A stretch of DNA of 64,000 nt from contig JAMXDE010000015.1 of the NCBI GenBank assembly GCA_026770025.1, positions 310,001 to 374,000 on the forward strand, in the 5' to 3' direction. Made by a program: the position numbers and the translations under genes. Origin of the DNA: Craspedostauros australis (lineage: Eukaryota; Bacillariophyta; Bacillariophyceae; Mastogloiales; Achnanthaceae). Shown piece by piece: positions 1 to 64,000 of the stretch. The notes beneath the pieces are model-generated. The model saw only the letters and a program-made list of their open reading frames with translations, was not told the DNA's origin and ran no database searches. The first letter of the stretch is position 1. Every line of letters begins with the position of its first letter.

Positions 1-136
1 TATGGCATAAACACCCATGAAACTGTAGCAGGACTCTCTAGAGACATTAGAACGAACCAAAATGATGATTGTGGAGTCCTCTCTCTCTCTGTCTAGAGTG
101 AAGATGGTGCCGCTACCTGTTGTTGTCAAAGCAACC

Positions 137-1892
137 TTATGCGCTGCTACGCTTCTTGGCAACGAATTCCTTCAATCGCTCGATGCCCAGATCGCTGGTG
201 TGTTGGGATGCTGCAGTGAAGACACAGCGAAAGAATCCCGGCAGCTCGTTCTTCATGCTCGCCCCTGGCGTGAACAGCAGACCGTGCTGCATGAGATCCA
301 AGTACAGCTTGCGCTCGCGCTCGGCATCCGTGCCATCCTCGGGCAGGAACTCGCGCAGATCCATCCAAATGAACAATCCTGATGTTGGCTTGAGATGCGG
401 GATGTCCAGCTCCTCCAGGCAGCTTTGCCACTCACCGCCGCGCGTAGCGCAGCGCGATTGATTTTCTTCGAGGAATGCCTCGAACCATGCTCCGTTTCCG
501 GCCGCTGCCTCCGTCTCCGTTGACAGCATGCTTTCCACCAACAATTGAGTTTGTGACGACACACTGCACAGATCATTCAACTTCTGCAAGGGCAGACGGA
601 TCTCTTCATTCTCAGAATATAGCGCACCCACGCGCAATCCGCTGGACGCGTAGTCCTTCGACATGGACCACACGAAGTGAACGTACGGACCCACACCCAG
701 ACCTGCGGAGCCATCGTCGTCTTGCGTCGCGGCAACCTCCAAGGCCGACACGAAGCCAGCATCTTCGCCTGCATGCACGCTTCCGGCGTAGATCTCATCG
801 CTGACGAGATGCACCTTCTTTTCGCGGCACCAGTCGGTGCACTCCTGGATGACGGACTCCGGGTAACTGATTCCGAGAGGATTCATGGGATGGCTGATGA
901 GCAAGATGCGTGGCGGGTTGCCCGCTTCGACGGCCTTGGCGTATGCCGCGCCCAGCGACTTCTTGTTTGGGTAGTACATGTGCTGTGGGATTGGACCAGA
1001 GCGGTCGATGGTGGTGCTGTCATCATGATAATCCATGGTTTGGACCGGGATGATGGTCAGTCCTACAGGTTTGGATGTTGTTTGCGATTTTGATTGTGGG
1101 CGTGGATCATCAGAGAGGCAGAGAGTGAGCGGAATGAATGAGTGAATGAATGAATGAGTGAATCGGTGCGAGGGGGTGATTGTATCAGCCAAAGTGTACG
1201 AGTATTGCTCCAAACAATTCTGCGCCTAGATGTCGGTTCAACGACACGAGCACATTGCGAACGCACCCACGTCAGACCTACTCACCCGCTCGACAACCAA
1301 GATCAAATTCGAATGCGGCATAGTACGGCGTTGGCACCAGGACGCCATCTCCCGGAGATGTCAAGGTGATGCACAGGTTCTCCAGAACGGCATTGCATCC
1401 AGCACCAATGACAACACCATCGGCATCCATCGGCTTGGACAGCTTGAGGGTTTGCGTGAAATAGTCCGCCACGACCTTCCGGCAGGACTCGCGTCCGTGC
1501 GTGGTTTGGTAGTAGATGCCGTCCGCAGGAAAGCAGAGGCCGTCTGCTGTATGGGCGGTGATGCTGAACTTGTGAATGGCCGGCAGCAGCAGGTCTTCCA
1601 ACATCTGATTCTCGGCGACGCTGAGTTGCAGCACGCCATCAGGTGTGGACTCAGAGTAAATCTCGACTGCTCTTGCATCCGTCAGGTAGGACGGCAAGAG
1701 GGAAACGGCGTGCTGCGCGCGCGGGCTCGACAGCGACGATGGTGTTGGCTTGGACGATGCCAGCCTCGTGTTGCCGTCCATGGTGACTGGAGTGATCCAG
1801 TTCGCGCAGCGAGATCCACCAAACCAAGCCGCCGCCTTGCCTCGCGACAGTGGTTGGAGCGGTCTGAGACAACGTTGAAGCCCGACCTTCAT
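137..1892 (-). CDS. ACC-synthase-like PLP-dependent aminotransferase (class I/II), two exons
   Basis: Fold-type I PLP enzyme, closest in motif to 1-aminocyclopropane-1-carboxylate synthase and its aminotransferase relatives. Exon 1 is 1892-1286 and exon 2 is 1062-137. The donor GTGAGT and acceptor CTGTAG join in phase 1, giving an unbroken reading through GCRAG-LTIIPV and about 510 residues. Seen in order: TPYYAAFEFDL in the substrate domain, SHPMNPLG (the Asn-Pro that contacts PLP), VSDEIYAGSVH (the Asp-x-x-Tyr pair), SMSKDYASSGLRVG holding the Schiff-base lysine, and PGFFRCVF with the carboxylate-binding arginine. Length fits the family (about 430-500 aa) plus a short N-terminal extension; that extension is not a clear targeting peptide. 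Members of this group in algae may be plain aminotransferases, so ethylene-precursor synthesis is an inference. The start is the first ATG of the open frame; a further upstream exon is possible. Confidence 0.85.
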
Positions 1893-2713
1893 GCTAGAGC
1901 CACTGATCGTCCTTTGGGGACAAATGCAATTGTGCAGGGTGAGGACGGCAATCGGCTGCTCCGTGCGAGGATACGAATTGTGGCACCTCGCGGTTGGGGC
2001 GGAGAGAGTTTGGGAAAACGAACCAATTTCTTTTTGTTGATGTCGGCCATCAATCCTTTGTCCATTCGTTCAATCGATTCGCGAATGGAGATTTGCTCGG
2101 GATTCGATACACTCCAATGACATCGATGAAATGGCATGTTGATGGGTGGGTCGTTGTGAGGAAGCGTCGAGTAGAGTAGAGCAGTTAGCGTGAATGCAAA
2201 ACCATAATCCACGATATTTGCTCGCATTCACCCAAACTAATAGTGTGGACCACCAGAAAGAACAAACCATAACAGGCAGTCGATGTGCTTGTCTCCATGA
2301 GCCACGGCGGCGAGACCGGTTACTCGAATATGTTGGTCGCCTCATCTGTTTTTTCCACCACGTGCAATTGTTGCTGCACAAGAAGACACACACCAGCATC
2401 AAGAAGAACCCGCTTGGAGCGTGGGGGTCGCGGTACAGTTCTTTCTAGAGTCATGCTGTGTATGAATCGGGTTTTAGTTTTAATTGTATAATACATTTGT
2501 CACAAGCCTGCAAAGATCTGGTTGCTTGGGAGTCAGTGCTTGGATTGTGTCACAAGATCTTCGAAGAAGATCTCACAACCCTGCTTGCTTTTAGTCTCGC
2601 GTTGTTCGTTCTGTCCAATCACGTGTCGTGCCGCACGATCATTCATCCAGGAGGACATGCATTGCCACTGGAACGTCATGTTCGCGGGTGTACCGTGGTT
2701 GAGGCTTGCGCGT
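1893..2713. other. Intergenic, no gene seen
   Basis: Between the 5' end of the ACC-synthase-like gene and the 3' end of the silaffin-like gene. Only short overlapping frames on both strands with no recognisable protein. It should hold the promoter of the minus-strand aminotransferase gene; no specific site can be named. Confidence 0.5.
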
Positions 2714-4477
2714 TTATCGATCATCTGGGATCAGCGGGTAGCTGCGAGCTTCAGAGACTTTTCCTCGTGGTCCTCGCTTGGATGGACTCGCTTCTGCGCC
2801 GCTGTTGTTGTCGGTGGTGCCCATGGCGTCGCCTGTAGCTGGACTTGCGCCCTTGGTCTTGGATTTGCCGGTGCTTTTGCTTGCGTTGTTGGTGCTCGAC
2901 TTCGCGGGACCTGCGCTTTTGCTCTTGGACTGAGATGCCGTCGGAGTATCAGGGGCGCCTTCGGATCTGCTGTTTGTTGGAGGCGTCGTTTGGTTGTTGG
3001 CGGTGCCCGCGGACTTGTTCTTGCTCTTGCTCTTGCTCTTGGATTGGGTAGCCGTTGGGCTCTTGGTGGCACCGGCCGATTTGGCCTTGGAAGATGAAGC
3101 TCCTTGGCTCTTGGCAGCGCCTGCGGATTTGCTCTTGCTCTTGCTCTTGGACTGAGAGGCTGGTTGGCCGTCCCCACTATCCGCGGACTTGCTCACGCTC
3201 TTGGATTGAGAAGCTGTTCCACTTTTGGCGGCGCCGGCGGATTTGCTCTTTGATGGAGAACTTTCGTCACTCTTGCTCTTGCTCTTGGATTGAGTCGCCG
3301 TTTGGCTGCTGGAAGGGCCTGAGGACTTGCTCTTTGACGGAGATGATCCGCTACTCTTGCTCTGGCTTGGAGAGGTGTCGGAGCTCTGACTTGGAGAGTT
3401 ATTCGAACTTGAGCTGGGTCCCGACGGTGAGGATGGGCTGGATGCGCAGTCACCATTCCAGTTGCACCGACAGTCATCACCGTCGTAGGCGCAATCGAAA
3501 CACTCATCGATGTAGCATAGATCCTGCTTGGCACTCTTGGAACCCTTCTTGGATTCCTTACTGGACTTGATGGCCTTGGGGGACTTGTTTTGAGCAGTCG
3601 CACCGTCGTCTGCCTTGCTCGATTTCGAAGACTTGCTGCTCTCGGCAGACTGGCTTGCATCACTGTCGCTGCCATCTGCCGCGCTCGTGTTGCTCGAGTC
3701 ACCTTCGCTGCCCGATTGTGACATACCGGGTCCTGCCATTTTCGCTGCCTTGCTTCCCTTCACGACGGCCGTAGTAGAGGGTGTGCTTGATCCCTTGGCG
3801 TTCTTGCTTGTCTTGGTGGGTGATGATCCGTTGCAGGTGCCATTGGGCTCGCAAATGCAAACATTGTTGCTGGAAAGGGTGCATGTAATGCAAGAGCTGG
3901 ATGATTCGCAGAGGCTACTGTTGCCATCGCTGCCGCTCGATCCAGCTGGTCCTTCGTTGCTCTGCTGGGTGGTGGCCTTGTTTGTTTTGCTGAGTCCTCC
4001 AGTGCTGCCAGCTTTTGCCGACTTGGCCTTTGAACTTTTCGTTGGGGCTGCGTCATTGACAATCGTCGTCGTCGTCGTTGTTGTGATTCCTGTTGTTGTC
4101 ACTGATGATGAGGGTGCCGAGCCCGTATCAGCGGCCAGAGCGCTCAAGGTTTCGCTCTTGGTTGCCTTGAAGGTTGAAGTCTCGGAGCATCTGGGATCCG
4201 TGCCGTTGTTTTCGCACTCGCAGACTTCTTTGCCATCTTGAAGGGAGCACAAGCATCGGTAGCACAGCTCGAGTAGCCCATTGCTGGTTGCCAGCTGCCT
4301 GCTGGTGTTACGGAGCATGCGTCGCACCTGAAGATCCAGAGAAGAATGGTCGGTTCCACTCGGAATGCGAATGATGAAAGCATCTTGCTGCTCCACAGCC
4401 ACGGCTGATGTGCAGAGAGTTGTCGACAAGGCGGCAACAATCAGCGAACAGATGCCAAAAAAGGCCGCGAACTTCAT
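2714..4477 (-). CDS. Secreted Ser/Lys-rich silaffin-like protein with three Cys modules
   Basis: 587 aa from the ATG at 4477; the open frame runs on upstream only from a GTG, and the ATG opens a good signal peptide (residues 1-28, hydrophobic core then TSAVAVEQQ). RML (53-55) and RQL (60-62) resemble the RxL endoproteolytic sites described in Thalassiosira silaffins and cingulins. Three similar cysteine modules follow at 72-97, 190-215 and 321-344, patterned C-x(2-5)-C-x(1-2)-C, then C-x-C, then NG-x-C. Residues 145-320 and 351-545 are low complexity, with SKSSK, SKSKSK and SAGAAKS units and many K-x-x-K spacings, the composition of proteins whose lysines carry polyamines and serines phosphates in biosilica. 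No catalytic domain. Role inferred: organic matrix of the silica wall. The silicon transporter gene is 1.9 kb away on the same strand. Composition and architecture, not homology to one named gene, support the call. Confidence 0.75.
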   Translation of the reverse strand: MKFAAFFGICSLIVAALSTTLCTSAVAVEQQDAFIIRIPSGTDHSSLDLQVRRMLRNTSRQLATSNGLLELCYRCLCSLQDGKEVCECENNGTDPRCSETSTFKATKSETLSALAADTGSAPSSSVTTTGITTTTTTTIVNDAAPTKSSKAKSAKAGSTGGLSKTNKATTQQSNEGPAGSSGSDGNSSLCESSSSCITCTLSSNNVCICEPNGTCNGSSPTKTSKNAKGSSTPSTTAVVKGSKAAKMAGPGMSQSGSEGDSSNTSAADGSDSDASQSAESSKSSKSSKADDGATAQNKSPKAIKSSKESKKGSKSAKQDLCYIDECFDCAYDGDDCRCNWNGDCASSPSSPSGPSSSSNNSPSQSSDTSPSQSKSSGSSPSKSKSSGPSSSQTATQSKSKSKSDESSPSKSKSAGAAKSGTASQSKSVSKSADSGDGQPASQSKSKSKSKSAGAAKSQGASSSKAKSAGATKSPTATQSKSKSKSKNKSAGTANNQTTPPTNSRSEGAPDTPTASQSKSKSAGPAKSSTNNASKSTGKSKTKGASPATGDAMGTTDNNSGAEASPSKRGPRGKVSEARSYPLIPDDR

Positions 4478-5348
4478 GGTCGTGCTATTGAATACGTTGC
4501 TATCGATGCGTCTTGATTCGGTGTTGTTGAGTCTGTCGTTGGTGCTGTTGGTCCTGTTGTTGATATTTGTCGTGCAATTATAATATGTCGGAGCAGTTGG
4601 GTCGAGATGTTTGGCCACGCATACACACGATGCTGTCGCGGCTCATTTCATGTTGCTCGCCTGAACTCCTTCAAACTCAGGCACACAGCATCCACAGGTG
4701 ATGTTGGTGCAGGTGGCTGCAGCAACACCCGCAACCGTGGGTAGGTACGAGTACGAGTGAGTAGTAGGAAGTTGCATCCTCTTGGGAACAGCCAAGACGG
4801 AATCAAATTGAGTGTGCCACGAGCACGAGGAAGCACGATGTTAGCACTTGTGGCTTTGTTTTGAAAAGTCGTAAATGATGTGAGAAGAACAAAATCAAAA
4901 TGTGAGGCGGCGGGACTTGCGAGCCAGGTGGGGAATGGTGTTAAACAATTAATTTCGACGGTCGCGCATGAGGGTGGATTGGACGTTAACCAACCGTGTG
5001 GCTGCCATGCGTTTGCGCAACCTCGGCATCATCAGCGCCGTCCTGGCATTCCACGAATGCGCTGACTGCCTTCATCACCTCACAAATTCCCGCCACCCAT
5101 CACTGCGTTTAAAATACAAAGACAAGGAGGGAAGGGAGGAGCAAGACGTTTGAATGGAGGTCGGGGATGGCGATTGCTTTCTGTGTCATCATGCTCGTAT
5201 CGGACTCCATCATGACTCACATGAACTTGTGTGCTTAGTCGGATGGTGATGATGGAGCGGCACGAGTGCTGGTGATGATGCTGGTGGTGTCAACCTTGCG
5301 TGTGAATCTGCTCGCCCCTGAGCTATTTCATGACGCGTTCGCTTTTCA
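4478..5348. other. Intergenic, no gene seen
   Basis: Upstream of the silaffin-like gene; only short non-matching frames. Likely contains that gene's promoter and 5' leader. No repeat or RNA gene noticed. Confidence 0.5.
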
Positions 5349-5636
5349 TTAGCTGTGGTTACAGCATTTCGCTTGGCACCAGGTGTCAAAAGGATGATTC
5401 CATGACATCTTCATCTGCGGCTGTAGCTGCAGTCGTGAGATGTGGTGATTGAGACTAGTGATGATTGAAATTTGCACGTTGATCTGATCGTCTGTACCGA
5501 TCACATCGAGGGGTGCTTTGTCTTTGTGGCTTTGTATATCGGTATCAGCCTTGGTTGATTCGACGAATTGCTCGACACGCTCCAAATCGCCTGTTTTGGA
5601 GGCATCAAGGAGTTGTTTGTTCGAAATAGTCGGCAT
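5349..5636 (-). CDS. Ankyrin-repeat fragment or short ankyrin gene
   Basis: The first 45 codons from the ATG at 5636 read like one and a half ankyrin repeats: LLDASKTGDLERVEQFVE, then a DIQSHKDKAPLDV segment equivalent to the D-x-x-G-x-TPL turn. After that the frame loses ankyrin character. A splice near GTGCAAATT at about 5476 joined to a downstream CAG could continue it as AADEDVMESSF and stop. Either this is a very short spliced ankyrin protein or a remnant of a longer one; I cannot tell which. No partner domain is visible. Function unknown. Confidence 0.4.
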   Translation of the reverse strand: MPTISNKQLLDASKTGDLERVEQFVESTKADTDIQSHKDKAPLDVIGTDDQINVQISIITSLNHHISRLQLQPQMKMSWNHPFDTWCQAKCCNHS

Positions 5637-6384
5637 GTCGTGATGACGGTTGACGATTGTTGGGTTCTGTTCGATGGATGATTGTTGGACGATTATTGGA
5701 TAGTGATCGCCGGGTGATGAGTTGTTGAGGATGTTTTATGGTTTGATGTCTCCTACCCCGGTGGAGATATCGATTGGATGTCTCAATTCCGCGAGTACGT
5801 ACCACGCGATAGACATCCAATCAATGCCCGTTGTTGGCATGTTTGAGCGTGGGTTTGGATGGCGTGTTGTGGCTCGTTGCCACCTGGTCGTATCGCTTTC
5901 TCTCGTTGTCTTTCGTTGTGGTTCTCTCTCTCTCTCTCTTTCTGCCGCTTGGTTTCTGTGTTAGTCTCTATCTCTCCATCGTGTCCTGCTTCGGTACAGG
6001 TATGCACACTTGTGGAGAGGACGACCAGCGCGAGCTGCAAATTCTCATCGTGCCCAACCTTCGTTGCGCAAGTGTTGGATGCGAACGAAGTACCTGCGAG
6101 TGAAGAAGAGCGAGAACGAACGACAACCAACCACCCGCCAATGTACTATTGTCTCCATGAGCAGCTGCCAAGTGTTTCACATCCATCACTGATGTAAATC
6201 AGGTGATTCAATGAATGTTCAGTGGACTACAATTTTTTACTATGGCATAGTTTGCTGCACTCTGTTCAATACCGCTTCGTGTTGCAAGGCTATGATACCT
6301 CTGTTCAGCTCATGTGTTGCGACAGGTATAGTATGCGATTGCGTTTTGCGTCATTTGGAGGAGAGCGACGCCATGGTCTGAGAT
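5637..6384. other. Intergenic, no gene seen
   Basis: Between the ankyrin fragment and the 3' end of the silicon transporter. Contains a CT-rich stretch around 5925-5945. No convincing coding frame. Confidence 0.5.
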
Positions 6385-8128
6385 TCACGATGCATCTCCA
6401 AGATACCTTTGGCAACGTGACGCATGTGTTGATGCTTTGGTGTATTGGTACGGCGCACTCTGGTTGCCCCTTAATGCACATAGTGCATACTTCTGCATGC
6501 CCATCTCCTCATCGGCGTCAGCCTCAGAACCTTCATTCTCCTCGTCCTGGTTCAGCTCGTTCATGGCAGCAGTCTCCATGCGAAGAGCAGACTCGAAAAC
6601 GACGGCATCCTCCTCGTTGCTGCAGGCGTTGATCTCTTCGCGGAGGCTCTTGATGTTCGACAGAATGCGCTCGCGGCGGACGGGGTAAGACTCGTTCTGT
6701 GCGGCGAGAGCTTTCTGGAGCTCGAGGTATTCCTTTGGAACGGCAGTGGAACTTGCCTCGTTGACAAGGACGTTGGTTCCGAGGTGCAGGTTACGGTTGC
6801 TCTTGTGGTCTGGCTTCATGCCGACGACGCGCTCCTCTGGGGTGCCAATGTACACCTCATCAAGCTGGAAGCCAGAGACGGCCTTGTGGACGGAAGCGAG
6901 GACACAGGCTCCGGAGAAGATACCGGTGGCTTCCAACAACAGAGAGAACTCGAGGAAGATGTGGACGATTGGGCTGGAAAGGAAGGCGATTGGGAAGATG
7001 GATACAACCAGCTGCCATGCGATGGAGGCGATGATGGTGGTGATGAGGGCTCCGAGAAGTCCAGTGTTGAAGAATTCCTGGGTGCTATCGGAGACTCCGA
7101 AGATGTTCTCGCCAGTTCCGACCTCGACATCAAGAGTGGTGACACAAGCGATGATGAAGAAGCACATCGTCACGAAGATCTGACGTCCGATCATGAATCC
7201 TGGAAGGTTGCGTCCGTCACCGCGGAAGAGGAGCTCGCAGGTCTTGCGGGCCATTGGATGGTCTTCACAATCCTCCTTTGGAAGCTTGGCGACAGCGAAG
7301 AAGGCGATCTGCATACCCTCGAGCATACCGACAATGGACATGAAGAGGAAGAAGAGGATGACAGCGACTCCGTTTGTCACTCCGGCCCACATGGTGGTCT
7401 TTCCATCGAAGAGGGCGACCAGGGTGACAGCCATGGCATAGCACAGGATGGCGAGGGAGATGAGGATGCGGCCCCAGTAGAAGAGGTTCTGGGCACCGTC
7501 ACGTGGTGGTTCCTTCGACTCGATTTCCTTGCCAGAGGCCCAGACGAAGAACATCTGGACGAGGTAGCACGAGTGCAGAAGTCCAGAGAACTCAATGGCG
7601 AGGGCAACATAGAGGGTGAAGACGGCGAAGAAGTTGTTGATGTAGTCAAGCATGCACAGGGAGGCGTTCACTTGGGAGTTGAGCTGTCCGGCTTGAGCGG
7701 TCATGAGGATCATGGCGGCTCCGGATCCGAGGAAAATCTGGATGATGATGTCTGGGAAGCCGAAGACTCGGGCATCGGCGAGGGGGGGGGGGGGGGGGGG
7801 GGGCATCGCACTGGTTGATGGTGAAGACCATGAGGTAGCGATCGAGGTTGTCACCCTTGTGGGCGAGGGAGGTGCAGTGGTGGCTGGTTGGGTGGGATTC
7901 GACGTAGAGGTCGCGGTCGACTGGTGGGAGACCGACGAGGGACCCCTGTCCTCTCTCCACCATGTTGAGCCATACGAGGGCCGTGATCATGACGACCAAG
8001 GCGACCACTGGGTGGACCTCGGACGAGACCTTGGTCTGCTCATTGAAGATGAGTCCGCAGACGATGGTGATCGAGAAGATGAAGAGTCCGGTGGAGTACA
8101 CCGACTTGACGAGCTGAATGAGATCCAT
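6385..8128 (-). CDS. SIT: Diatom silicon transporter (SIT), frame broken at a 22-G run in this assembly
   Basis: Plasma-membrane sodium-coupled silicic acid transporter. From the ATG at 8128 the protein opens with MDLIQLVKSVYSTGLFIFS and reaches DRYLM at residues 96-100. It resumes in another frame after the homopolymer as PLADARVFGFPDIIIQIFL and runs to 6385. About 580 aa, roughly ten hydrophobic segments and a charged C-terminal coiled coil, as in SITs. The second-half signature is intact: LEGMQIAFF and MIGRQIFV, the paired GXQ motifs typical of the family. In the first half the EGxQ site reads VERGQGSLVGLP (Arg for Gly), and the GRQ normally following DRYL(M/L) is absent, the sequence going straight to VFTINQ. 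The span 6385-8128 is 1744 nt, one base off a multiple of three, and a 21- rather than 22-base run would restore one frame. A homopolymer error or local misassembly is likely, though a decaying paralogue cannot be excluded. The family call itself is secure. Confidence 0.93.
7782..7803. repeat. 22-base poly-G tract inside the SIT coding region
   Basis: Uninterrupted G run on the + strand (C on the coding strand), read as a Pro run between QCDA and PLADARV. It sits where SITs keep a non-repetitive loop, and it shifts the frame by one. Such a run is prone to slippage and miscalling. Confidence 0.95.
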
Positions 8129-8681
8129 CTTGCTTGTCTATTTGTTGCTTGTTGCTGTGATGCGTTGTAGAACTTGCGATGGTTGGCTCTTTAGCATCAC
8201 AACTTCAAGTTAGATGAATGCTGTGAAGTATGAATGAATACTAAGCAATGTTCACGATGACTTCTGAATGAACTGAAGAGATTCCCTTTCTGCTGCTGGC
8301 GCAGTGCATTGGTTGCAAAAAGAACGGACCCGAAACGATCCCGTGGAAGTATGCACATGTTTCAAAGAACGCAGGTCGCGAGGGCGACTTCGAAATCAAG
8401 CCGGAGAAGACTGCTGAACGGTCTACAAGATGATGATTGTAAAGTGGTCGATTGTCTATGGTATTATATGTTATGTTCTATTCTATTGCGTGTTTTCTAT
8501 ATTCTATGGTGTATGGGGATGCCGTATGGGGGCGCTGTATGGTTGCTATGCATATCGTTGCTGTATTGGTGGTCGGTTGTGATGGGATTCACTTCTTTGC
8601 GTGAAAAAGTGTGTGTGTGTGGAGATGTGCGAGGATGAATGAGGACTCAGGATAGTCCTTGTTCTACTGCAGCGCATTTGT
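8129..8681. other. Intergenic, probable SIT promoter
   Basis: Holds the upstream region of the silicon transporter and the 3' flank of the next minus-strand gene. T-rich and TG-rich around 8450-8620. No gene or named regulatory site seen. Confidence 0.45.
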
Positions 8682-9623
8682 TTACGCCGTGCAGTTATCA
8701 TCCGAAGACTGGAGCCGAGCCATGAAGAGGTCGGTCATGCGGTTGCCGCCCTGAAGCTTCGCAGACTTCACAATACTTGACACATCCTTGTCCCAGATCT
8801 CCTCGTACGACTTGATCAGTCCGGACATGGGGCAGCGCTTCATGACGACGGTTCCGCTCAGGAAGCACTTTGGTGAGAATGGACCGCGGAATGTCAGGTC
8901 CTCCTCGAAGCGAAATGTGACGGCGTGCTTCGTCACCGACAGCGTGTCTTCAACAAGTCGCGAGTCGCATTTGGATGCATCAAACAGCATGCGGCAGCCG
9001 CGTACCCATTGCTCAAGGTAGTACTTGCCGTCGAGGTCGGATCCGTCCTTGAAGGTGGCTTGCTCGTCGTAGATGGATCTGGTGATGTCGGCGGTGACGA
9101 GTGACTTTTTGTTGACGATGTCGTTGATCATGATCTGCGCTAGCTGCTCTTCTGGGAGATTGAGCTGCTTGTGCTCTGTTCTGCAGGTGGCGACAACAGC
9201 CAGGGCGGCCATAGACTGCATCCATGCACGTCGGGTCGTTGATGTTGATGGCAGGGATGCAGTGTCGCGGGCGTTGGTGTTGATAGTGGTGCGCTGGTAC
9301 TCACCGAGCTGCTTAGTGGTGGTGCTCCAGAGAGGATCTGCAGGTGCGACTGAATCGTGGAATGCTTGTTGTGGCACGTTGGATGAGACAGTGGATGGTT
9401 GCTCGGCGACGGTGGTGCCTTGCACGGCTTGCCTCACGTTCTGAAGGAAGGAAAAACGGGATGTTGGTGCTTTCTCTGTCTCGAACGAGGTTGCAAGAAG
9501 TCGGCTGCTGCTACCACTAGTTGGTGTCGATGCGGTTGGTTGTCTCGTGGTGAATGCGTGTACTTGATTGTTGGCGCATGGTGCTGCGAGGACGATCAAT
9601 CCAAGGAAGCGAGAGAGTTTCAT
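8682..9623 (-). CDS. Plastid-targeted NTF2/DUF2358-like protein with a Tat-like lumen signal
   Basis: 313 aa from the ATG at 9623; an in-frame ATG at 9668 adds 15 charged residues before the signal peptide and is less likely. Residues 1-23 are a signal peptide ending VHA|FTTRQ, the plastid bipartite junction, followed by a Ser/Thr-rich transit region. At 130-147 TRRAWMQS precedes the hydrophobic stretch MAALAVVAT, a twin-arginine-type signal, so the mature part probably ends up in the thylakoid lumen. Residues about 158-285 (LAQIMINDIVNKKSLVTADI, SIYDEQATFKDG, a GPFSPKCFLSG strand, SYEEIWDKD) match the SnoaL/NTF2-like fold of DUF2358 proteins of plastids and cyanobacteria. No catalytic function is established for the family. 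Single exon. Confidence 0.7.
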   Translation of the reverse strand: MKLSRFLGLIVLAAPCANNQVHAFTTRQPTASTPTSGSSSRLLATSFETEKAPTSRFSFLQNVRQAVQGTTVAEQPSTVSSNVPQQAFHDSVAPADPLWSTTTKQLGEYQRTTINTNARDTASLPSTSTTRRAWMQSMAALAVVATCRTEHKQLNLPEEQLAQIMINDIVNKKSLVTADITRSIYDEQATFKDGSDLDGKYYLEQWVRGCRMLFDASKCDSRLVEDTLSVTKHAVTFRFEEDLTFRGPFSPKCFLSGTVVMKRCPMSGLIKSYEEIWDKDVSSIVKSAKLQGGNRMTDLFMARLQSSDDNCTA

Positions 9624-11518
9624 GTTGCTTCTGAGTCGCTTCTCGATGCTTTCGGTGCTCATGGTCATGTCGGAACTCTATTAGTTTGGGCTGTGCTGAG
9701 TTGTGGGTTGTGCTTTGTTGGAATCCTCTTGATTTGATAGGATTCTGGCTTCTAACTGTTGATCTTTGTATTGCTTTGTCGCGTTCGCTGATGTTCTGGT
9801 TCTATGGGTGTTGTTGTTGCTGCTGCTGCTGTTGTGCTTGTTCTTGTTTCGCTTTTGATTTTGTGAGCAGATGATGGGATGAGTGGACATCGGATGAAGT
9901 GACACGCTCACGCGCTCACTCATGCGCAAGACCGGACAGGGGGAGAAGGATGACATGTCGGCAACATGCACAGTACACTCCAACGCAAAGCAATGTAATG
10001 CATTGTTGTTGCATTCGTTGTTGCTGTTGTTGTTGTTGTTCCCTTGTCATTTGCATTCGCAACAACGTCACCAGTTTGATGAAAACACATTTATCACCCC
10101 CTTTCGTCCAACACAACCAGGAACAGCCGGTGCCGATCCCGAGAATAGGCTGGTTGATGAAGCGAGCGGTTCACCGGTCGAGAGCATTGGCGATCTCTTT
10201 GTGAACAACACATACACAGAAGCGTTGTCTTCCCCATGTTTGTTCTCCCACTGCCACACTGTCACACTGTCACACTGCCACAATGCCACAATGCCAATGA
10301 CAAGGTTAGTGTTGTTGTGTATCCCCATAGCCACGAACGGTGAACGGCGAAATGTTGGTCGTGGGTGGTACCCTGCAATCACAGACGACGTGTCGTTCCA
10401 AAATGAGACAAGTCGAGAGATGGTGAGTGTATGCAGCATTTGGCGACATACCACCCAGTCGTCCAGAAGAGCCTGTACGGTTACGGGGTACCGACAGGAA
10501 GAATGGCACCTCGAGCGATGTCCTGATCGTGCAACCCTCGGAGACCAGATTCCATCTGCAAGGCGGCTTTGGCTTGGAATTGAGACTTCGCTCGAGGCCA
10601 CCATCTCTCTCATCGTCATCACTGTCCACGAGTCGTTCCAAAACCATCATTTCCATTTGAAACTCAATCAGCATAGTTGCTGGTCCTCTGCTCTGCTCTC
10701 CTCGCTCCCCTCTTCGCCCCATCTCCCCATTTGATCTCTTCGGAGAGAGAAAGTGTTGAATGCGAGAGCGCAAACACGGCACTGGCGAATAGATCGAGCT
10801 GTCTCAACCGGCGTCAATGTCACATGACGTTGTCGTTGTCCATGAGTTGCCTCGACTTCGGGGAGAGGCATGATGTTGTCAGCGCCGTCACCGGTGTTGC
10901 AACCATGCCGACCAGTTCAGCCATCGCAACCATGGACGACGCTTCGACGGTGCGCAGCATCTGGTAATGTGCTCTACGAGAATGATCATCATTCCGTTGG
11001 GGCAGATTGCTGTGTCGTTGTTGGTGATGGAATTGCAGGGCTTGGCGAAACGGAATCGTTGTCTGCGGGATCCTTGACTAGATAGACTCATTTTTCCCGC
11101 CATTTTCGTGTTCGTGTTGTTGGTGACACGAACACCACCACAATCGAACACAATCGAACGCAATGCCACCCACCACGACAATGCGAAGTGATGTGAGATG
11201 AGGTTCGATTCTTGTGGAAGCGAACACTGCCACACAACAGAAACAGAGGCAACAACGACACTGAAAGCAAAGAGGACAGCAGCACACACTCACGTCCATC
11301 AAGTGCTGAGCTGCTTCGTGTTCCAGCCTACAGAGCGATACTTATTCCGACACAGGTCGTATAATCGTTGTGCAAACATTCATCCTCGTACATCCTCGTA
11401 CACACCAATACAGACGGAGCAGCGTACTCGTGGCTCGTAGATCGCAAACCTGCGTCAAACATAGAGAACGATAATACCAAACAGATAAAGTCGAGTGCCC
11501 GCAACAACAATCGCAACC
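9624..11518. other. 1.9-kb divergent intergenic region, unassigned frames
   Basis: Lies between a minus-strand and a plus-strand gene, so it should hold two promoters. The longest frame is 9922-10734 (+, 270 codons, ATG start), but it runs through a TTG microsatellite near 10004-10042, resembles nothing I know, and overlaps a minus-strand frame at 10068-10622. A minus-strand frame from 11111 (MAGKMSLSSQGSRRQRFRF...) is also open and unrecognised. None is supported as a gene. Confidence 0.4.
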
Positions 11519-12661
11519 ATGACAACGGAGAGCAACGGCAGCAGCAACAAGACGACGCCATCCGATGTGCCGGATGATGCCAACGCGGAGTGCGTTGGAC
11601 CGACCAGCCAGGATGCCGGCAAGTCTTCCGCGTGCGATGGATGTCCCAACCAGTCGGCCTGTGCGAGCGGGAAGTTCAACTCCCCAGATGCTCAGGATGC
11701 AGCCAAGCAACAGGTTGAGGCGTTGAAGTCCAGCCTCGACAACGTGTCCCACGTCATCCTCGTTCTCAGTGGCAAGGGCGGCGTCGGCAAGTCGACGGTG
11801 GCGGCACAGCTTTGCCACACCCTGGCAGGTCAGGGTTACGCCGTCGGGTTGCTGGACGTCGACCTTTGCGGACCGTCTGCGCCGCGGATGGCCATGGGAT
11901 CGTCCTTCCTCTCAGCACAGATCACGCGTTCCAGCTCGGGGGCATGGACGCCCGTCTACGCCAACCCAAACCTGGCCGTGATGAGCATCAGCTTCATGCT
12001 GCAGGATCATGACGCTGCGGTGGTGTGGCGTGGTCCCAGAAAGAACGGTCTGATCCAGCAATTTCTGACGGAGGTGGATTGGACCGGGGACACCGACGGC
12101 CTGGACTACCTCATCGTCGATACGCCTCCTGGAACCAGCGACGAGCACATTTCGACTGTGCAGTACCTGCAAAAGGCCGGATCCGTGGCGGGGGCCGTCA
12201 TCGTCACAACGCCCGAGGAGGTATCGCTGGCCGACGTCCGCAAGGAGATCAGCTTCTGCCAGAAGACGAAGGTCCCCATCCTCGGCGTCATCGAGAACAT
12301 GGGCAGGTACGAAGCGCAGCTTTCGTCCATGAACTTCGAGAGCGCCGCAGGTGAGGACCGCACGGAGGAGGTGCTGGCCACGCTGCGAGAGAAGTGCCCA
12401 GATGTTCTGGACACCTTCATCACGTCCAACATCTTCAGTCCGAACACTGGCGGTCCTCAGGCCATGGCGGAGAGGTACGGTTTGGAGTACTGGGGGATGC
12501 TGCCGCTGGACAAAGCCATCTTGACCTGCTGTGAAAATGGCCAGTCGGTGGTGGCGTCCCATCCAACCAGCAAGGCGAGCAAGGCGTTCGCAGGCTTCGC
12601 GGAGCGCATCCGTAAGAAGCTCCCTGTGGAAGAAACGGCAGACCAAACCATGGAGGAATAA
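11519..12661 (+). CDS. NBP35: Cytosolic Fe-S cluster scaffold ATPase NBP35 (Mrp/MinD family)
   Basis: P-loop NTPase that assembles 4Fe-4S clusters for cytosolic and nuclear proteins in the CIA pathway. 380 aa from the ATG at 11519 (context ACCATGA); the frame is open upstream only from a GTG. The N-terminal cysteines C25, C39, C42 and C48 match the C-x13-C-x2-C-x5-C ferredoxin-like motif that separates NBP35 from CFD1. Then come LSGKGGVGKST (deviant Walker A), DVDLCGPSAPRM, IVDTPPGTSDEH (switch/Walker B), VTTPEEVSLADVRKE and GVIENMG. The CPxC pair that bridges the dimer cluster in yeast and animals is not visible: the region after ENMGRYEAQ is replaced by a longer acidic insert with a single KCPD cysteine, before IFSPNTGG. 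Single exon. Confidence 0.93.
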   Translation: MTTESNGSSNKTTPSDVPDDANAECVGPTSQDAGKSSACDGCPNQSACASGKFNSPDAQDAAKQQVEALKSSLDNVSHVILVLSGKGGVGKSTVAAQLCHTLAGQGYAVGLLDVDLCGPSAPRMAMGSSFLSAQITRSSSGAWTPVYANPNLAVMSISFMLQDHDAAVVWRGPRKNGLIQQFLTEVDWTGDTDGLDYLIVDTPPGTSDEHISTVQYLQKAGSVAGAVIVTTPEEVSLADVRKEISFCQKTKVPILGVIENMGRYEAQLSSMNFESAAGEDRTEEVLATLREKCPDVLDTFITSNIFSPNTGGPQAMAERYGLEYWGMLPLDKAILTCCENGQSVVASHPTSKASKAFAGFAERIRKKLPVEETADQTMEE

Positions 12662-12995
12662 AGCAGAGTTGAGCAGAGAAAACCGTGGAGATAATAGAAC
12701 TTGAGGCTCTCTCTTTCTCCTTTGAATAACAGCGACTTCGTGGGCTGGCAATGTGTTGAAGTCACTCTCAGCTTTCGCAAGCGCGAACGAATTGTGGACT
12801 TCCTTTCCATGCTACTGTTGTACTATTTATTTTATGCACACTCCAAGTGTCGGAGTACCTGAGAGCGGGAGCGAGTCAAGATGCCATGACCACCAAAGAA
12901 ACGGATTTCAAAGCCACAAAGTCCATGAAGTTCCAAATACTGAGACAACAAGAAATTAGAATATTTATAGCATAAATTTGACATGCGTATGGCAA
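12662..12995. other. Intergenic, no gene seen
   Basis: 3' flank of NBP35 and AT-rich 5' flank of the tRNA gene. Nothing coding recognised. Confidence 0.5.
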
Positions 12996-13067
12996 GTCGT
13001 CTTGGTCTAGGGGCATGATTCCACTTTAGGGTGGTGGAGGTCCCGGGTTCGATTCCCGGAGACGACC
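12996..13067 (+). tRNA. tRNA-Pro (anticodon AGG)
   Basis: Folds as a full cloverleaf of 72 nt without an intron. Acceptor GTCGTCT pairs with AGACGAC, and the discriminator is C. The anticodon stem CCACT/GGTGG encloses the loop TTAGGGT, so positions 34-36 are AGG (Pro, codon CCU). The T arm is CCGGG-TTCGATT-CCCGG. The internal promoter is clear: A box TGGTCTAGGGG and B box GGTTCGATTCC. CCA is not encoded, as expected in a nucleus. Confidence 0.95.
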
Positions 13068-13072
13068 TTTTT
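13068..13072 (+). terminator. RNA polymerase III T-run terminator
   Basis: Five consecutive T directly after the discriminator base of tRNA-Pro, the usual Pol III stop. Confidence 0.85.
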
Positions 13073-13458
13073 GTTCGCGAAGTTGTTGCGATTGTTGCAG
13101 TCGAGGATATCATCCATGACTGGATGGAGCATTTTTGAGCTGATAACCCAATGTTTCAGAATGCGTTCGTGTTCCGTCTGGAAGTCTCCTTTCACGCAAC
13201 AGCCTCCACGCACTCCTCGCCGCAGAATGCCCAACTTCTTCCACGCAACACACCAGAGAGAGCTTCAACCAGGGGGAGGCTCTCACCGCCAGTCGTCAAC
13301 GAAAGCACTTGTGATACCATTCGCAACAATTCGTCGCCACAACACACTCGGCCAGAGCAACCCACATTCGTATCAAAAGCAAGTAGGCTCGTCTTCTTAC
13401 AATTTTATTGTTCGGTTATAATTGAACTCGCAGATCATCAACCCCCAACAGCTCCATC
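13073..13458. other. Intergenic, no gene seen
   Basis: Between tRNA-Pro and the RRM gene; includes that gene's promoter and 5' leader. No recognisable frame. Confidence 0.5.
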
Positions 13459-15527
13459 ATGATCATCACCAAGCAAGTCGTTCTGCTGCTCTCGCTCAGC
13501 GCCACCGTGTGCGAAGCCTGGGTTCTTCCATCCAAACCGCTCACCTCTGTCGTCCAGCGCCAGAAGCAATCCGTCTTCACCGCCCTCCATGCCGTTGCAG
13601 GCGACGAGGTTGGCGACGCCGTCAACGTCGTTGACACGCCAGCAGAGGAGACCGCCGTTGAATCCGCTTCGGAGGAGACCACCGTTGAATCCGCTTCGGA
13701 GGAGACCGCCGTTGAATCCGCTTCAGAGGAGACCACCGTTGAATCCACTTCGGAGGAGACCACCGTTGCATCCGCTTCGGAGGAGACCGCCGTTGAATCC
13801 GCATCGGAGGAAGGCGCAGAAGCCGTGCCTGCCAAGCCAATGACGACCGGTTTCTTCAACAAGGACGAAGAGCGCTTCACCATCTTCATCGGCAACCTGC
13901 CATTCGACGTCACCGTCGAAGAGATCAAGGAGGTGTACGCCGAGTTTGGCGGCGTCAAATTCGTCAGCCTCCCACGCCACAGACAGACCGGACGCGGACG
14001 CGGTTTCGCGTTCGTCGACATGTCCTCCAAGGAGGAAATGGATCTTGCCATCACGGGCACCAATGGCCGCGACATCGCAGGACGTCAAATCCGCGTCGAG
14101 AACTCTGACGATCGCCAAACCGCCAAACCAAAAATCAAGCATGTCGACGAAGGCTTCGGCAAGGTCTACATCGGAAGCCTTCCATTCGACGTCACGGAGG
14201 CTGACATCAAGGAGCTCTTCGTTCAGTTCGGAGAGGTCCGCGATATCTACCTTCCAAAGAGAGATGATGGTGTTTTGAAGGGATTCGGATTCGTCACGAT
14301 TGAGTCCGATGCCATCGAAACCGCCATCGACACCTTGAACGTGAGTCAAACAACATGCAACATGCGTGGCCAATGAGAGAGCAACACCAGCGCCTGTCGT
14401 GCTGCCGTTCTGGTATGCGTTGAACTTCATGATGAAACCCTTCGGAAATATCCCGTGCGTTCCGTGGTCATGAGTGCGCACACCTACCATGCAAATATTG
14501 TGTTCATCTTGTGCACTGCTCTATTCAATTGCGCTCCATGCAACTTCGCATCGGATGCCCATGCTGTTTATGGTTTGTACGATCAACTTCCCTCGTTCCG
14601 TATTCTCATCTTCTCGGTTCCTCTCGTGAACAACTCTCTCACGCGCCTGGTCCGCTCATCCTTCACCGTCTGATATCACGTTCTCATACGATGCTACTCA
14701 ACATGATACAACACTACTCCAATACAATCCATGACAATGAAATTCACAACCGACATCAATGACGCAACCGAACGAATGCAGGGAGATGAATCTTTGGGCC
14801 GACGGGTGACGGTGAGCCACCCGCGTCCACCGCAGAAGAACCGCGGTCAAAGAGGTGAGTGCAGTTTGGGTCTGCTCGAATCGATGTTGCGCGGATCTGC
14901 AACACCCCATTGGCATCCTGCTACGTCTGGTGTATATACTGCTGCCTCCACTACTCTCGTCGCGACCGACATGGGGGAGCATCCGCCTCATTTTATGCTT
15001 TGACAACCTCACTGGAAATGTGCTCTAACAATCTCCCCTGTCGCGCCTTCCTATTGTTTCCATTTGGCACGTGATCGTAAACCCGAAACTCCACGACGCC
15101 TAATCCATCCATCCCCAATGGCAACCATCACCATCGCCCACCATCACTACGCCATATGCATTCCATAACCTGCCCACGCATCACAACAGTCAAAAGCGTG
15201 AAGATGTTCTGCGGCAACCTTTCTTGGGACACCAACCCAGAGACTCTTGAGGACGTGTTCAGCGAGTTCGGCGAAGTTCTGGACTGCTACGTACCAACGG
15301 ACCGCGACACCGGCAACCGCAAGGGATTTGCGTTCGTCACCATGAGCAAAGAAGACGCCCAATCTGCTCTCGACAACCTCGACGGCATGGAGCTCGATGA
15401 CCGCATCATCCGCGTGTCCGAGGCCACCGCCCGTCCTTCCGGAAAACAGAACAACCAGAACCGCTGGGACGACAACAATGGCAACAACGGCGGCGATGAG
15501 AGCGGAAGCGATGTGCTGAGATGGTAA
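13459..15527 (+). CDS. Plastid-targeted three-RRM RNA-binding protein, three exons
   Basis: Exons 13459-14340, 14782-14854 and 15190-15527 (donors GTGAGT, acceptors TGCAG and AACAG; phases 0 and 1 fit exactly) give 430 aa. Residues 1-20 are a signal peptide ending VCEA|WVLPS, the aromatic-junction plastid signal. Residues 63-116 are six copies of a nine-residue EET(A/T)VESAS unit. RRM1 is about 141-215 (RNP2 IFIGNL, RNP1 RGRGFAFV). RRM2 is about 235-305 (VYIGSL, LKGFGFVT) and is completed by the 73-nt exon 2. RRM3 is encoded by exon 3 (MFCGNL, RKGFAFVT), followed by an Asn/Gly-rich tail. Plastid RRM proteins of this kind (cpRNP-like) bind and stabilise chloroplast transcripts; the target here is unknown. 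Confidence 0.9.
13645..13806 (+). repeat. 27-bp coding minisatellite, six units
   Basis: Six in-frame 27-bp units in exon 1 of the RRM gene, encoding EET(A/T)VESAS variants. The DNA copies are nearly identical (GAGGAGACCGCCGTTGAATC and variants), so copy number may vary between alleles. Confidence 0.9.
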
Positions 15528-16939
15528 ATCGATGACCACCATTCGCACGCAAACCACGAGGATGGGAAGGGCGGAAGAAGGCAGCACGCCGGATCGTGTC
15601 GTCTAAGTAAGATCTGATATAGAACAATACTTTAAGACAACATCGAGTTGACAGCAGAATGATCAACCGACAGTACTGGATTCTGGGGGATGCGAGCTGG
15701 GCTCCATCCATTCTCCATCGAGGGGACGAGGCATCGGAGTCAATCTGTCAGCCCAGGCAACACGCAAGCGACCAGTACGAGTACTCATCCGAGCAACGCT
15801 ATGTAGTCAATCATTCATCAATTAGTTGATGAAGAAGAATCACAATGAAAGTCTGCCATATATTCCACTCTCTATCATCATTGCCATGGAGCATGTACAT
15901 TGCGCATGCGCTTGCTCGTACGGCAAAGTACCTAGAGCGCTCTGGCAGGTTTTCTTTCTCGCACTTTCTCTACACATTGTCACCACACATGAGCATGATG
16001 AACGGCCGACGTGCGAATAGCCTTCTTTTGCTTCTTCACTTGTGTAGTATGCTCGTGCGCATGGTACATCAATAGTTGCTTGTATTCCACATAATAGTAT
16101 ACGTGTAATCAAGTGACACCGTTGAATTACTTTCATCTATCGTCAAGATTCTGCCACTCATCGGCATTCACAGATGCGCGCGATGCCACGATCAACAAAA
16201 GAGTCACACAGCTATCATTTTGGAAGAACGACTCGACAAAACTTGCACAAGAGTTCGTTTGTTGGAGAATTCCTTCGTTGAAGATCCAAAACACCGTCAC
16301 CAGCTCAACCCAAACCAGTCGCCATGTCACGTTTGCAATCGCCACCCAACCAAACACGACACTGACGTCAGCAGCAACGCCTCGTATCTTTTCTTCTCCG
16401 ATCCGCAATGCCAACAACGCACAAACACACGCAAAATCATCGCAGAGAAGGAGAAATTAAGACCATGGCGGAAACGAGCTCCAGTGTGGAGATGACCGCA
16501 TCGATAGCGGTGGCACAAACAAACACGGCACTGGGTGTCAACATCCAACATCCAACTCATTGAACCTTCTGGTGTCACCCGCCACAACACACATCAGACA
16601 ACACACATCAGACAACAAACCACACCCTTCACTAGCCATCTCATCGCATCTTGGTGGTTCCAAGAAAGAGCAAGTTCGCAAACAGCACCCAAAGCAACAG
16701 TCATCACAAGCGAAACCCAATTCGGTACTGTGTTCATCCATCGGCCAATCCGTCGATCCATCCATCCATCCCATCCAAACCAACTCGGCTCATAAAATTG
16801 AAACCGCAACAACAAACAAGCACACCAAAAGTAAAGTAATTCAACAAAAAGACAACTTGACACAAGCCACATCACAACCACAATAACACACACGACAATA
16901 ACCAATACCTTCAATACCACCAATCACAAGAATAACAAC
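15528..16939. other. 1.4-kb intergenic region, no gene seen
   Basis: Two plus-strand genes flank it. It is CA-rich and pyrimidine-poor toward 16800-16939, consistent with a long 5' leader of the Tic20-like gene. Frames on both strands are short and unrecognised; those antisense to the leader run into the next gene and are shadows. Confidence 0.45.
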
Positions 16940-18154
16940 ATGAAGCTCACACTTGCCACATCCACCATCATGGGCGCCGCCGTTCTCTGCAGCACCCAGC
17001 AGGCCGATGCCTTTTCGACGCCAACTCCCCGCGGAGCCAATTCTCTGAGTCGCAACCGCATGAACGTCCACAGCACACCGACGCTTTCGTTGTCGCCGAC
17101 TGCCAGAATCGCCGCCTCCACGCAACTGTACTCCCAATCCACCGATGCGCAGGTCAAGAACGACGATGAAATCGAACGCCTCAAGTCCATGGCCGCCAAG
17201 CTGCGTGCGGAGGCAGCCGCCCTGGAAGCCGACCGCGCGGACGAACTCGCCGAGGCCGCCGAGAATGCTTTCCGCAAATTCGACACCAACAAGGACGGCG
17301 AAGTCTCCTTCGATGAGCTCAAGGCGGGACTGGAGAAGATCCTCAAAACGGATCTCCCGGATCAGCGCGTGAGAAAGCTCATGGAGGATTTCGACGTGTC
17401 CGGCGACGGCGCCCTGCAGCTGGATGAATTTGTCGGCGTGGACAAGTTCCGAAACAAGATCGAGGCACTCGCGCGGGAGGAGAAGGCGCAGGCAAGAGAG
17501 GCGGCTAAGCAGGCGCAGCTGGCAGCCGAAAATGCCGCCCTGGCACAGGCCAAGCTGGATCTCATCAACGACAAGGCACCCACGACGAAGGACAAGGTCC
17601 TGTCGGTGTTGCCGTACCTGTTCCCCCTGATGGACAGCCTCCAATTCGGACGTTTCCTCGTCATGGAGAACCAGGACAACCCCGCCGCCATCGCCTTGGC
17701 CTTGCTGTACACGCTGTACAGATCCGTCCCATTCTCCGGATTCATCACTTTCCTCGTCCTCAACGTCCTTTCCGGAAACCCAGGATTGAACCGCCTCATC
17801 CGATTCAACATGCAGCAGGCCATCTTCTTGGACATCGCTCTCTTCTTCCCTGGTCTCCTTGCCGCCATCTTCGCGCTCGTCATGGGCGGTGCCGGTGTCA
17901 GTGTCCCATCCGTCGTCACTGAGCTCGGTTCGGACCTCATCTTCGGCAGTCTCCTCCTGGCCGTGGCCTACTGCACCGTCAGCTCCCTGGCCGGGGCCAC
18001 GCCGAACAAGCTCCCCCTCATCTCCAAGGCAGTCGAAGACAGAACCCTGTCGGCCGACATGTTCGATGACACTGGCCGATTCATCCCACGCAACATGCGC
18101 GACGAAGATGAAGCCCAGACCGACAACAAGAAGGACGACAAGGATGGGAAGTAA
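16940..18154 (+). CDS. Plastid EF-hand/Tic20-like fusion protein
   Basis: 404 aa, one exon. Signal peptide 1-24 ends ADA|FSTPT, a textbook diatom plastid junction, followed by a Ser/Arg-rich transit region to about 65. A helical stretch leads into two canonical calcium loops: DTNKDGEVSFDE (115-126) and DVSGDGALQLDE (152-163), each with Asp at 1 and Glu at 12. An Ala/Glu/Lys-rich helix (165-212) follows. Residues about 220-350 are four hydrophobic segments with LPYLFPLMDSLQFGRFL, a VPFSGFITFLVLN segment and LIRFNMQQAIFLDI, the signature of the Tic20/Ycf60 family of inner-envelope import-channel proteins. The tail is acidic. The Tic20 part predicts the innermost plastid membrane; calcium control of import is an inference from the fusion. 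Confidence 0.87.
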   Translation: MKLTLATSTIMGAAVLCSTQQADAFSTPTPRGANSLSRNRMNVHSTPTLSLSPTARIAASTQLYSQSTDAQVKNDDEIERLKSMAAKLRAEAAALEADRADELAEAAENAFRKFDTNKDGEVSFDELKAGLEKILKTDLPDQRVRKLMEDFDVSGDGALQLDEFVGVDKFRNKIEALAREEKAQAREAAKQAQLAAENAALAQAKLDLINDKAPTTKDKVLSVLPYLFPLMDSLQFGRFLVMENQDNPAAIALALLYTLYRSVPFSGFITFLVLNVLSGNPGLNRLIRFNMQQAIFLDIALFFPGLLAAIFALVMGGAGVSVPSVVTELGSDLIFGSLLLAVAYCTVSSLAGATPNKLPLISKAVEDRTLSADMFDDTGRFIPRNMRDEDEAQTDNKKDDKDGK

Positions 18155-18367
18155 ATGAAACGAGGGGCGCAAAGCAACACATGAAGGAAAATGTGGAGTC
18201 GAACACAACAAGCAAAACCACAACTGTAACCAACAATACAAACGCCAACACATACACACACATCCGAACAGACAGACACGTATTCAAACGGACATGTGTA
18301 AACAGACATACATGTATATAGACCAACACATCAACAGACAGACAAACAGACATTCGAAGTGGATGAT

Positions 18368-18431
18368 GTTGTTGTTGTTGTTGTTTTGTTTTGTTTTGTT
18401 TTGTTTTGTTTTGTTTTGTTTTGTTTTGTTT
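18368..18431. repeat. GTT then TTTTG microsatellite
   Basis: A short GTT run passes directly into about ten TTTTG units in the 3' flank of the Tic20-like gene. Confidence 0.95.
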
Positions 18432-19472
18432 GCGATCCTCTCCACATCACAATCATCGCGGACATCGTCGCCATCTCTTTCTATCTGTCTTGAGCTCACC
18501 TGTCACAACTCATCTCCCTTGAGTGTGTCCACGATGGAGGGAACTTCGCCCCAGAGTGGTATTGCTCCAGCTTGTTGCCGATGTGCGTGTCGAAGAGAAA
18601 TGTGAGGATTCGTGACTCGAGAATCGCGCTTGACTCGCTCCTCGCGGACCATTGGGCACAACATAGTACAAGTTCGGACGGCGACACTCCCAACTTGGGA
18701 GGATATGACTGCAGATCGGGTGCAAGCGATGGATAGATCGAGCAGCCATCGGCCAGTAGATGTGTGCGTGCAGCATTTCCGACGCGCGCAACGCTACATC
18801 CGCGGCCGCAGCTCATGCTGGCAGCCAAGAGCACGAATCGATCAGGAATTGACGAGAAGGCAACATGAAGAACAACGTTCAGCGGCATTCAAAGCACATC
18901 TTGACGGCATGGCGGAGAGGAGACCGTGTGGAGTCCTCAACATCCGTATGCTGGGAGGAGACATCCATTGGCAGTGCTTCCGCTGCCACCATGGACATCG
19001 TTGACGTCCTTCACAACATCGATGATGAATTCAATTGAGTGTCATTTGTGCTCGGTCTTGGTGTGAGCGTGCTCATGCACAGTGTGGTGTTGGGAGTGCG
19101 GTTGCCGGATTCATCCCTCGTGGCTCCATCTTCCGCAAATGCTTGGCTTGCACCTTCAGACGGCGGAGACGACGAGAAAGTCTCAGACAACGGCAGCGGA
19201 ACTCACCTCGTCTGCGGTCGGGCGGTCCTGCTTGATGCGATGATCGAGAGGCAGCATGATGCTCGGTCGATAGCGGTGATCCCGGATGGATCCACAGCAC
19301 GAGTAGAGCGGAGATCTGTGTTGTGGTCATGAACACTCGTACGCTGGTGGTTGTTCCGTTTTGTCATTGATGTGTTCACTTTGTGGCCGATTTGTGATGG
19401 GCGATCGTGAGTTGAGAATGCAAAGACGCTTTTGACGGATCCAACACAGAGGTCACAAAACCACACACGAGC

Positions 19473-19513
19473 CCATCCATCCATCCATCCATCCATCCAT
19501 CCACCCACCCACC
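19473..19513. repeat. CATC/CACC microsatellite
   Basis: Seven or more CATC units followed by CACC units. Confidence 0.95.
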
Positions 19514-20700
19514 ACCGAATCGACAACAGCAACAGGAACAACACAAGACCGCACCATCGCTGGCCAATCCACTTGTACCGAATACACAATCGACAGCAGC
19601 CGTGTTGTTGGCAATCATCTCTCGGATGCTTCGACAAGCCGCTTGCACACCGTCACCACACCGACCCTCCTGTCATGTGTCAGTAGTGGAATCGGCTTCG
19701 GAGTATACGCGAACTGGCGCTAATGGAGATGTTACCGTCCGCGCCGACGTGCTTTGTGATGAGCTCTTCTTGTGATGGAGCTGCTGTCCGTACATACATT
19801 TGCAGTGATACTTCACAATAATGCTCGATCTCATCTCCAACTCTTCACGCCAGGAGCAGACTTCGCGAGGAATGGCTGTCCATCAGCGCCACTGCTGTCA
19901 CAGGATTCCAACTCTCACAGCACGATAGTTGCGTGTGTTCGTCCGCTGCCATCATCAGTCAAACCCATGCAACCCATACCCCGATCCAGCAAACGCACGC
20001 AGTCGATGAGAGTATTCCATCTCCGACGACACCAAAGAAGTCAAAGCGAGTACGGCGATCATGTGGGAGGCACACCTTGTGTTTAGGATACTCTGTGTTG
20101 GACCCGATGAAATCGTACGTGTTCCAGTACTCCTATTGCTGGAGTATTGAGAATCGAATGTCATGAGGATGTGTCTTGTGGGAAGTGCATGGTGCAGAGC
20201 TTCAGAGTGACACGGATGTAGGAGCCTGTTGCGATTCGTCATCGCCATGGTCCTCAACGTTGTTGTTGCCATTCTTGTCCCGATTGCAACATCCCAAACC
20301 AAAATGCATGCTTGTCGTAAACGCAATGCATGTGCCGAGTATGCTGTGCTCCGCTCATATCCACACCCGCAAGTCACGGCGCTAGCGCATGAGCCTGATT
20401 CGTACGCGTAGCTGCAGCTGCCGATCCTCAGTTGTTGAGAGGGCCGCGAGACACATGGATCAACCAACCAACCAACCAACCAACGAGTCGGGTTGGCCGG
20501 TGCATTCAGGCTGTGCCACATCCACATCCACGCACCTGATCAACAAAGTCAACACAGCAATCATCATCTCAGAATGCGGCTGGCGGAGCTAAGCAATAAC
20601 GACATGCTTGAACGAAGCTCTTACACACGGTCTACATTCAAAAGCAAGACAATGGCTACTGCTTGCCTCCAACTTGGATTTGGCGCAATTGATGCTGATA

Positions 20701-21387
20701 AGTTAGGATTCGTGCGTAGGCGTCGCGAATCGGTGGAGAATGCCTCGTGAATCTGCCGGCTTCGGGATAGCCGTGTGATGCAGTTCAAGAGAGGTGTGCT
20801 GTTTGAATAGTTATAACTTGTGACGATGAGAAGTAGAGTGCTTTGTAGCTAATCCTAGTCCGTTATTATGAGTTAGCTTATTGGTGTTAGTAGGGTGAAG
20901 AAACGATGCCACACAACTTGGCGAGACCCTGCACTGATGCACTTGATTCAGTGCAACAGAGTAGACAGTCAATACAGTACCTTGCTCTCCGCACATGTAG
21001 TTACACTGCAGTGTAGGTCATGACAATCAGTGGTGACGGTCATGAAGCAGTGGCTGTGGCTGAAGCTGACACTCGGATTCCATTGCTTGAGTTGAAGCAA
21101 GTTGGATACGCATGCTGAGACCACGGTGGTAGTGTGGTGGTCATCAGCAATGAAGGAATCGAGATAAGTTTTAGTAAGGAGGATCTGAAGAGCATATAGT
21201 TCCCAGGTGGGGTGTGAGTCAGGTCGGTCAGGTTTGAGTCATGATGGATTCGTGAATGGAGGAGAGAAAGGAGGAGAAAAAGGTTTGGTGGTCAATCAAG
21301 TCGGAAGATTTCGCGCCAAAACAGGAATTTCTCCCATCGGGTTGATACCGTGTTCGGTACTAGTCTGTCCCTCATTGAATCTCAACT
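20701..21387 (-). repeat. 3' LTR of the Copia element
   Basis: 687 bp, identical by eye to 29164-29850. On the element's strand the ends read AGTTGAG...CCTAACT, so the termini are AG/CT rather than the common TG/CA. The boundary is fixed by the flanking TGATA duplication. Confidence 0.95.
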
Positions 21388-21470
21388 CTCCCTCTCAGTG
21401 TTGGGTCGTGATTGGAGTTGTGGTATCGATGAAAACTTCATCCTTCGTTGTTGTTTGTTGTTGTTGGTTA

Positions 21471-24400
21471 TTACCAACCCATGATCTTGAATCGCAGGTA
21501 TTCGAAGACTGCGATGGACAGTCCTTTGGTGAAGATGTCGGCCAGTTGCTCCGGTGTTGCGATGTGCTGGATGTAGATGAACCCTGCCTTGACCCAGTAC
21601 CAAAAGAAGTGCCACTTAGTCAGGAAGTGCTTGGTGCGCGCGGTTGGTTGATGATTGGTAGCAAGGGAAATGCAGGCTTGGTTGTCCTCAAACACCGTGC
21701 ACTGGAGGTTGGTGTGCAGTGGCATGGTGGTGCCGGCATTGTTGATGACTTGGCGGATGAGCTGTTGAATGGGAATCAGCGTGCGCATTGCGAGAGAGAG
21801 AGCGGCGTACTCGGACTCCATCGTAGATAGAGCAATCTCAGTTTGGAGTTTGGACTTCCAAATGAGGGGGCACCCTCCCAGCGTAATGAGGTAGCCAGTG
21901 CGCGACTTGACTGAGACGGGGTCCTTGCTGTCTTCTCGTCCGTAGAGTCCTGCGAAGTCTGCATCCACGTAGCACTTGAGATCAAGCTGCCCGGTGGGAC
22001 GCACGATGGTACCCTTGTCCTCAGTGTGCTTGAGATAGCGCATGATGCGCTTGACGGCCTTGGCGTGTGAGCGGCGAGGGTCACTTCCGAAGCGAGCGAC
22101 TTGGGAGACTGCGAATGCCAGGTCGGGGCGAGTGTTGGTCGTGAGATACAACAGCATGCCGACGACGGAGCGGTAGTTCCATGGTTCGTTCATGGGAGGC
22201 TCATGCTTGCATTGTCCCAGTGCGAGCTGCGTAGTTGGTACGGGGCACGGACTGCAGTTCGTCATCTTCGTAGTGGCGAGGATCTTCTTGATTAGTCCTG
22301 GTTGGCGGAGATGGACCGTGTCTGCTTTTGGATCACGGCTGAGCTCGATTCCCAGGAACTCGGTGAAGCTTCCTTCTTGGGTGAGCTCAAAGCCGAGGTC
22401 GCGCATTGATTTGATGAAGTCGTCGGCGGCTTGCTTGGTCTTGGAGGCGATGCCCGCATCGTCAACGTAGAGGACGATCATGATGTCCTTCTTGATGAAC
22501 AAGCACTGCTCTTGGTCGCAGGCCTTGAAGCCGATCGTAGTGAGGGCTCGGATGAGGTGTTCATACCAGAGACGAGGAGCAATCGTCAAGCCGTACAGGC
22601 TCTTGCGGAGCTTGAGGCAGGTGTCGGGACCCTTCGTTGATTTGAATCCACGAGGGAGATGAAGGTAGACTGGCTTGTGGATGGATGCTTGCACGAAAGC
22701 GTTCGTGAAGTCGATGGACGTTGTTGTCCAACCCATGACGATGGAAGTGCTGAGGAAGATGCGGACGGATGACCATGCGACGACTGGTGCGTAGGTGGAG
22801 GAGTCCTCTTGCATGAGGTCTCCACGGCAACACCAGCGTCCCTTGTATTTCTTGATGGTTCCGTCGGGGAGGCGCTTGCGGCGAAAGACCCAGGTTCCTG
22901 GAAAGATGCGATCGTTCTTGATGTCGATCTTCTTCACTTCCTCCCACGTGCCCTTTTCCGTGAGATCTCGAATCTCCTTTTCGGCGGCTTGCATCCACTC
23001 GTCTTTGTTGTCGTCGCGAATGGCTTCGTCGAAGGAGAGAGTATCCGGGTCGGTGTTGGATGCCTTGTACACCGAGGTGCGTTCGGCGATCTCCAAGTCG
23101 CCACCTGCGGCAAAGTAGCTGATCATGCGATTATCGACGTAGGTGGGGTAGTTTGTTGCATCCTTCTGTGGCTCGATGATTGCGACAGAGTAGGCATGCT
23201 GTTCGATGTTCGTCCATGTAGTTGGTGGAATGCACTTCGCTGTGTCGAGGATGAACGACGGGTTGATGTCGAGCGTGGATGACGAGTCGATGTCGAGCAT
23301 GGATCCTTTGTTGGCGGAGCGAGTCGCTGGGGCCGAAGTGAGTGGCGCCGTGTTCGACTCAATCATGCCTTGGACGAATTGCTCAATCTCGTATTCGCTT
23401 GGAAGTGGCCACGGTCCTGGTCGGATCGTCGTCACTTGGCGACGGAGTAGCTCGAATGCGAGACGGTAATGATGATTTTCGATCATCGCATTCCACACGG
23501 AGCGAGTCCTTTGGACGAACGCTTCTGCGTTGTACGCAGATTTGGGTGGAAGGTACCCTTGGTTCATCAAATGTTCGGGGTCTTGGTAGTACCATGGCCC
23601 TGATTTGGCCTTGGACATGAAGTCGAGAGCGTCGAAGTGGGGTTCCATCGTGCCAGTACTGATGAAGGTGCTCAGCTTCTCCACGAATTGCTCGACGGCG
23701 TGGTCAGTGGCCAGTCGGAGGAGGTCTTCGTTGAGAAAGACGCTGTTGAGGTCTTTCTCGAAATGGTCCTCCATGTCCGAGTGAAAGTTGTTGTACGTCT
23801 CCTGAAATGGAGTCGCTCCTTCCTCGGTCATGTTGTCGGGGTCCGGTTGCCACCAGTCAGCCATGTTGATGCTTGCTTCTTCTACTTCAGCCGCCTTTGG
23901 AGCGAACGTTGGGAGGACGACGTTGGTTGGCTGTGGATTCAAGGTGTTGAATCGACCTCGGAGTCTGCGCAACAAGTAGTGAGCGTCCACCTTGAATTGG
24001 TGTAGATCGATGGAGAGAGAGTCGCTACCTTTGCGTTGGAGAGGTTCGATTGTATGTAAGCAATCGACGATAGCTTGTGAGAATGTGATGATCGATGATG
24101 AGTCGGGGTGCAGTTCCCTGGGTGTTGCGGCCTGTTCGATCTCTTCCAAGGTAGCTACTGCAGGGCAGAAGTAGTAATCATCGGTGTCTTCGTCGTCCAG
24201 CCAGGCTGCTTTGCCTCCCATACGTGCGTACGTGAATCGCTTTGGTTGTTTGCGAATTCTCGTGCTTTGAGGTCTTTCTGGCGTTGGCTCAGACTTAGGT
24301 ATCATGGGTGGCGTGGAGCTCGTCTGAATTGGCGTCGGAGCTGGAAGTGGTAATGGAGTTGCTAATTCCAATGTTGGTGATTCTCGGAGAGGTGAGCTCA

Positions 24401-27400
24401 ATTGCGGTTGAAGTGTTCGCTGATCCGGTGACTCTATAGTAGAGTCAGGTACCGGGGACTCATCGGGAGCTCCCTCTGTCGAGGACATTTGCCTGTTGGC
24501 TCCCTCTGAAACTGGCATCGGAGGGGCGAGAGCTTCACTCATGAGATCGGGGATCTGTTGTGTCATTGGTTGCGACCCTTTCGCCAATACCTGTGGCGTT
24601 CTTTCACGGATGGTTTGTTGGTTTCGCGTATCAAAACTCGGTGGTGGAGTGTTATCGTCGTTGCGTTGTAACCGGTTGTGGTCTCGCGTGTCTGATGCGA
24701 AGATGTCGTCCTGCTCCATTGATTCCACATCGTCGTCATCGAATGGATATTGGAAGGTGGTGTCACCAAACATGCGAGTCCATTCTTCCGATTGATAGCT
24801 TGGAAGTTGCTTCAAGTCGGTAGCAATCGTTGCGAACCAGTCATCGAACACGACGTGGAACTGAGGGGTGATTGAACCTGTCCGTGGTGATAGGACTAGA
24901 GGTACGGTTGAAGCATGCTTCGTAGAGAGACCCATGTTCACGTATCTCTCTCCTCTTGGTTCCCATCGGGGTATCTTGCGTCCATCGGCCAGCGCTTTGT
25001 TAAGGACATAGACTGGACTGCCCCATACGTGCAGGTTATGAAGTTGCTTGAGGGGAAGACGGATGCGTGATAGAACATCGTAGGGTGTGAGACCGGTGGC
25101 GGGATTAGGCACGCGATTGTAGATGTACGCGGCGTGTACGACGGCCATTGGCCATAGTTGAGCATCAAACATCGTTGGCCAGTGGATGCTTTGATGCATC
25201 ATCATGGTTCGGGCCATTGAGACAATTGTTCGAATGCTTCGCTCGGCTATTCCGTTGTGGTGATGTGCGCCGACACCTGCGAATCGATGGACTTGATGGA
25301 AGATTTCAAGGTGTTTGGAGTATTCGGGTGAGGTGAAGGTGGTGGCGTTGTCTGATAGATACGATCGTACGGGGACTCCAACATCACGACACATCAGTTC
25401 GAACCGTTCCTTGGCTTCGAGGGTGGCGTGCGTGGTTAGCGCTGCCACAGGTTCCACGTGAATGTATCCTGATGCGTGATCGACAAAGATGGCTCCGCCT
25501 TTGTACATTTCGTTTGGATCGCCTTTGCCTCGTCCTGAGAAGAGGCGTCCTGGCGTTCGACCGACGAAGTGGTCCACTGATACTTGTTGTCCAGGGAACA
25601 AGTGATCGGTGCGCAAAACTCCTTGTTTGTCACGGACGACATGTTGAGTTATTCCTGGGGAAGGGCGACGGTGCAGCTTTCCGAATTGGCATGCAGCGCA
25701 AAGCGGGAGGCTTGTGACCCTTGCCGCAGCTGTGTGCATCTTTCTAGACGATTCTGACCCGGTGAGAGTACCCGAACGCAGCAGGAACTTCACTCGACTG
25801 AAGGATAAATGTCCGAGACGATAGTGCCACCGAAGAAGTTCCTTTTGCGGTTGGGTGAGGTTCACGTTGTGGTCCGACACGGTGGAGACGATGGAAGTTA
25901 GTGCAGCTGGCACGTCATGGATGTTGTCGGCACTGTAGCCGACTGATGTTGGTAGCCTTGTTGACTTCTTGTAATTCGCTACGATTGCGTTGCGATCGTC
26001 GTTTCCCAGGATTCCGCTGAGTTTGCAGGAGGATTTGTTGAAAACGATCGTTTCGCCCTGATACTCTTCAAGGAGACTGGAAGTGCTGATTAGCTTGACC
26101 TTTGATTCGGGAACATGGAAAGCAGGCAGTCGCAATTTGCGAGGGCTTCCAGTTACATCAAGGACATACCATTCGACGGTTCCCAACGCATTCACTTGGA
26201 TTTTCTTGAGGAATCCGTTGAGAAAGGTCGGTCTTGGTGGAGGACTTGGAGTAGAACAGAAATCGTTGAGGTCATTTGTCACAGAAATTGATGCTCCGCT
26301 GTCCCAAACGAGTTCGAATGGAGCATCGGGTGAGAGATAACTCTCAGCTTTAGCTGAAGATGCGAAAGCATTGCGATTGGAGAAGAAGGAGGCTAGACCT
26401 TGCAGAGTGAGTAGTGCGGGCATGTCATTGTCACATTGTTGCTTTTGACTTCGATCATACATCAAGTCAATTCCGCGAGTTGGGTACAGGCTCCAGAGAT
26501 TTCGTGAGATGGATGAGGTGCGACCTTCTTGGCGGGGCAATTTTGCTGTCGTGGGTGTTTGGTTTTTACCATAAGTGGAATTTTTCGATTGGTTCCAGTG
26601 ACGACGTTTTGATCTGTGATTGCGAGTTTTGGTCCGAGCCTGGGGACGCCACACACGTTTTGTTCGTGGGGAGTTTCCTTTCGACACGTTCACGGGTTTG
26701 GGTCCATCTGGGTCGAGACTTTCCATTACGAGATCGTAGAGACTGCGTTTCACGGCTCCATTGAAGTGTGTTGGACGTTTATGCACTTGCTTGTACCGTT
26801 CTTTGACTCGTGCCTTGTTGTAGACTAGATCAGCAGAGTTGATTGAGTCAGGTCTTCGTGGTACGTTCGTGTGGAGGAGTAGTAGAGTTACGGCAATTAG
26901 CATCCAGGCATTTGCTGCCGCGATGTACCACCCATACTCTACTCCGATAGTGATGACTTGGAGTGAGGCGAAGAGGAGAACCATTCCAACGATGCTACCG
27001 AAGTAGTTGAAGGAGGTGAAGAGGTTCCAGACGAGAGACCACCAGGTGTCTTCGTCTTGACTGGAGGCGGCTGTGAAGCATGTCCACGCAGCCATGTCAA
27101 TGGAGAGGTTGTCCTGTTTGGGAGCTTGCTTGCCCTTTGCCTTCGCCTTGAACTTGAAGTTGTCCTGATGACTCTCAGTGTTGTGCGAGAGACGCCAGCG
27201 GCGGCACTTGGCGCACCACATGAAAGTCTTGTCGTTGACAAGCTTGCGCTGTGGTTCACCGGGCTTGGGAGCTTTGGACGACCAGCCCTGGCTGGCGTTG
27301 CGTTTGGCGTCGCGTTCCTTGGGCTTCTTGAAGTTGTTTCTCCTTCCGTCGTTCTTGGAGAAACCCTTGTGTTGCTCGAGAACGTTGGCGCTTGGATTCT

Positions 27401-28736
27401 GGACGGCGTTGTTGGCGTACGAGTACCTGGGCACGTTGCTGTCTCTGGTACGCCTGATGGCATGCCAGCGATTTCCGCGCACTTCGTTTTCGTACGACGC
27501 CTCGGCCTTGTTGCAGATTGCCATCCATGTGAGATCTTTTGCGGCAAGCTGGGGGCGAGCGTACTCGTACGTGAAGACGGGGAGACGCATGAGGATTTCC
27601 TCAAGGTTATCCTTCATCACATAGAGAGGACGTCGGTACTGTTCACCAGACCGGATCTGTCCTCCAGCCTGCAGGAAGGCGTCGAGGATCGTTCGGAGGA
27701 GACGAAGGTCGAAGCGACCGGCGTCGTCGAGGCGCTTGCAAAGAGCACGGAGGTGGACTGCCATGAGACCAACGTTCTCGTTTGGAAAACGTCTGCAGTT
27801 GACTTCGCGGATCTTGGCTGCGAGGGCGTCTTGTTCATCCAAGGAGTTGGCCGAGTTGCTGTTCATGAACTCAACGAAGAGAGTGATGAAGTTATCGTGG
27901 AACTTCGGCTCGATTCGGTTCATGAGTTGGTCTTCGAGGGCTGGATCAAGACTGTCACGGAAGAACGCTGAGGCTGTCTCGTTGTTCTGGACGTCGTAGT
28001 GATCCCACTTCAGATGGAACTCGTCGAAGTGCTTGGTGGCATCTTCAAGAGTGAAGGCGGCTGGTGAGTCCAAGACGCAAGTCATTCCTGACTCTGCGTT
28101 GGCGTCAGCGATGTACGCCATGGTGAGGAGTCCGGTTCTTGCCATGTGGTTTCGCACCAGGCGAATGAACTGCTGGATGTTCCCTCCTTTCTTGAACTTG
28201 TCGGTGAGTCCTTGCTCTCGCTTGGACTGGTTGGTTGAGTCAGCACCGTTATGGAGGATTCTCTGTTGTTGAGAGTTGGTCCACCTGGTGTGTGACTCGT
28301 CTTGGAGGCCCGTCCAATGCCCGTTCGGCGCGCCTGCGGTCCAGGGCACCCAGTTGCGTCCTTGCTTGAGGATACCTCCCATGATGGGAACGGTTGGTTT
28401 CCCAGAGAGGTCGTGGTCGTCGTCTTCGCTGTCCTCTTCTGACTTTCTGCTCTTCTTGGGCATGGGGGTTTCCATGTCGAAGATGCTGTCGCCGAGGAAG
28501 GACTGTTCCGTTCGAGGTCTTGTGTCGCCAGCGGAGCGGCTGCGCTCGAGACCGGGACGGCTTGGGGTCGTGGTGGCTGTCGCCGCTGCTTGGGCAGTGG
28601 CTATGGCCGCGTTTGCTGCTTCTGCAGCGGCTTCGGCCGCCAACGTCGCCTGTGTGAGGCGAGCGTTCTCGACCGTGATCGCTTCGAGCTGCGCTTGCAG
28701 CTCTTCCAGCGTGGCAGGAGTTGTCTCTTCCGCCAT
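21471..28736 (-). CDS. Copia gag-pol polyprotein
   Basis: 2421 codons from the ATG at 28736. An N-terminal Gag-like part (about residues 1-600) is followed by a hydrophobic stretch near 590-640. The aspartic protease active site (DSGAS) lies near 813, an integrase core and GAG-preintegrase-type region at about 960-1210, and a Pro/Ser/Thr-rich linker at about 1350-1560. Reverse transcriptase is at about 1960-2150 with its YVDD motif near 2092, and RNase H at about 2250-2400. Gag and Pol share one frame, as in many Copia elements, which then rely on proteolysis. Treated as a resident mobile element, not a host gene. Confidence 0.95.
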   Translation of the reverse strand: MAEETTPATLEELQAQLEAITVENARLTQATLAAEAAAEAANAAIATAQAAATATTTPSRPGLERSRSAGDTRPRTEQSFLGDSIFDMETPMPKKSRKSEEDSEDDDHDLSGKPTVPIMGGILKQGRNWVPWTAGAPNGHWTGLQDESHTRWTNSQQQRILHNGADSTNQSKREQGLTDKFKKGGNIQQFIRLVRNHMARTGLLTMAYIADANAESGMTCVLDSPAAFTLEDATKHFDEFHLKWDHYDVQNNETASAFFRDSLDPALEDQLMNRIEPKFHDNFITLFVEFMNSNSANSLDEQDALAAKIREVNCRRFPNENVGLMAVHLRALCKRLDDAGRFDLRLLRTILDAFLQAGGQIRSGEQYRRPLYVMKDNLEEILMRLPVFTYEYARPQLAAKDLTWMAICNKAEASYENEVRGNRWHAIRRTRDSNVPRYSYANNAVQNPSANVLEQHKGFSKNDGRRNNFKKPKERDAKRNASQGWSSKAPKPGEPQRKLVNDKTFMWCAKCRRWRLSHNTESHQDNFKFKAKAKGKQAPKQDNLSIDMAAWTCFTAASSQDEDTWWSLVWNLFTSFNYFGSIVGMVLLFASLQVITIGVEYGWYIAAANAWMLIAVTLLLLHTNVPRRPDSINSADLVYNKARVKERYKQVHKRPTHFNGAVKRSLYDLVMESLDPDGPKPVNVSKGNSPRTKRVWRPQARTKTRNHRSKRRHWNQSKNSTYGKNQTPTTAKLPRQEGRTSSISRNLWSLYPTRGIDLMYDRSQKQQCDNDMPALLTLQGLASFFSNRNAFASSAKAESYLSPDAPFELVWDSGASISVTNDLNDFCSTPSPPPRPTFLNGFLKKIQVNALGTVEWYVLDVTGSPRKLRLPAFHVPESKVKLISTSSLLEEYQGETIVFNKSSCKLSGILGNDDRNAIVANYKKSTRLPTSVGYSADNIHDVPAALTSIVSTVSDHNVNLTQPQKELLRWHYRLGHLSFSRVKFLLRSGTLTGSESSRKMHTAAARVTSLPLCAACQFGKLHRRPSPGITQHVVRDKQGVLRTDHLFPGQQVSVDHFVGRTPGRLFSGRGKGDPNEMYKGGAIFVDHASGYIHVEPVAALTTHATLEAKERFELMCRDVGVPVRSYLSDNATTFTSPEYSKHLEIFHQVHRFAGVGAHHHNGIAERSIRTIVSMARTMMMHQSIHWPTMFDAQLWPMAVVHAAYIYNRVPNPATGLTPYDVLSRIRLPLKQLHNLHVWGSPVYVLNKALADGRKIPRWEPRGERYVNMGLSTKHASTVPLVLSPRTGSITPQFHVVFDDWFATIATDLKQLPSYQSEEWTRMFGDTTFQYPFDDDDVESMEQDDIFASDTRDHNRLQRNDDNTPPPSFDTRNQQTIRERTPQVLAKGSQPMTQQIPDLMSEALAPPMPVSEGANRQMSSTEGAPDESPVPDSTIESPDQRTLQPQLSSPLRESPTLELATPLPLPAPTPIQTSSTPPMIPKSEPTPERPQSTRIRKQPKRFTYARMGGKAAWLDDEDTDDYYFCPAVATLEEIEQAATPRELHPDSSSIITFSQAIVDCLHTIEPLQRKGSDSLSIDLHQFKVDAHYLLRRLRGRFNTLNPQPTNVVLPTFAPKAAEVEEASINMADWWQPDPDNMTEEGATPFQETYNNFHSDMEDHFEKDLNSVFLNEDLLRLATDHAVEQFVEKLSTFISTGTMEPHFDALDFMSKAKSGPWYYQDPEHLMNQGYLPPKSAYNAEAFVQRTRSVWNAMIENHHYRLAFELLRRQVTTIRPGPWPLPSEYEIEQFVQGMIESNTAPLTSAPATRSANKGSMLDIDSSSTLDINPSFILDTAKCIPPTTWTNIEQHAYSVAIIEPQKDATNYPTYVDNRMISYFAAGGDLEIAERTSVYKASNTDPDTLSFDEAIRDDNKDEWMQAAEKEIRDLTEKGTWEEVKKIDIKNDRIFPGTWVFRRKRLPDGTIKKYKGRWCCRGDLMQEDSSTYAPVVAWSSVRIFLSTSIVMGWTTTSIDFTNAFVQASIHKPVYLHLPRGFKSTKGPDTCLKLRKSLYGLTIAPRLWYEHLIRALTTIGFKACDQEQCLFIKKDIMIVLYVDDAGIASKTKQAADDFIKSMRDLGFELTQEGSFTEFLGIELSRDPKADTVHLRQPGLIKKILATTKMTNCSPCPVPTTQLALGQCKHEPPMNEPWNYRSVVGMLLYLTTNTRPDLAFAVSQVARFGSDPRRSHAKAVKRIMRYLKHTEDKGTIVRPTGQLDLKCYVDADFAGLYGREDSKDPVSVKSRTGYLITLGGCPLIWKSKLQTEIALSTMESEYAALSLAMRTLIPIQQLIRQVINNAGTTMPLHTNLQCTVFEDNQACISLATNHQPTARTKHFLTKWHFFWYWVKAGFIYIQHIATPEQLADIFTKGLSIAVFEYLRFKIMGW

Positions 28737-29163
28737 GATGGATGACGGGGACTTCTCGAATAGTCTTCGGACTTCGAGGGGATCGATCTGTTTGCCTTCT
28801 CTTGCTCTTGCTCGACTTCACTTCGTTGGGAAGGTGTGCACTGAAGTTCGATGCAGGCTTGGAGGGGCTCGCACTCGGTCGGCGAGTGCGGTTATTGCTT
28901 GCTTTGGCAGAGGCTACTGAAGTTCGACCTTGGGTCGCTTACCTTCAGCTGGGACTTTTGTCCTCTTGAGTGGCTCGGTTTTCGAGCGGTGGGGATCTGA
29001 TTTCAGATCAGATGCATGCGGTGAGGACGTGGTCCTTGTTGGAAGCTCGGTCTTCGAGCTGTGCCTTTTGGCTTCGTCTCAGAGAGACTCTTGCGATCGG
29101 TTGGCAGAGGAAGATGCTCGGTGGAGTTGATAAGAGAGTATTTGGCAACCACTCGCAGCTACC
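28737..29163 (-). other. Leader region of the Copia element
   Basis: 427 bp between the 5' LTR and the gag-pol start, holding the primer-binding position at its upstream edge. No separate gene seen. Confidence 0.7.
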
Positions 29164-29850
29164 AGTTAGGATTCGTGCGTAGGCGTCGCGAATCGGTGGA
29201 GAATGCCTCGTGAATCTGCCGGCTTCGGGATAGCCGTGTGATGCAGTTCAAGAGAGGTGTGCTGTTTGAATAGTTATAACTTGTGACGATGAGAAGTAGA
29301 GTGCTTTGTAGCTAATCCTAGTCCGTTATTATGAGTTAGCTTATTGGTGTTAGTAGGGTGAAGAAACGATGCCACACAACTTGGCGAGACCCTGCACTGA
29401 TGCACTTGATTCAGTGCAACAGAGTAGACAGTCAATACAGTACCTTGCTCTCCGCACATGTAGTTACACTGCAGTGTAGGTCATGACAATCAGTGGTGAC
29501 GGTCATGAAGCAGTGGCTGTGGCTGAAGCTGACACTCGGATTCCATTGCTTGAGTTGAAGCAAGTTGGATACGCATGCTGAGACCACGGTGGTAGTGTGG
29601 TGGTCATCAGCAATGAAGGAATCGAGATAAGTTTTAGTAAGGAGGATCTGAAGAGCATATAGTTCCCAGGTGGGGTGTGAGTCAGGTCGGTCAGGTTTGA
29701 GTCATGATGGATTCGTGAATGGAGGAGAGAAAGGAGGAGAAAAAGGTTTGGTGGTCAATCAAGTCGGAAGATTTCGCGCCAAAACAGGAATTTCTCCCAT
29801 CGGGTTGATACCGTGTTCGGTACTAGTCTGTCCCTCATTGAATCTCAACT
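29164..29850 (-). repeat. 5' LTR of the Copia element
   Basis: 687 bp, identical to the other LTR. Its outer edge is 10 nt from the stop codon of the neighbouring NikA-like gene, which is transcribed toward it on the same strand. Confidence 0.95.
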
Positions 29851-29860
29851 TGATAACTAA

Positions 29861-31780
29861 TTAAGCTTTCACAGCCCCAGATTTAATCTCGAGTTCTTCC
29901 TGAAGAGTCTTGTTCTTGTTGTAGAGGGTGATGGCGACGACCACCATGACGAGAGCGAGCGCACCGAAACCAAGACCAAGACCCAGGGCGAGGGCGTCGG
30001 AGTCGTCGTCGTCGCTGTCGGGGTTTCCGGCCTTGCCATCACAGCTCAAGAGGACGGCCTTTTCGAGATCGTAGTCCCAGCGAGGAGTCAATTCGACGTC
30101 GCAGTAGGGGGCCTTGAGGGGGAAGATGGAGTTGACGACTTGTTGCAGACCACTGAGCTCTTTTTGCACAATGGCTTCCTTGTTGATGGCGTGGATGACT
30201 GTTTTGCGGACGTTAATGTCATCAAACGGAGCCTTGCCTGAGTTGAGGAGCAAGATGACATTTTGGACATCATCAGAATGAGAGACTTGGATCTGTTCAG
30301 AAATAGCGGGATCGTTTTGGATTTCGACGATGTCAGCATCCGACAAGACGCCGGCACCCCACACGATGTCCAATTCGCCACTCAGCAAGGCCTCCTTGAC
30401 TTCTGCCGATGTGGCGTAGCGGACAATTTCCACGCGCTTGATTTCCGATGCGCCGCCCCAGTATGATTCGTGCGCCTCAAAAATGACGCTCGTTTCAATG
30501 CCGTCTCCCACGTTCTTGGTGACGTAGCTGAAGGGACCGGTACCAGCAATGTCTTGGATGCCTGCGCAGCTGACTTCTTCTTTGAATTCACTACCCTCTT
30601 CAACCTTGACAGTGCCCCAATCCAAGTGACAGGAGTTGGCTGAGAGCGGATCAGTGCTGTTCCCATTCACGAAGGCATTGGGAGAGATCATGCGGACTGG
30701 ACGAATGAGTGTAAGTTCTTGCAAGTATGGACCGTGCTTTTGGTTGGTACGGACGACGAATTCGTAGTCGTTGTTGCACTTCCATTCTTTGGTGTAGAGG
30801 CCCACACCATACCAACCGTGCTTTTCCGAAGTCAATGCCCCGGCAAAAATGTGATCAAAGTTGAGCTTGGCAACGTCGCAGTTCCAGTCTGCACCATCGT
30901 GGAACTTGACATTTTGGCGAAGAGTGAAGGTGTAATCGTCACCGCCGATGTTATTGGGTGCAACCTCCCAGAAGGTGGCAAGGGCAGGAATGACTCCACC
31001 GTTGGCAGCGCCGGCACTGTAGGCCACCAAGCCTTCGTAGACCCAGTTGTTGGAGAAAAACTCGTTTGGGCCATACACGTGGGCGTTCATGGTGCCGACA
31101 GTCTTGAAGAGACCAGTCCGGGCGCCGGGGGCAATCGTCACAGAATTGGACGATCCATCAACGGGACGCAGGCGATGGACGGGATAGTCAAACTGTTGAT
31201 GCCCGGGCTCGTATCCTGTCAAGCGGCGGTTGAAGAGCGTCGGGATACGCTTTCCGTAGAGCGGCAACATGATGGCTTGTTCGTGGTAGTACTTGTGGAT
31301 TTCTTCCCATTTGGGCTTGAGGACAACGGGGTCTTGTTGTTGGAGGGCATCCTTGACCTTACCGAGGAGTTCTGTGCGAGTAGATGGTGCTTCGAAGTTC
31401 ACCATGGAGGGAAAGACACCTGCACCGCCGTTGCCATCGATCCATCCGCTTACGTATGAGAAAGGATCGTAAGGGGCTCCCCAAGTTTCGCTGATGGAAA
31501 AGTGGAAGTCGCCCCCTTGACGGGCAATGTTGATCTCGGCCTTGGACAAGGACCGAGATTCGACATCGAAGCCCACCGCGGCCAGATCGTTGCGAACATC
31601 GTCTTCAATCGCCGCGTTGACCGCCTCATCTTCCAAAAGGACGAAAATGAGAGGATCAAACTTGCTGTTGCATTCGATTGCTGCTTTGAGGGCAGCAGAG
31701 TTGACATCGGCGGTGGTGGGACTTACGGTTGCCAGGGCTCCGAGCAGGAGCGGGGATAGGGAAGCGGTGGAGAACTTCAT
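29861..31780 (-). CDS. Membrane-anchored NikA/SBP_bac_5-like solute-binding protein, circularly permuted
   Basis: 639 aa from the ATG at 31780, which opens a signal peptide (MKFSTASLSPLLLGALATVS, cut near TTADV); the longer frame upstream is repeat-derived. Residues 41-207 match the C-terminal part of bacterial nickel/oligopeptide-binding proteins (family SBP_bac_5): DLAAVGFDV, the hallmark ETWGAPYDPFSYVS, LYGKRIP and the terminal FDYPVHRLRPV. Residues 213-580 then match the N-terminal part: TMNAHVYGPNEFFSNNWVYE, YTFTLRQNVKFHDGADWN, YLQELTLIRPVRMISP, IAGTGPFSYV, HESYWGG, LLSGELDIVWG and LNSGKAPFDDINVRKTVIHA. The order is thus reversed relative to E. coli NikA. An Asp-rich linker (587-595) precedes one transmembrane helix (596-620) and a short charged tail. 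Likely a surface or endomembrane metal or peptide receptor of bacterial origin; the ligand is unknown. Single exon. No ABC permease or ATPase lies nearby. Confidence 0.88.
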   Translation of the reverse strand: MKFSTASLSPLLLGALATVSPTTADVNSAALKAAIECNSKFDPLIFVLLEDEAVNAAIEDDVRNDLAAVGFDVESRSLSKAEINIARQGGDFHFSISETWGAPYDPFSYVSGWIDGNGGAGVFPSMVNFEAPSTRTELLGKVKDALQQQDPVVLKPKWEEIHKYYHEQAIMLPLYGKRIPTLFNRRLTGYEPGHQQFDYPVHRLRPVDGSSNSVTIAPGARTGLFKTVGTMNAHVYGPNEFFSNNWVYEGLVAYSAGAANGGVIPALATFWEVAPNNIGGDDYTFTLRQNVKFHDGADWNCDVAKLNFDHIFAGALTSEKHGWYGVGLYTKEWKCNNDYEFVVRTNQKHGPYLQELTLIRPVRMISPNAFVNGNSTDPLSANSCHLDWGTVKVEEGSEFKEEVSCAGIQDIAGTGPFSYVTKNVGDGIETSVIFEAHESYWGGASEIKRVEIVRYATSAEVKEALLSGELDIVWGAGVLSDADIVEIQNDPAISEQIQVSHSDDVQNVILLLNSGKAPFDDINVRKTVIHAINKEAIVQKELSGLQQVVNSIFPLKAPYCDVELTPRWDYDLEKAVLLSCDGKAGNPDSDDDDSDALALGLGLGFGALALVMVVVAITLYNKNKTLQEELEIKSGAVKA

Positions 31781-31944
31781 GGTGGATCTCTCTTTCGTTC
31801 TTTGTTTTGTTGTTTGACACACACGAGGTTGTTGGCGAGCTTTGTGGAGTGCGGCGCTTTTCCTTGGTGGGGGAGGAAAAGTTGTGAGCAGATCCCTCAT
31901 TTTTTCGGTCGTCGTTGGCTCCGGCTCTGGCTCTAGCTCCGGCA

Positions 31945-32661
31945 GCATCAAGATGGCCACATTGACCAACATCATGATGGCAAAGGCCTGTGCTGGCCAA
32001 AGAAGGCCCTTAATCAGGCCTGAAGGCAACGAGTGGCTACCCTGCGCATCTCACAATGCTTCTCAAGCCCAGGGTTTAAGCCTATTCCAATCAAGCAAAA
32101 CGGCCGCTTGCGCGGTTACGCCTGTTGTGGCTCTGTGTGTGAGCCCGACAAACAGCCATCCTGTGCAGGAACATGTGCGTCTGGCAGCCTTTGCGCCATC
32201 GCTCCCCTAAACAGAAGCCACTCCTCCAGGCATTGTATCAAGATACCCGTTTTAGCCAATACTAATAGGATAGCGAAGGCCTGTGCTGGCCAAAGAAGGC
32301 CCTTAATCAGGCCTGAAGGCAACGAGCGGCTATCCTGTGCATCTCAAACGCTTTTCAAGCCCAGGTTTAAGCCTATTCCGGTCCTGCAAAAGGCCGCTTG
32401 TGAGGTCGCGTCTGTTGTGGCTCTGAGTTTGGGACCGCCGTCCTGTGCGGGAACATGTGCGTCTGGCAGCCTCTGCGCCGTCACGTCCCAAAACAGAAAC
32501 CACTCCGGCAGGCATCCGTAACAGCCAACACTATGATAGCAAAGGCCCTTAATCAGGCCTGAAGGCAATGTGCGGCTGCGCATCTCAAAACGCTGTTCAA
32601 GCCCAGGATTTAAGCCTATTCCAATCAAGCAAAATGGCCGCTTGCGAGGTTACGACCTGCG
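31945..32661. repeat. Three degenerate tandem repeats, about 290, 270 and 140 bp
   Basis: Units start near 31945, 32238 and 32515. Each carries AAGGCCCTTAATCAGGCCTG, then AAGCCCAG(G)TTTAAGCCTATTCC and a GGCCGCTTGCG block; units 1 and 2 also share GGAACATGTGCGTCTGGCAG. The third unit is truncated. Unit 1 reaches to within about 165 bp of the NikA-like start codon and so forms that gene's upstream region. Open frames across the repeats (plus 32033-32521, Cys-rich) follow the repeat period and are probably incidental. Confidence 0.85.
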
Positions 32662-33472
32662 CCAAATGTAAAACGGTCACGATAACATGAGTGGCTATCA
32701 AGCAGACCTAAAACATCGCCAATTGTTGGTTACAGTTGGCTACAGAATTTGGATCCATTTTCCCGACCTCAGACTTGATTTTGTTGACACTCAATCGAAT
32801 ATCTCTTTACATATACGTAAACTGTAGACGAATTACTGTCCAGGAAAGTAAGAACACTACCTTGTTGTTACTCCTGCCTCGTCGATCTTGATGTGTTTGT
32901 TGAGCCTATTGGTGTGTTGGTATGCCTGCTTTTAGTGGTCCCTTGGCAGGCGGAATGATATTTGACCACTTCGATCCAAAGTTTCGGCGGCAAGTTCGGA
33001 GATATCTGGTTCCAACGCTTGCGTCATCATGACGTCAGGGGTGATTGGATCAGTTGCATGGCACAACCAGAACAAGAAAACACGCCAAACACAAGCCAAT
33101 GGCGTCCGTGAATGATGAGGTGCTTGATGGATCGTATCAGTTCTCGCCGAGAAAGAGAGCAACAGCCACCAAACTTTGGTATTGCATATATAAACGCCAT
33201 GTGATTCCACAATGGAAAGATGAGTTTAGGAAGGTCTGTACGAGCCAAGTCCTGAGAGTTTGACTGTGGTTGATGCCATTGTTGCCCTGTTTTTGTTCGG
33301 GACTTGCGTAGAAAGTGTACCACGATCTACACAGCTGTTATTGTGATCCAAAACTATCCAATTGTGGCCGAAAACGTTGGCTACAGCTGTAGCACAAAAT
33401 GCAAAAACAAAATCCCTTGTTCCAATTGGCAAAACGTTGCGACATGAATCGAAATAGGGGAGAGGAAACTAT
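32662..33472. other. AT-rich intergenic region, no gene seen
   Basis: Between the tandem repeats and the left end of the DNA transposon. Frames are short and conflicting. It may be older transposon-derived DNA, but nothing identifiable remains. Confidence 0.45.
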
Positions 33473-33648
33473 GAGCCCGATCAGTGAGTCGACCAATCGT
33501 TTGAAATAGACCTCCAGAAATTTTCTCTCCTACATACTAACCAAGCACATATTCATAATCCTTTTAGGTCTAATACAAATAATTAACCGTTGCATTTTTG
33601 AGTTAGATCCTATTTTAAGTTTTATGGACCGATGGATATGCGCATTTT
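33473..33648 (+). repeat. Left terminal inverted repeat
   Basis: Pairs with 39385-39560 in inverse orientation. The outer 35 bp match exactly, the inner part with substitutions and small indels. Confidence 0.85.
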
Positions 33649-34152
33649 TCGATCTCTTTCGGGTTTCAGCCTTTGACAGCCGACTACATCGATCCAATTT
33701 AACCCTTTGCTGTTCTTTGTTTCAGCGACATTGTTCTGATTTTGAATTGTTTAGTCTCTTTTTCAGGTGTTCGGATGGGACCATCCAACAGTCCATCCAC
33801 GATAGCACTAGTTGTAGAATGTTGGGGGAAGCGGCGAATGCGTACTTACGTTACTTACAACATGTGCTTGTTCAATCCGTCATCGACGTCACGAAATTGG
33901 ATACTTCGTCATGAAACACCAATGATATCACGATGCGCAACATCAGCAGGTCTGCTTCGTTGTGGCGAAGTGGTTGAGTGGGGTTGGTACTCCTCGAGTG
34001 TTTTGTGTTGTGGTCTTTTTGGACAGTCGGTACAATTGGAGGTAAATCTCCACATCCCCCAATATGTGAGGCCGGTTGAGAGTGGCAAACTCGACACACC
34101 AAGATGAAAATGGAGCAACACCAAAAAAATACCACAATGGCCGTCGAACGGT

Positions 34153-34989
34153 ATGCTTGGCGCCGCAACAACCAGCCGGCCAATTCAAGATCCAAGAACA
34201 TCGCCGTCACCTCCACGCAACGTTTGGTGGGTGGACGAACGGAGGCGGGAAGAGGGGTTGATTTGGGGCCGTCGTAGGCCCCAGAAATACGATCACGATT
34301 TGGCTCCAAATCGGCTCGTTGGTTTTGGCCTATGTGTGCCACACACAGGTCAAATCAGCGCCTGCGGATACGCAAGACGCCTCAGAAAAGGCAAGAAGAA
34401 GGCGCCCTCAAAGTTTGAGGCTCACGGAGCACCGGGAAGGTCTCCGCGCGGAGGAAAAGGTGGTTCTGAGGAGTTTTGGTTGAGGCTTGCGCGGCACTGG
34501 TCGCGTGGCTTTGGCTGCAAGGAGCGATGGGACGACGCCCCTCAATCGCCAAGGCCCCAATACAAGATGCGTGCGGAATCGGCTGAAGACAGGCATCGCG
34601 AAGTATGCTCTGCTCAAGTTGTCTGGAAGAGGCTGCAGCCGACCATATCTGCAGAATGGTCATTGTTGGTGGGAGCAAAAAATGCACCACCACATCATCT
34701 TGTGGAGGTGTATCACGTCGGCCATGCACGCCCAGCCCATTCTGGATGCATCCGCGTGTCGCCATGGAGTGTGGGAATGCACGAGGAGCGCTTGGAGGGG
34801 CTGAAAGGATCGTATGGACGAGATACGGATCCAAATCTGCATTGCAAGCGGATTGAAAGCGCTTTTTCGAAATCGCTCTGTTTCAGTGCGTGGGTGCATT
34901 GCTGCATGCAGAGCCGATATCTGTGGCCATCCTTCATGGAGCGGATAGCTGGGAGGTATGCAGAGCGAATGGTATGCACAGTTTGCTGA
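34153..34989 (+). CDS. Hypothetical frame inside the transposon
   Basis: 278 codons from an ATG, on the strand opposite the transposase-like frame. Arg/Pro/Gly-rich in its first half (RRREEGLIWGRRRP, KGKKKAPSKF), with Trp and Cys/His scattered later. No domain recognised, and it overlaps open minus-strand frames. It could be a second transposon gene or chance; I lean to chance. Confidence 0.25.
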   Translation: MLGAATTSRPIQDPRTSPSPPRNVWWVDERRREEGLIWGRRRPQKYDHDLAPNRLVGFGLCVPHTGQISACGYARRLRKGKKKAPSKFEAHGAPGRSPRGGKGGSEEFWLRLARHWSRGFGCKERWDDAPQSPRPQYKMRAESAEDRHREVCSAQVVWKRLQPTISAEWSLLVGAKNAPPHHLVEVYHVGHARPAHSGCIRVSPWSVGMHEERLEGLKGSYGRDTDPNLHCKRIESAFSKSLCFSAWVHCCMQSRYLWPSFMERIAGRYAERMVCTVC

Positions 34990-35373
34990 AATACAAGGAT
35001 GAAGATGAGGATCATGTGTGCTCATTGGAGGGCAACATTGTGGCATCAACAATTTTTTCCGAATCCGCCACACAAAACACAGCAAACCAACATGACTTCC
35101 AAAATATTTTCTATGTTCATTTAACTTCGATATTCTGATTAACCGATAGTCATGTGTACGAACGCAATGTTTAGATATAATTTTAAGCGATTTGTTGTTG
35201 AGATATAGCATGATAAGCCGATATTTGGATGTGTTTTTGGATGGGATCTAGACTCGTTTTAGTAGCCTGGCCGGGCACCCACAAAACTCCACAACTCGTG
35301 TTATCGCGGTGATGCACACCCATCACAAAATCTCCGTCCCATCATCCAACACAGCCTCACTTTCTGTGTTTGC

Positions 35374-35685
35374 CTACATCGTATGCGCATCACACCACAT
35401 CTGATGGTCCAGTTCCTCCTCCTCTCTCCGCAACTCTTCTTCTCTTCGTTCCTCCTCTGTTGCAGCTGGCGCATTGTGGGTCGCCACGATTGCAGATGCT
35501 GTTGCTGTGCTTGTTGGGTTGGTGTTGGTGTTGGTGTTGGTGTTGGTTTCCACCTTGATCAGAGCGGCCTGCTTCTTGTCCTTGCGTTGTTTGGCGTTGT
35601 ACGCTGCAAACAACGAGGCTTTGACACGCATGGGATTTGCGTGCAGTTGTACGTACCAGTCCGTTTTGGTTTTTTCGTCCTTCAT
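35374..35685 (-). CDS. Short Lys/Thr/Glu-rich frame downstream of the transposase-like gene
   Basis: 103 codons from an ATG at 35685, 15 nt beyond the transposase-like stop and in the same frame, so the two are separated by one stop codon and five sense codons. Sequence: a WYVQLHANPMRVKASLFAAY start, a basic stretch (KQRKDKKQ), a TNTNTNTN run and a charged EEERREEELRREEEE helix. It may be a tail added by read-through, a separate small protein, or the decayed end of a longer transposase. No family recognised. Confidence 0.45.
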   Translation of the reverse strand: MKDEKTKTDWYVQLHANPMRVKASLFAAYNAKQRKDKKQAALIKVETNTNTNTNTNPTSTATASAIVATHNAPAATEEERREEELRREEEELDHQMWCDAHTM

Positions 35686-35700
35686 CAGTTTCTCGTGTGC

Positions 35701-38700
35701 TTAGTGTTCGGACGGTCTGTTCTTCGGGTCCTTCGCGGACGCTGCACAGATGTCCTTCAATTTGTCCGCGATGTAGCCTGGTAGTTTGGCGTTGGTCCGT
35801 GTTGTTTTGCTCGCCCAACCTGGCACTGCGAGTGGTGGGTGTTCGGTTTCCGCGGTCTGGTCTTGTAGTGCTGTGGTGTGATTGGATGGTAGATGTTGTT
35901 GTCCGTCTTGGAGGGCTTTGCCGATCGCGAACGCCTTGCTCTCTGTCGCTGTGCGCCCGAGTTTTCGCGTTTTGTCCGTCTTCCCGAACGATTCGGACGT
36001 GATCGGCAGCTTGTCGGACGTGTGCGAATCGGCAGGGACGACACCCAACTTGTTGATGATCCACCCTTCCCATTCAGCGCTCTTGACCACAACATCTTCC
36101 GTGATGCCAGATGCAGCCACCAGCCGTGCCTGGTCATCGTCATACTTCACCTCGTGAGTCTGACGTACCTGTTGCCCACTTGCGCGGAATCGTCTTTTTG
36201 GTGCGCCCGGTAACGTCGTGATGTTGCCTTCAAGGGTCTCTGCGTTGGCCAGTACCGTGGTGGTACCCGCGATGTTACCGGCGACCAGTGCCTCGAAGAG
36301 TTGGAATGGGGTCTTGATGTCGTGTCCACTTTGCACGTATTTTTGCAGCACACGGGTGATGTACGCGAAGTGGGTGTCCAGCATGCTCTTACCGGTTTGG
36401 GCCTCTGTGTAGATCCACGCGATGATTTTGGCTGCCTTTCGTGTCACAAGGTTCTTGTTGAGTTTGGACGTGATGAGCGCGATGTGCTCGTGACTGGCGA
36501 AGCAACACGCGTTATCGCTCTGTAGGATGATTTCAGTCACGGATGGGAGAATGTCTTTGACCTTTTTTTGCACGATCTCCAGCAGTCCACCAACTTGAAG
36601 AGTGTCTTGTGTCGGTCTTCCATCGACCACAATGTCGATGAACCGATAAGTGAAAATGTCATTGCGACATGTGATGACCATTGCCCCAAGCAGTGACATC
36701 CCCTTCTTCCCCCAATATTCTTGTTGGGCTTCGCCTTGGCCTGTTGGTAGAATTTTTTGCTTATGGTCGAGTACCACATAGGCTCTTTCAGGCTTATCAT
36801 TGAGCTCGGATTGATAAAAGGCGATTTGTCTGAATTGAACTTTGGCACGCACTTTGTGAGCCATGTAATTAATGATTTCATTGGCGAATCCCGGCGCCGC
36901 CGCAAGCATTGACTCCAATTCGTCTTTGTGTTCCGTGAGTTCGTTGTCCTTAAGCATTGTGACAAAAGGAACAAAACGATCATCCACAAATCGCATTGCT
37001 GCGCCACAACGGTTGCATACTTTACGTGGTTGTTCGCTTGCGGTGGTCACAGGAATGTCATTTGTGATGATTGGGATGTCGTTTGTGATGGTGGTGGTCT
37101 TCTTCCGCTTGTGCTTGTTGGTGCGTGGTTTGCGTTGATTGGTTGATGTGGATGTTGCCTTCTTCTTCTCCTTGTTGGTGGTGAGAGCGAACGTGGCCGA
37201 ATGCATTGGGTCATCACACTCATGCTGCAAGTGAGACGCGGTGAATTCCCATTTGAGGAAGACGACAATCAGCTCAAGCGCATGCAAGAGGGACTTTGCC
37301 GTGCACACATGTGACAAGATGACGTCATCCGGCTCGTCATTGGCATCAACAGTATCATCGTTTTTCTCCTCCCCATCCGCTTCATACTTAGCCTCCAGCA
37401 GCTCGACTAGGCGCGAAATTGCCTGTTTGAGTTTCTCTGTTGCCATCCAGAAGTAACTCTCGAAGGAAGAAAGCCCTGTCTTGATCTTGCTTTTGCGTGT
37501 GAGGAGGTTAGTAATGATGGTGAACGCCAGCCTTCTCACTGGGTTGTTTGTAGTGGACGAGTACATGCCAAATAATTCTTGGATGGTAGTGCTGCCACGA
37601 TCGAACACTGGGACATTTTCGAATTCAACCCCCCCATACTGTACCGTGTGACTCAACCCTGCCTTGTATGTAGTAGTTGTCATGAGGAAGGACACCACAC
37701 CAGAGAGATCACTGGCACACACGCGATACTGGAGAACCCGTGATGGGATGACTTCGCCGTGGCTCAAGATGTCATAGTAACCGCGCAAGGTGCAGGCCTG
37801 GCTCTGCGTGATGATGTCGCGTTTGGAAAGCATGCGCGCCTTCTGTTCCTCCGATAATCCATGTGCGTGCTTGTCCAAGATAGCAGTACACAGTGCATGA
37901 GGCGCAGACATGGCCAAAGCAGCTCTCACCGTGCAGGATGATGTAGTTTCTCCGAGCAAGCAGAGGGTGTACAGGTTAGATGCCAACATTGTCGGAGGAA
38001 GCTCCACATTGCCGCATACGTATGAAACCACCTGTTCCATCTGACAAGTTGGCACCTCCTCTTCTGGAAGCAGGACAGTCCAGAGTGCAGATGATACGAC
38101 ACTCCACATCTGTTTCACAGAGCTCCAGATGGTCCGATCGTGTTGGCCTGTGAGAACGAATCCTGTTGTTGGCATTTGCTGGAGGATTTTAGGATCTAGG
38201 TTAGATCGAAGCGCTACCATGATACGACCGATGGCATCACGCCTCCAGTTTCCCGCCTCTTCCAGATCGTACCCAAACTGGCCTCCTCTCCTGTTCCCGC
38301 TGGCGCGTGTTCGTTGCTCCTTGCCGCTGTCGTCGTACGTGCTGTCGCTATCGCCAGAGGCATCTGCGTAGCCCCCAGCAACAACAGCGTTGCAGCGACG
38401 AGGGAGCCTCGCTGGTGGGGTAGGCGCGACAGGTGGTGCAACGTCAGGCGCAGCAGGGGGTGGCGCGTTCACGATAACGCTCACCGAAGTCCCATCGCCG
38501 ACACCTCGTCCCTCCGAACGCACCCTGACGTTGGAGTCGTCGAAGACGCCTCCGTTGTTGTCAAGGATGTGTACGAACACGTGCAGCTTGCGAGCGTGCG
38601 CATGCGTACCGTTCGGGACGAGGCCGCCATCCGCTGCGAGCATCGGCTTCACATCGATCACTTGCGTGATGGTGGTTGGCTTCCTCAACACAGCGGATGG

Positions 38701-38850
38701 CTTGTCAGGCAACAGTTGCTCTGCAGTAGGCAGCAGGAACCCCTTGGAGTCGAATGGAGGAGCAGATACAGGGTAAGCAGAGCACGGCTTCTTACGAGGA
38801 GAGGGGTTGCCATCCTTGGAGAGGGCCTTGGCAGCAGCAGAGGGAAACAT
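35701..38850 (-). CDS. Putative DDD transposase, 1049 aa, family unassigned
   Basis: ATG at 38850. A Pro-rich disordered N-terminus (1-200) is followed by a helical middle (220-550). Next comes a basic Lys/Thr-rich linker (560-605) and a CNRCGAAM zinc-knuckle pair (C612, C615). From about 690 the pattern is that of an RNase H-fold nuclease: VVLDHKQK (D695) with a following YWGKKGMSLLGAMV strand, IILQSDNACCF (D779), and WIYTEAQTGKSMLDTHFAYI (D825), spacing 84 and 46. The (E)AQ-x-GKS-x-x-D-x-H-F motif is shared with transposase-like proteins I have seen in other protists and animals but cannot name. A charged, disordered C-terminus follows. Its position between inverted repeats supports the transposase reading. 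No introns needed. Confidence 0.7.
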   Translation of the reverse strand: MFPSAAAKALSKDGNPSPRKKPCSAYPVSAPPFDSKGFLLPTAEQLLPDKPSAVLRKPTTITQVIDVKPMLAADGGLVPNGTHAHARKLHVFVHILDNNGGVFDDSNVRVRSEGRGVGDGTSVSVIVNAPPPAAPDVAPPVAPTPPARLPRRCNAVVAGGYADASGDSDSTYDDSGKEQRTRASGNRRGGQFGYDLEEAGNWRRDAIGRIMVALRSNLDPKILQQMPTTGFVLTGQHDRTIWSSVKQMWSVVSSALWTVLLPEEEVPTCQMEQVVSYVCGNVELPPTMLASNLYTLCLLGETTSSCTVRAALAMSAPHALCTAILDKHAHGLSEEQKARMLSKRDIITQSQACTLRGYYDILSHGEVIPSRVLQYRVCASDLSGVVSFLMTTTTYKAGLSHTVQYGGVEFENVPVFDRGSTTIQELFGMYSSTTNNPVRRLAFTIITNLLTRKSKIKTGLSSFESYFWMATEKLKQAISRLVELLEAKYEADGEEKNDDTVDANDEPDDVILSHVCTAKSLLHALELIVVFLKWEFTASHLQHECDDPMHSATFALTTNKEKKKATSTSTNQRKPRTNKHKRKKTTTITNDIPIITNDIPVTTASEQPRKVCNRCGAAMRFVDDRFVPFVTMLKDNELTEHKDELESMLAAAPGFANEIINYMAHKVRAKVQFRQIAFYQSELNDKPERAYVVLDHKQKILPTGQGEAQQEYWGKKGMSLLGAMVITCRNDIFTYRFIDIVVDGRPTQDTLQVGGLLEIVQKKVKDILPSVTEIILQSDNACCFASHEHIALITSKLNKNLVTRKAAKIIAWIYTEAQTGKSMLDTHFAYITRVLQKYVQSGHDIKTPFQLFEALVAGNIAGTTTVLANAETLEGNITTLPGAPKRRFRASGQQVRQTHEVKYDDDQARLVAASGITEDVVVKSAEWEGWIINKLGVVPADSHTSDKLPITSESFGKTDKTRKLGRTATESKAFAIGKALQDGQQHLPSNHTTALQDQTAETEHPPLAVPGWASKTTRTNAKLPGYIADKLKDICAASAKDPKNRPSEH

Positions 38851-38966
38851 GGTGGGATTGTTGGTGGAGAGTAGTGTTGTTTGCTAGGTGGATGTGATGG
38901 TGTGCACTGGTCTGAGACGAAGTGAGCAAGGAGAGCATCCGATGAAAGGCAAACCAGCTTGCCACA

Positions 38967-39064
38967 GCAGCAACAACAACAACAACAACTACTACTACTA
39001 CTACTACTACTGCTACTGCCACTACTACTGCCACTACTACTGCCACTACTACTGCCACTACTAC
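38967..39064. repeat. CAA then ACT trinucleotide microsatellite
   Basis: A short CAA run passes into ACT units with GCC interruptions, about 120 bp upstream of the transposase-like start codon and inside the transposon. Confidence 0.95.
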
Positions 39065-39384
39065 TCTGACAAGAACGGGCATGGAGCGAAAGGGCGAGTG
39101 TGCAGGGCATTGGCGAGGAAAGTTGTGAATGGAGCCAAAGTGTGGCGCGATTTTGCGAAATGATGGAGATGATGTGTTTTGTGTGATGTGTTTTGTGTCA
39201 TGTGTTTTGTGACGAGCAGAATGTGGAATCAGGTGCCACATGCTAACGTGTAATTAACGCGTACCAAACGACTGACACCTTCGGAAGCAAGTGCGTGACT
39301 GATCACCTCACGATAAATAAATGGGAACATCATAGAACCTTCGGCGAAAAACAACAGGTTTTGTGCTGTTGGATCCACGCGACT

Positions 39385-39560
39385 AGAATGAACATATAGA
39401 TCGATCCATAAAACTTAAAACAGGATATACATCAAAAATCGATCGGTTAATTATTTGTAAGAAGATTATAAGGATTACGAATATGTGCTTGGTTTGGATA
39501 TCGCAGATGAAAAGTTAGAATGTCCATTTCAAACGATTGGTCGACTCACTGATCGGGCTC
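39385..39560 (-). repeat. Right terminal inverted repeat
   Basis: Inverse partner of 33473-33648; see the transposon entry. Confidence 0.85.
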
Positions 39561-40387
39561 CAATCTTGTATTTTTGTGGCTTGCTGTTGATTGTGTGGTC
39601 TTTCTTCAATAATAATAATAATACCGCGCCTCCCAGGCCATCAAAGCGTGCTTCCGCAGGCCGCACCTCTTCGCCGTTTCTTCACGATGGAAGAGACGCG
39701 CTGACACTGGAACAGTTCCATGCATTCTTTGGTGATTTGTCGCTCGTCGGAAAGACAAGAAAGCGCGGAACTCGTTGTGCCCAGACAGTCTCAATTCTCT
39801 TTCTTTCTCTCTGTGGGGGCCATCAACCTCCCGATCCCGTACTTCCAAACTTGCTTGGGAGGGTTCACTTGGCACACGAGCGCCATTGGAGAACATCAGA
39901 CATGTCCCTGGCGAAAGCGATTCGACACTCTACGAGCAATGTATCATCCGCGTACGCAGCCCCGTCTCGTGTTTGGGCAGGAGGAAGCGACACCGTGCCA
40001 AGGCGGCACCTCCGCAGAACCCTCCAAAGCAACAGGCGTGCATCGCACCAAAGTTTGAAATTGCGTCCATGCACCCGCATTCATTGCGGATTCCACAAGA
40101 GGCAACTTGGCGCATACCATACATACTCGGACTGTTCCCACGAGTATCCACCCCCTTGAGGCGATCAACCCAGGCTCATACACATAGAGATAGAAACAAG
40201 ACGACTGTCGAAACAGAAGGCTGAAGCTGCTAACACAACAACCAACACGGCCTTTTCGTGTCAAACCTGGCGTACCATACTCGCACCGTTCTCACACCGT
40301 ACTCGTTCGCAATCAGCAGCATCGACGACAACCCCACCCATCATCGTTGCCATCGAATCGATTGTAGCGACCGCTCATCTTACGAGG
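39561..40387. other. Intergenic, no gene seen
   Basis: From the transposon edge to the STAND ATPase start. Contains an AAT run near 39608-39622. The frame at 39485-40159 starts with GTG inside the inverted repeat and has no recognisable domain. The CA-rich end is a plausible 5' leader of the ATPase gene. Confidence 0.45.
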
Positions 40388-43300
40388 ATGATACAGGATC
40401 AAGATCAAAATCACCCATCCAGCTTGCACGGCCGTGTGTCCGGACTGGCAGCCGAGAAAGCCACGATTCGTGCTGTCGTCCTGCCTCAGCCAGGAGGACA
40501 GTCCGTTGCTTCGAGAACCTCCGATCCCAAAGCAGTTTCACAGCGGCCTCTCGCTCGAGGATGTGCTGATACGAATGCAACACCATCACAAACCATGTGC
40601 TCCGACGGATCGTCGACCGCCTGCTTCGAAGACTTCGATATGCAGAGCGCATGGAGCGCATCTGGCTCGCAGCCATCTGACTCTGGGAACCGTAGCCCCA
40701 AGCTCCTTCGACACATGCAGAAACGCCAAGTATCAGCATCTTCGTCCTCAACAGCAACCTTGCAGTCCCAGCGTCATCACGATGGCCTTGGAATATCTTC
40801 CGCAAACACTCCCATTCGTGCTGATGGGGGTGCGCAAGTCCTTTCCGTATCTGCGAGTATGCATCAACCCCTCTTGGCGACGCAGACCTCTCGCATGTCC
40901 ACCGCCAGGAAGATATCCGCGATCTCTCGCCAACAGCTCAACTTTGCCCATCTGCAGCTGGTTGGACGAGAAGCGGAGCACCGCATCATTCGAAAGGAAC
41001 TGAAGACTATCGCTGGCCAACGAATGAAAAACGGCGCCAGTGATCCAAGCACGCATCGGAAAACTTCCATCGAAAACACGGCATGTAGCATGTATCGTGA
41101 TCAGCATGGGCAGCACGGGCAGCATGGACGGCATGAGCAATGCAAGCACGGCCATTCAGCTGAGTCGTTGGAGGAATCGGTCAAGGGCGCTTCGAATCCT
41201 CGCGCACCCATTTGCTCATTCATCTCGGTTGCGGGCCTTGCAGGAGTTGGCAAGTCCGCCCTGGTGCAATCCGCTCTGCGCTCGGAACGCCAGCACATTT
41301 TCATCATCTCCTGCAAATTCGACCTCAAGCAAACCGAAGAACCATTCCTTGGCATCAAAAGCTCCATTACGGAGCTGTGCAGCCAGATCACCAGACTTCC
41401 GAGGAATCAACAAACTAAAAGCACCTGCAAGATTGGGTACTTCGAAGATCTCCAAAAACAGATTGTGGATGGGATGAATCGTATCGAGCTCCAAGTGCTG
41501 TCAAAGGTCATACCTAACCTCGTTGACGTCATCGGCACTCACGCACTGCTGCAAACGACTGCTTTGCCATCTGAACAAGCGCAAAGCCTTCGACAGCTAA
41601 ACGCAACATCGAGATCGACATCCACATCAGCCAGCCTCACAGGCACGAACTCGCAAGCCTTCCAGAACCAGTCATCTGCAGCGTCGGTGTCGGGAGGATA
41701 CAGGGAACAGTCCAACCAGCTCAAATTCGCCTTCCTGCGCTTCATGCAGATCATAACCGGATACTGCCCGCTGGTCCTTGTTCTCGACGATATCCAATGG
41801 GCTGACAAGGCCTCTTTGAGCACTGTCGAGTCATGGCTCCTGGACACATCTATTTCGTCGTTCATGGTTATCGCTTCGTACCGATCCAACTTGGTCGAAG
41901 AGAGCGATGCCGACATCGTGCATCAGCTCCTCCGGTCCATCGAACATTCGAAGAGGGAGCGGTGCATTCATAACGTGAAAGTCACTGTCAACGATCTTAC
42001 GATGGACAACGTCTACACCATGCTCACCCGGCTACTGGGATGCTATGACGATGGTCACGATTCGCACACGAGCGACGGTGACAGAACTCAGGCCTGCAGA
42101 GAACTCGCAGACATCATTCACAGGAGGACCGGTGGGAATGCATTCTTCGTTCAGCAGTTCATCCAACTGCTCGTCAAGGAAGATCTCCTCACGTACAATA
42201 TTGGCCGCATGCAGTGGGAGTGGGACAATGGCAGGATCAGGAGGGACAGCCCTGCCACGAACAACGTGGTCCAGCTCATGGAGCTCAAGATGCAAAGGAT
42301 CCACAGCTCAAAGTACTTGCTGCCGTTGGCAGCGTGCTTGGGATCGACGTTTTCATGGCCACTCCTCCGCCTGACGATGCTTGGATTCGTCAAGGATAAG
42401 AAGAGCCGCGCAATCTACGAGGAGATATTCGGCTTCCCCCCTCCGATCACTGAGGACGAATGGTCGGACATCCTGTCGGTCTACAAGCAAGAAGGGTTGA
42501 TCGAGCTTCTTCACGACGACAACGATGACCCTGATCTAGATCATGGCGCTGCCCAGATGGACAACGGCTCGTCGCGGCGGTCATCGGATTCTTTGCCTCA
42601 AGACTTCGCATTCATCCACGACAAGGTGCAAGAAGCTGCCCTTGCATTGATCAATGGTGACATGCTCCCCAACCTGCAATTTCACATTGGCAGCATCTTG
42701 ATGGAAAGCCTGCCTGCGGACGAGCTTGATCAACACGCATTCGTTGTTGTGAACCTCATCAACAGACGCCTTGGCTTGCTCGAGCCGTACGGAAGCATGG
42801 GAAGCGAGGTGTCATCATGTGCAAACGCAAGCATGGCAGCAAGTGTGGGCACGTCGAGGTCCGCCACAACCCTGAAGGCGCCAAGTCAAGAGAAGCGCAA
42901 CACATTGGACGCATCAGTCCCTTCCGAAGAATGTAATCATATGCGCTTTCGCACTGCTGAACTAAACCGGACAGCTGGCCACACGGCGATTAAACGCGCC
43001 GCATTCCGGGCAGCGCTAACGCATTTCCAAACTGCAATAGAGCTCTTGCCTGCCGATCATTGGCGAACGCATTACTCGATGAGCCTGGATCTCTTCACAT
43101 CAACAGCAGAAGCAGCATTCGCGTGCTCTGACCACGATCAAATGTTCTTTCATGCTTACACCGTGATCGACCTCGACAAACCAATCTGGGACAAGATGAG
43201 AGCGTACCACGTCCTGATAAATGCAGCCACAAGTGGAAACACCACTCACGTGGCATCACGTGGCTCAACGGGCGTTGGCCTGGAGGTGTTGAGTCTCCTT

Positions 43301-44692
43301 GGCTACCGCCTTCCTACATCACAACTCGGAAAGGCTTTTGCAGCTGCTCGCGCAGTGATGAAGCTAAAATCATGTGTCGAAAAGTGGGCGCCTGACAAGG
43401 TGGCTCTTCTCAGCGACACCAATGATCCAAATGAGCACACCATCGCCAAGACCTTGGATACTGTTTGCAGCTACGCATACGTCACTGACCCTTCACTCAT
43501 TCCCGTAATCCTCATCTGCGCCATGAAGCGGATGTTCAAGCATGGCACGACACCGTATTCGCCTCCGGTGTACGCCGGAATTGGCTTCCTGCTTGGATGC
43601 GTTCTGGGAAAATGGGATGCAGCGACGGTTTATGCAAAGCATTCCATTGGCATGGCCCACGAAGCGCATGATGGCGCCATCCTTTCTCGCGTGTACACAG
43701 CCGCGTACCCGCTCATCCTGCATACGTCACAGCCACTGGAATGGTGCAGACAGCCATTCCCATCAGGGTACATAGCCGGCATGTCGGCGGGGGAAACTTA
43801 CTCAGCTCTGATATGCATATACTACTACCTGGCCATGTCACTGTACTGCGGAAGCAATCTAGATACACTTGAAGCCGACCTTTCCACCTACACGAAGACT
43901 GCGAAAGACTTCAAACAGGATCGCCTTCATGATACCTTGTCGATGTTGTGGCAAATGGTTCTGAACCTTCAGGGGGAATCAAGCAGACGTACCGTGCTGG
44001 CTGGCGACGCATTCAACGAATACACAGCCATGCAGAAGTACGATGAAACAAACAACACCTTCATGATCGCATCGACACAGATGTTTAAGGTCTTCGCGTC
44101 AGTTTTCTTAGGGGAATATGAAGTGGCAGCCGATCTGGCGCTTGCCTACTTCGATCTATGCAACAAGCACTTGGCAGGACAACCCGGGTGCATTCAGATG
44201 ACGTTCTACTGTGCGTACGCATGCTACATCTCCATCTCGAGACGCAGGCGTTCATCGGGCGTGCTGAACAAGTACCGCCGTCTCGCCACCCGCGCGCACA
44301 AAATGATTCGAGCGTGGACGCGCGGGGGCAATCCGAACCTGCCCCACCAACTCGCCATGCTGGAAGCCGAGAAGCGGTTGGCGAAGTCGAAGCTTGGTGT
44401 CATTTCAGCCTCGCGACATCACAAGGTGATGAAGCACTATGAGCAAGCCATCTGGATTGCGGGACGGTCCGGGCGCATCCATGACCAGGCGTTGGCCAAC
44501 GAGCGGATGGGGAACATTTGGATTCGGCAGGGTGACAAGGACCGTGCCAAGTTCAAATTCGACGAAGCCATTCGGCTGCACGAAGATTGGGGCGCGCACG
44601 CCAAGGTCGTGGAGCTCATGGCACAGCGCGATGAGATATGGGGGCCGCCATCGGAAATTTCCGTCTTGCTCCCTGCGGACGTCCCAGAGTGA
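40388..44692 (+). CDS. Large STAND-type AAA_16 ATPase with C-terminal TPR-like region
   Basis: 1434 aa, one exon. A Ser/Gln-rich disordered N-terminus (1-185) leads to LVGREAEHRIIRKEL near 190, the usual entry to an AAA_16/NACHT-like module. A long inserted loop precedes Walker A GLAGVGKSA near 283-291. Walker B LVLVLDDIQWAD lies near 463-474, and IASYRSN acts as sensor 1. RRTGGNAFFVQQFIQLL is the typical helical-lid motif. Residues about 830-1434 are helical and TPR-like, ending HYEQAIWIAGRSGRIHDQAL, ANERMGNIWIRQGDKDRAK and HEDWGAHAKV. The same architecture forms the middle of the giant kinase/AAA/GAF/histidine-kinase proteins of protists and bacteria, but neither a kinase nor a histidine-kinase domain is present here. 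Likely a signalling scaffold that oligomerises on ATP; partner unknown. Confidence 0.8.
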   Translation: MIQDQDQNHPSSLHGRVSGLAAEKATIRAVVLPQPGGQSVASRTSDPKAVSQRPLARGCADTNATPSQTMCSDGSSTACFEDFDMQSAWSASGSQPSDSGNRSPKLLRHMQKRQVSASSSSTATLQSQRHHDGLGISSANTPIRADGGAQVLSVSASMHQPLLATQTSRMSTARKISAISRQQLNFAHLQLVGREAEHRIIRKELKTIAGQRMKNGASDPSTHRKTSIENTACSMYRDQHGQHGQHGRHEQCKHGHSAESLEESVKGASNPRAPICSFISVAGLAGVGKSALVQSALRSERQHIFIISCKFDLKQTEEPFLGIKSSITELCSQITRLPRNQQTKSTCKIGYFEDLQKQIVDGMNRIELQVLSKVIPNLVDVIGTHALLQTTALPSEQAQSLRQLNATSRSTSTSASLTGTNSQAFQNQSSAASVSGGYREQSNQLKFAFLRFMQIITGYCPLVLVLDDIQWADKASLSTVESWLLDTSISSFMVIASYRSNLVEESDADIVHQLLRSIEHSKRERCIHNVKVTVNDLTMDNVYTMLTRLLGCYDDGHDSHTSDGDRTQACRELADIIHRRTGGNAFFVQQFIQLLVKEDLLTYNIGRMQWEWDNGRIRRDSPATNNVVQLMELKMQRIHSSKYLLPLAACLGSTFSWPLLRLTMLGFVKDKKSRAIYEEIFGFPPPITEDEWSDILSVYKQEGLIELLHDDNDDPDLDHGAAQMDNGSSRRSSDSLPQDFAFIHDKVQEAALALINGDMLPNLQFHIGSILMESLPADELDQHAFVVVNLINRRLGLLEPYGSMGSEVSSCANASMAASVGTSRSATTLKAPSQEKRNTLDASVPSEECNHMRFRTAELNRTAGHTAIKRAAFRAALTHFQTAIELLPADHWRTHYSMSLDLFTSTAEAAFACSDHDQMFFHAYTVIDLDKPIWDKMRAYHVLINAATSGNTTHVASRGSTGVGLEVLSLLGYRLPTSQLGKAFAAARAVMKLKSCVEKWAPDKVALLSDTNDPNEHTIAKTLDTVCSYAYVTDPSLIPVILICAMKRMFKHGTTPYSPPVYAGIGFLLGCVLGKWDAATVYAKHSIGMAHEAHDGAILSRVYTAAYPLILHTSQPLEWCRQPFPSGYIAGMSAGETYSALICIYYYLAMSLYCGSNLDTLEADLSTYTKTAKDFKQDRLHDTLSMLWQMVLNLQGESSRRTVLAGDAFNEYTAMQKYDETNNTFMIASTQMFKVFASVFLGEYEVAADLALAYFDLCNKHLAGQPGCIQMTFYCAYACYISISRRRRSSGVLNKYRRLATRAHKMIRAWTRGGNPNLPHQLAMLEAEKRLAKSKLGVISASRHHKVMKHYEQAIWIAGRSGRIHDQALANERMGNIWIRQGDKDRAKFKFDEAIRLHEDWGAHAKVVELMAQRDEIWGPPSEISVLLPADVPE

Positions 44693-45327
44693 TTCGCTTG
44701 CTGGAGGATGCAGGTGGCCAACGGGGAGAGGGGACTAAACCAGACATAGTAGAGCGCTCTGTAGTGATACATAGAGCCCTCTTTTCACAGGACATGTATT
44801 GTAGGTAGTTTGAACAGACCAGTGCTGCAGTCCATTCTGTATGGTACTGTGATGATCGGGAGAGAGCATATATCTCTTGTCTAGTCTACGCAATTCTCTA
44901 GTCTACCTGTATGTAGTTGCTGCTGACGACACCAACAACAAAACGTCTTCGAGCAGATGGCGACGTTGCAGTCGAATGGTTCGGTATTGCGCGCGTGTTC
45001 AACATGTTTGGCACACACAAAACGTCATCTCTCACAACGCACATCAACACATTGCTTGCCACGCAACTCCCCGAAGGGATTCTGCGAAAGAGAAGGAGGA
45101 GACAGCAACGAGACCAACACAGACTCACAAGCTCAAAGTCGCGCATGCTGGAAGACCCAAAGGCAAACACAGAGAGGCAACAAAGAGACACTGGCCGCAG
45201 TGAAACCATTTGAGAGCAACAGGTTGACTTGCGATCATCATCGAGAAGTGATCCCGGGGAAGCAACAATTGGCGCAAGACCGATTTGATCACAGCGGAGT
45301 CCTTTTTCCAGACCACGCAATCAAAAA
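44693..45327. other. Intergenic, no gene seen
   Basis: Between two plus-strand genes. The second half is A-rich and C-rich and probably the leader of the CGLD27-like gene. Frames on both strands lack recognisable domains. Confidence 0.5.
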
Positions 45328-47386
45328 ATGAAAACAGCCGCATTCGCAGCCTCCGCGGCCCTCGTCCTGCTTCTGTCAAATGTGGGCACTGCCGCTGCCT
45401 TCCAGAGCGCTCCGTCTCACGGATTCGCGATCGTCGGGCAAACGGTGCCAACAAGCACTGCTCTGAAGGCCAACAATGACGAGCTGTCACCAGAAACAGC
45501 CTTCGGTGCCGAGGTCGTGCCGGAGGGTCAACGACCTGTCAATGAGTACCTCAACATGATCCAAGCACCCTTGTTTGGGTGGGCATCTCAAGATACGGGA
45601 ACCAACGGGGTGAGTATCGAACCGCACGCGCGCACTATGCATCATCGATGACTGCACATCGAACTGCCTGGCATGTATCCAAGGAGCCAGATTCGATGAA
45701 GTCTGCAGTATGGAGCGTCGTAATCGTTCCAACACTTGGATCTTCGACGAGTGCCTCAATAACAGTGGTGACAGCAAACCGTCTGTTCCATACTGCTGCG
45801 GAGTCCCATCGCGGGATGGAGACAGCGCAGTTCACCATACTTGTACGATTGCGCGATGCGAATCAATGTGGTTCAACGTTGCGCTTTTGCGCCTTACCGA
45901 AACAGAACACATGAGAAGAATCAGATGGAGTCGAATGTGCAAGCACGAACCAACCAACGTGGCAAAACCGAACAAGCCAAGTGTGTGTCAAGAAGATTCA
46001 AACACCTGTACCATACATACCATGATATGCTCACAACGATTCTCTTGTTCCATCTATCATGTCTACGTTGTACAAGTACATCCGTTCTCGTTCTTTCATG
46101 CTGTGATACACTTTCACGAATAGCTCTTGCTCCGATTGGGGATCTTGTATGCGGTCGTTTTTGGCCTCGTGTAAGTACCAGCATCATGCCGTGCCATACT
46201 CACATACTGCTTCATTCTACCATCGCTGATTGGCGTGCACATGTATGTAGCTCTCATTGTGTGACTGGAGCCTTTCATTCTTTGTCTTCGATGCCAAATG
46301 TACTCTGCGTGTAGCTGTACCATACGTACACCCGCTTCGACAGAAACTCACCTCCTGTGTTTGCGACATCTACTTGAAATGAAAAACCGGGCGTAATTTG
46401 CTGCTGCACTTATCATGCGCACATTCCACTCGATTTGATGCGACGTACCGCGACATGGTGGGGCGTGAAATTGGTTGATCTTCATCTATTCTACTTTTCA
46501 ACATGCTCGTACCGTGGCACGTGCCCATCACATGCGACGACATCGACTCATCTTCATTCATACATTTTTCACAACGACGATGACATCGTCACCATCACCG
46601 CCACCGTCATCGGAATTTGCGATACGCAATTACAGTGGGTACCCAATTGCTGGGGCAACCTTCACGCAGGATGGGTACATGTTGCAGAAAATCGCCGCAA
46701 GCAACGTTGGATCGTTTGGTCTTGTGCTTGTCGTCCTCATTCGTCTGTATTCCGGCTGGGGGTACGTCGGCTCGCGGTTGAGAGCCAAGGAAATCGAGTA
46801 CGAAGAGACCGGATGGTACGACGGCACCACAGAACCAAAGACCGAGTCGGAGTACAAGCGAGACAAATTCCTCTACCAAAGTAAGGTGAAGCCTGTGGAG
46901 GACAGGCTGAAAGTGATCACCCTGTCAGCGGCAGCCTTGTGGGTTGGATCCTGCGTCGCATTGAACGCGGCCACCTCGATGAAGCCAATCTTCAACCAGT
47001 ACGACCCAGCTATCCTCGAGCGCTTGCAGTACGATGACAGCTTAACTGACGTCGTCAAAGAACAGAGCTTTGGCCGCCCAACATACTGCGACAGTCGATA
47101 CTACAGAGCTGTGGCAAACGGAGGACAAGGTAAGAACCACCACTTCCACCGCGATGGCGGTTAAAACGACGTCTGGATCGGTTCCCGTGGATTACTATTC
47201 GCCGTGCATTCCGACACCCAGCACCAAGCAACGTCTGTGCCTGGTTGTACCCGTGTGTGTGAATTCCCTCACACTACTACGAGTACTGCGACTCCCCATC
47301 ATCCAATCTCACAACACTCTTTCCGTTTTGCTAATTCGCGACGTCACCCCTCTGATTCGACTCCAAATTCTCTTGCAGGTTGCTGA
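45328..47386 (+). CDS. CGLD27/Ycf36-like plastid membrane protein (DUF1230), spliced
   Basis: Exons 45328-45609, 46124-46170 and 46636-47129, joined in phases 0 and 2. The 47-nt middle exon encodes LLLRLGILYAVVFGLV, the first membrane helix, and reads straight into GYPIAG of exon 3. Signal peptide 1-24 ends AAA|FQSAP, so the protein is plastid-targeted. DUF1230 hallmarks are present: RPVNEYLNM, FGWAS, RLYSGWGYVGSRL, IEYEETGWYDG, YKRDKFLYQSKVKPV and a last helix near LSAAALWVGSCVALN. The family is conserved from cyanobacteria to plants and linked to iron or light stress in Arabidopsis; its biochemistry is unknown. The 3' end is uncertain. Splicing the strong donor at 47130 to the CAG at 47376-47378 ends the protein as GGQGC at 47386. 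Reading through without splicing stops at 47164. A frame starting VAESLNLDAYFC after the same acceptor runs to 47474 but needs another phase. Confidence 0.82.
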
Positions 47387-47947
47387 GAGCTTAAACCTGG
47401 ATGCATATTTCTGTACCAACTTCCTCTCCAAAACGCAGCCCATCAACATGAATTGCGACAACATGAGCACCTGAATCTATACATGCATCTATACATGCAC
47501 AATACACTCGGAGAGTACCGTCTTACGCTTTGGCATGATGGTATGTATCCTAATTACTCGGCCACCCCCTAACCAACAATTGGAATCTAGTTTTCCTCCC
47601 TGTGCTTGCGTGATCTGTTTTGTTGGTTTCATGCATGACTGAAAATTGGATGTGATCACGAACGAAGGCTGATTCACGAACATGACATCAAAACAACAAC
47701 GGTGTGTGTTTGGGTCCAATGGTTTGTTTGGGTGCTGCGAACGCTCTGCCAAGTCAAGATCGTCGAGCCTCACACTCGCAGGCTACAAGAGGACATCGGT
47801 TCCAGGGGCAAGGCGCACGACAATCCACGTGCATCGTAGTCGTACGCACATCACATCAAACTACCATCGAGCGGAGCATTCCAAGAGGCAGTGGATCGTT
47901 TCCCATCACATTGTATTTGTTGCGACGAATCGTGGCCAACAACAACA
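47387..47947. other. Intergenic, no gene seen
   Basis: 3' flank of the CGLD27-like gene and upstream region of RNase Z. A short frame ending at 47474 may be a last exon of the former. Nothing else recognised. Confidence 0.45.
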
Positions 47948-50111
47948 ATGATCGCGTCAAAATCGGGAGCAAAGATCGCAGGATGGCGCCAATTGCAGCG
48001 ACTCGTTCTGCCATCTCTCTCTGTGGCAAATGTGCCCCCACATGTTGGTGCAGGCTTGCAGCCAAGGAGGTACATTGGAAGTGGCCTGAACTCCGCCGCT
48101 GGACATCGTGGCAGCAATTCTCATCATTTCAGCACACAACCCACCCACACGCAACGTCCGCAATTCATGTCCACAGCCGCTACTGCCACAGAAGACGACG
48201 CAGCCAGTGAGGCCGATGGCGATGACTCGGACAACGACCCAGGCGTAGCCGCAAGCATTTACAAAGCGAATGATCCCGAATCCATCCATCCAGACCTGAA
48301 TCAGCACATCCGTTGTTCTCTGTCCGGCAGAAATGCCGAAACAGGAGCGGGCATTGCCACAGACACGGGCATGAGCATTTGCTTCCTCGGCACCAGCGCG
48401 GGCATTCCAACTCGGAAGAGAGCACCATCCGCCACCTTGCTGAGGCTAGGCGGCAGAGCCTTGCTATTTGACGTCGGAGAGGGCGTGCAGCGTCAGTGCA
48501 CGTTCACTCGGTCGCGCACCAGCCAGATACATCAAATATTCATCACCCACATGCACGGTGATCACATCTTTGGCCTCCCAGGCTTCCTCCTTGGTCTCCA
48601 AACCTCGGGAGACGAAAGCAAAACAGCCCAGGATCACGTTGTCAAAATATACGGGCCTGTGGGGCTGTACAACTTTATCGTGGCGAATCTCATGCTCTCC
48701 TGTTCGAGACCGAACCGCCTGACAATCGAAGTCTATGAGCTCATCGGCAGCCAAATGGGGCCGCGGCGGAGACACAATCACCGAAGCCCATTCCACACCA
48801 ACTACAGAGAATTCAGCCACAGGAATATCCATCGCAAATTCATCAAACCCGTGGACGGTGTTTGGACGATTGAAGACTACGAACCCATCAAGCGCTCCGA
48901 TCTCCTGGACGCCAGCAAACGCTCCTTGATGGAAAACAAGAAACGCACCCGCATCCAGGCTGCGGAGATGTACCATGTGCCCCACGTGACGACGTTCGGT
49001 TTTACGGTCCAGGAGGAAGAACCAGCACGCAACATCGACCCCGCCAAGGCCAAGGCATTGGGGGTGTCACCCGCAGGAAAGAAGTACGAGCTCCTCAAGC
49101 ACGGGTATTCGGTGTACACTGATGATGGTGAAGTCGAAGTCATGCCCGATCAAGTTTTGCTGCCACAGACGAAGTATAGCCGGAAGATTACTGTCGTGGG
49201 AGATAATGCCAAATGGACGGATGCAATGAAGACGTTGGCACAGAACAGCGACGTGTTGGTGCACGAGGCCACCTTGTTGGAGGAGGACAAAGATCTTGTC
49301 GAGGTAAGTTTTACTATTCTGGTGGGCGTTTGGCTGTCTCAAATGTATCTTCGGGGCGAACGCTATTGCTCAAAATGAAATGATGCTCTATGAGCTGATA
49401 CGGATGCGTACCGTACGGACTCAAATGACGCGATATCACAGGGTATTCCGAAACGATCGTTACGCCCGTGCTGGTTTGAAACGTAGGCATTATTCCATAG
49501 CTGATTGTGATACTAGTGTGGTAGATTCGCGCAGATCCATGATCGAATGCGCAGTAGCATGACGAGCCGCAGCCCCAGCGAACGGCCATACCGTATGCAG
49601 GATGTCAATTTCGGGATCTCACACACATGTTTACATGATGCCGCATCATCGCTTCGATACGCTGACATGCATGACACACCTGACGTCGCAGAGGGGCCAT
49701 TCCACGGCAAGTATGGCGGGTGAAGTAGCAGCAGAAGTCAATGCTCAGGTTCTCGTCCTCACCCATGTGAGCAGCAAGGCTGATTCATCAGGGCAGGTCG
49801 TGGATTTGCGCAAGGTTGCGGAAGAAGTGGCCGAAGATGGCGTTAAAACGGCCGTGGCGCACGACTTCATGGAGCTGCTTGTTCCCTGGGAGGGATTCCA
49901 CGAAGCAGACGTGCCGCCGAGCCAGGTACCTAAGGAGGGAAGCGAGGAAACCGTGGCTGGAGAGGAAGGTGACGATGGAGATGGAGCCGCCACGCATCAG
50001 GAGACTACCAGGAAGAATGACCCATCTGCGAGTGCAAGTGCGAATACGAATACGACGAGCGAGCTCTTCATGGAGAGTGTTGTGGAGTCGTTGCCACCGA
50101 AAGAACCCTGA
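47948..50111 (+). CDS. tRNase Z (tRNA 3' processing endonuclease), two exons
   Basis: Removes the 3' trailer of pre-tRNAs. Exons 47948-49303 and 49692-50111 (GTAAGT donor, TCGCAG acceptor, phase 0) give 591 aa. The ATG at 47948 is preferred, since the frame is open upstream only from GTG. The N-terminus is rich in Arg, Leu and Ser and lacks an aromatic-junction signal peptide, suggesting mitochondrial (or dual) rather than plastid targeting. Metallo-beta-lactamase motifs in order: FLGTSAGIPTRKR, FDVGEG, THMHGDHIFGLPG (zinc site), a long inserted arm, HVPHVTTFG, VVGDNAKW, VHEATLLEED and, across the splice, ERGHSTASMAG and LTHVSSK. The last motif is usually HFSxR; the histidine is kept, the Phe and Arg are not. 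Acidic C-terminal extension after about 520. Confidence 0.93.
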
Positions 50112-50285
50112 CGTGATCATCTCCTCGTAGTTCGGAAACGAAACAGCGATCGAATAAGTACACGCCGGTGTCTACGGGACAAGTGCTTGCGCAAGAAGAC
50201 TAGTTTGCAGAGTACGGACATTTGAAAATGTTCGCGCGTGGCAACTGATCTGCGTTCAAGAAGACGCTCTGTAGTTTCGTGTGCT

Positions 50286-51890
50286 CTACACCTTTCCTTG
50301 CTTTTCCATTTCCTTCGCCTTCTTCCGAAGCGATTGGATAGTCATGGGCTTCGATTCCATGTTGGAGGCATCGTCGTAATACTCGTCTCCATCAAGATCT
50401 TCATCGTCGTAGTAACCGTCATCACCGTCGTAGCCTTCATCGTAGTACTCCGCGTTTTCACCATCGTGATACTGACCGCCACTCTGCGTTGCGTGATCGG
50501 TGGAGTCGCCTTCGTACATGACCGATTGGGAATCATGGACCCAATCGTATCCCATGTCGTAACCGACTTCTTCCTCATTCTCGGCATCAAATCCGTCGTC
50601 ACTGTACCAGGGGTCTGATGCATCCTTGAGCTTCTCCTTGCGATATTCCATAACTCTCTCTTCGCATGCCTCCATGATGATCTTCCACAGCTCCTTCACA
50701 CCGCGCCCCGTCACGCTGCTGACGGAGAATGGCTGGCCTTCTGGCAATCCCAATCCATCGCGGATCGTAACCAACGCCGAAGTGAGTTGCGTGGCCGACA
50801 GCTTGTCGGTCTTGGTCGCCACGACGACGATGGGAACGCCCATGTCGAATAATGCCGCCAAGACCGCCCGGTCATCCTCGCTGGGTTCGCGGCGGATGTC
50901 GACCAGCAGAATGCCCAACGCGAGTTCCTTGCGCCGACCCAGGTAATTTTCGGCCGCTTCCTGCACGGCCTCCTTCGTCTCTTTACTCAATTTTGCGTAA
51001 CCGAATCCAGGGAGATCCGCCAAGCCCAGGACCGGCTTCTGCTTGCGTTTGATGCAGTAGAGGTTGACGGCCGCCGTGGCGCCCGGCGTCTTGCCCACCC
51101 GCGCGGCATCGGAGCTGACGAGCTTGTTGAGGAGAGAAGATTTGCCGACGTTGGAACGGCCCAGGAACGCGATTTCGGGTACGCCCAATCGATCTGGCAG
51201 CCGCCTGTCGAGGTAGGCGCCGACGAAGTCGACCGTGTCGTGCTGCTTCTGGGACGGTGAGTACCGTTTCCAAGCCAACAGCGCCTTGTCGGCAGGGTCC
51301 AAGAAGGAGCTGGACAAGGTAAATTCGGCTTGCGCCTGCTGCGCTTCCATCGGCGACTGATGCTGACCTTCCTGAGCCATCTGGCGGCGCTCCTTTTCGG
51401 CCTTCACCTGCTTCTTCATATCTTTCTGGCTGACGACCTGCCACGGCGGCGCAACAGCTTTCTTCTTTGGCTGTTGTTGTCGCAAGCGTTTTTGCTCCTC
51501 CTGCCATTGCTGCTGCTGATCTGACAGGGGGTCACGACCTTGTGCGTCTTTTCCCTTTCCTTTGCTCATGGTATCGCCTTTCTTCTTTGCGAAGTTCTTG
51601 CCACCATTCTTCTTCTTCTTCTTGCCGTTCGTCTTGGTGTTTGCGGAGCGCCTCGCCATGCTCAGCGGAGCGCATGCTCGTGCGATGGAGCCTATTCTGT
51701 CGGCGGCGATGGTAGAAGCGCTGTTGGGAGGGCCAGCATGACTGATTGATAAGGGGATGAATGCTGAGCAAACGTGTTGATGGTCTGTGCACAAGATAGC
51801 AATAGACACAGCCGCAATCGCCAACGTCCGTAGCGCTGGCTGGCAATGCAAAGCTCCTCGTGAGCTGGAGCTCATGGACGTAAGTCTCAT
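50286..51890 (-). CDS. Plastid EngB/YihA-type GTPase with acidic tail
   Basis: Ribosome-assembly GTPase (bacterial YsxC/YihA, plant EngB). 534 aa from the ATG at 51890. The frame extends upstream, but this Met starts the signal peptide (RTLAIAAVSIAILC) ending HVCSA|FIPLS, a plastid junction. A Lys/Gln-rich linker (about 85-200) follows. G motifs: FLGRSNVGKSSLLNKL (G1), KTPGATAAVN (G2), LADLPGFGYAKLS (G3), VVATKTDKL (G4) and FSVSSVTGRGV (G5). After the GTPase core comes a roughly 100-residue Asp/Tyr/Gly-rich tail (EYYDEGYDGDDGYYDDEDLD) and a basic end (LRKKAKEMEKQGK) that bacterial homologues (about 200 aa) lack. Convergent with RNase Z, 174 bp apart. Confidence 0.93.
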   Translation of the reverse strand: MRLTSMSSSSRGALHCQPALRTLAIAAVSIAILCTDHQHVCSAFIPLSISHAGPPNSASTIAADRIGSIARACAPLSMARRSANTKTNGKKKKKNGGKNFAKKKGDTMSKGKGKDAQGRDPLSDQQQQWQEEQKRLRQQQPKKKAVAPPWQVVSQKDMKKQVKAEKERRQMAQEGQHQSPMEAQQAQAEFTLSSSFLDPADKALLAWKRYSPSQKQHDTVDFVGAYLDRRLPDRLGVPEIAFLGRSNVGKSSLLNKLVSSDAARVGKTPGATAAVNLYCIKRKQKPVLGLADLPGFGYAKLSKETKEAVQEAAENYLGRRKELALGILLVDIRREPSEDDRAVLAALFDMGVPIVVVATKTDKLSATQLTSALVTIRDGLGLPEGQPFSVSSVTGRGVKELWKIIMEACEERVMEYRKEKLKDASDPWYSDDGFDAENEEEVGYDMGYDWVHDSQSVMYEGDSTDHATQSGGQYHDGENAEYYDEGYDGDDGYYDDEDLDGDEYYDDASNMESKPMTIQSLRKKAKEMEKQGKV

Positions 51891-52743
51891 CGTCAAATCT
51901 TCTATTATATGACAGAGTATGATAGAGCACCGTGCTTTGTTTGGACACTTATTGCACCAACTGCTGGTCTGTTGAGGTGTCTCCTGCGAATGCACTACGA
52001 CTATACTTGTAAGTTTCTCCGGAAGATAGTGGGAAGTGGATGCTGGTCCACATCAAGAACAGAGAACACTTGCAGGTCTGCCAACACCACACCATCGTGT
52101 CCGCACAAGTTCACCCCTGGGAGGTTCTGTTCTCTGTGTTCTTTCTGGCTCTCGATGTTTTTGTTCGTTGTTTGTTTGTGGTTGATGGTTGGTGATGGAT
52201 GGCTAGTTTTGGTTCATGGATATTGGAGCATCCTAAAATCCATAAATTACGTCTGGACAACGCCCGAACCAGGCGGTTCCCTTTGTTTGAGGTTCGGGTT
52301 TACACGCTTTATCGCCAGCCACTGAGCAGTACTGACGTCACATCACGTTTGCAGCGAGCACATCAACGGAGTGACACGGATCTTGGCTTCAATAATTATG
52401 GCGGGGCTGGGTGACACACGCGATTTCTGTTGGCTGTTGTGTTTCATTTTCAAGTCCGTTCTTGGACAGACGGAGGCGGAACAGGATTCCGCGTTCTTGA
52501 CCCATCAGAGACCCTCGCCGCCTGATCGATCTCCGTTCCAAAAGTGCCATCAAGGATCCAACAGTTCCGACCAACGATCCCATTTCCTGCCTGACGACAA
52601 GAGATAACAAGCGTCCCGCCGTCACCATCGCCATCACCAACGGCGACAACAGCAATAGCAATAGCAACAGCAACAGCCAACGACACTTCCTCTCTCTCTC
52701 TCTCTCTCTCTTTGGAAGAACAACTCATCACACATCTACCACC
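51891..52743. other. Divergent intergenic region, no gene seen
   Basis: Separates the starts of the EngB and FKBP genes, so two promoters are expected. Includes a CT run at 52690-52711 in the FKBP leader. No frame with recognisable content. Confidence 0.5.
52690..52711. repeat. CT dinucleotide run
   Basis: About eleven CT units, 32 bp upstream of the FKBP start codon. Confidence 0.9.
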
Positions 52744-54273
52744 ATGAACATCAACCTTTCCTGCCTCGTGGCCTTCCTTCTTCAGGGCGCTCAGCAGCAC
52801 ACCTCCGTCTCTGGATTTGCGTTCTCACCTTCACTGTCCACCGCACGTTTCTCCACCCCTGGTCGTGCCCCAACCGCGGTGCATGCCGAAGGAGATGGCA
52901 GCGTCCCCGATGATACCCAATTCGTCCGAGTGGAGAAGGATTCCCATGAGGAATTGATGTACGCGTTGGGAGTCAACCTCGCCAGAAATCTTGGTAAGCA
53001 GGAACGGCAATGACGGCACATACAGGACAAACGGCGACTGCAGGCCGCACTCACTCTGTTGTGCCTTCCTTGGCCTTCTTCATGGATGGTTCTATGTCTG
53101 CCATGTGCTGTTAGATTTGTTGTATAAAGGTACCATGTACGGGCCAAACACAAGGAAACATAGCGCGCCAGGTTTCTCACATCCTCTGCCCTGCTCCGCT
53201 CCCACAACACAACGCAACGTCCCGCTTCTCAAAACGAAACTGTGAAATGCTGCACTTTGCTTGCCCTTACATACGTTTCAACTGGTTGCATGCGGCACTG
53301 TTATGTGCGTTCCATCCCAACCTCAATCTGTATCATCCTCCACTGAAACCAACATCCGTCTGTGAACAACAGGCGATGTTCGGCCGCTCGTTGAGAACGG
53401 CGAAGAGCTTGCGCAGCTCGCCAAAGGATTGCTCGATACTGTCGTCGGAAGGTTGAACGAGGAAGGGCAGACCGAATTGCTTTCCAGACGAGGCAAGGAG
53501 CTGAATGATATGATCGTTGGCAGAGCGTAAGTTTGGCGCCCTTCTTGCTGCTGCAACTGTTGCTTTTGCACTCGTCGAGTAGTGTCCCAGCATTCCCATC
53601 GATGCTTGTGTGAACGATTTCTTATTCACTGACCGACTCGCTTTCTTCTCTTCACCGCATACTTACGATTTCTTCTTTCGTGCACCGAACCAATGCCAAC
53701 GCCAACACCACCATCGACAAAACGAACGTACGTATCATACCGTGCAATAGTGAGACAATCCGCAACCGACTGGAGCAGAATGGCCGTGAAATGTTGAAGA
53801 ACATGGCAGAGACGGAGGGCGTCCAGGTGTTGAACACCGGCGTTGTGCTGCATGTTCTGGACAACGGTCCCGAGGGCCCAGGAGCCGGCGTGCGACCAAC
53901 CCAGGCCAGCACCGTGCTCATTCACTATCATGGAACTCTCGCCGATGGCACTGTCTTCGATTCCACACTGGCCGGTGATCCAGTGAAGTTCCCACTTGCT
54001 CAAGTCATCCCAGGATGGAGAGATGGTGTGCTCGCCATGCACCAAGGCGAGACCGCCATGCTGGGAGTGCCACCGGAGCAGGCCTACGGCGAGGAAGGAA
54101 CACCCGATGGACGCATTCCAGGCGGATCTACTCTCTTCTTCAAGATAACGCTCGTCGAAGTCATGTCGGCAGGAATTGGCGGTGGCCCAACACTGCTGGG
54201 CGCTGACGGACAACAGCTCAAGAGGGACGGCGGCGACACTGGACTGATTGGCGCTGACGGCAACCCGCTGTAA
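52744..54273 (+). CDS. Plastid FKBP-type peptidyl-prolyl isomerase, three exons
   Basis: Exons 52744-52993, 53373-53526 and 53751-54273 (donors GTAAGC and GTAAGT; phases 1 and 2 fit) give 308 aa. ACCATGA start. The N-terminal signal peptide ends near SVSGFA|FSPSL, a plastid-type junction. Residues about 60-180 are helical and resemble the FkpA/Mip-type dimerisation arm (LMYALGVNLARNLGDVRPL, LLSRRGKELNDMIVG, NRLEQNGREML). The isomerase core follows: VLIHYHGTLADGTVFDST, FPLAQVIPGWRDGV, GETAMLGVPPEQAYGEEG, IPGGSTLFFKITLVEV; the active-site Tyr, Asp, Val-Ile, Trp, Tyr and Phe positions look intact. Gly-rich tail. Protein folding in the plastid; whether stroma or lumen is not clear. Confidence 0.92.
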
Positions 54274-55170
54274 TTTGCGATCCGCATCATGGTCGGCACT
54301 GTTTTCGATGTCACCCTCGCAGACTTGCTATTCACAAGAGGCGCAGAATCATAGACACATTTGCTCTACATGCATGCACGCATGCGTGACTTCACAGAGT
54401 ATCGGATGGATGAAGATAAAAGCAAATCGGAGAAGGTGCATCCCAACGTGACACGGTGTGAAGGGAGCATCGCACGGCTTCCTCTTGCAGATGGAATAGA
54501 AGGGCATGTAGACCATGGAGGTGCAAGCCTCGTCCATTGCACGAGTATGGACGTTGTCACCAGCCATTCCCACCATACTCGCACGTCTCTCGATTCTTTC
54601 CGTGCGATTCTGAAGGAGACCATGAAAGCAATGTCAAACGGATATCATTGAAGCATGAAGGACAATGATAAGCTTCCACCATGTGGTGGAGATCCCCAAG
54701 ATGAGACGCTACTACAATCATACAATGGCGAACAGATTACGTTTCAAAACTATTATAGTAGAGTATACACATACTCGTACTCATTATATAATCCGCGTTC
54801 GCTCGGTGCGGCGAACCGATGCTCAGCACAACTGAACAAGTACAGTGGCTCTAGAACAAACCTCGCCAAAGAATAGCTGGTCATGTTGTCACAACTGCTG
54901 TTGCCCCCGTGAGTGTGTTCCATGTTGGTGATGGCGCCGAGTGCTGTTCCCTGTGTTGGATTTGACGATCGGTGTCACGAAAAGAGACCAAAACCAGAAT
55001 TGTGTTGCGACCGAGCGAGGCGCGAAATTGAGAGTTCGGCGAAAACAAAAACAACAACGAAGGGGGAACAAATCGAAACAGTTTGCGCGCAGACCATCAA
55101 CAACCACCGCGTGGTAATAGCTCGTACCAGTACACAGTCGTACTCATGGAATGCTCTCATCGTATCGGAT
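54274..55170. other. Intergenic, no gene seen
   Basis: Between the FKBP gene and the TMEM222-like gene. No domain-bearing frame. The upstream extension of the next gene's frame (from a GTG at 54913) is not conserved in character and is treated as leader. Confidence 0.45.
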
Positions 55171-55794
55171 ATGAACATCATCCAGCTCACCGACAAAGCC
55201 CACAACAACAACAGCAACAACAACAACGATCGTAGCGACAGCAGCAGCGACAGTAGCAGCGCCTTATCTTTGACGAGCAACCACACAGACACGATGGGCG
55301 AATGTCACGTGAACGACCTCTCCTTCTCCATCCTTTGGAGCCCGCTGCCTATCATCACGTGGTTCATCCCCATCATCGGTCACATGGGCATCGCCGATTC
55401 CCATGGCATGGCCAACGACTTTCAGGGAAGCTACTACGTGGGAACGCAAGGCCGTAACCGCATGGCGTTCGGTCCTGTGACGCGATACCTCAAGCTAGAC
55501 ATCAGCGACTTGCCGGGCGGGGCGGAGCGGTGGGATGAGGCCATCGTCGAGGCCAACCAGGTTTACGGACAGCGCGTTCACAACATCTTGTGCGACAACT
55601 GCCATTCCCATGTCGCCAACGCGCTGAACCGCATGCCGTTGGAAGTCAGCGGCATCACCAAATGGGATATGGTCAAGCTCTGTTTCCTCGTCTTCGTCAA
55701 GGGTCGATTCGTTTCGACGGGAGCGATCATGTCTCAATTCGGGCCCTTCCTGTTCCTCGCGATGCTTTGGCTGGTGATCACCAGGATTCTGTAG
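55171..55794 (+). CDS. TMEM222/RTE1-family (DUF778) membrane protein
   Basis: 207 aa from the ATG at 55171; a later ATG at 55294 (MGECHVNDLSF) would skip the Asn/Ser-rich start and is the alternative. The family core is clear: ILWSPLPIITWFIPIIGHMG, IADSHGMANDFQGSYYVG, FGPVTRYLKL, WDEAIVEANQVYGQRVHN, ILCDNCHSHVANALN, and a C-terminal hydrophobic pair (MVKLCFLVFVKGRFV and LFLAMLWLVITRIL). Paired Cys/His (CDNCHSH) is a family hallmark. Animal TMEM222 and plant RTE1 are ER/Golgi proteins; RTE1 promotes ETR1 ethylene-receptor function, possibly by helping it fold. The diatom role is unknown. Confidence 0.88.
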   Translation: MNIIQLTDKAHNNNSNNNNDRSDSSSDSSSALSLTSNHTDTMGECHVNDLSFSILWSPLPIITWFIPIIGHMGIADSHGMANDFQGSYYVGTQGRNRMAFGPVTRYLKLDISDLPGGAERWDEAIVEANQVYGQRVHNILCDNCHSHVANALNRMPLEVSGITKWDMVKLCFLVFVKGRFVSTGAIMSQFGPFLFLAMLWLVITRIL

Positions 55795-56464
55795 GAACAT
55801 GCCAGTCGGCTTGACGCTACTCCGCAAGCACTCTGCTCCACTCCACTCCTTGTGCTCTCCAGCATTGCACGTTGGTGCAGAACGAATCGAAGACAGCCAA
55901 GACCGCCCGAATAAAGTACCAGTGCTCCTGCGATGCCCCACAATCGCCTCCCTAAGTTCTGCGAACGAAAAGTGTCTACAATGGAAGCATGCTCATTGAT
56001 GCCTGCGAGGGGCGACGACTGCATCACTCCAGAGAGCAGGCCACAGACAAGGCAAGACGACGGAGGGTGGGGTGGGGTATGGAAGTGCAGATTATCCACG
56101 AAATCAACAATGGCACAACCGGAGGCAAACAGCAGCTTGTGACAGAACATGAGGCCGAAGATGTTGAAACGTATTACTACTATTCTAGAGTACTGCCGCG
56201 TTACACGTATGTTATTCTCGTACGCTACTCGTACCTTTGCGCCATATGGAAATCAGTGCTCCTATGATCTGCTGACACATTGTTTTCGCTGGACCATTGC
56301 CGCTCCTCACGATGATCAAATTGATCTTGCCGTGCGGCTGGATCATCTTCGCTCGTCTCATGCCGTGTCGTGTCAGGTCACACCGTATGGTCTCGCACCG
56401 TATCGTCTCGTAGTCATCTTCCCTTTTCGACCATGCGGTGATCGCGACGGCATGGTTGTCGCGT
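55795..56464. other. Convergent 3' intergenic region, no gene seen
   Basis: Lies between the 3' ends of two converging genes. Nothing recognised. Confidence 0.5.
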
Positions 56465-57370
56465 TCAGCTCTCGGTGTAGTCCTCATCCCTCTCCTCGTT
56501 TCTGAGCGCCTGGACGAACAGAAACGCAGAGAACACAATGGAGGGGGCGAAGATCAAGGCCAACGGGCGTGGTGGCCACTGAAGGAGGAAGCGCTTCGAC
56601 GTCACCTGGAACCAACGCGTGACCATCTCGAAGTAGTTGTCGTAGAAGGTCATGTGGGCGTTGTAGAATGACACCAGCACGACGATGAGGGTGGTCAACG
56701 AACTTGCCAGGAACTGGTTCATCTTGACAGCGGCCTTACCTTCGCCCTTTCTCGGGATCGTGTGCTCCACAGCGACAGCGGCAAGCCAATTGAGCAATCC
56801 CTGCAAGAAGCTGAGGCGGGAGGTGAGGTACTCAAACTCGAAGTGCTCACGGAGGTACTCCAACGGAGAGTTGGCCTTGGTCTCAAGCGGTCCTCTGCTC
56901 AGCAGCATAGTTCCAGTGACGGTGGTCACAAAGATGGAAACGATCTGCATTCCAAACGCCGTCACCAGTAAGATGGTCGTCATCTTCTTGGCAAATCTCA
57001 CGTAGTTCGAATCTGACTTCTTCACCTCCAGTTCTCCACCGCGGACATTTTCGTACAGAGTCGCAACGACGGCTCCTGCCACGAGAGCTGCCGGCGCACC
57101 CAAGTTGATGCACCAGTCGTAGGCAGCTCCGACGAATTCATCGCCTGTGCTACCTCCGCGCAGCGCAAGCACCGAATCCAAGCCAGCGCTGCCGTTGGCG
57201 TCCGTGCGAAGACTGCCAGCCAACGACTTGGCATGGTGCTGGTGCTGATACGCTCCAACGGAGGGGATGTTGGAGGAAGGAGTTGGGACTGCCGCGACCT
57301 GATCGGTGTTCAGCAACACCGCAGCCAGTAAACCGACGGTGGCACTGGAGATGGCGGGAAGGGATTTCAT
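56465..57370 (-). CDS. Multi-pass membrane protein of unknown function
   Basis: 301 aa from the ATG at 57370. Signal peptide 1-27 (GLLAAVLLNTDQVAA) ends without an aromatic junction, so secretory or endomembrane targeting is more likely than plastid. DSVLALRGGST follows, then about five hydrophobic segments: LGAPAALVAGAVVATLY, ILLVTAFGMQIVSIFVTTVT, LSFLQGLLNWLAAVAV, SSLTTLIVVLVSFYN and LALIFAPSIVFSAFLFVQAL. A charged stretch (EYLREHFEFEYLTSRL) sits between helices two and three. I do not recognise a family. Confidence 0.7.
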   Translation of the reverse strand: MKSLPAISSATVGLLAAVLLNTDQVAAVPTPSSNIPSVGAYQHQHHAKSLAGSLRTDANGSAGLDSVLALRGGSTGDEFVGAAYDWCINLGAPAALVAGAVVATLYENVRGGELEVKKSDSNYVRFAKKMTTILLVTAFGMQIVSIFVTTVTGTMLLSRGPLETKANSPLEYLREHFEFEYLTSRLSFLQGLLNWLAAVAVEHTIPRKGEGKAAVKMNQFLASSLTTLIVVLVSFYNAHMTFYDNYFEMVTRWFQVTSKRFLLQWPPRPLALIFAPSIVFSAFLFVQALRNEERDEDYTES

Positions 57371-58097
57371 GATGCGATCAGCTGATGGTGGAGTGCGTAG
57401 ATGCGGCAAACTTCGGGCGTTCACAACGATAGGATCTTTGGTCTCCTGCTCCTGTGGTCTTGTGATGTGTCGTGAATTGTGTCGACAGATGTTTCGCAAT
57501 GGCGGCTTCGGGACACATCGAGCGGAAGAGTCGAAGATCCACACGCAGAGGCAGCAGCGGATCGACTGTTCCGATGGGAACACTTGCCAATCACTGCCAT
57601 CAGCGACCTCTTGCCGGTGCCAACGAAAGTGACATCAACAAGCAACGCGCCAAAAAAGTCCTCACGAGTATCTTCCAGTTTCAACCATTTCGTGATTCGT
57701 ATCCTCCACACAGGACTCGTGTTGGATAGCCTTCATTTGCACGCTAGTTCTACGATAGGGGCAACACACGAGGTTCATGGACATAGACATGAGTGTAGAG
57801 CAGCGGAGAGTACCAACATCAATCCAATGTTGACACCCCGGAGTCAGGCAGCATTCATGACATAAGCACCGAAGGTGGGCTATGATTATAAAATGCAGAT
57901 TATTTTTATTTCTTGCGATTGTTGGTATTGTTGCTACTGCTGCCTGTAATACTTGCAGGAGCCAATCCCTGCATCATTCCTTGAATGATAGGCATGTCAT
58001 ATGTCACACGATCACTTCTTGGTTGATGGTATACACACACAAAGACCGATTGTTGCTTCCCCTCTCCTTCCTCCTTGGTTTGCGAATGTCGCACAGC
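57371..58097. other. Intergenic, no gene seen
   Basis: Upstream of the membrane-protein gene and downstream of the next minus-strand gene. A plus-strand frame at 57882-58577 is antisense to that gene and is a shadow. Confidence 0.45.
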
Positions 58098-59084
58098 TTA
58101 CTGCAGCATCTTTCTGAGTGGACGGAAGAATGCACGCACCGATCGTCGCTTCTCCTTCTCCTGGCTTGCGAATGTCGCACTCGATACGAGTATTGGTACT
58201 TCGGCATCTTGCGGGATCGTCGGAGAGACGCCGGGCCAGGTGACCTCCTGCACTGCCCCTTGCTTCTTTCTCAATTCTTGACGCCGTCCCTCCAACAAAA
58301 AGAGCTCCAGGTCCGAGTACCCCACTGCAAGCAGCCGCTGTCTGCGTTCCTCTACGGATGCGGGCGACATCTTTTGGGATCTGCGCTGCTCCGTGGCCTG
58401 CTTGCGGCAGCGAAGCTCATAGTGTTCGATGCTAGCATAGGTGGAATCGTCGCCAACGACGCCTCGCCCAAGCACAACGGGGTACTCTGGCTTGAGGTGC
58501 TCGCCATGCACGACTTCATGGGTGCGGACCGACACTGTGGAGAACGAGACCGATTTGCTGACGGATGTCACTGCTGACGTCGGCGTCGATGGCCCCTTGA
58601 GGGTGGACATAGAAACATCGAAGTCCACCGAGACGCTGCGTCTGCCGCGGTTGCTGATATTGGCGATGGTCACGGTGGCGTCGGATGCGCTGGTCTGGGT
58701 CGATGTGACCGAAATCATGTCATCGTTGTCGTACTCTTCCGCGTCATCAAGGCCATCGCGGCAACCACAGTCATCACAGCCATCATTGTCGTCACGGTTA
58801 TCGTTGTTGACGGATCCATCCTCGAACATCAATCGCCCGGTCATGAACGATGGTGGGAGGATGCCAAGCGGCTGTGAATGTGTTTGATGGGGTGGCAATC
58901 GGGTGGATGATTTGTCGGCCAAGGAGTCGGATTTTGGGCGCGGGCGTCCGATGAAACGAGACGCGACGGTGTTGCCGGACGCTTTGCTCGCTGCCTTGCT
59001 GAGCGGTGAAGGATCCATCCTGGGCATGATGGTACGATCTAGATCTTGTGCTGCAGATGAGTTCATGAAGAGATGGGCCACCAT
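58098..59084 (-). CDS. Uncharacterised protein with a VSFSTVSVR motif
   Basis: 328 aa, ATG at 59084. The N-terminal half is disordered with a Asp/Asn/Cys cluster (DDNDGCDDCGCRDGLDDAEE). Near 180-205, KSVSFSTVSVRTHEVVHGEH matches a pattern I recall in many stramenopile proteins of unknown function (V-x-F-x-x-V-x-V-R, then a short loop and G-D/E-H). A basic helix (ELRCRKQATEQRRSQK), EERRQRLLAVGYSDLE and a basic C-terminus (RRSVRAFFRPLRKM) follow. No signal peptide. Probably soluble, cytosolic or nuclear; function unknown. Confidence 0.7.
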   Translation of the reverse strand: MVAHLFMNSSAAQDLDRTIMPRMDPSPLSKAASKASGNTVASRFIGRPRPKSDSLADKSSTRLPPHQTHSQPLGILPPSFMTGRLMFEDGSVNNDNRDDNDGCDDCGCRDGLDDAEEYDNDDMISVTSTQTSASDATVTIANISNRGRRSVSVDFDVSMSTLKGPSTPTSAVTSVSKSVSFSTVSVRTHEVVHGEHLKPEYPVVLGRGVVGDDSTYASIEHYELRCRKQATEQRRSQKMSPASVEERRQRLLAVGYSDLELFLLEGRRQELRKKQGAVQEVTWPGVSPTIPQDAEVPILVSSATFASQEKEKRRSVRAFFRPLRKMLQ

Positions 59085-59829
59085 CGTTGATGTTGTCGTT
59101 ACAAATGTGCGTGTTGGCTTGACAGTCGGCGGTTGGCTGCTGGGCGGTTGTGTTGGTGTGTTTCGCGTCTGAAATCAATGTATGAGCCTGACTGATTGGT
59201 TGGTTATCTGGTCAATCGATTGAGTTTATGAGCAAGTGTACCCATCGATCGATGAACTGTGTTGGTTGTTCCGTCATGCCGTGCATTTGGTTGTGTCTCA
59301 GAGCAGCATGAGTATGATTAGAGTGTGTTGCCATACGTATCCACGATGCGAAATGGTGATGATTTGTGACTGGAGAATGGACAATTCCGCCTGAGATCTT
59401 CGCCTTCCCCTGTTCTCGCAGGAAGGCGCAGACGTTGGTTGATTGGTTTTGGCCACGAAAACTGTCGATTGTGATCTATCCACGTGTGGCACCACGGCAC
59501 AAGCCTCGTTGTCACGACTGGTTCATTTTTGTCACACGGTTCGTCTTGTTTCCTGCAGCCACGATGCTGACCATGATCACGTTGGATCATCCAAGCCACA
59601 GCTACATTGGAGGTCAAGAGAGCGAACGAAGATGGATGAACCAGTCGCGATTGAGTAGAGCACCTATCCTCGTGACAGTTTTTGATGGGTAAGGATCCAT
59701 GACAACGAGGTGGGCGCTGCCAACTGTCATTGACGCTGCTGGCAGCTCGTACGCAACCAAGAAAAAGCGTGATTGCTTCTGCGGGGTCTTATTGGTATTT
59801 ATTATATTATATGTTTGTACTCTCTCTCT
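59085..59829. other. Intergenic, no gene seen
   Basis: Upstream of the previous gene and 3' flank of the SulP gene. No recognisable frame. Confidence 0.5.
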
Positions 59830-61192
59830 CTAGGCAACCTTCGCCTTCTTGGGCGGTTGAGCTGGATACGTGACGATGTAGAGGAGCAGACCAACTCCGA
59901 ACCCAATGGTCGGGCTAGTCACCGCTGTGATGATTGCGGATCCCCAGCCAACAACGAAATCAATGCCTGTGAGCTTCATGAGGTCCTTGGGGATCATGAT
60001 GCTCTTGATGACGGCGCTCACGATGATGGCGGAAAGCGCAGCCTTGGGCGTCGGCGTCATGATGGACATGTATGGAAGCGCGAGGATCCATAGCATCGCC
60101 GTCAGCATGCAGGCGAGTTGGGACGTGGTGCCTGTCATCCTGGAAACCAAGGAACGGCTCATGCTGCCGGACACTGGCGCGGATCCCACCAAGGCGGCAA
60201 CGCCGCACGAAACACCCTGCGAGATCAGTTCGCGTGGTGCGCTCCACGTGATGCCGTCCTCGGCCTCGAATCCGGAGGCGATGCCCATGATGCTGAGGAA
60301 GTTGACCGCTGCGAAGAGGGTGGCAGAAATCAGCATGACCGGGTACCCTCCGAACTGCTCTGCCAACGGCGCATCCAGGATGCTCTGCACGTCCAGCAAT
60401 TCGATTGGGAGGCTGAATCCCATCACCTGAATACCAGAGTCCGCATCCAGCGTGGGGATCTCACCAACGATGCCCCCTTCGTACTCATAGTTCATGCTGT
60501 ACCATGTTGCGATTCCGGTGACCAGAATCACCTCCGTACCCGGCGGCAGGAACTTGGGAAGCGCTTTCTTGCCTTCCATGACGAACCAAGTCCCGGCGAG
60601 GAACATGGCGGCCGGTATCAGGGACCACATCCACGGATGCGAAACGGCAAAGAAGAAGTTGGTGACATTGACGGCGCTCTTGGCGGCCGGTGCGTCCTGC
60701 TTGAGCCTGGTGACAAACTGGCGGAACTCATTGGAGTCCGCCACGAGGCTTTTCAATTGCTTGGATCCACCCGCGAAGATTCCATTGGGCAAAGCCGAAA
60801 CGAGCACACCGAAGGAGCATCCCCACTTGAAGCCCTTCTTGACGGGCGTCGGAACAGCCTGCGCCAGCTTGCCAAATCCAACAACCGCCAGCACGATGGA
60901 TGCAATCCCGACGTAGAGAGAATACGCTGCCACCAATCGCACGTATGCCTCTTCGCCGTGTTCCTGCACATAGGCTTCGCCATCCAAATCCGACTTGGCC
61001 ATCAGCGCTGTCATGGAAGTGACGCCAGAATTCATGTATGGACTTCCTGTTGCGAGGCCCCAAGCGAACAGAGGTGGCCCAGCCGTGGCGAGTCCACGGT
61101 ATCCAGCATATCCGACTGTTTCTGCGTACGCAATCAATTGCGGTACCGACGTCGCCGCCATGATGACGCCGCTGATGAGATCACGGACGGGG
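59830..61192 (-). CDS. SulP/SLC26-family anion transporter lacking STAS, N-terminus incomplete
   Basis: From the first ATG at 61161 the frame is 443 aa. Homology runs further upstream in frame, PVRDLISGVIMAATSVPQLIAYAE, matching the DLxxGxxxAxxxVPQ entry to helix 1, up to a CTGCGCAG acceptor at 61193. So at least one upstream exon is likely, and I could not place it. About ten to twelve helices, including GLATAGPPLFAWGLATGSPYMNSGV, KKGFKWGCSFGVLV, the helix-10 signature VGSAPVSGSMSRSLVSRMTG and IIVSAVIKSIM. The sequence ends shortly after the last helix with YPAQPPKKAKVA, with no STAS domain, as in some prokaryotic and protist members. Substrate (sulfate, bicarbonate, molybdate) not predictable. 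Confidence 0.82.
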
Positions 61193-62191
61193 CTGCGCAG
61201 CGTTGGATGTAGTCGTGGTGGTAATCAGATGACGACGATGATGGCGGCGTCGTTTGGTTTGGTCGCGGATACGGTTCCATTGGCGCGTGTGGAGAAATGA
61301 AACGCGGCAGAGATAGAGTGGAACGAAGGAGAATCTGCTGTGAGATATTGAATGCGTTCTGCTTGCTGGATCACCCTCCCTCCCTCGCACGCTCAGATTG
61401 ATGACTCCCGTGCACATTGCTTTCCTGATGCATTGGCAAAGTGGGCAAGGTCATACGATGGACATCCCTCTGTCGCACTGTCTTGGATTCTGAGTGTGTT
61501 CCAGACGAGTAAACGGATTCTGTCTCGTTCTGGTCAATTACACCACGCGTATGGAGCACATCGTAGTGCGGTCCTGTCGGCATGGGCGTCGATAGGTGGA
61601 GGCACTCACTTGAAGGCTGGCTTCGGCATGGTGGATGTCTTCTTGTCGGGATGCAGATGTATGTGCTGGTACACTCGTTGAGTGACACCTTGTGGAATTG
61701 TGAGTTGCCAATTGCAATTGCATTTGCCAGTGGAATTGCTCCAATGCGCCAACGATCGATGGCCTCTTCCTTTGTGTTGGGTGATGTGGTGGGAGTTGGT
61801 TGACGCCATGTGCGTTGTTGGAGAGAGGGGAGAAGAAAAGGGAGGCGAGTGATGCATCGATACCCGAACACACAGCGAATGACCACGTACTTGCATCACA
61901 AGAATGAAAGTGGACACGAACGTGGATGTCGATGGTATCCATTTGACTCCTTCGACCAACACCACATCCATCCAAAAATCTTCCGCGCAACAAATGACGA
62001 GACTCTGTGAAAGAAAACGCATCACTCCTCTCAGCAACGTGGGACAAACATCATGGCGCACGAAAACATGCAAGAAGGGCAGCACCCTTCCCGCAATCCA
62101 CTGAGAGGAGGGAGAGAGAGATCGAGAGAGTAGCCCTCTCCTGCTCATTTGCATCAAAGCGCCAACAGGAATTGACTTCGTAAGGGCAACG
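61193..62191. other. Intergenic, possibly hiding the first SulP exon
   Basis: Divergent region between the SulP gene and the methyltransferase gene. A minus-strand ATG near 61278 reads MEPYPRPNQTTPPSSSSSDY and on toward YIQRC before the acceptor, but meets the transporter one base out of frame, so it is not claimed as exon 1. Other frames are unrecognised. Confidence 0.4.
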
Positions 62192-63199
62192 ATGGATCTT
62201 GACACGCTGTTCACAAACACAGACTACAAGACGATCCAGGTCACGTTGCCATGCCATTTGGAGATCGGAGACTGCAATGTGGATGCCAGAGATGCCACCG
62301 ATGAGAATGACACAGCGGATGATCCAAACAATGGTGAAGGATCTGCGGCAAATGCGATAGTATCGCCAGCCTCATCGTTGCCATTGCAAGCCACAGCTGC
62401 ATCAGATATACCCAAACCTTCACAGTCCGACACGGAGCCGACCGAACCTTCACAGCCACACATGCTCACGGTCAACCTCGCTGTGAGCCAATCCGCATCC
62501 ACCGATTTCGACCTCACGGGTCAAATCCTCTGGCCTGTTTCCAATCTTTTGGCATATTTCGTGGCATCCAAAATGGGGCAGCACCTTCTGCGCAACAGAA
62601 ACGTTGTCGAATTGGGTGCCGGCTGTGGCCTGCCGGGCTTGGTAGCATCCCACTTCGCCAAGATGATGGTTCTCACAGATGGCAACGGTATCGTGACGGA
62701 TCTCTTGCAACGCAACATCGATGCCGCATCACGCCACTGCGAAGCCTGGTCGCAGCAATTCTGCTGGGGCGACACGGCTCAGATGGAAGAGCTCCTGCGA
62801 CGCATCGGTACGGTGGACGTCATTTTGGCCGCCGATGTCGTGCAATGGCCTGCCGTCGTGGAGCCTCTGCTGCATACCGTAAAGCGGTTGTTGTGGTCGT
62901 CGTCCACCGCGAAGCAGCCGGCCATGATCTTGGGAATCGTCAACCGCGCCACGACAGTCTTTGACATGTTCTTCACGATGGCAAAGGAGTTGGGATTTGC
63001 GACGCGAAAGATCGAACCGATCGAGTTTCTGAAGGATGGGGTCGTCCCAGAATGCTGTCAGGAATTTGGGGACCGATCGACGCAGATCTTTGAGGTGAAG
63101 CTTGTGGATCGGTCGATCAAGCCCGTCCTATTGGAATCGACGGCAGAGAACATGATCGTCGGAAGCGACTTCCAAAACACGAGCTTCTTGCCGTGCTGA
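62192..63199 (+). CDS. METTL21/Methyltransf_16-type SAM methyltransferase
   Basis: 335 aa from the ATG at 62192, one exon. An acidic Ser-rich N-terminus (1-100) is followed by the seven-beta-strand core: QILWPVSNLLAYFVAS (family entry motif), NVVELGAGCGLPGLVAS (motif I, SAM binding), MVLTDGN (acidic residue for the SAM ribose), LLQRNI, and VDVILAADVVQWPAVVEPLL (the D-V(L)-x-Y/W motif region). Members trimethylate lysines on chaperones, elongation factors and similar proteins; the substrate here is not predictable. No targeting signal. Confidence 0.87.
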   Translation: MDLDTLFTNTDYKTIQVTLPCHLEIGDCNVDARDATDENDTADDPNNGEGSAANAIVSPASSLPLQATAASDIPKPSQSDTEPTEPSQPHMLTVNLAVSQSASTDFDLTGQILWPVSNLLAYFVASKMGQHLLRNRNVVELGAGCGLPGLVASHFAKMMVLTDGNGIVTDLLQRNIDAASRHCEAWSQQFCWGDTAQMEELLRRIGTVDVILAADVVQWPAVVEPLLHTVKRLLWSSSTAKQPAMILGIVNRATTVFDMFFTMAKELGFATRKIEPIEFLKDGVVPECCQEFGDRSTQIFEVKLVDRSIKPVLLESTAENMIVGSDFQNTSFLPC

Positions 63200-63529
63200 G
63201 ATGGAAGGTGGGACGCACTTTCTACCTGGTACAACGCTCATCTGGTGTCTCTACTTGTACAGCCGCATCGAGTTGAGAACTAGCACAACACTGTCGAATC
63301 GTCAGTAGCAAATAAGGATCCTCGAAGCTGAAGACTTCCAAAGGACGGCGGCAACCACTTTCTCAATGTAAAGATCAACCAATTCACTTCGCTAAGTACT
63401 TATGTTCATCGTGCCTTTCTTTGAGTATGAGGAGCGAGAGAGAATGAGAGAGGAAATGTGGAGGGCCCGAAGCACTTGCTCAGGCTCAATCTGAGCGTGT
63501 TGCCATACTCGTCCTCGAGGATTTTGCTC
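63200..63529. other. Convergent 3' intergenic region, no gene seen
   Basis: Between the 3' ends of two converging genes; nothing recognised. Confidence 0.5.
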
Positions 63530-64000
63530 CTACATGCTGAACACACGCTTCTTCACCACCTTGTTGCCCTGTGCATCTGTTTCGCTGGAAACGACGTTGA
63601 GGCTTGACGATGGGTTTGCGCCATCAGCGACACCTTCGACACCAGCATCACCACCGGCCAGGACTTCTCGCAGCAACTTTTCAGGATTGTCGGACAGCTC
63701 CTCCACCTGTGCCTTGCCTTCTTCGATGACTTCCTGCATCATCTTTTCCTTCAGCTCGTTCTCCGACAGTGCCGCATCGCCGATCATGTCTTGCAATTCC
63801 TGTCGGATGATTGGGATGAGCTTCTGCTGCAGCACCTCCTGCCGTTCTAGATCAGCGAGGTATCCGTTGCCAGTTTGAAGACCTCCGTGACTTGGCTTGG
63901 ACCCAAAGAACCACCCACCCGATTTGTTGCTGCCAACAACTGCGGCGCTCTGGCCATCACCCCCGTCTGATCCGATGGCCTCCAAACACTCCGACGCAAT
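63530..64000 (-). CDS. 3' part of an unrecognised gene, cut by the window edge
   Basis: The minus-strand frame is open from the window edge (IASECLEAIGSDGG) to a stop at 63530, 156 codons, with no ATG near the edge, so the start lies outside. Visible: a Gly/Ser-rich stretch, GGWFFGSKPSHGG, a long charged helix (LERQEVLQQKLIPIIRQELQ, NELKEKMMQEVIEEGKAQVE) and an end KKVVKKRVFSM-like basic tail (actual: GNKVVKKRVFSM). No domain recognised. Confidence 0.6.
   Translation of the reverse strand: MASECLEAIGSDGGDGQSAAVVGSNKSGGWFFGSKPSHGGLQTGNGYLADLERQEVLQQKLIPIIRQELQDMIGDAALSENELKEKMMQEVIEEGKAQVEELSDNPEKLLREVLAGGDAGVEGVADGANPSSSLNVVSSETDAQGNKVVKKRVFSM

Follow-up and report, generated by a model that had tools for sequence, protein, structure and literature searches.

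Within a 64-kb stretch of the genome of the diatom Craspedostauros australis (64,000 nucleotides, hereafter the window), one gene raises the question of whether a NikA-type binding protein can exist with its two segments in exchanged order and, if so, what such a protein might do in an alga. NikA is the bacterial periplasmic nickel-chelate binding protein, with a bilobed type II fold and the partner ABC permease NikBC. The initial annotation of the locus had proposed that the C-terminal part of a NikA-like protein precedes the N-terminal part, between a signal peptide and a membrane helix, and that the product serves as a receptor without a permease nearby.

A NikA-type domain in exchanged order

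The initial annotation gave the right coordinates for the gene (29861..31780 of the window), and all the motifs it named are found in the translated 639-aa protein; the gene itself lies on the minus strand, where the reading from 31780 to 29861 is an uninterrupted frame of 639 codons (Table 1). A plus-strand reading of the same interval was rejected, as that frame contains five stops. The contig measures 1.86 Mb in an assembly of 74.8 Mb and 90 contigs, and a gene for a silicon transporter (PF03842, 580.7 bits) lies in the window as well. The best database relative of the window protein (P0001 in our protein set), among the best 120 of 361 matches, is P0002, with 73% identity across 100% of the query, and the named close relatives among the matches listed are diatoms. 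Downstream of the gene, a Ty1/copia-type ORF of 2421 aa with an intact frame (RVT_2, gag_pre-integrs) occupies 21471-28736. Just ahead of the start codon, at 31976-32654, is a set of spaced direct repeats 36-82 bp long, their copies 80-97% alike and mostly about 250-290 bp apart, with one family spaced at 534 bp. A further minus-strand ORF (35701-38850, 1049 aa) has no Pfam match.

Table 1. Features of the permuted NikA-type gene, in window coordinates
Feature	Protein residues	Position	Strand	Basis or remark
Whole gene	1-639	29861..31780	(-)	639 aa + stop, single frame, no intron required
Signal-peptide-like N terminus	1-24	31709..31780	(-)	Hydrophobicity and low pLDDT
C-type segment (~NikA 335-500)	37-208	31157..31672	(-)	phmmer, HMM, shuffles, mapping of the cut
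Cys37, cysteine of the new N-terminal end	37	31670..31672	(-)	In the cut loop; column is a gap in 79/79 bacteria
Joint of old C terminus (NikA 500) and old N terminus (NikA 6)	207-213	31142..31162	(-)	
N-type segment (~NikA 6-325)	213-585	30026..31144	(-)	
Cys301, proposed partner of Cys335	301	30878..30880	(-)	306/306; Ala or Ser in 79/79 bacteria
Cys335	335	30776..30778	(-)	306/306
Cys384, proposed partner of Cys405	384	30629..30631	(-)	305/306
Cys405	405	30566..30568	(-)	303/306
Cys580, cysteine of the new C-terminal end	580	30041..30043	(-)	297/306 in the aligned column
C-terminal transmembrane helix	~594-620	29921..30001	(-)	AlphaFold2 model and hydrophobicity
Post-membrane tail, predicted cytosolic	621-639	29864..29920	(-)	Side taken from the signal-like start

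SBP_bac_5 (PF00496) was the sole Pfam family detected in the window protein, at 151.8 bits against a curated cut-off of 32.4. Using phmmer against the PDB chain of NikA (1uiu_A), we recovered three stretches out of order: residues 227-379 aligned with NikA 13-156, 397-578 with 145-318, and 49-175 with 347-468. An HMM built from 79 bacterial NikA-type proteins returned the same arrangement, with residues 49-206 on HMM positions 379-531, 225-376 on 43-185 and 398-577 on 178-349. Both searches bear out the swap proposed in the initial annotation and confirm that the window protein contains a permuted NikA-type domain whose C-terminal part (49-206) stands before its N-terminal part (225-577). The C-type segment scored 58.1 bits alone, against a maximum of 2.7 bits among 500 shuffles. 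The HMM score of the entire protein was also tried as a gauge of segment order and discarded as too blunt: the domain rearranged into bacterial order totaled 297.4 bits, the native protein 289.7 and 14 domain rotations 272.9-296.9. This total says little about order because the stretches are scored separately, and the evidence is therefore the order of the stretches themselves. The cut falls in the NikA 318-343 loop, between NikA 317 and 344, where the bacterial stretch comprises 22-27 residues (median 24), and the former termini, NikA 500 and NikA 6, now stand about six residues apart in the chain.

AlphaFold2 returned a single confident model of the window protein (pLDDT 92.3, pTM 0.87), with both segments at high confidence in one chain; segments modelled apart, which the initial annotation had regarded as evidence against a permutation, did not turn up. 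Fold searches with VIA-align and Foldseek, both of which keep chain order, gave NikA as the top match for the N-type segment. The sequential alignment spans only residues ~210-585, and these aligners could not place the C-type segment. Single-sequence folding of the isolated C-type segment reached a pLDDT of 33.2 and was useless.

Spread and origin of the permuted order

Searching the assembly for SBP_bac_5 recovered two genes only, the window gene and a paralogue (P0122; G000:C31:233849-235534) that is 40% identical to it, both in C-N order. In the paralogue, the match to Pfam profile positions 293-365 (24.6 bits, below the cut-off) precedes that to positions 1-270. Its gene model (L002 1486-3261) begins MSVDLGNCK, without a signal peptide and with an in-frame stop just upstream. 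Because Seminavis P0140 and Nitzschia P0173 begin alike, an upstream exon may be missing from this gene model.

Protein searches with permuted queries retrieved 361, 4354 and 1396 matches; the best 120 of each yielded 312 distinct proteins, to which we added the window protein and the paralogue to give a family set of 314. Within this set, 306 proteins have the C-N order, five are N-only fragments (P0074, P0116, P0120, P0228 and P0301), three are tandem pieces and none is N-C, a tally biased towards the permuted order by the permuted queries and by the choice of the best 120 of each search, below which normal-order eukaryotic relatives could sit. With the same bias, no normal-order diatom orthologue, the counter-evidence named in the initial annotation, came to light. 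Among the best 80 of 277 bacterial relatives, 79 loci are N-C and one is N only, and none is permuted. A scan of viral contigs for relatives found none.

The anticipated occurrence of the same order in other diatoms was upheld, with Nitzschia, Seminavis, Thalassiosira and Skeletonema among the names; the locus is not a lone oddity, and the family also includes Symbiodinium (Dinophyceae), Triparma (Bolidophyceae), Chrysophaeum and a Chrysoreinhardia taxid (Pelagophyceae), and the green algae Pycnococcus and Chloropicon (Chlorophyta). Most family matches come without an organism name, and the names used here are those given by the sources. One member is labelled Rhodomonas, and our guess is that it may be a contaminant. 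Quick trees built from 35 algal and 23 bacterial rows, picked from the sequences obtained and resolving neither the root nor the route of spread, placed a branch with SH-aLRT 100 between algae and bacteria, whether they used the complete protein or only its N or its C segment. Because the algal rows take one side of this branch with either segment, the simplest reading is that a single permutation occurred, after which the family duplicated, forming two subfamilies or more, and spread among algal lineages. Tandem forms do occur in the family, and tandem duplication, which the initial annotation offered as an example, may have been the route.

Some members carry additional parts. P0257 (981 aa, on a 503-kb contig) has a Peripla_BP_2 domain of the siderophore/cobalamin type ahead of its permuted NikA domain. 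By eye, long charged stretches resembling coiled coils lie before the permuted domain in P0106 and after it in P0245.

New chain ends, membrane helix and ligand pocket

The window protein has seven cysteines, six of them listed in Table 1 and the other, C560, variable across the family (258/306). C37 immediately precedes the first strand beyond the cut, and C580 lies in the final helix ahead of the cut; both columns are gaps in all 79 bacterial proteins. With 84 of the 306 sequences set aside as too short at one end, 222 complete sequences remained, of which 215 carry both cysteines, two neither and five one only (Fisher p = 0.0024, an optimistic value, since related sequences are not independent and relatedness is uncorrected). 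Both are absent from P0035 and P0115, of which P0035 is full length, starts with a hydrophobic stretch and has a membrane helix; the first cysteine is missing from P0026 and P0272, the second from P0109, P0193 and P0246, and we read most of these five as having truncated or odd ends. In a first alignment of 121 sequences, 103 had a usable N-terminal stretch, comprising 100 with both cysteines, two with neither and one (P0202) without the N end of the domain. That the two cysteines nearly always co-occur, and are jointly absent in two sequences, suggests a C37-C580 disulfide that would re-close the cut loop and pin the new ends. In the three tandem proteins only 3-8 residues lead from the equivalent of C580 to that of C37 in the next unit, and these short gaps are consistent with the two new ends being spatial neighbors. 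Helices 28-38 and 572-582, considered by eye, are a possible remnant overlap at these ends.

The flanking features named in the initial annotation were likewise recovered. The C-terminal membrane helix of the window protein is evident both from hydrophobicity (19-residue mean of 2.57, against at most 1.18 in the core) and from the AlphaFold2 model, which places a helix at 594-632. The signal-peptide-like start holds on hydrophobicity only (best 11-residue mean 1.77; pLDDT below 50 at residues 1-19), and its boundary at residue 24 is our own reading. Across the 306 permuted proteins, hydrophobicity placed a membrane helix C-terminal to the domain in 279, with 22 cut short and five lacking it, and a signal-like head in 170, with 20 lacking it and 116 heads too short to judge. 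A tail motif, G-x-P-[LIVMA]-F, occurs within the last 70 residues of 135 of the 314 family proteins, against four matches in the remaining sequence (164,587 residues, last 80 excluded); in the examples inspected it sits just past the membrane, on the presumed cytosolic side. The window protein, whose C-terminal end is NKNKTLQEELEIKSGAVKA, is without this motif. Family tails may act as sorting signals.

The initial annotation had seen no permease nearby, and this extends to the whole assembly, in which the ABC permease family BPD_transp_1 has no match; the control genomes were positive in 14 of 14 cases. Since no matching ABC permease was found in the assembly, any handover of ligand would follow a non-ABC route.

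The residues of NikA around nickel complexes, in the accessible text of the source (PMC11091072), are Tyr22, Met27, Trp100, Tyr382, Trp398 and Tyr402, together with Arg137, Arg97 and the axial His416. Scored across 121 algal sequences, Tyr22 (121), Trp100 (120), Arg137 (121), Trp398 (118) and Tyr402 (120) are kept, and all five are present in the window protein, whose Arg360 and Trp100 correspond to NikA Arg137 and Trp398. Met27, Tyr382 and Arg97 vary among the algae, and at position 416 the residue is Glu in 65 of the 121 sequences and His in 46. In the window protein, 416 is not His, and Met27, Tyr382 and Arg97 are replaced by Phe, Asn and Lys; its paralogue has both His416 and Arg97. This pattern points to a retained carboxylate-binding pocket with a metal contact that differs among members, perhaps reflecting a changed metal or chelate. 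The ligand of the window protein may differ from that of NikA, because His is absent from the nickel-contacting position 416. Among the models scored, NikA (TIGR02294) and CntA lead at 244.8 and 176.5 bits, with peptide binders next at 57; the window protein nonetheless falls below the NikA equivalog cut-off of 393 bits, as do four relatives at 289-317.

A proposed receptor, rival readings and known systems

We consider it likely, with some reserve, that the window protein is a single-pass, outward-facing algal receptor derived from a once-permuted bacterial NikA-type protein, with disulfide-stapled ends and a metal-chelate trap from which the metal is handed over to a ZIP-type transporter or carried inwards by endocytosis. 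Under this proposal, the bacterial ancestor would have been permuted, most simply once, before the algal family diversified: its old termini would have fused through about six residues, and a new opening would have arisen within the NikA 318-343 loop. The C37-C580 bond would then replace the lost loop, with the membrane helix directly after it. The domain would close like a Venus flytrap on a chelate of Zn, Co or Ni with small carboxylate ligands, and the metal would pass to the ZIP-type transporter, or the receptor would be endocytosed; both outlets are proposed in view of the lack of an ABC-permease match in the assembly.

Other readings concern either the ligand or the domain itself. A permuted receptor for a non-metal ligand, such as a short peptide or another small solute serving as nutrient or signal, strikes us as rather unlikely. 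It would accommodate the changes at His416, Arg97, Met27 and Tyr382 and the score below the NikA equivalog cut-off (244.8 vs 393 bits), and the solved SBP_bac_5 relatives do include binders of peptide, heme/glutathione and agrocinopine; NikA and CntA, however, are nearest by sequence and lead by fold, the pocket of Arg137, Trp100, Trp398 and Tyr402 is kept, and ZCRP-B, a diatom NikA homologue, responds to Zn/Co according to the accessible text of its description (PMC9010474). Very improbable, in our view, is that the window protein is the remnant of a tandem polyprotein in which a functional domain would form from adjacent units in the usual N-then-C sense. Three proteins do carry tandem units (P0250, P0290 and P0308), with 3, 6 and 8 residues, respectively, from the equivalent of C580 to that of C37 in the next unit. 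Against this, 306 of the 314 proteins (best 120 of each search, permuted queries) have one C-N unit, and the two unit ends of P0308 are 77% alike, compared with 70% for the best other family member obtained; its array thus looks recent, and tandem arrays as an ancestral intermediate find no support in it.

A chance fusion of two genes, or of two binding-protein families, would fit a sequential fold alignment confined to residues ~210-585, but we give it scarcely any credence: the two segments cover complementary regions of a single NikA HMM (379-531 and 43-349), algae (35 rows) are separated from bacteria (23 rows) in the N-only and the C-only tree alike, and AlphaFold2 models both segments confidently in one chain. 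An assembly or gene-model artefact, or bacterial contamination, has nothing beyond the unusual order itself to recommend it and is practically negligible, given the single open frame on a 1.86 Mb contig, the silicon transporter gene in the same window, and the same order in independent algal genomes, metagenome contigs and transcript sets. We therefore retain the permuted metal-chelate receptor as our working interpretation.

Comparison with NikA sets out what was kept and what changed. Both segments are homologous to it, the five pocket residues are retained and NikA provides the closest solved structures. The window protein may work as NikA does, as a metal-chelate trap. In the algal proteins, by contrast, the segment order is swapped and a C-terminal membrane helix is added; the C. 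australis assembly has no permease match, and the window protein is without His416. Three disulfides are also proposed for the algal proteins, and in every pair one or both cysteines are not found at that place in the 79 bacterial proteins.

The nearest described algal counterpart is ZCRP-B of Phaeodactylum tricornutum and Thalassiosira pseudonana. As described in the accessible text (PMC9010474), this NikA homologue (30.5% identity, E = 7e-49) increases when Zn and Co are scarce, with an inverse relation that was significant for Zn only; it localizes to the cell membrane with one membrane segment and lies mostly outside; and it is proposed to feed ZIP transporters or to be endocytosed like ISIP2a. 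Its overexpression brought no significant change in Co uptake, a result that weighs against the receptor proposed here. Like the window protein, it is a diatom NikA homologue with one membrane segment, and its BLAST score against E. coli NikA is similar to those of 18 permuted-family members (27-34% identity in the best stretch, 7e-35 to 4e-56). Because the scores are alike and C. australis shows no SBP_bac_5 gene beyond the two permuted ones, ZCRP-B is probably a member of the permuted family, an assignment made by published description and score. Speaking against it, the membrane segment of ZCRP-B is reported near the N terminus in the accessible text (PMC9010474), whereas the helix of the window protein is C-terminal and its N-terminal hydrophobic stretch is signal-like. 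The string "permut" has no occurrence in the main text of that paper, and searches of the open-licence PMC literature yielded, among the papers listed, neither a description of a permuted NikA nor a paper on SBP_bac_5 in Phaeodactylum; neither NikA nor ZCRP was found in the accessible text of a paper on metals in pelagophytes (PMC13284251). The initial view that the permutation is undescribed thus stands as far as these searches reach, whereas the receptor idea is not new, having a precedent in ZCRP-B as far as its accessible text goes (PMC9010474).

The permutation is real and widespread among algae, undescribed as far as our searches reach, and its function is partly known if ZCRP-B is a member. 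The fuller family history is one that we regard as evenly poised: a single permutation would have given rise to a receptor family of diatoms, dinoflagellates, bolidophytes, pelagophytes and green picoalgae, with a new disulfide in place of the lost loop, an anchor at the former loop, ZCRP-B among its members, and tandem units or a fusion of the siderophore-binding type in some lineages. The family represents a clear natural circular permutation spread through ecologically important algae, and it offers a testable account of how the cut might be repaired (disulfide C37-C580) and a possible reason for its retention, namely anchoring without a permease. If ZCRP-B belongs to it, an ordinary end-to-end alignment with NikA would miss about one-third of the domain, and the metal site (His416 or its Glu replacement) could be selected directly for mutation. 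The end cysteines, pocket residues and tail motif are immediate handles on algal uptake of scarce metals.

Two further systems offer partial parallels, as far as the accessible texts describe them. Tp0684 (MglB-2), a circularly permuted glucose-binding bacterial lipoprotein for which its authors suggest tethering as a possible driver of the permutation (PMC4990184), is likewise a naturally permuted, membrane-tethered solute-binding protein and shares a permuted order with the window protein; it differs in binding sugar and in being of type I/cluster B (type Ic), thus of another family and with another permutation. FBP1 of P. tricornutum serves siderophore iron and has a possible bacterial origin, but it is FhuD-like, and the accessible text mentions no SBP_bac_5 domain (PMC6876252). 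By analogy, the algal family can be seen as uniting, within the NikA fold, the permuted and tethered design of Tp0684 with the idea embodied in FBP1.
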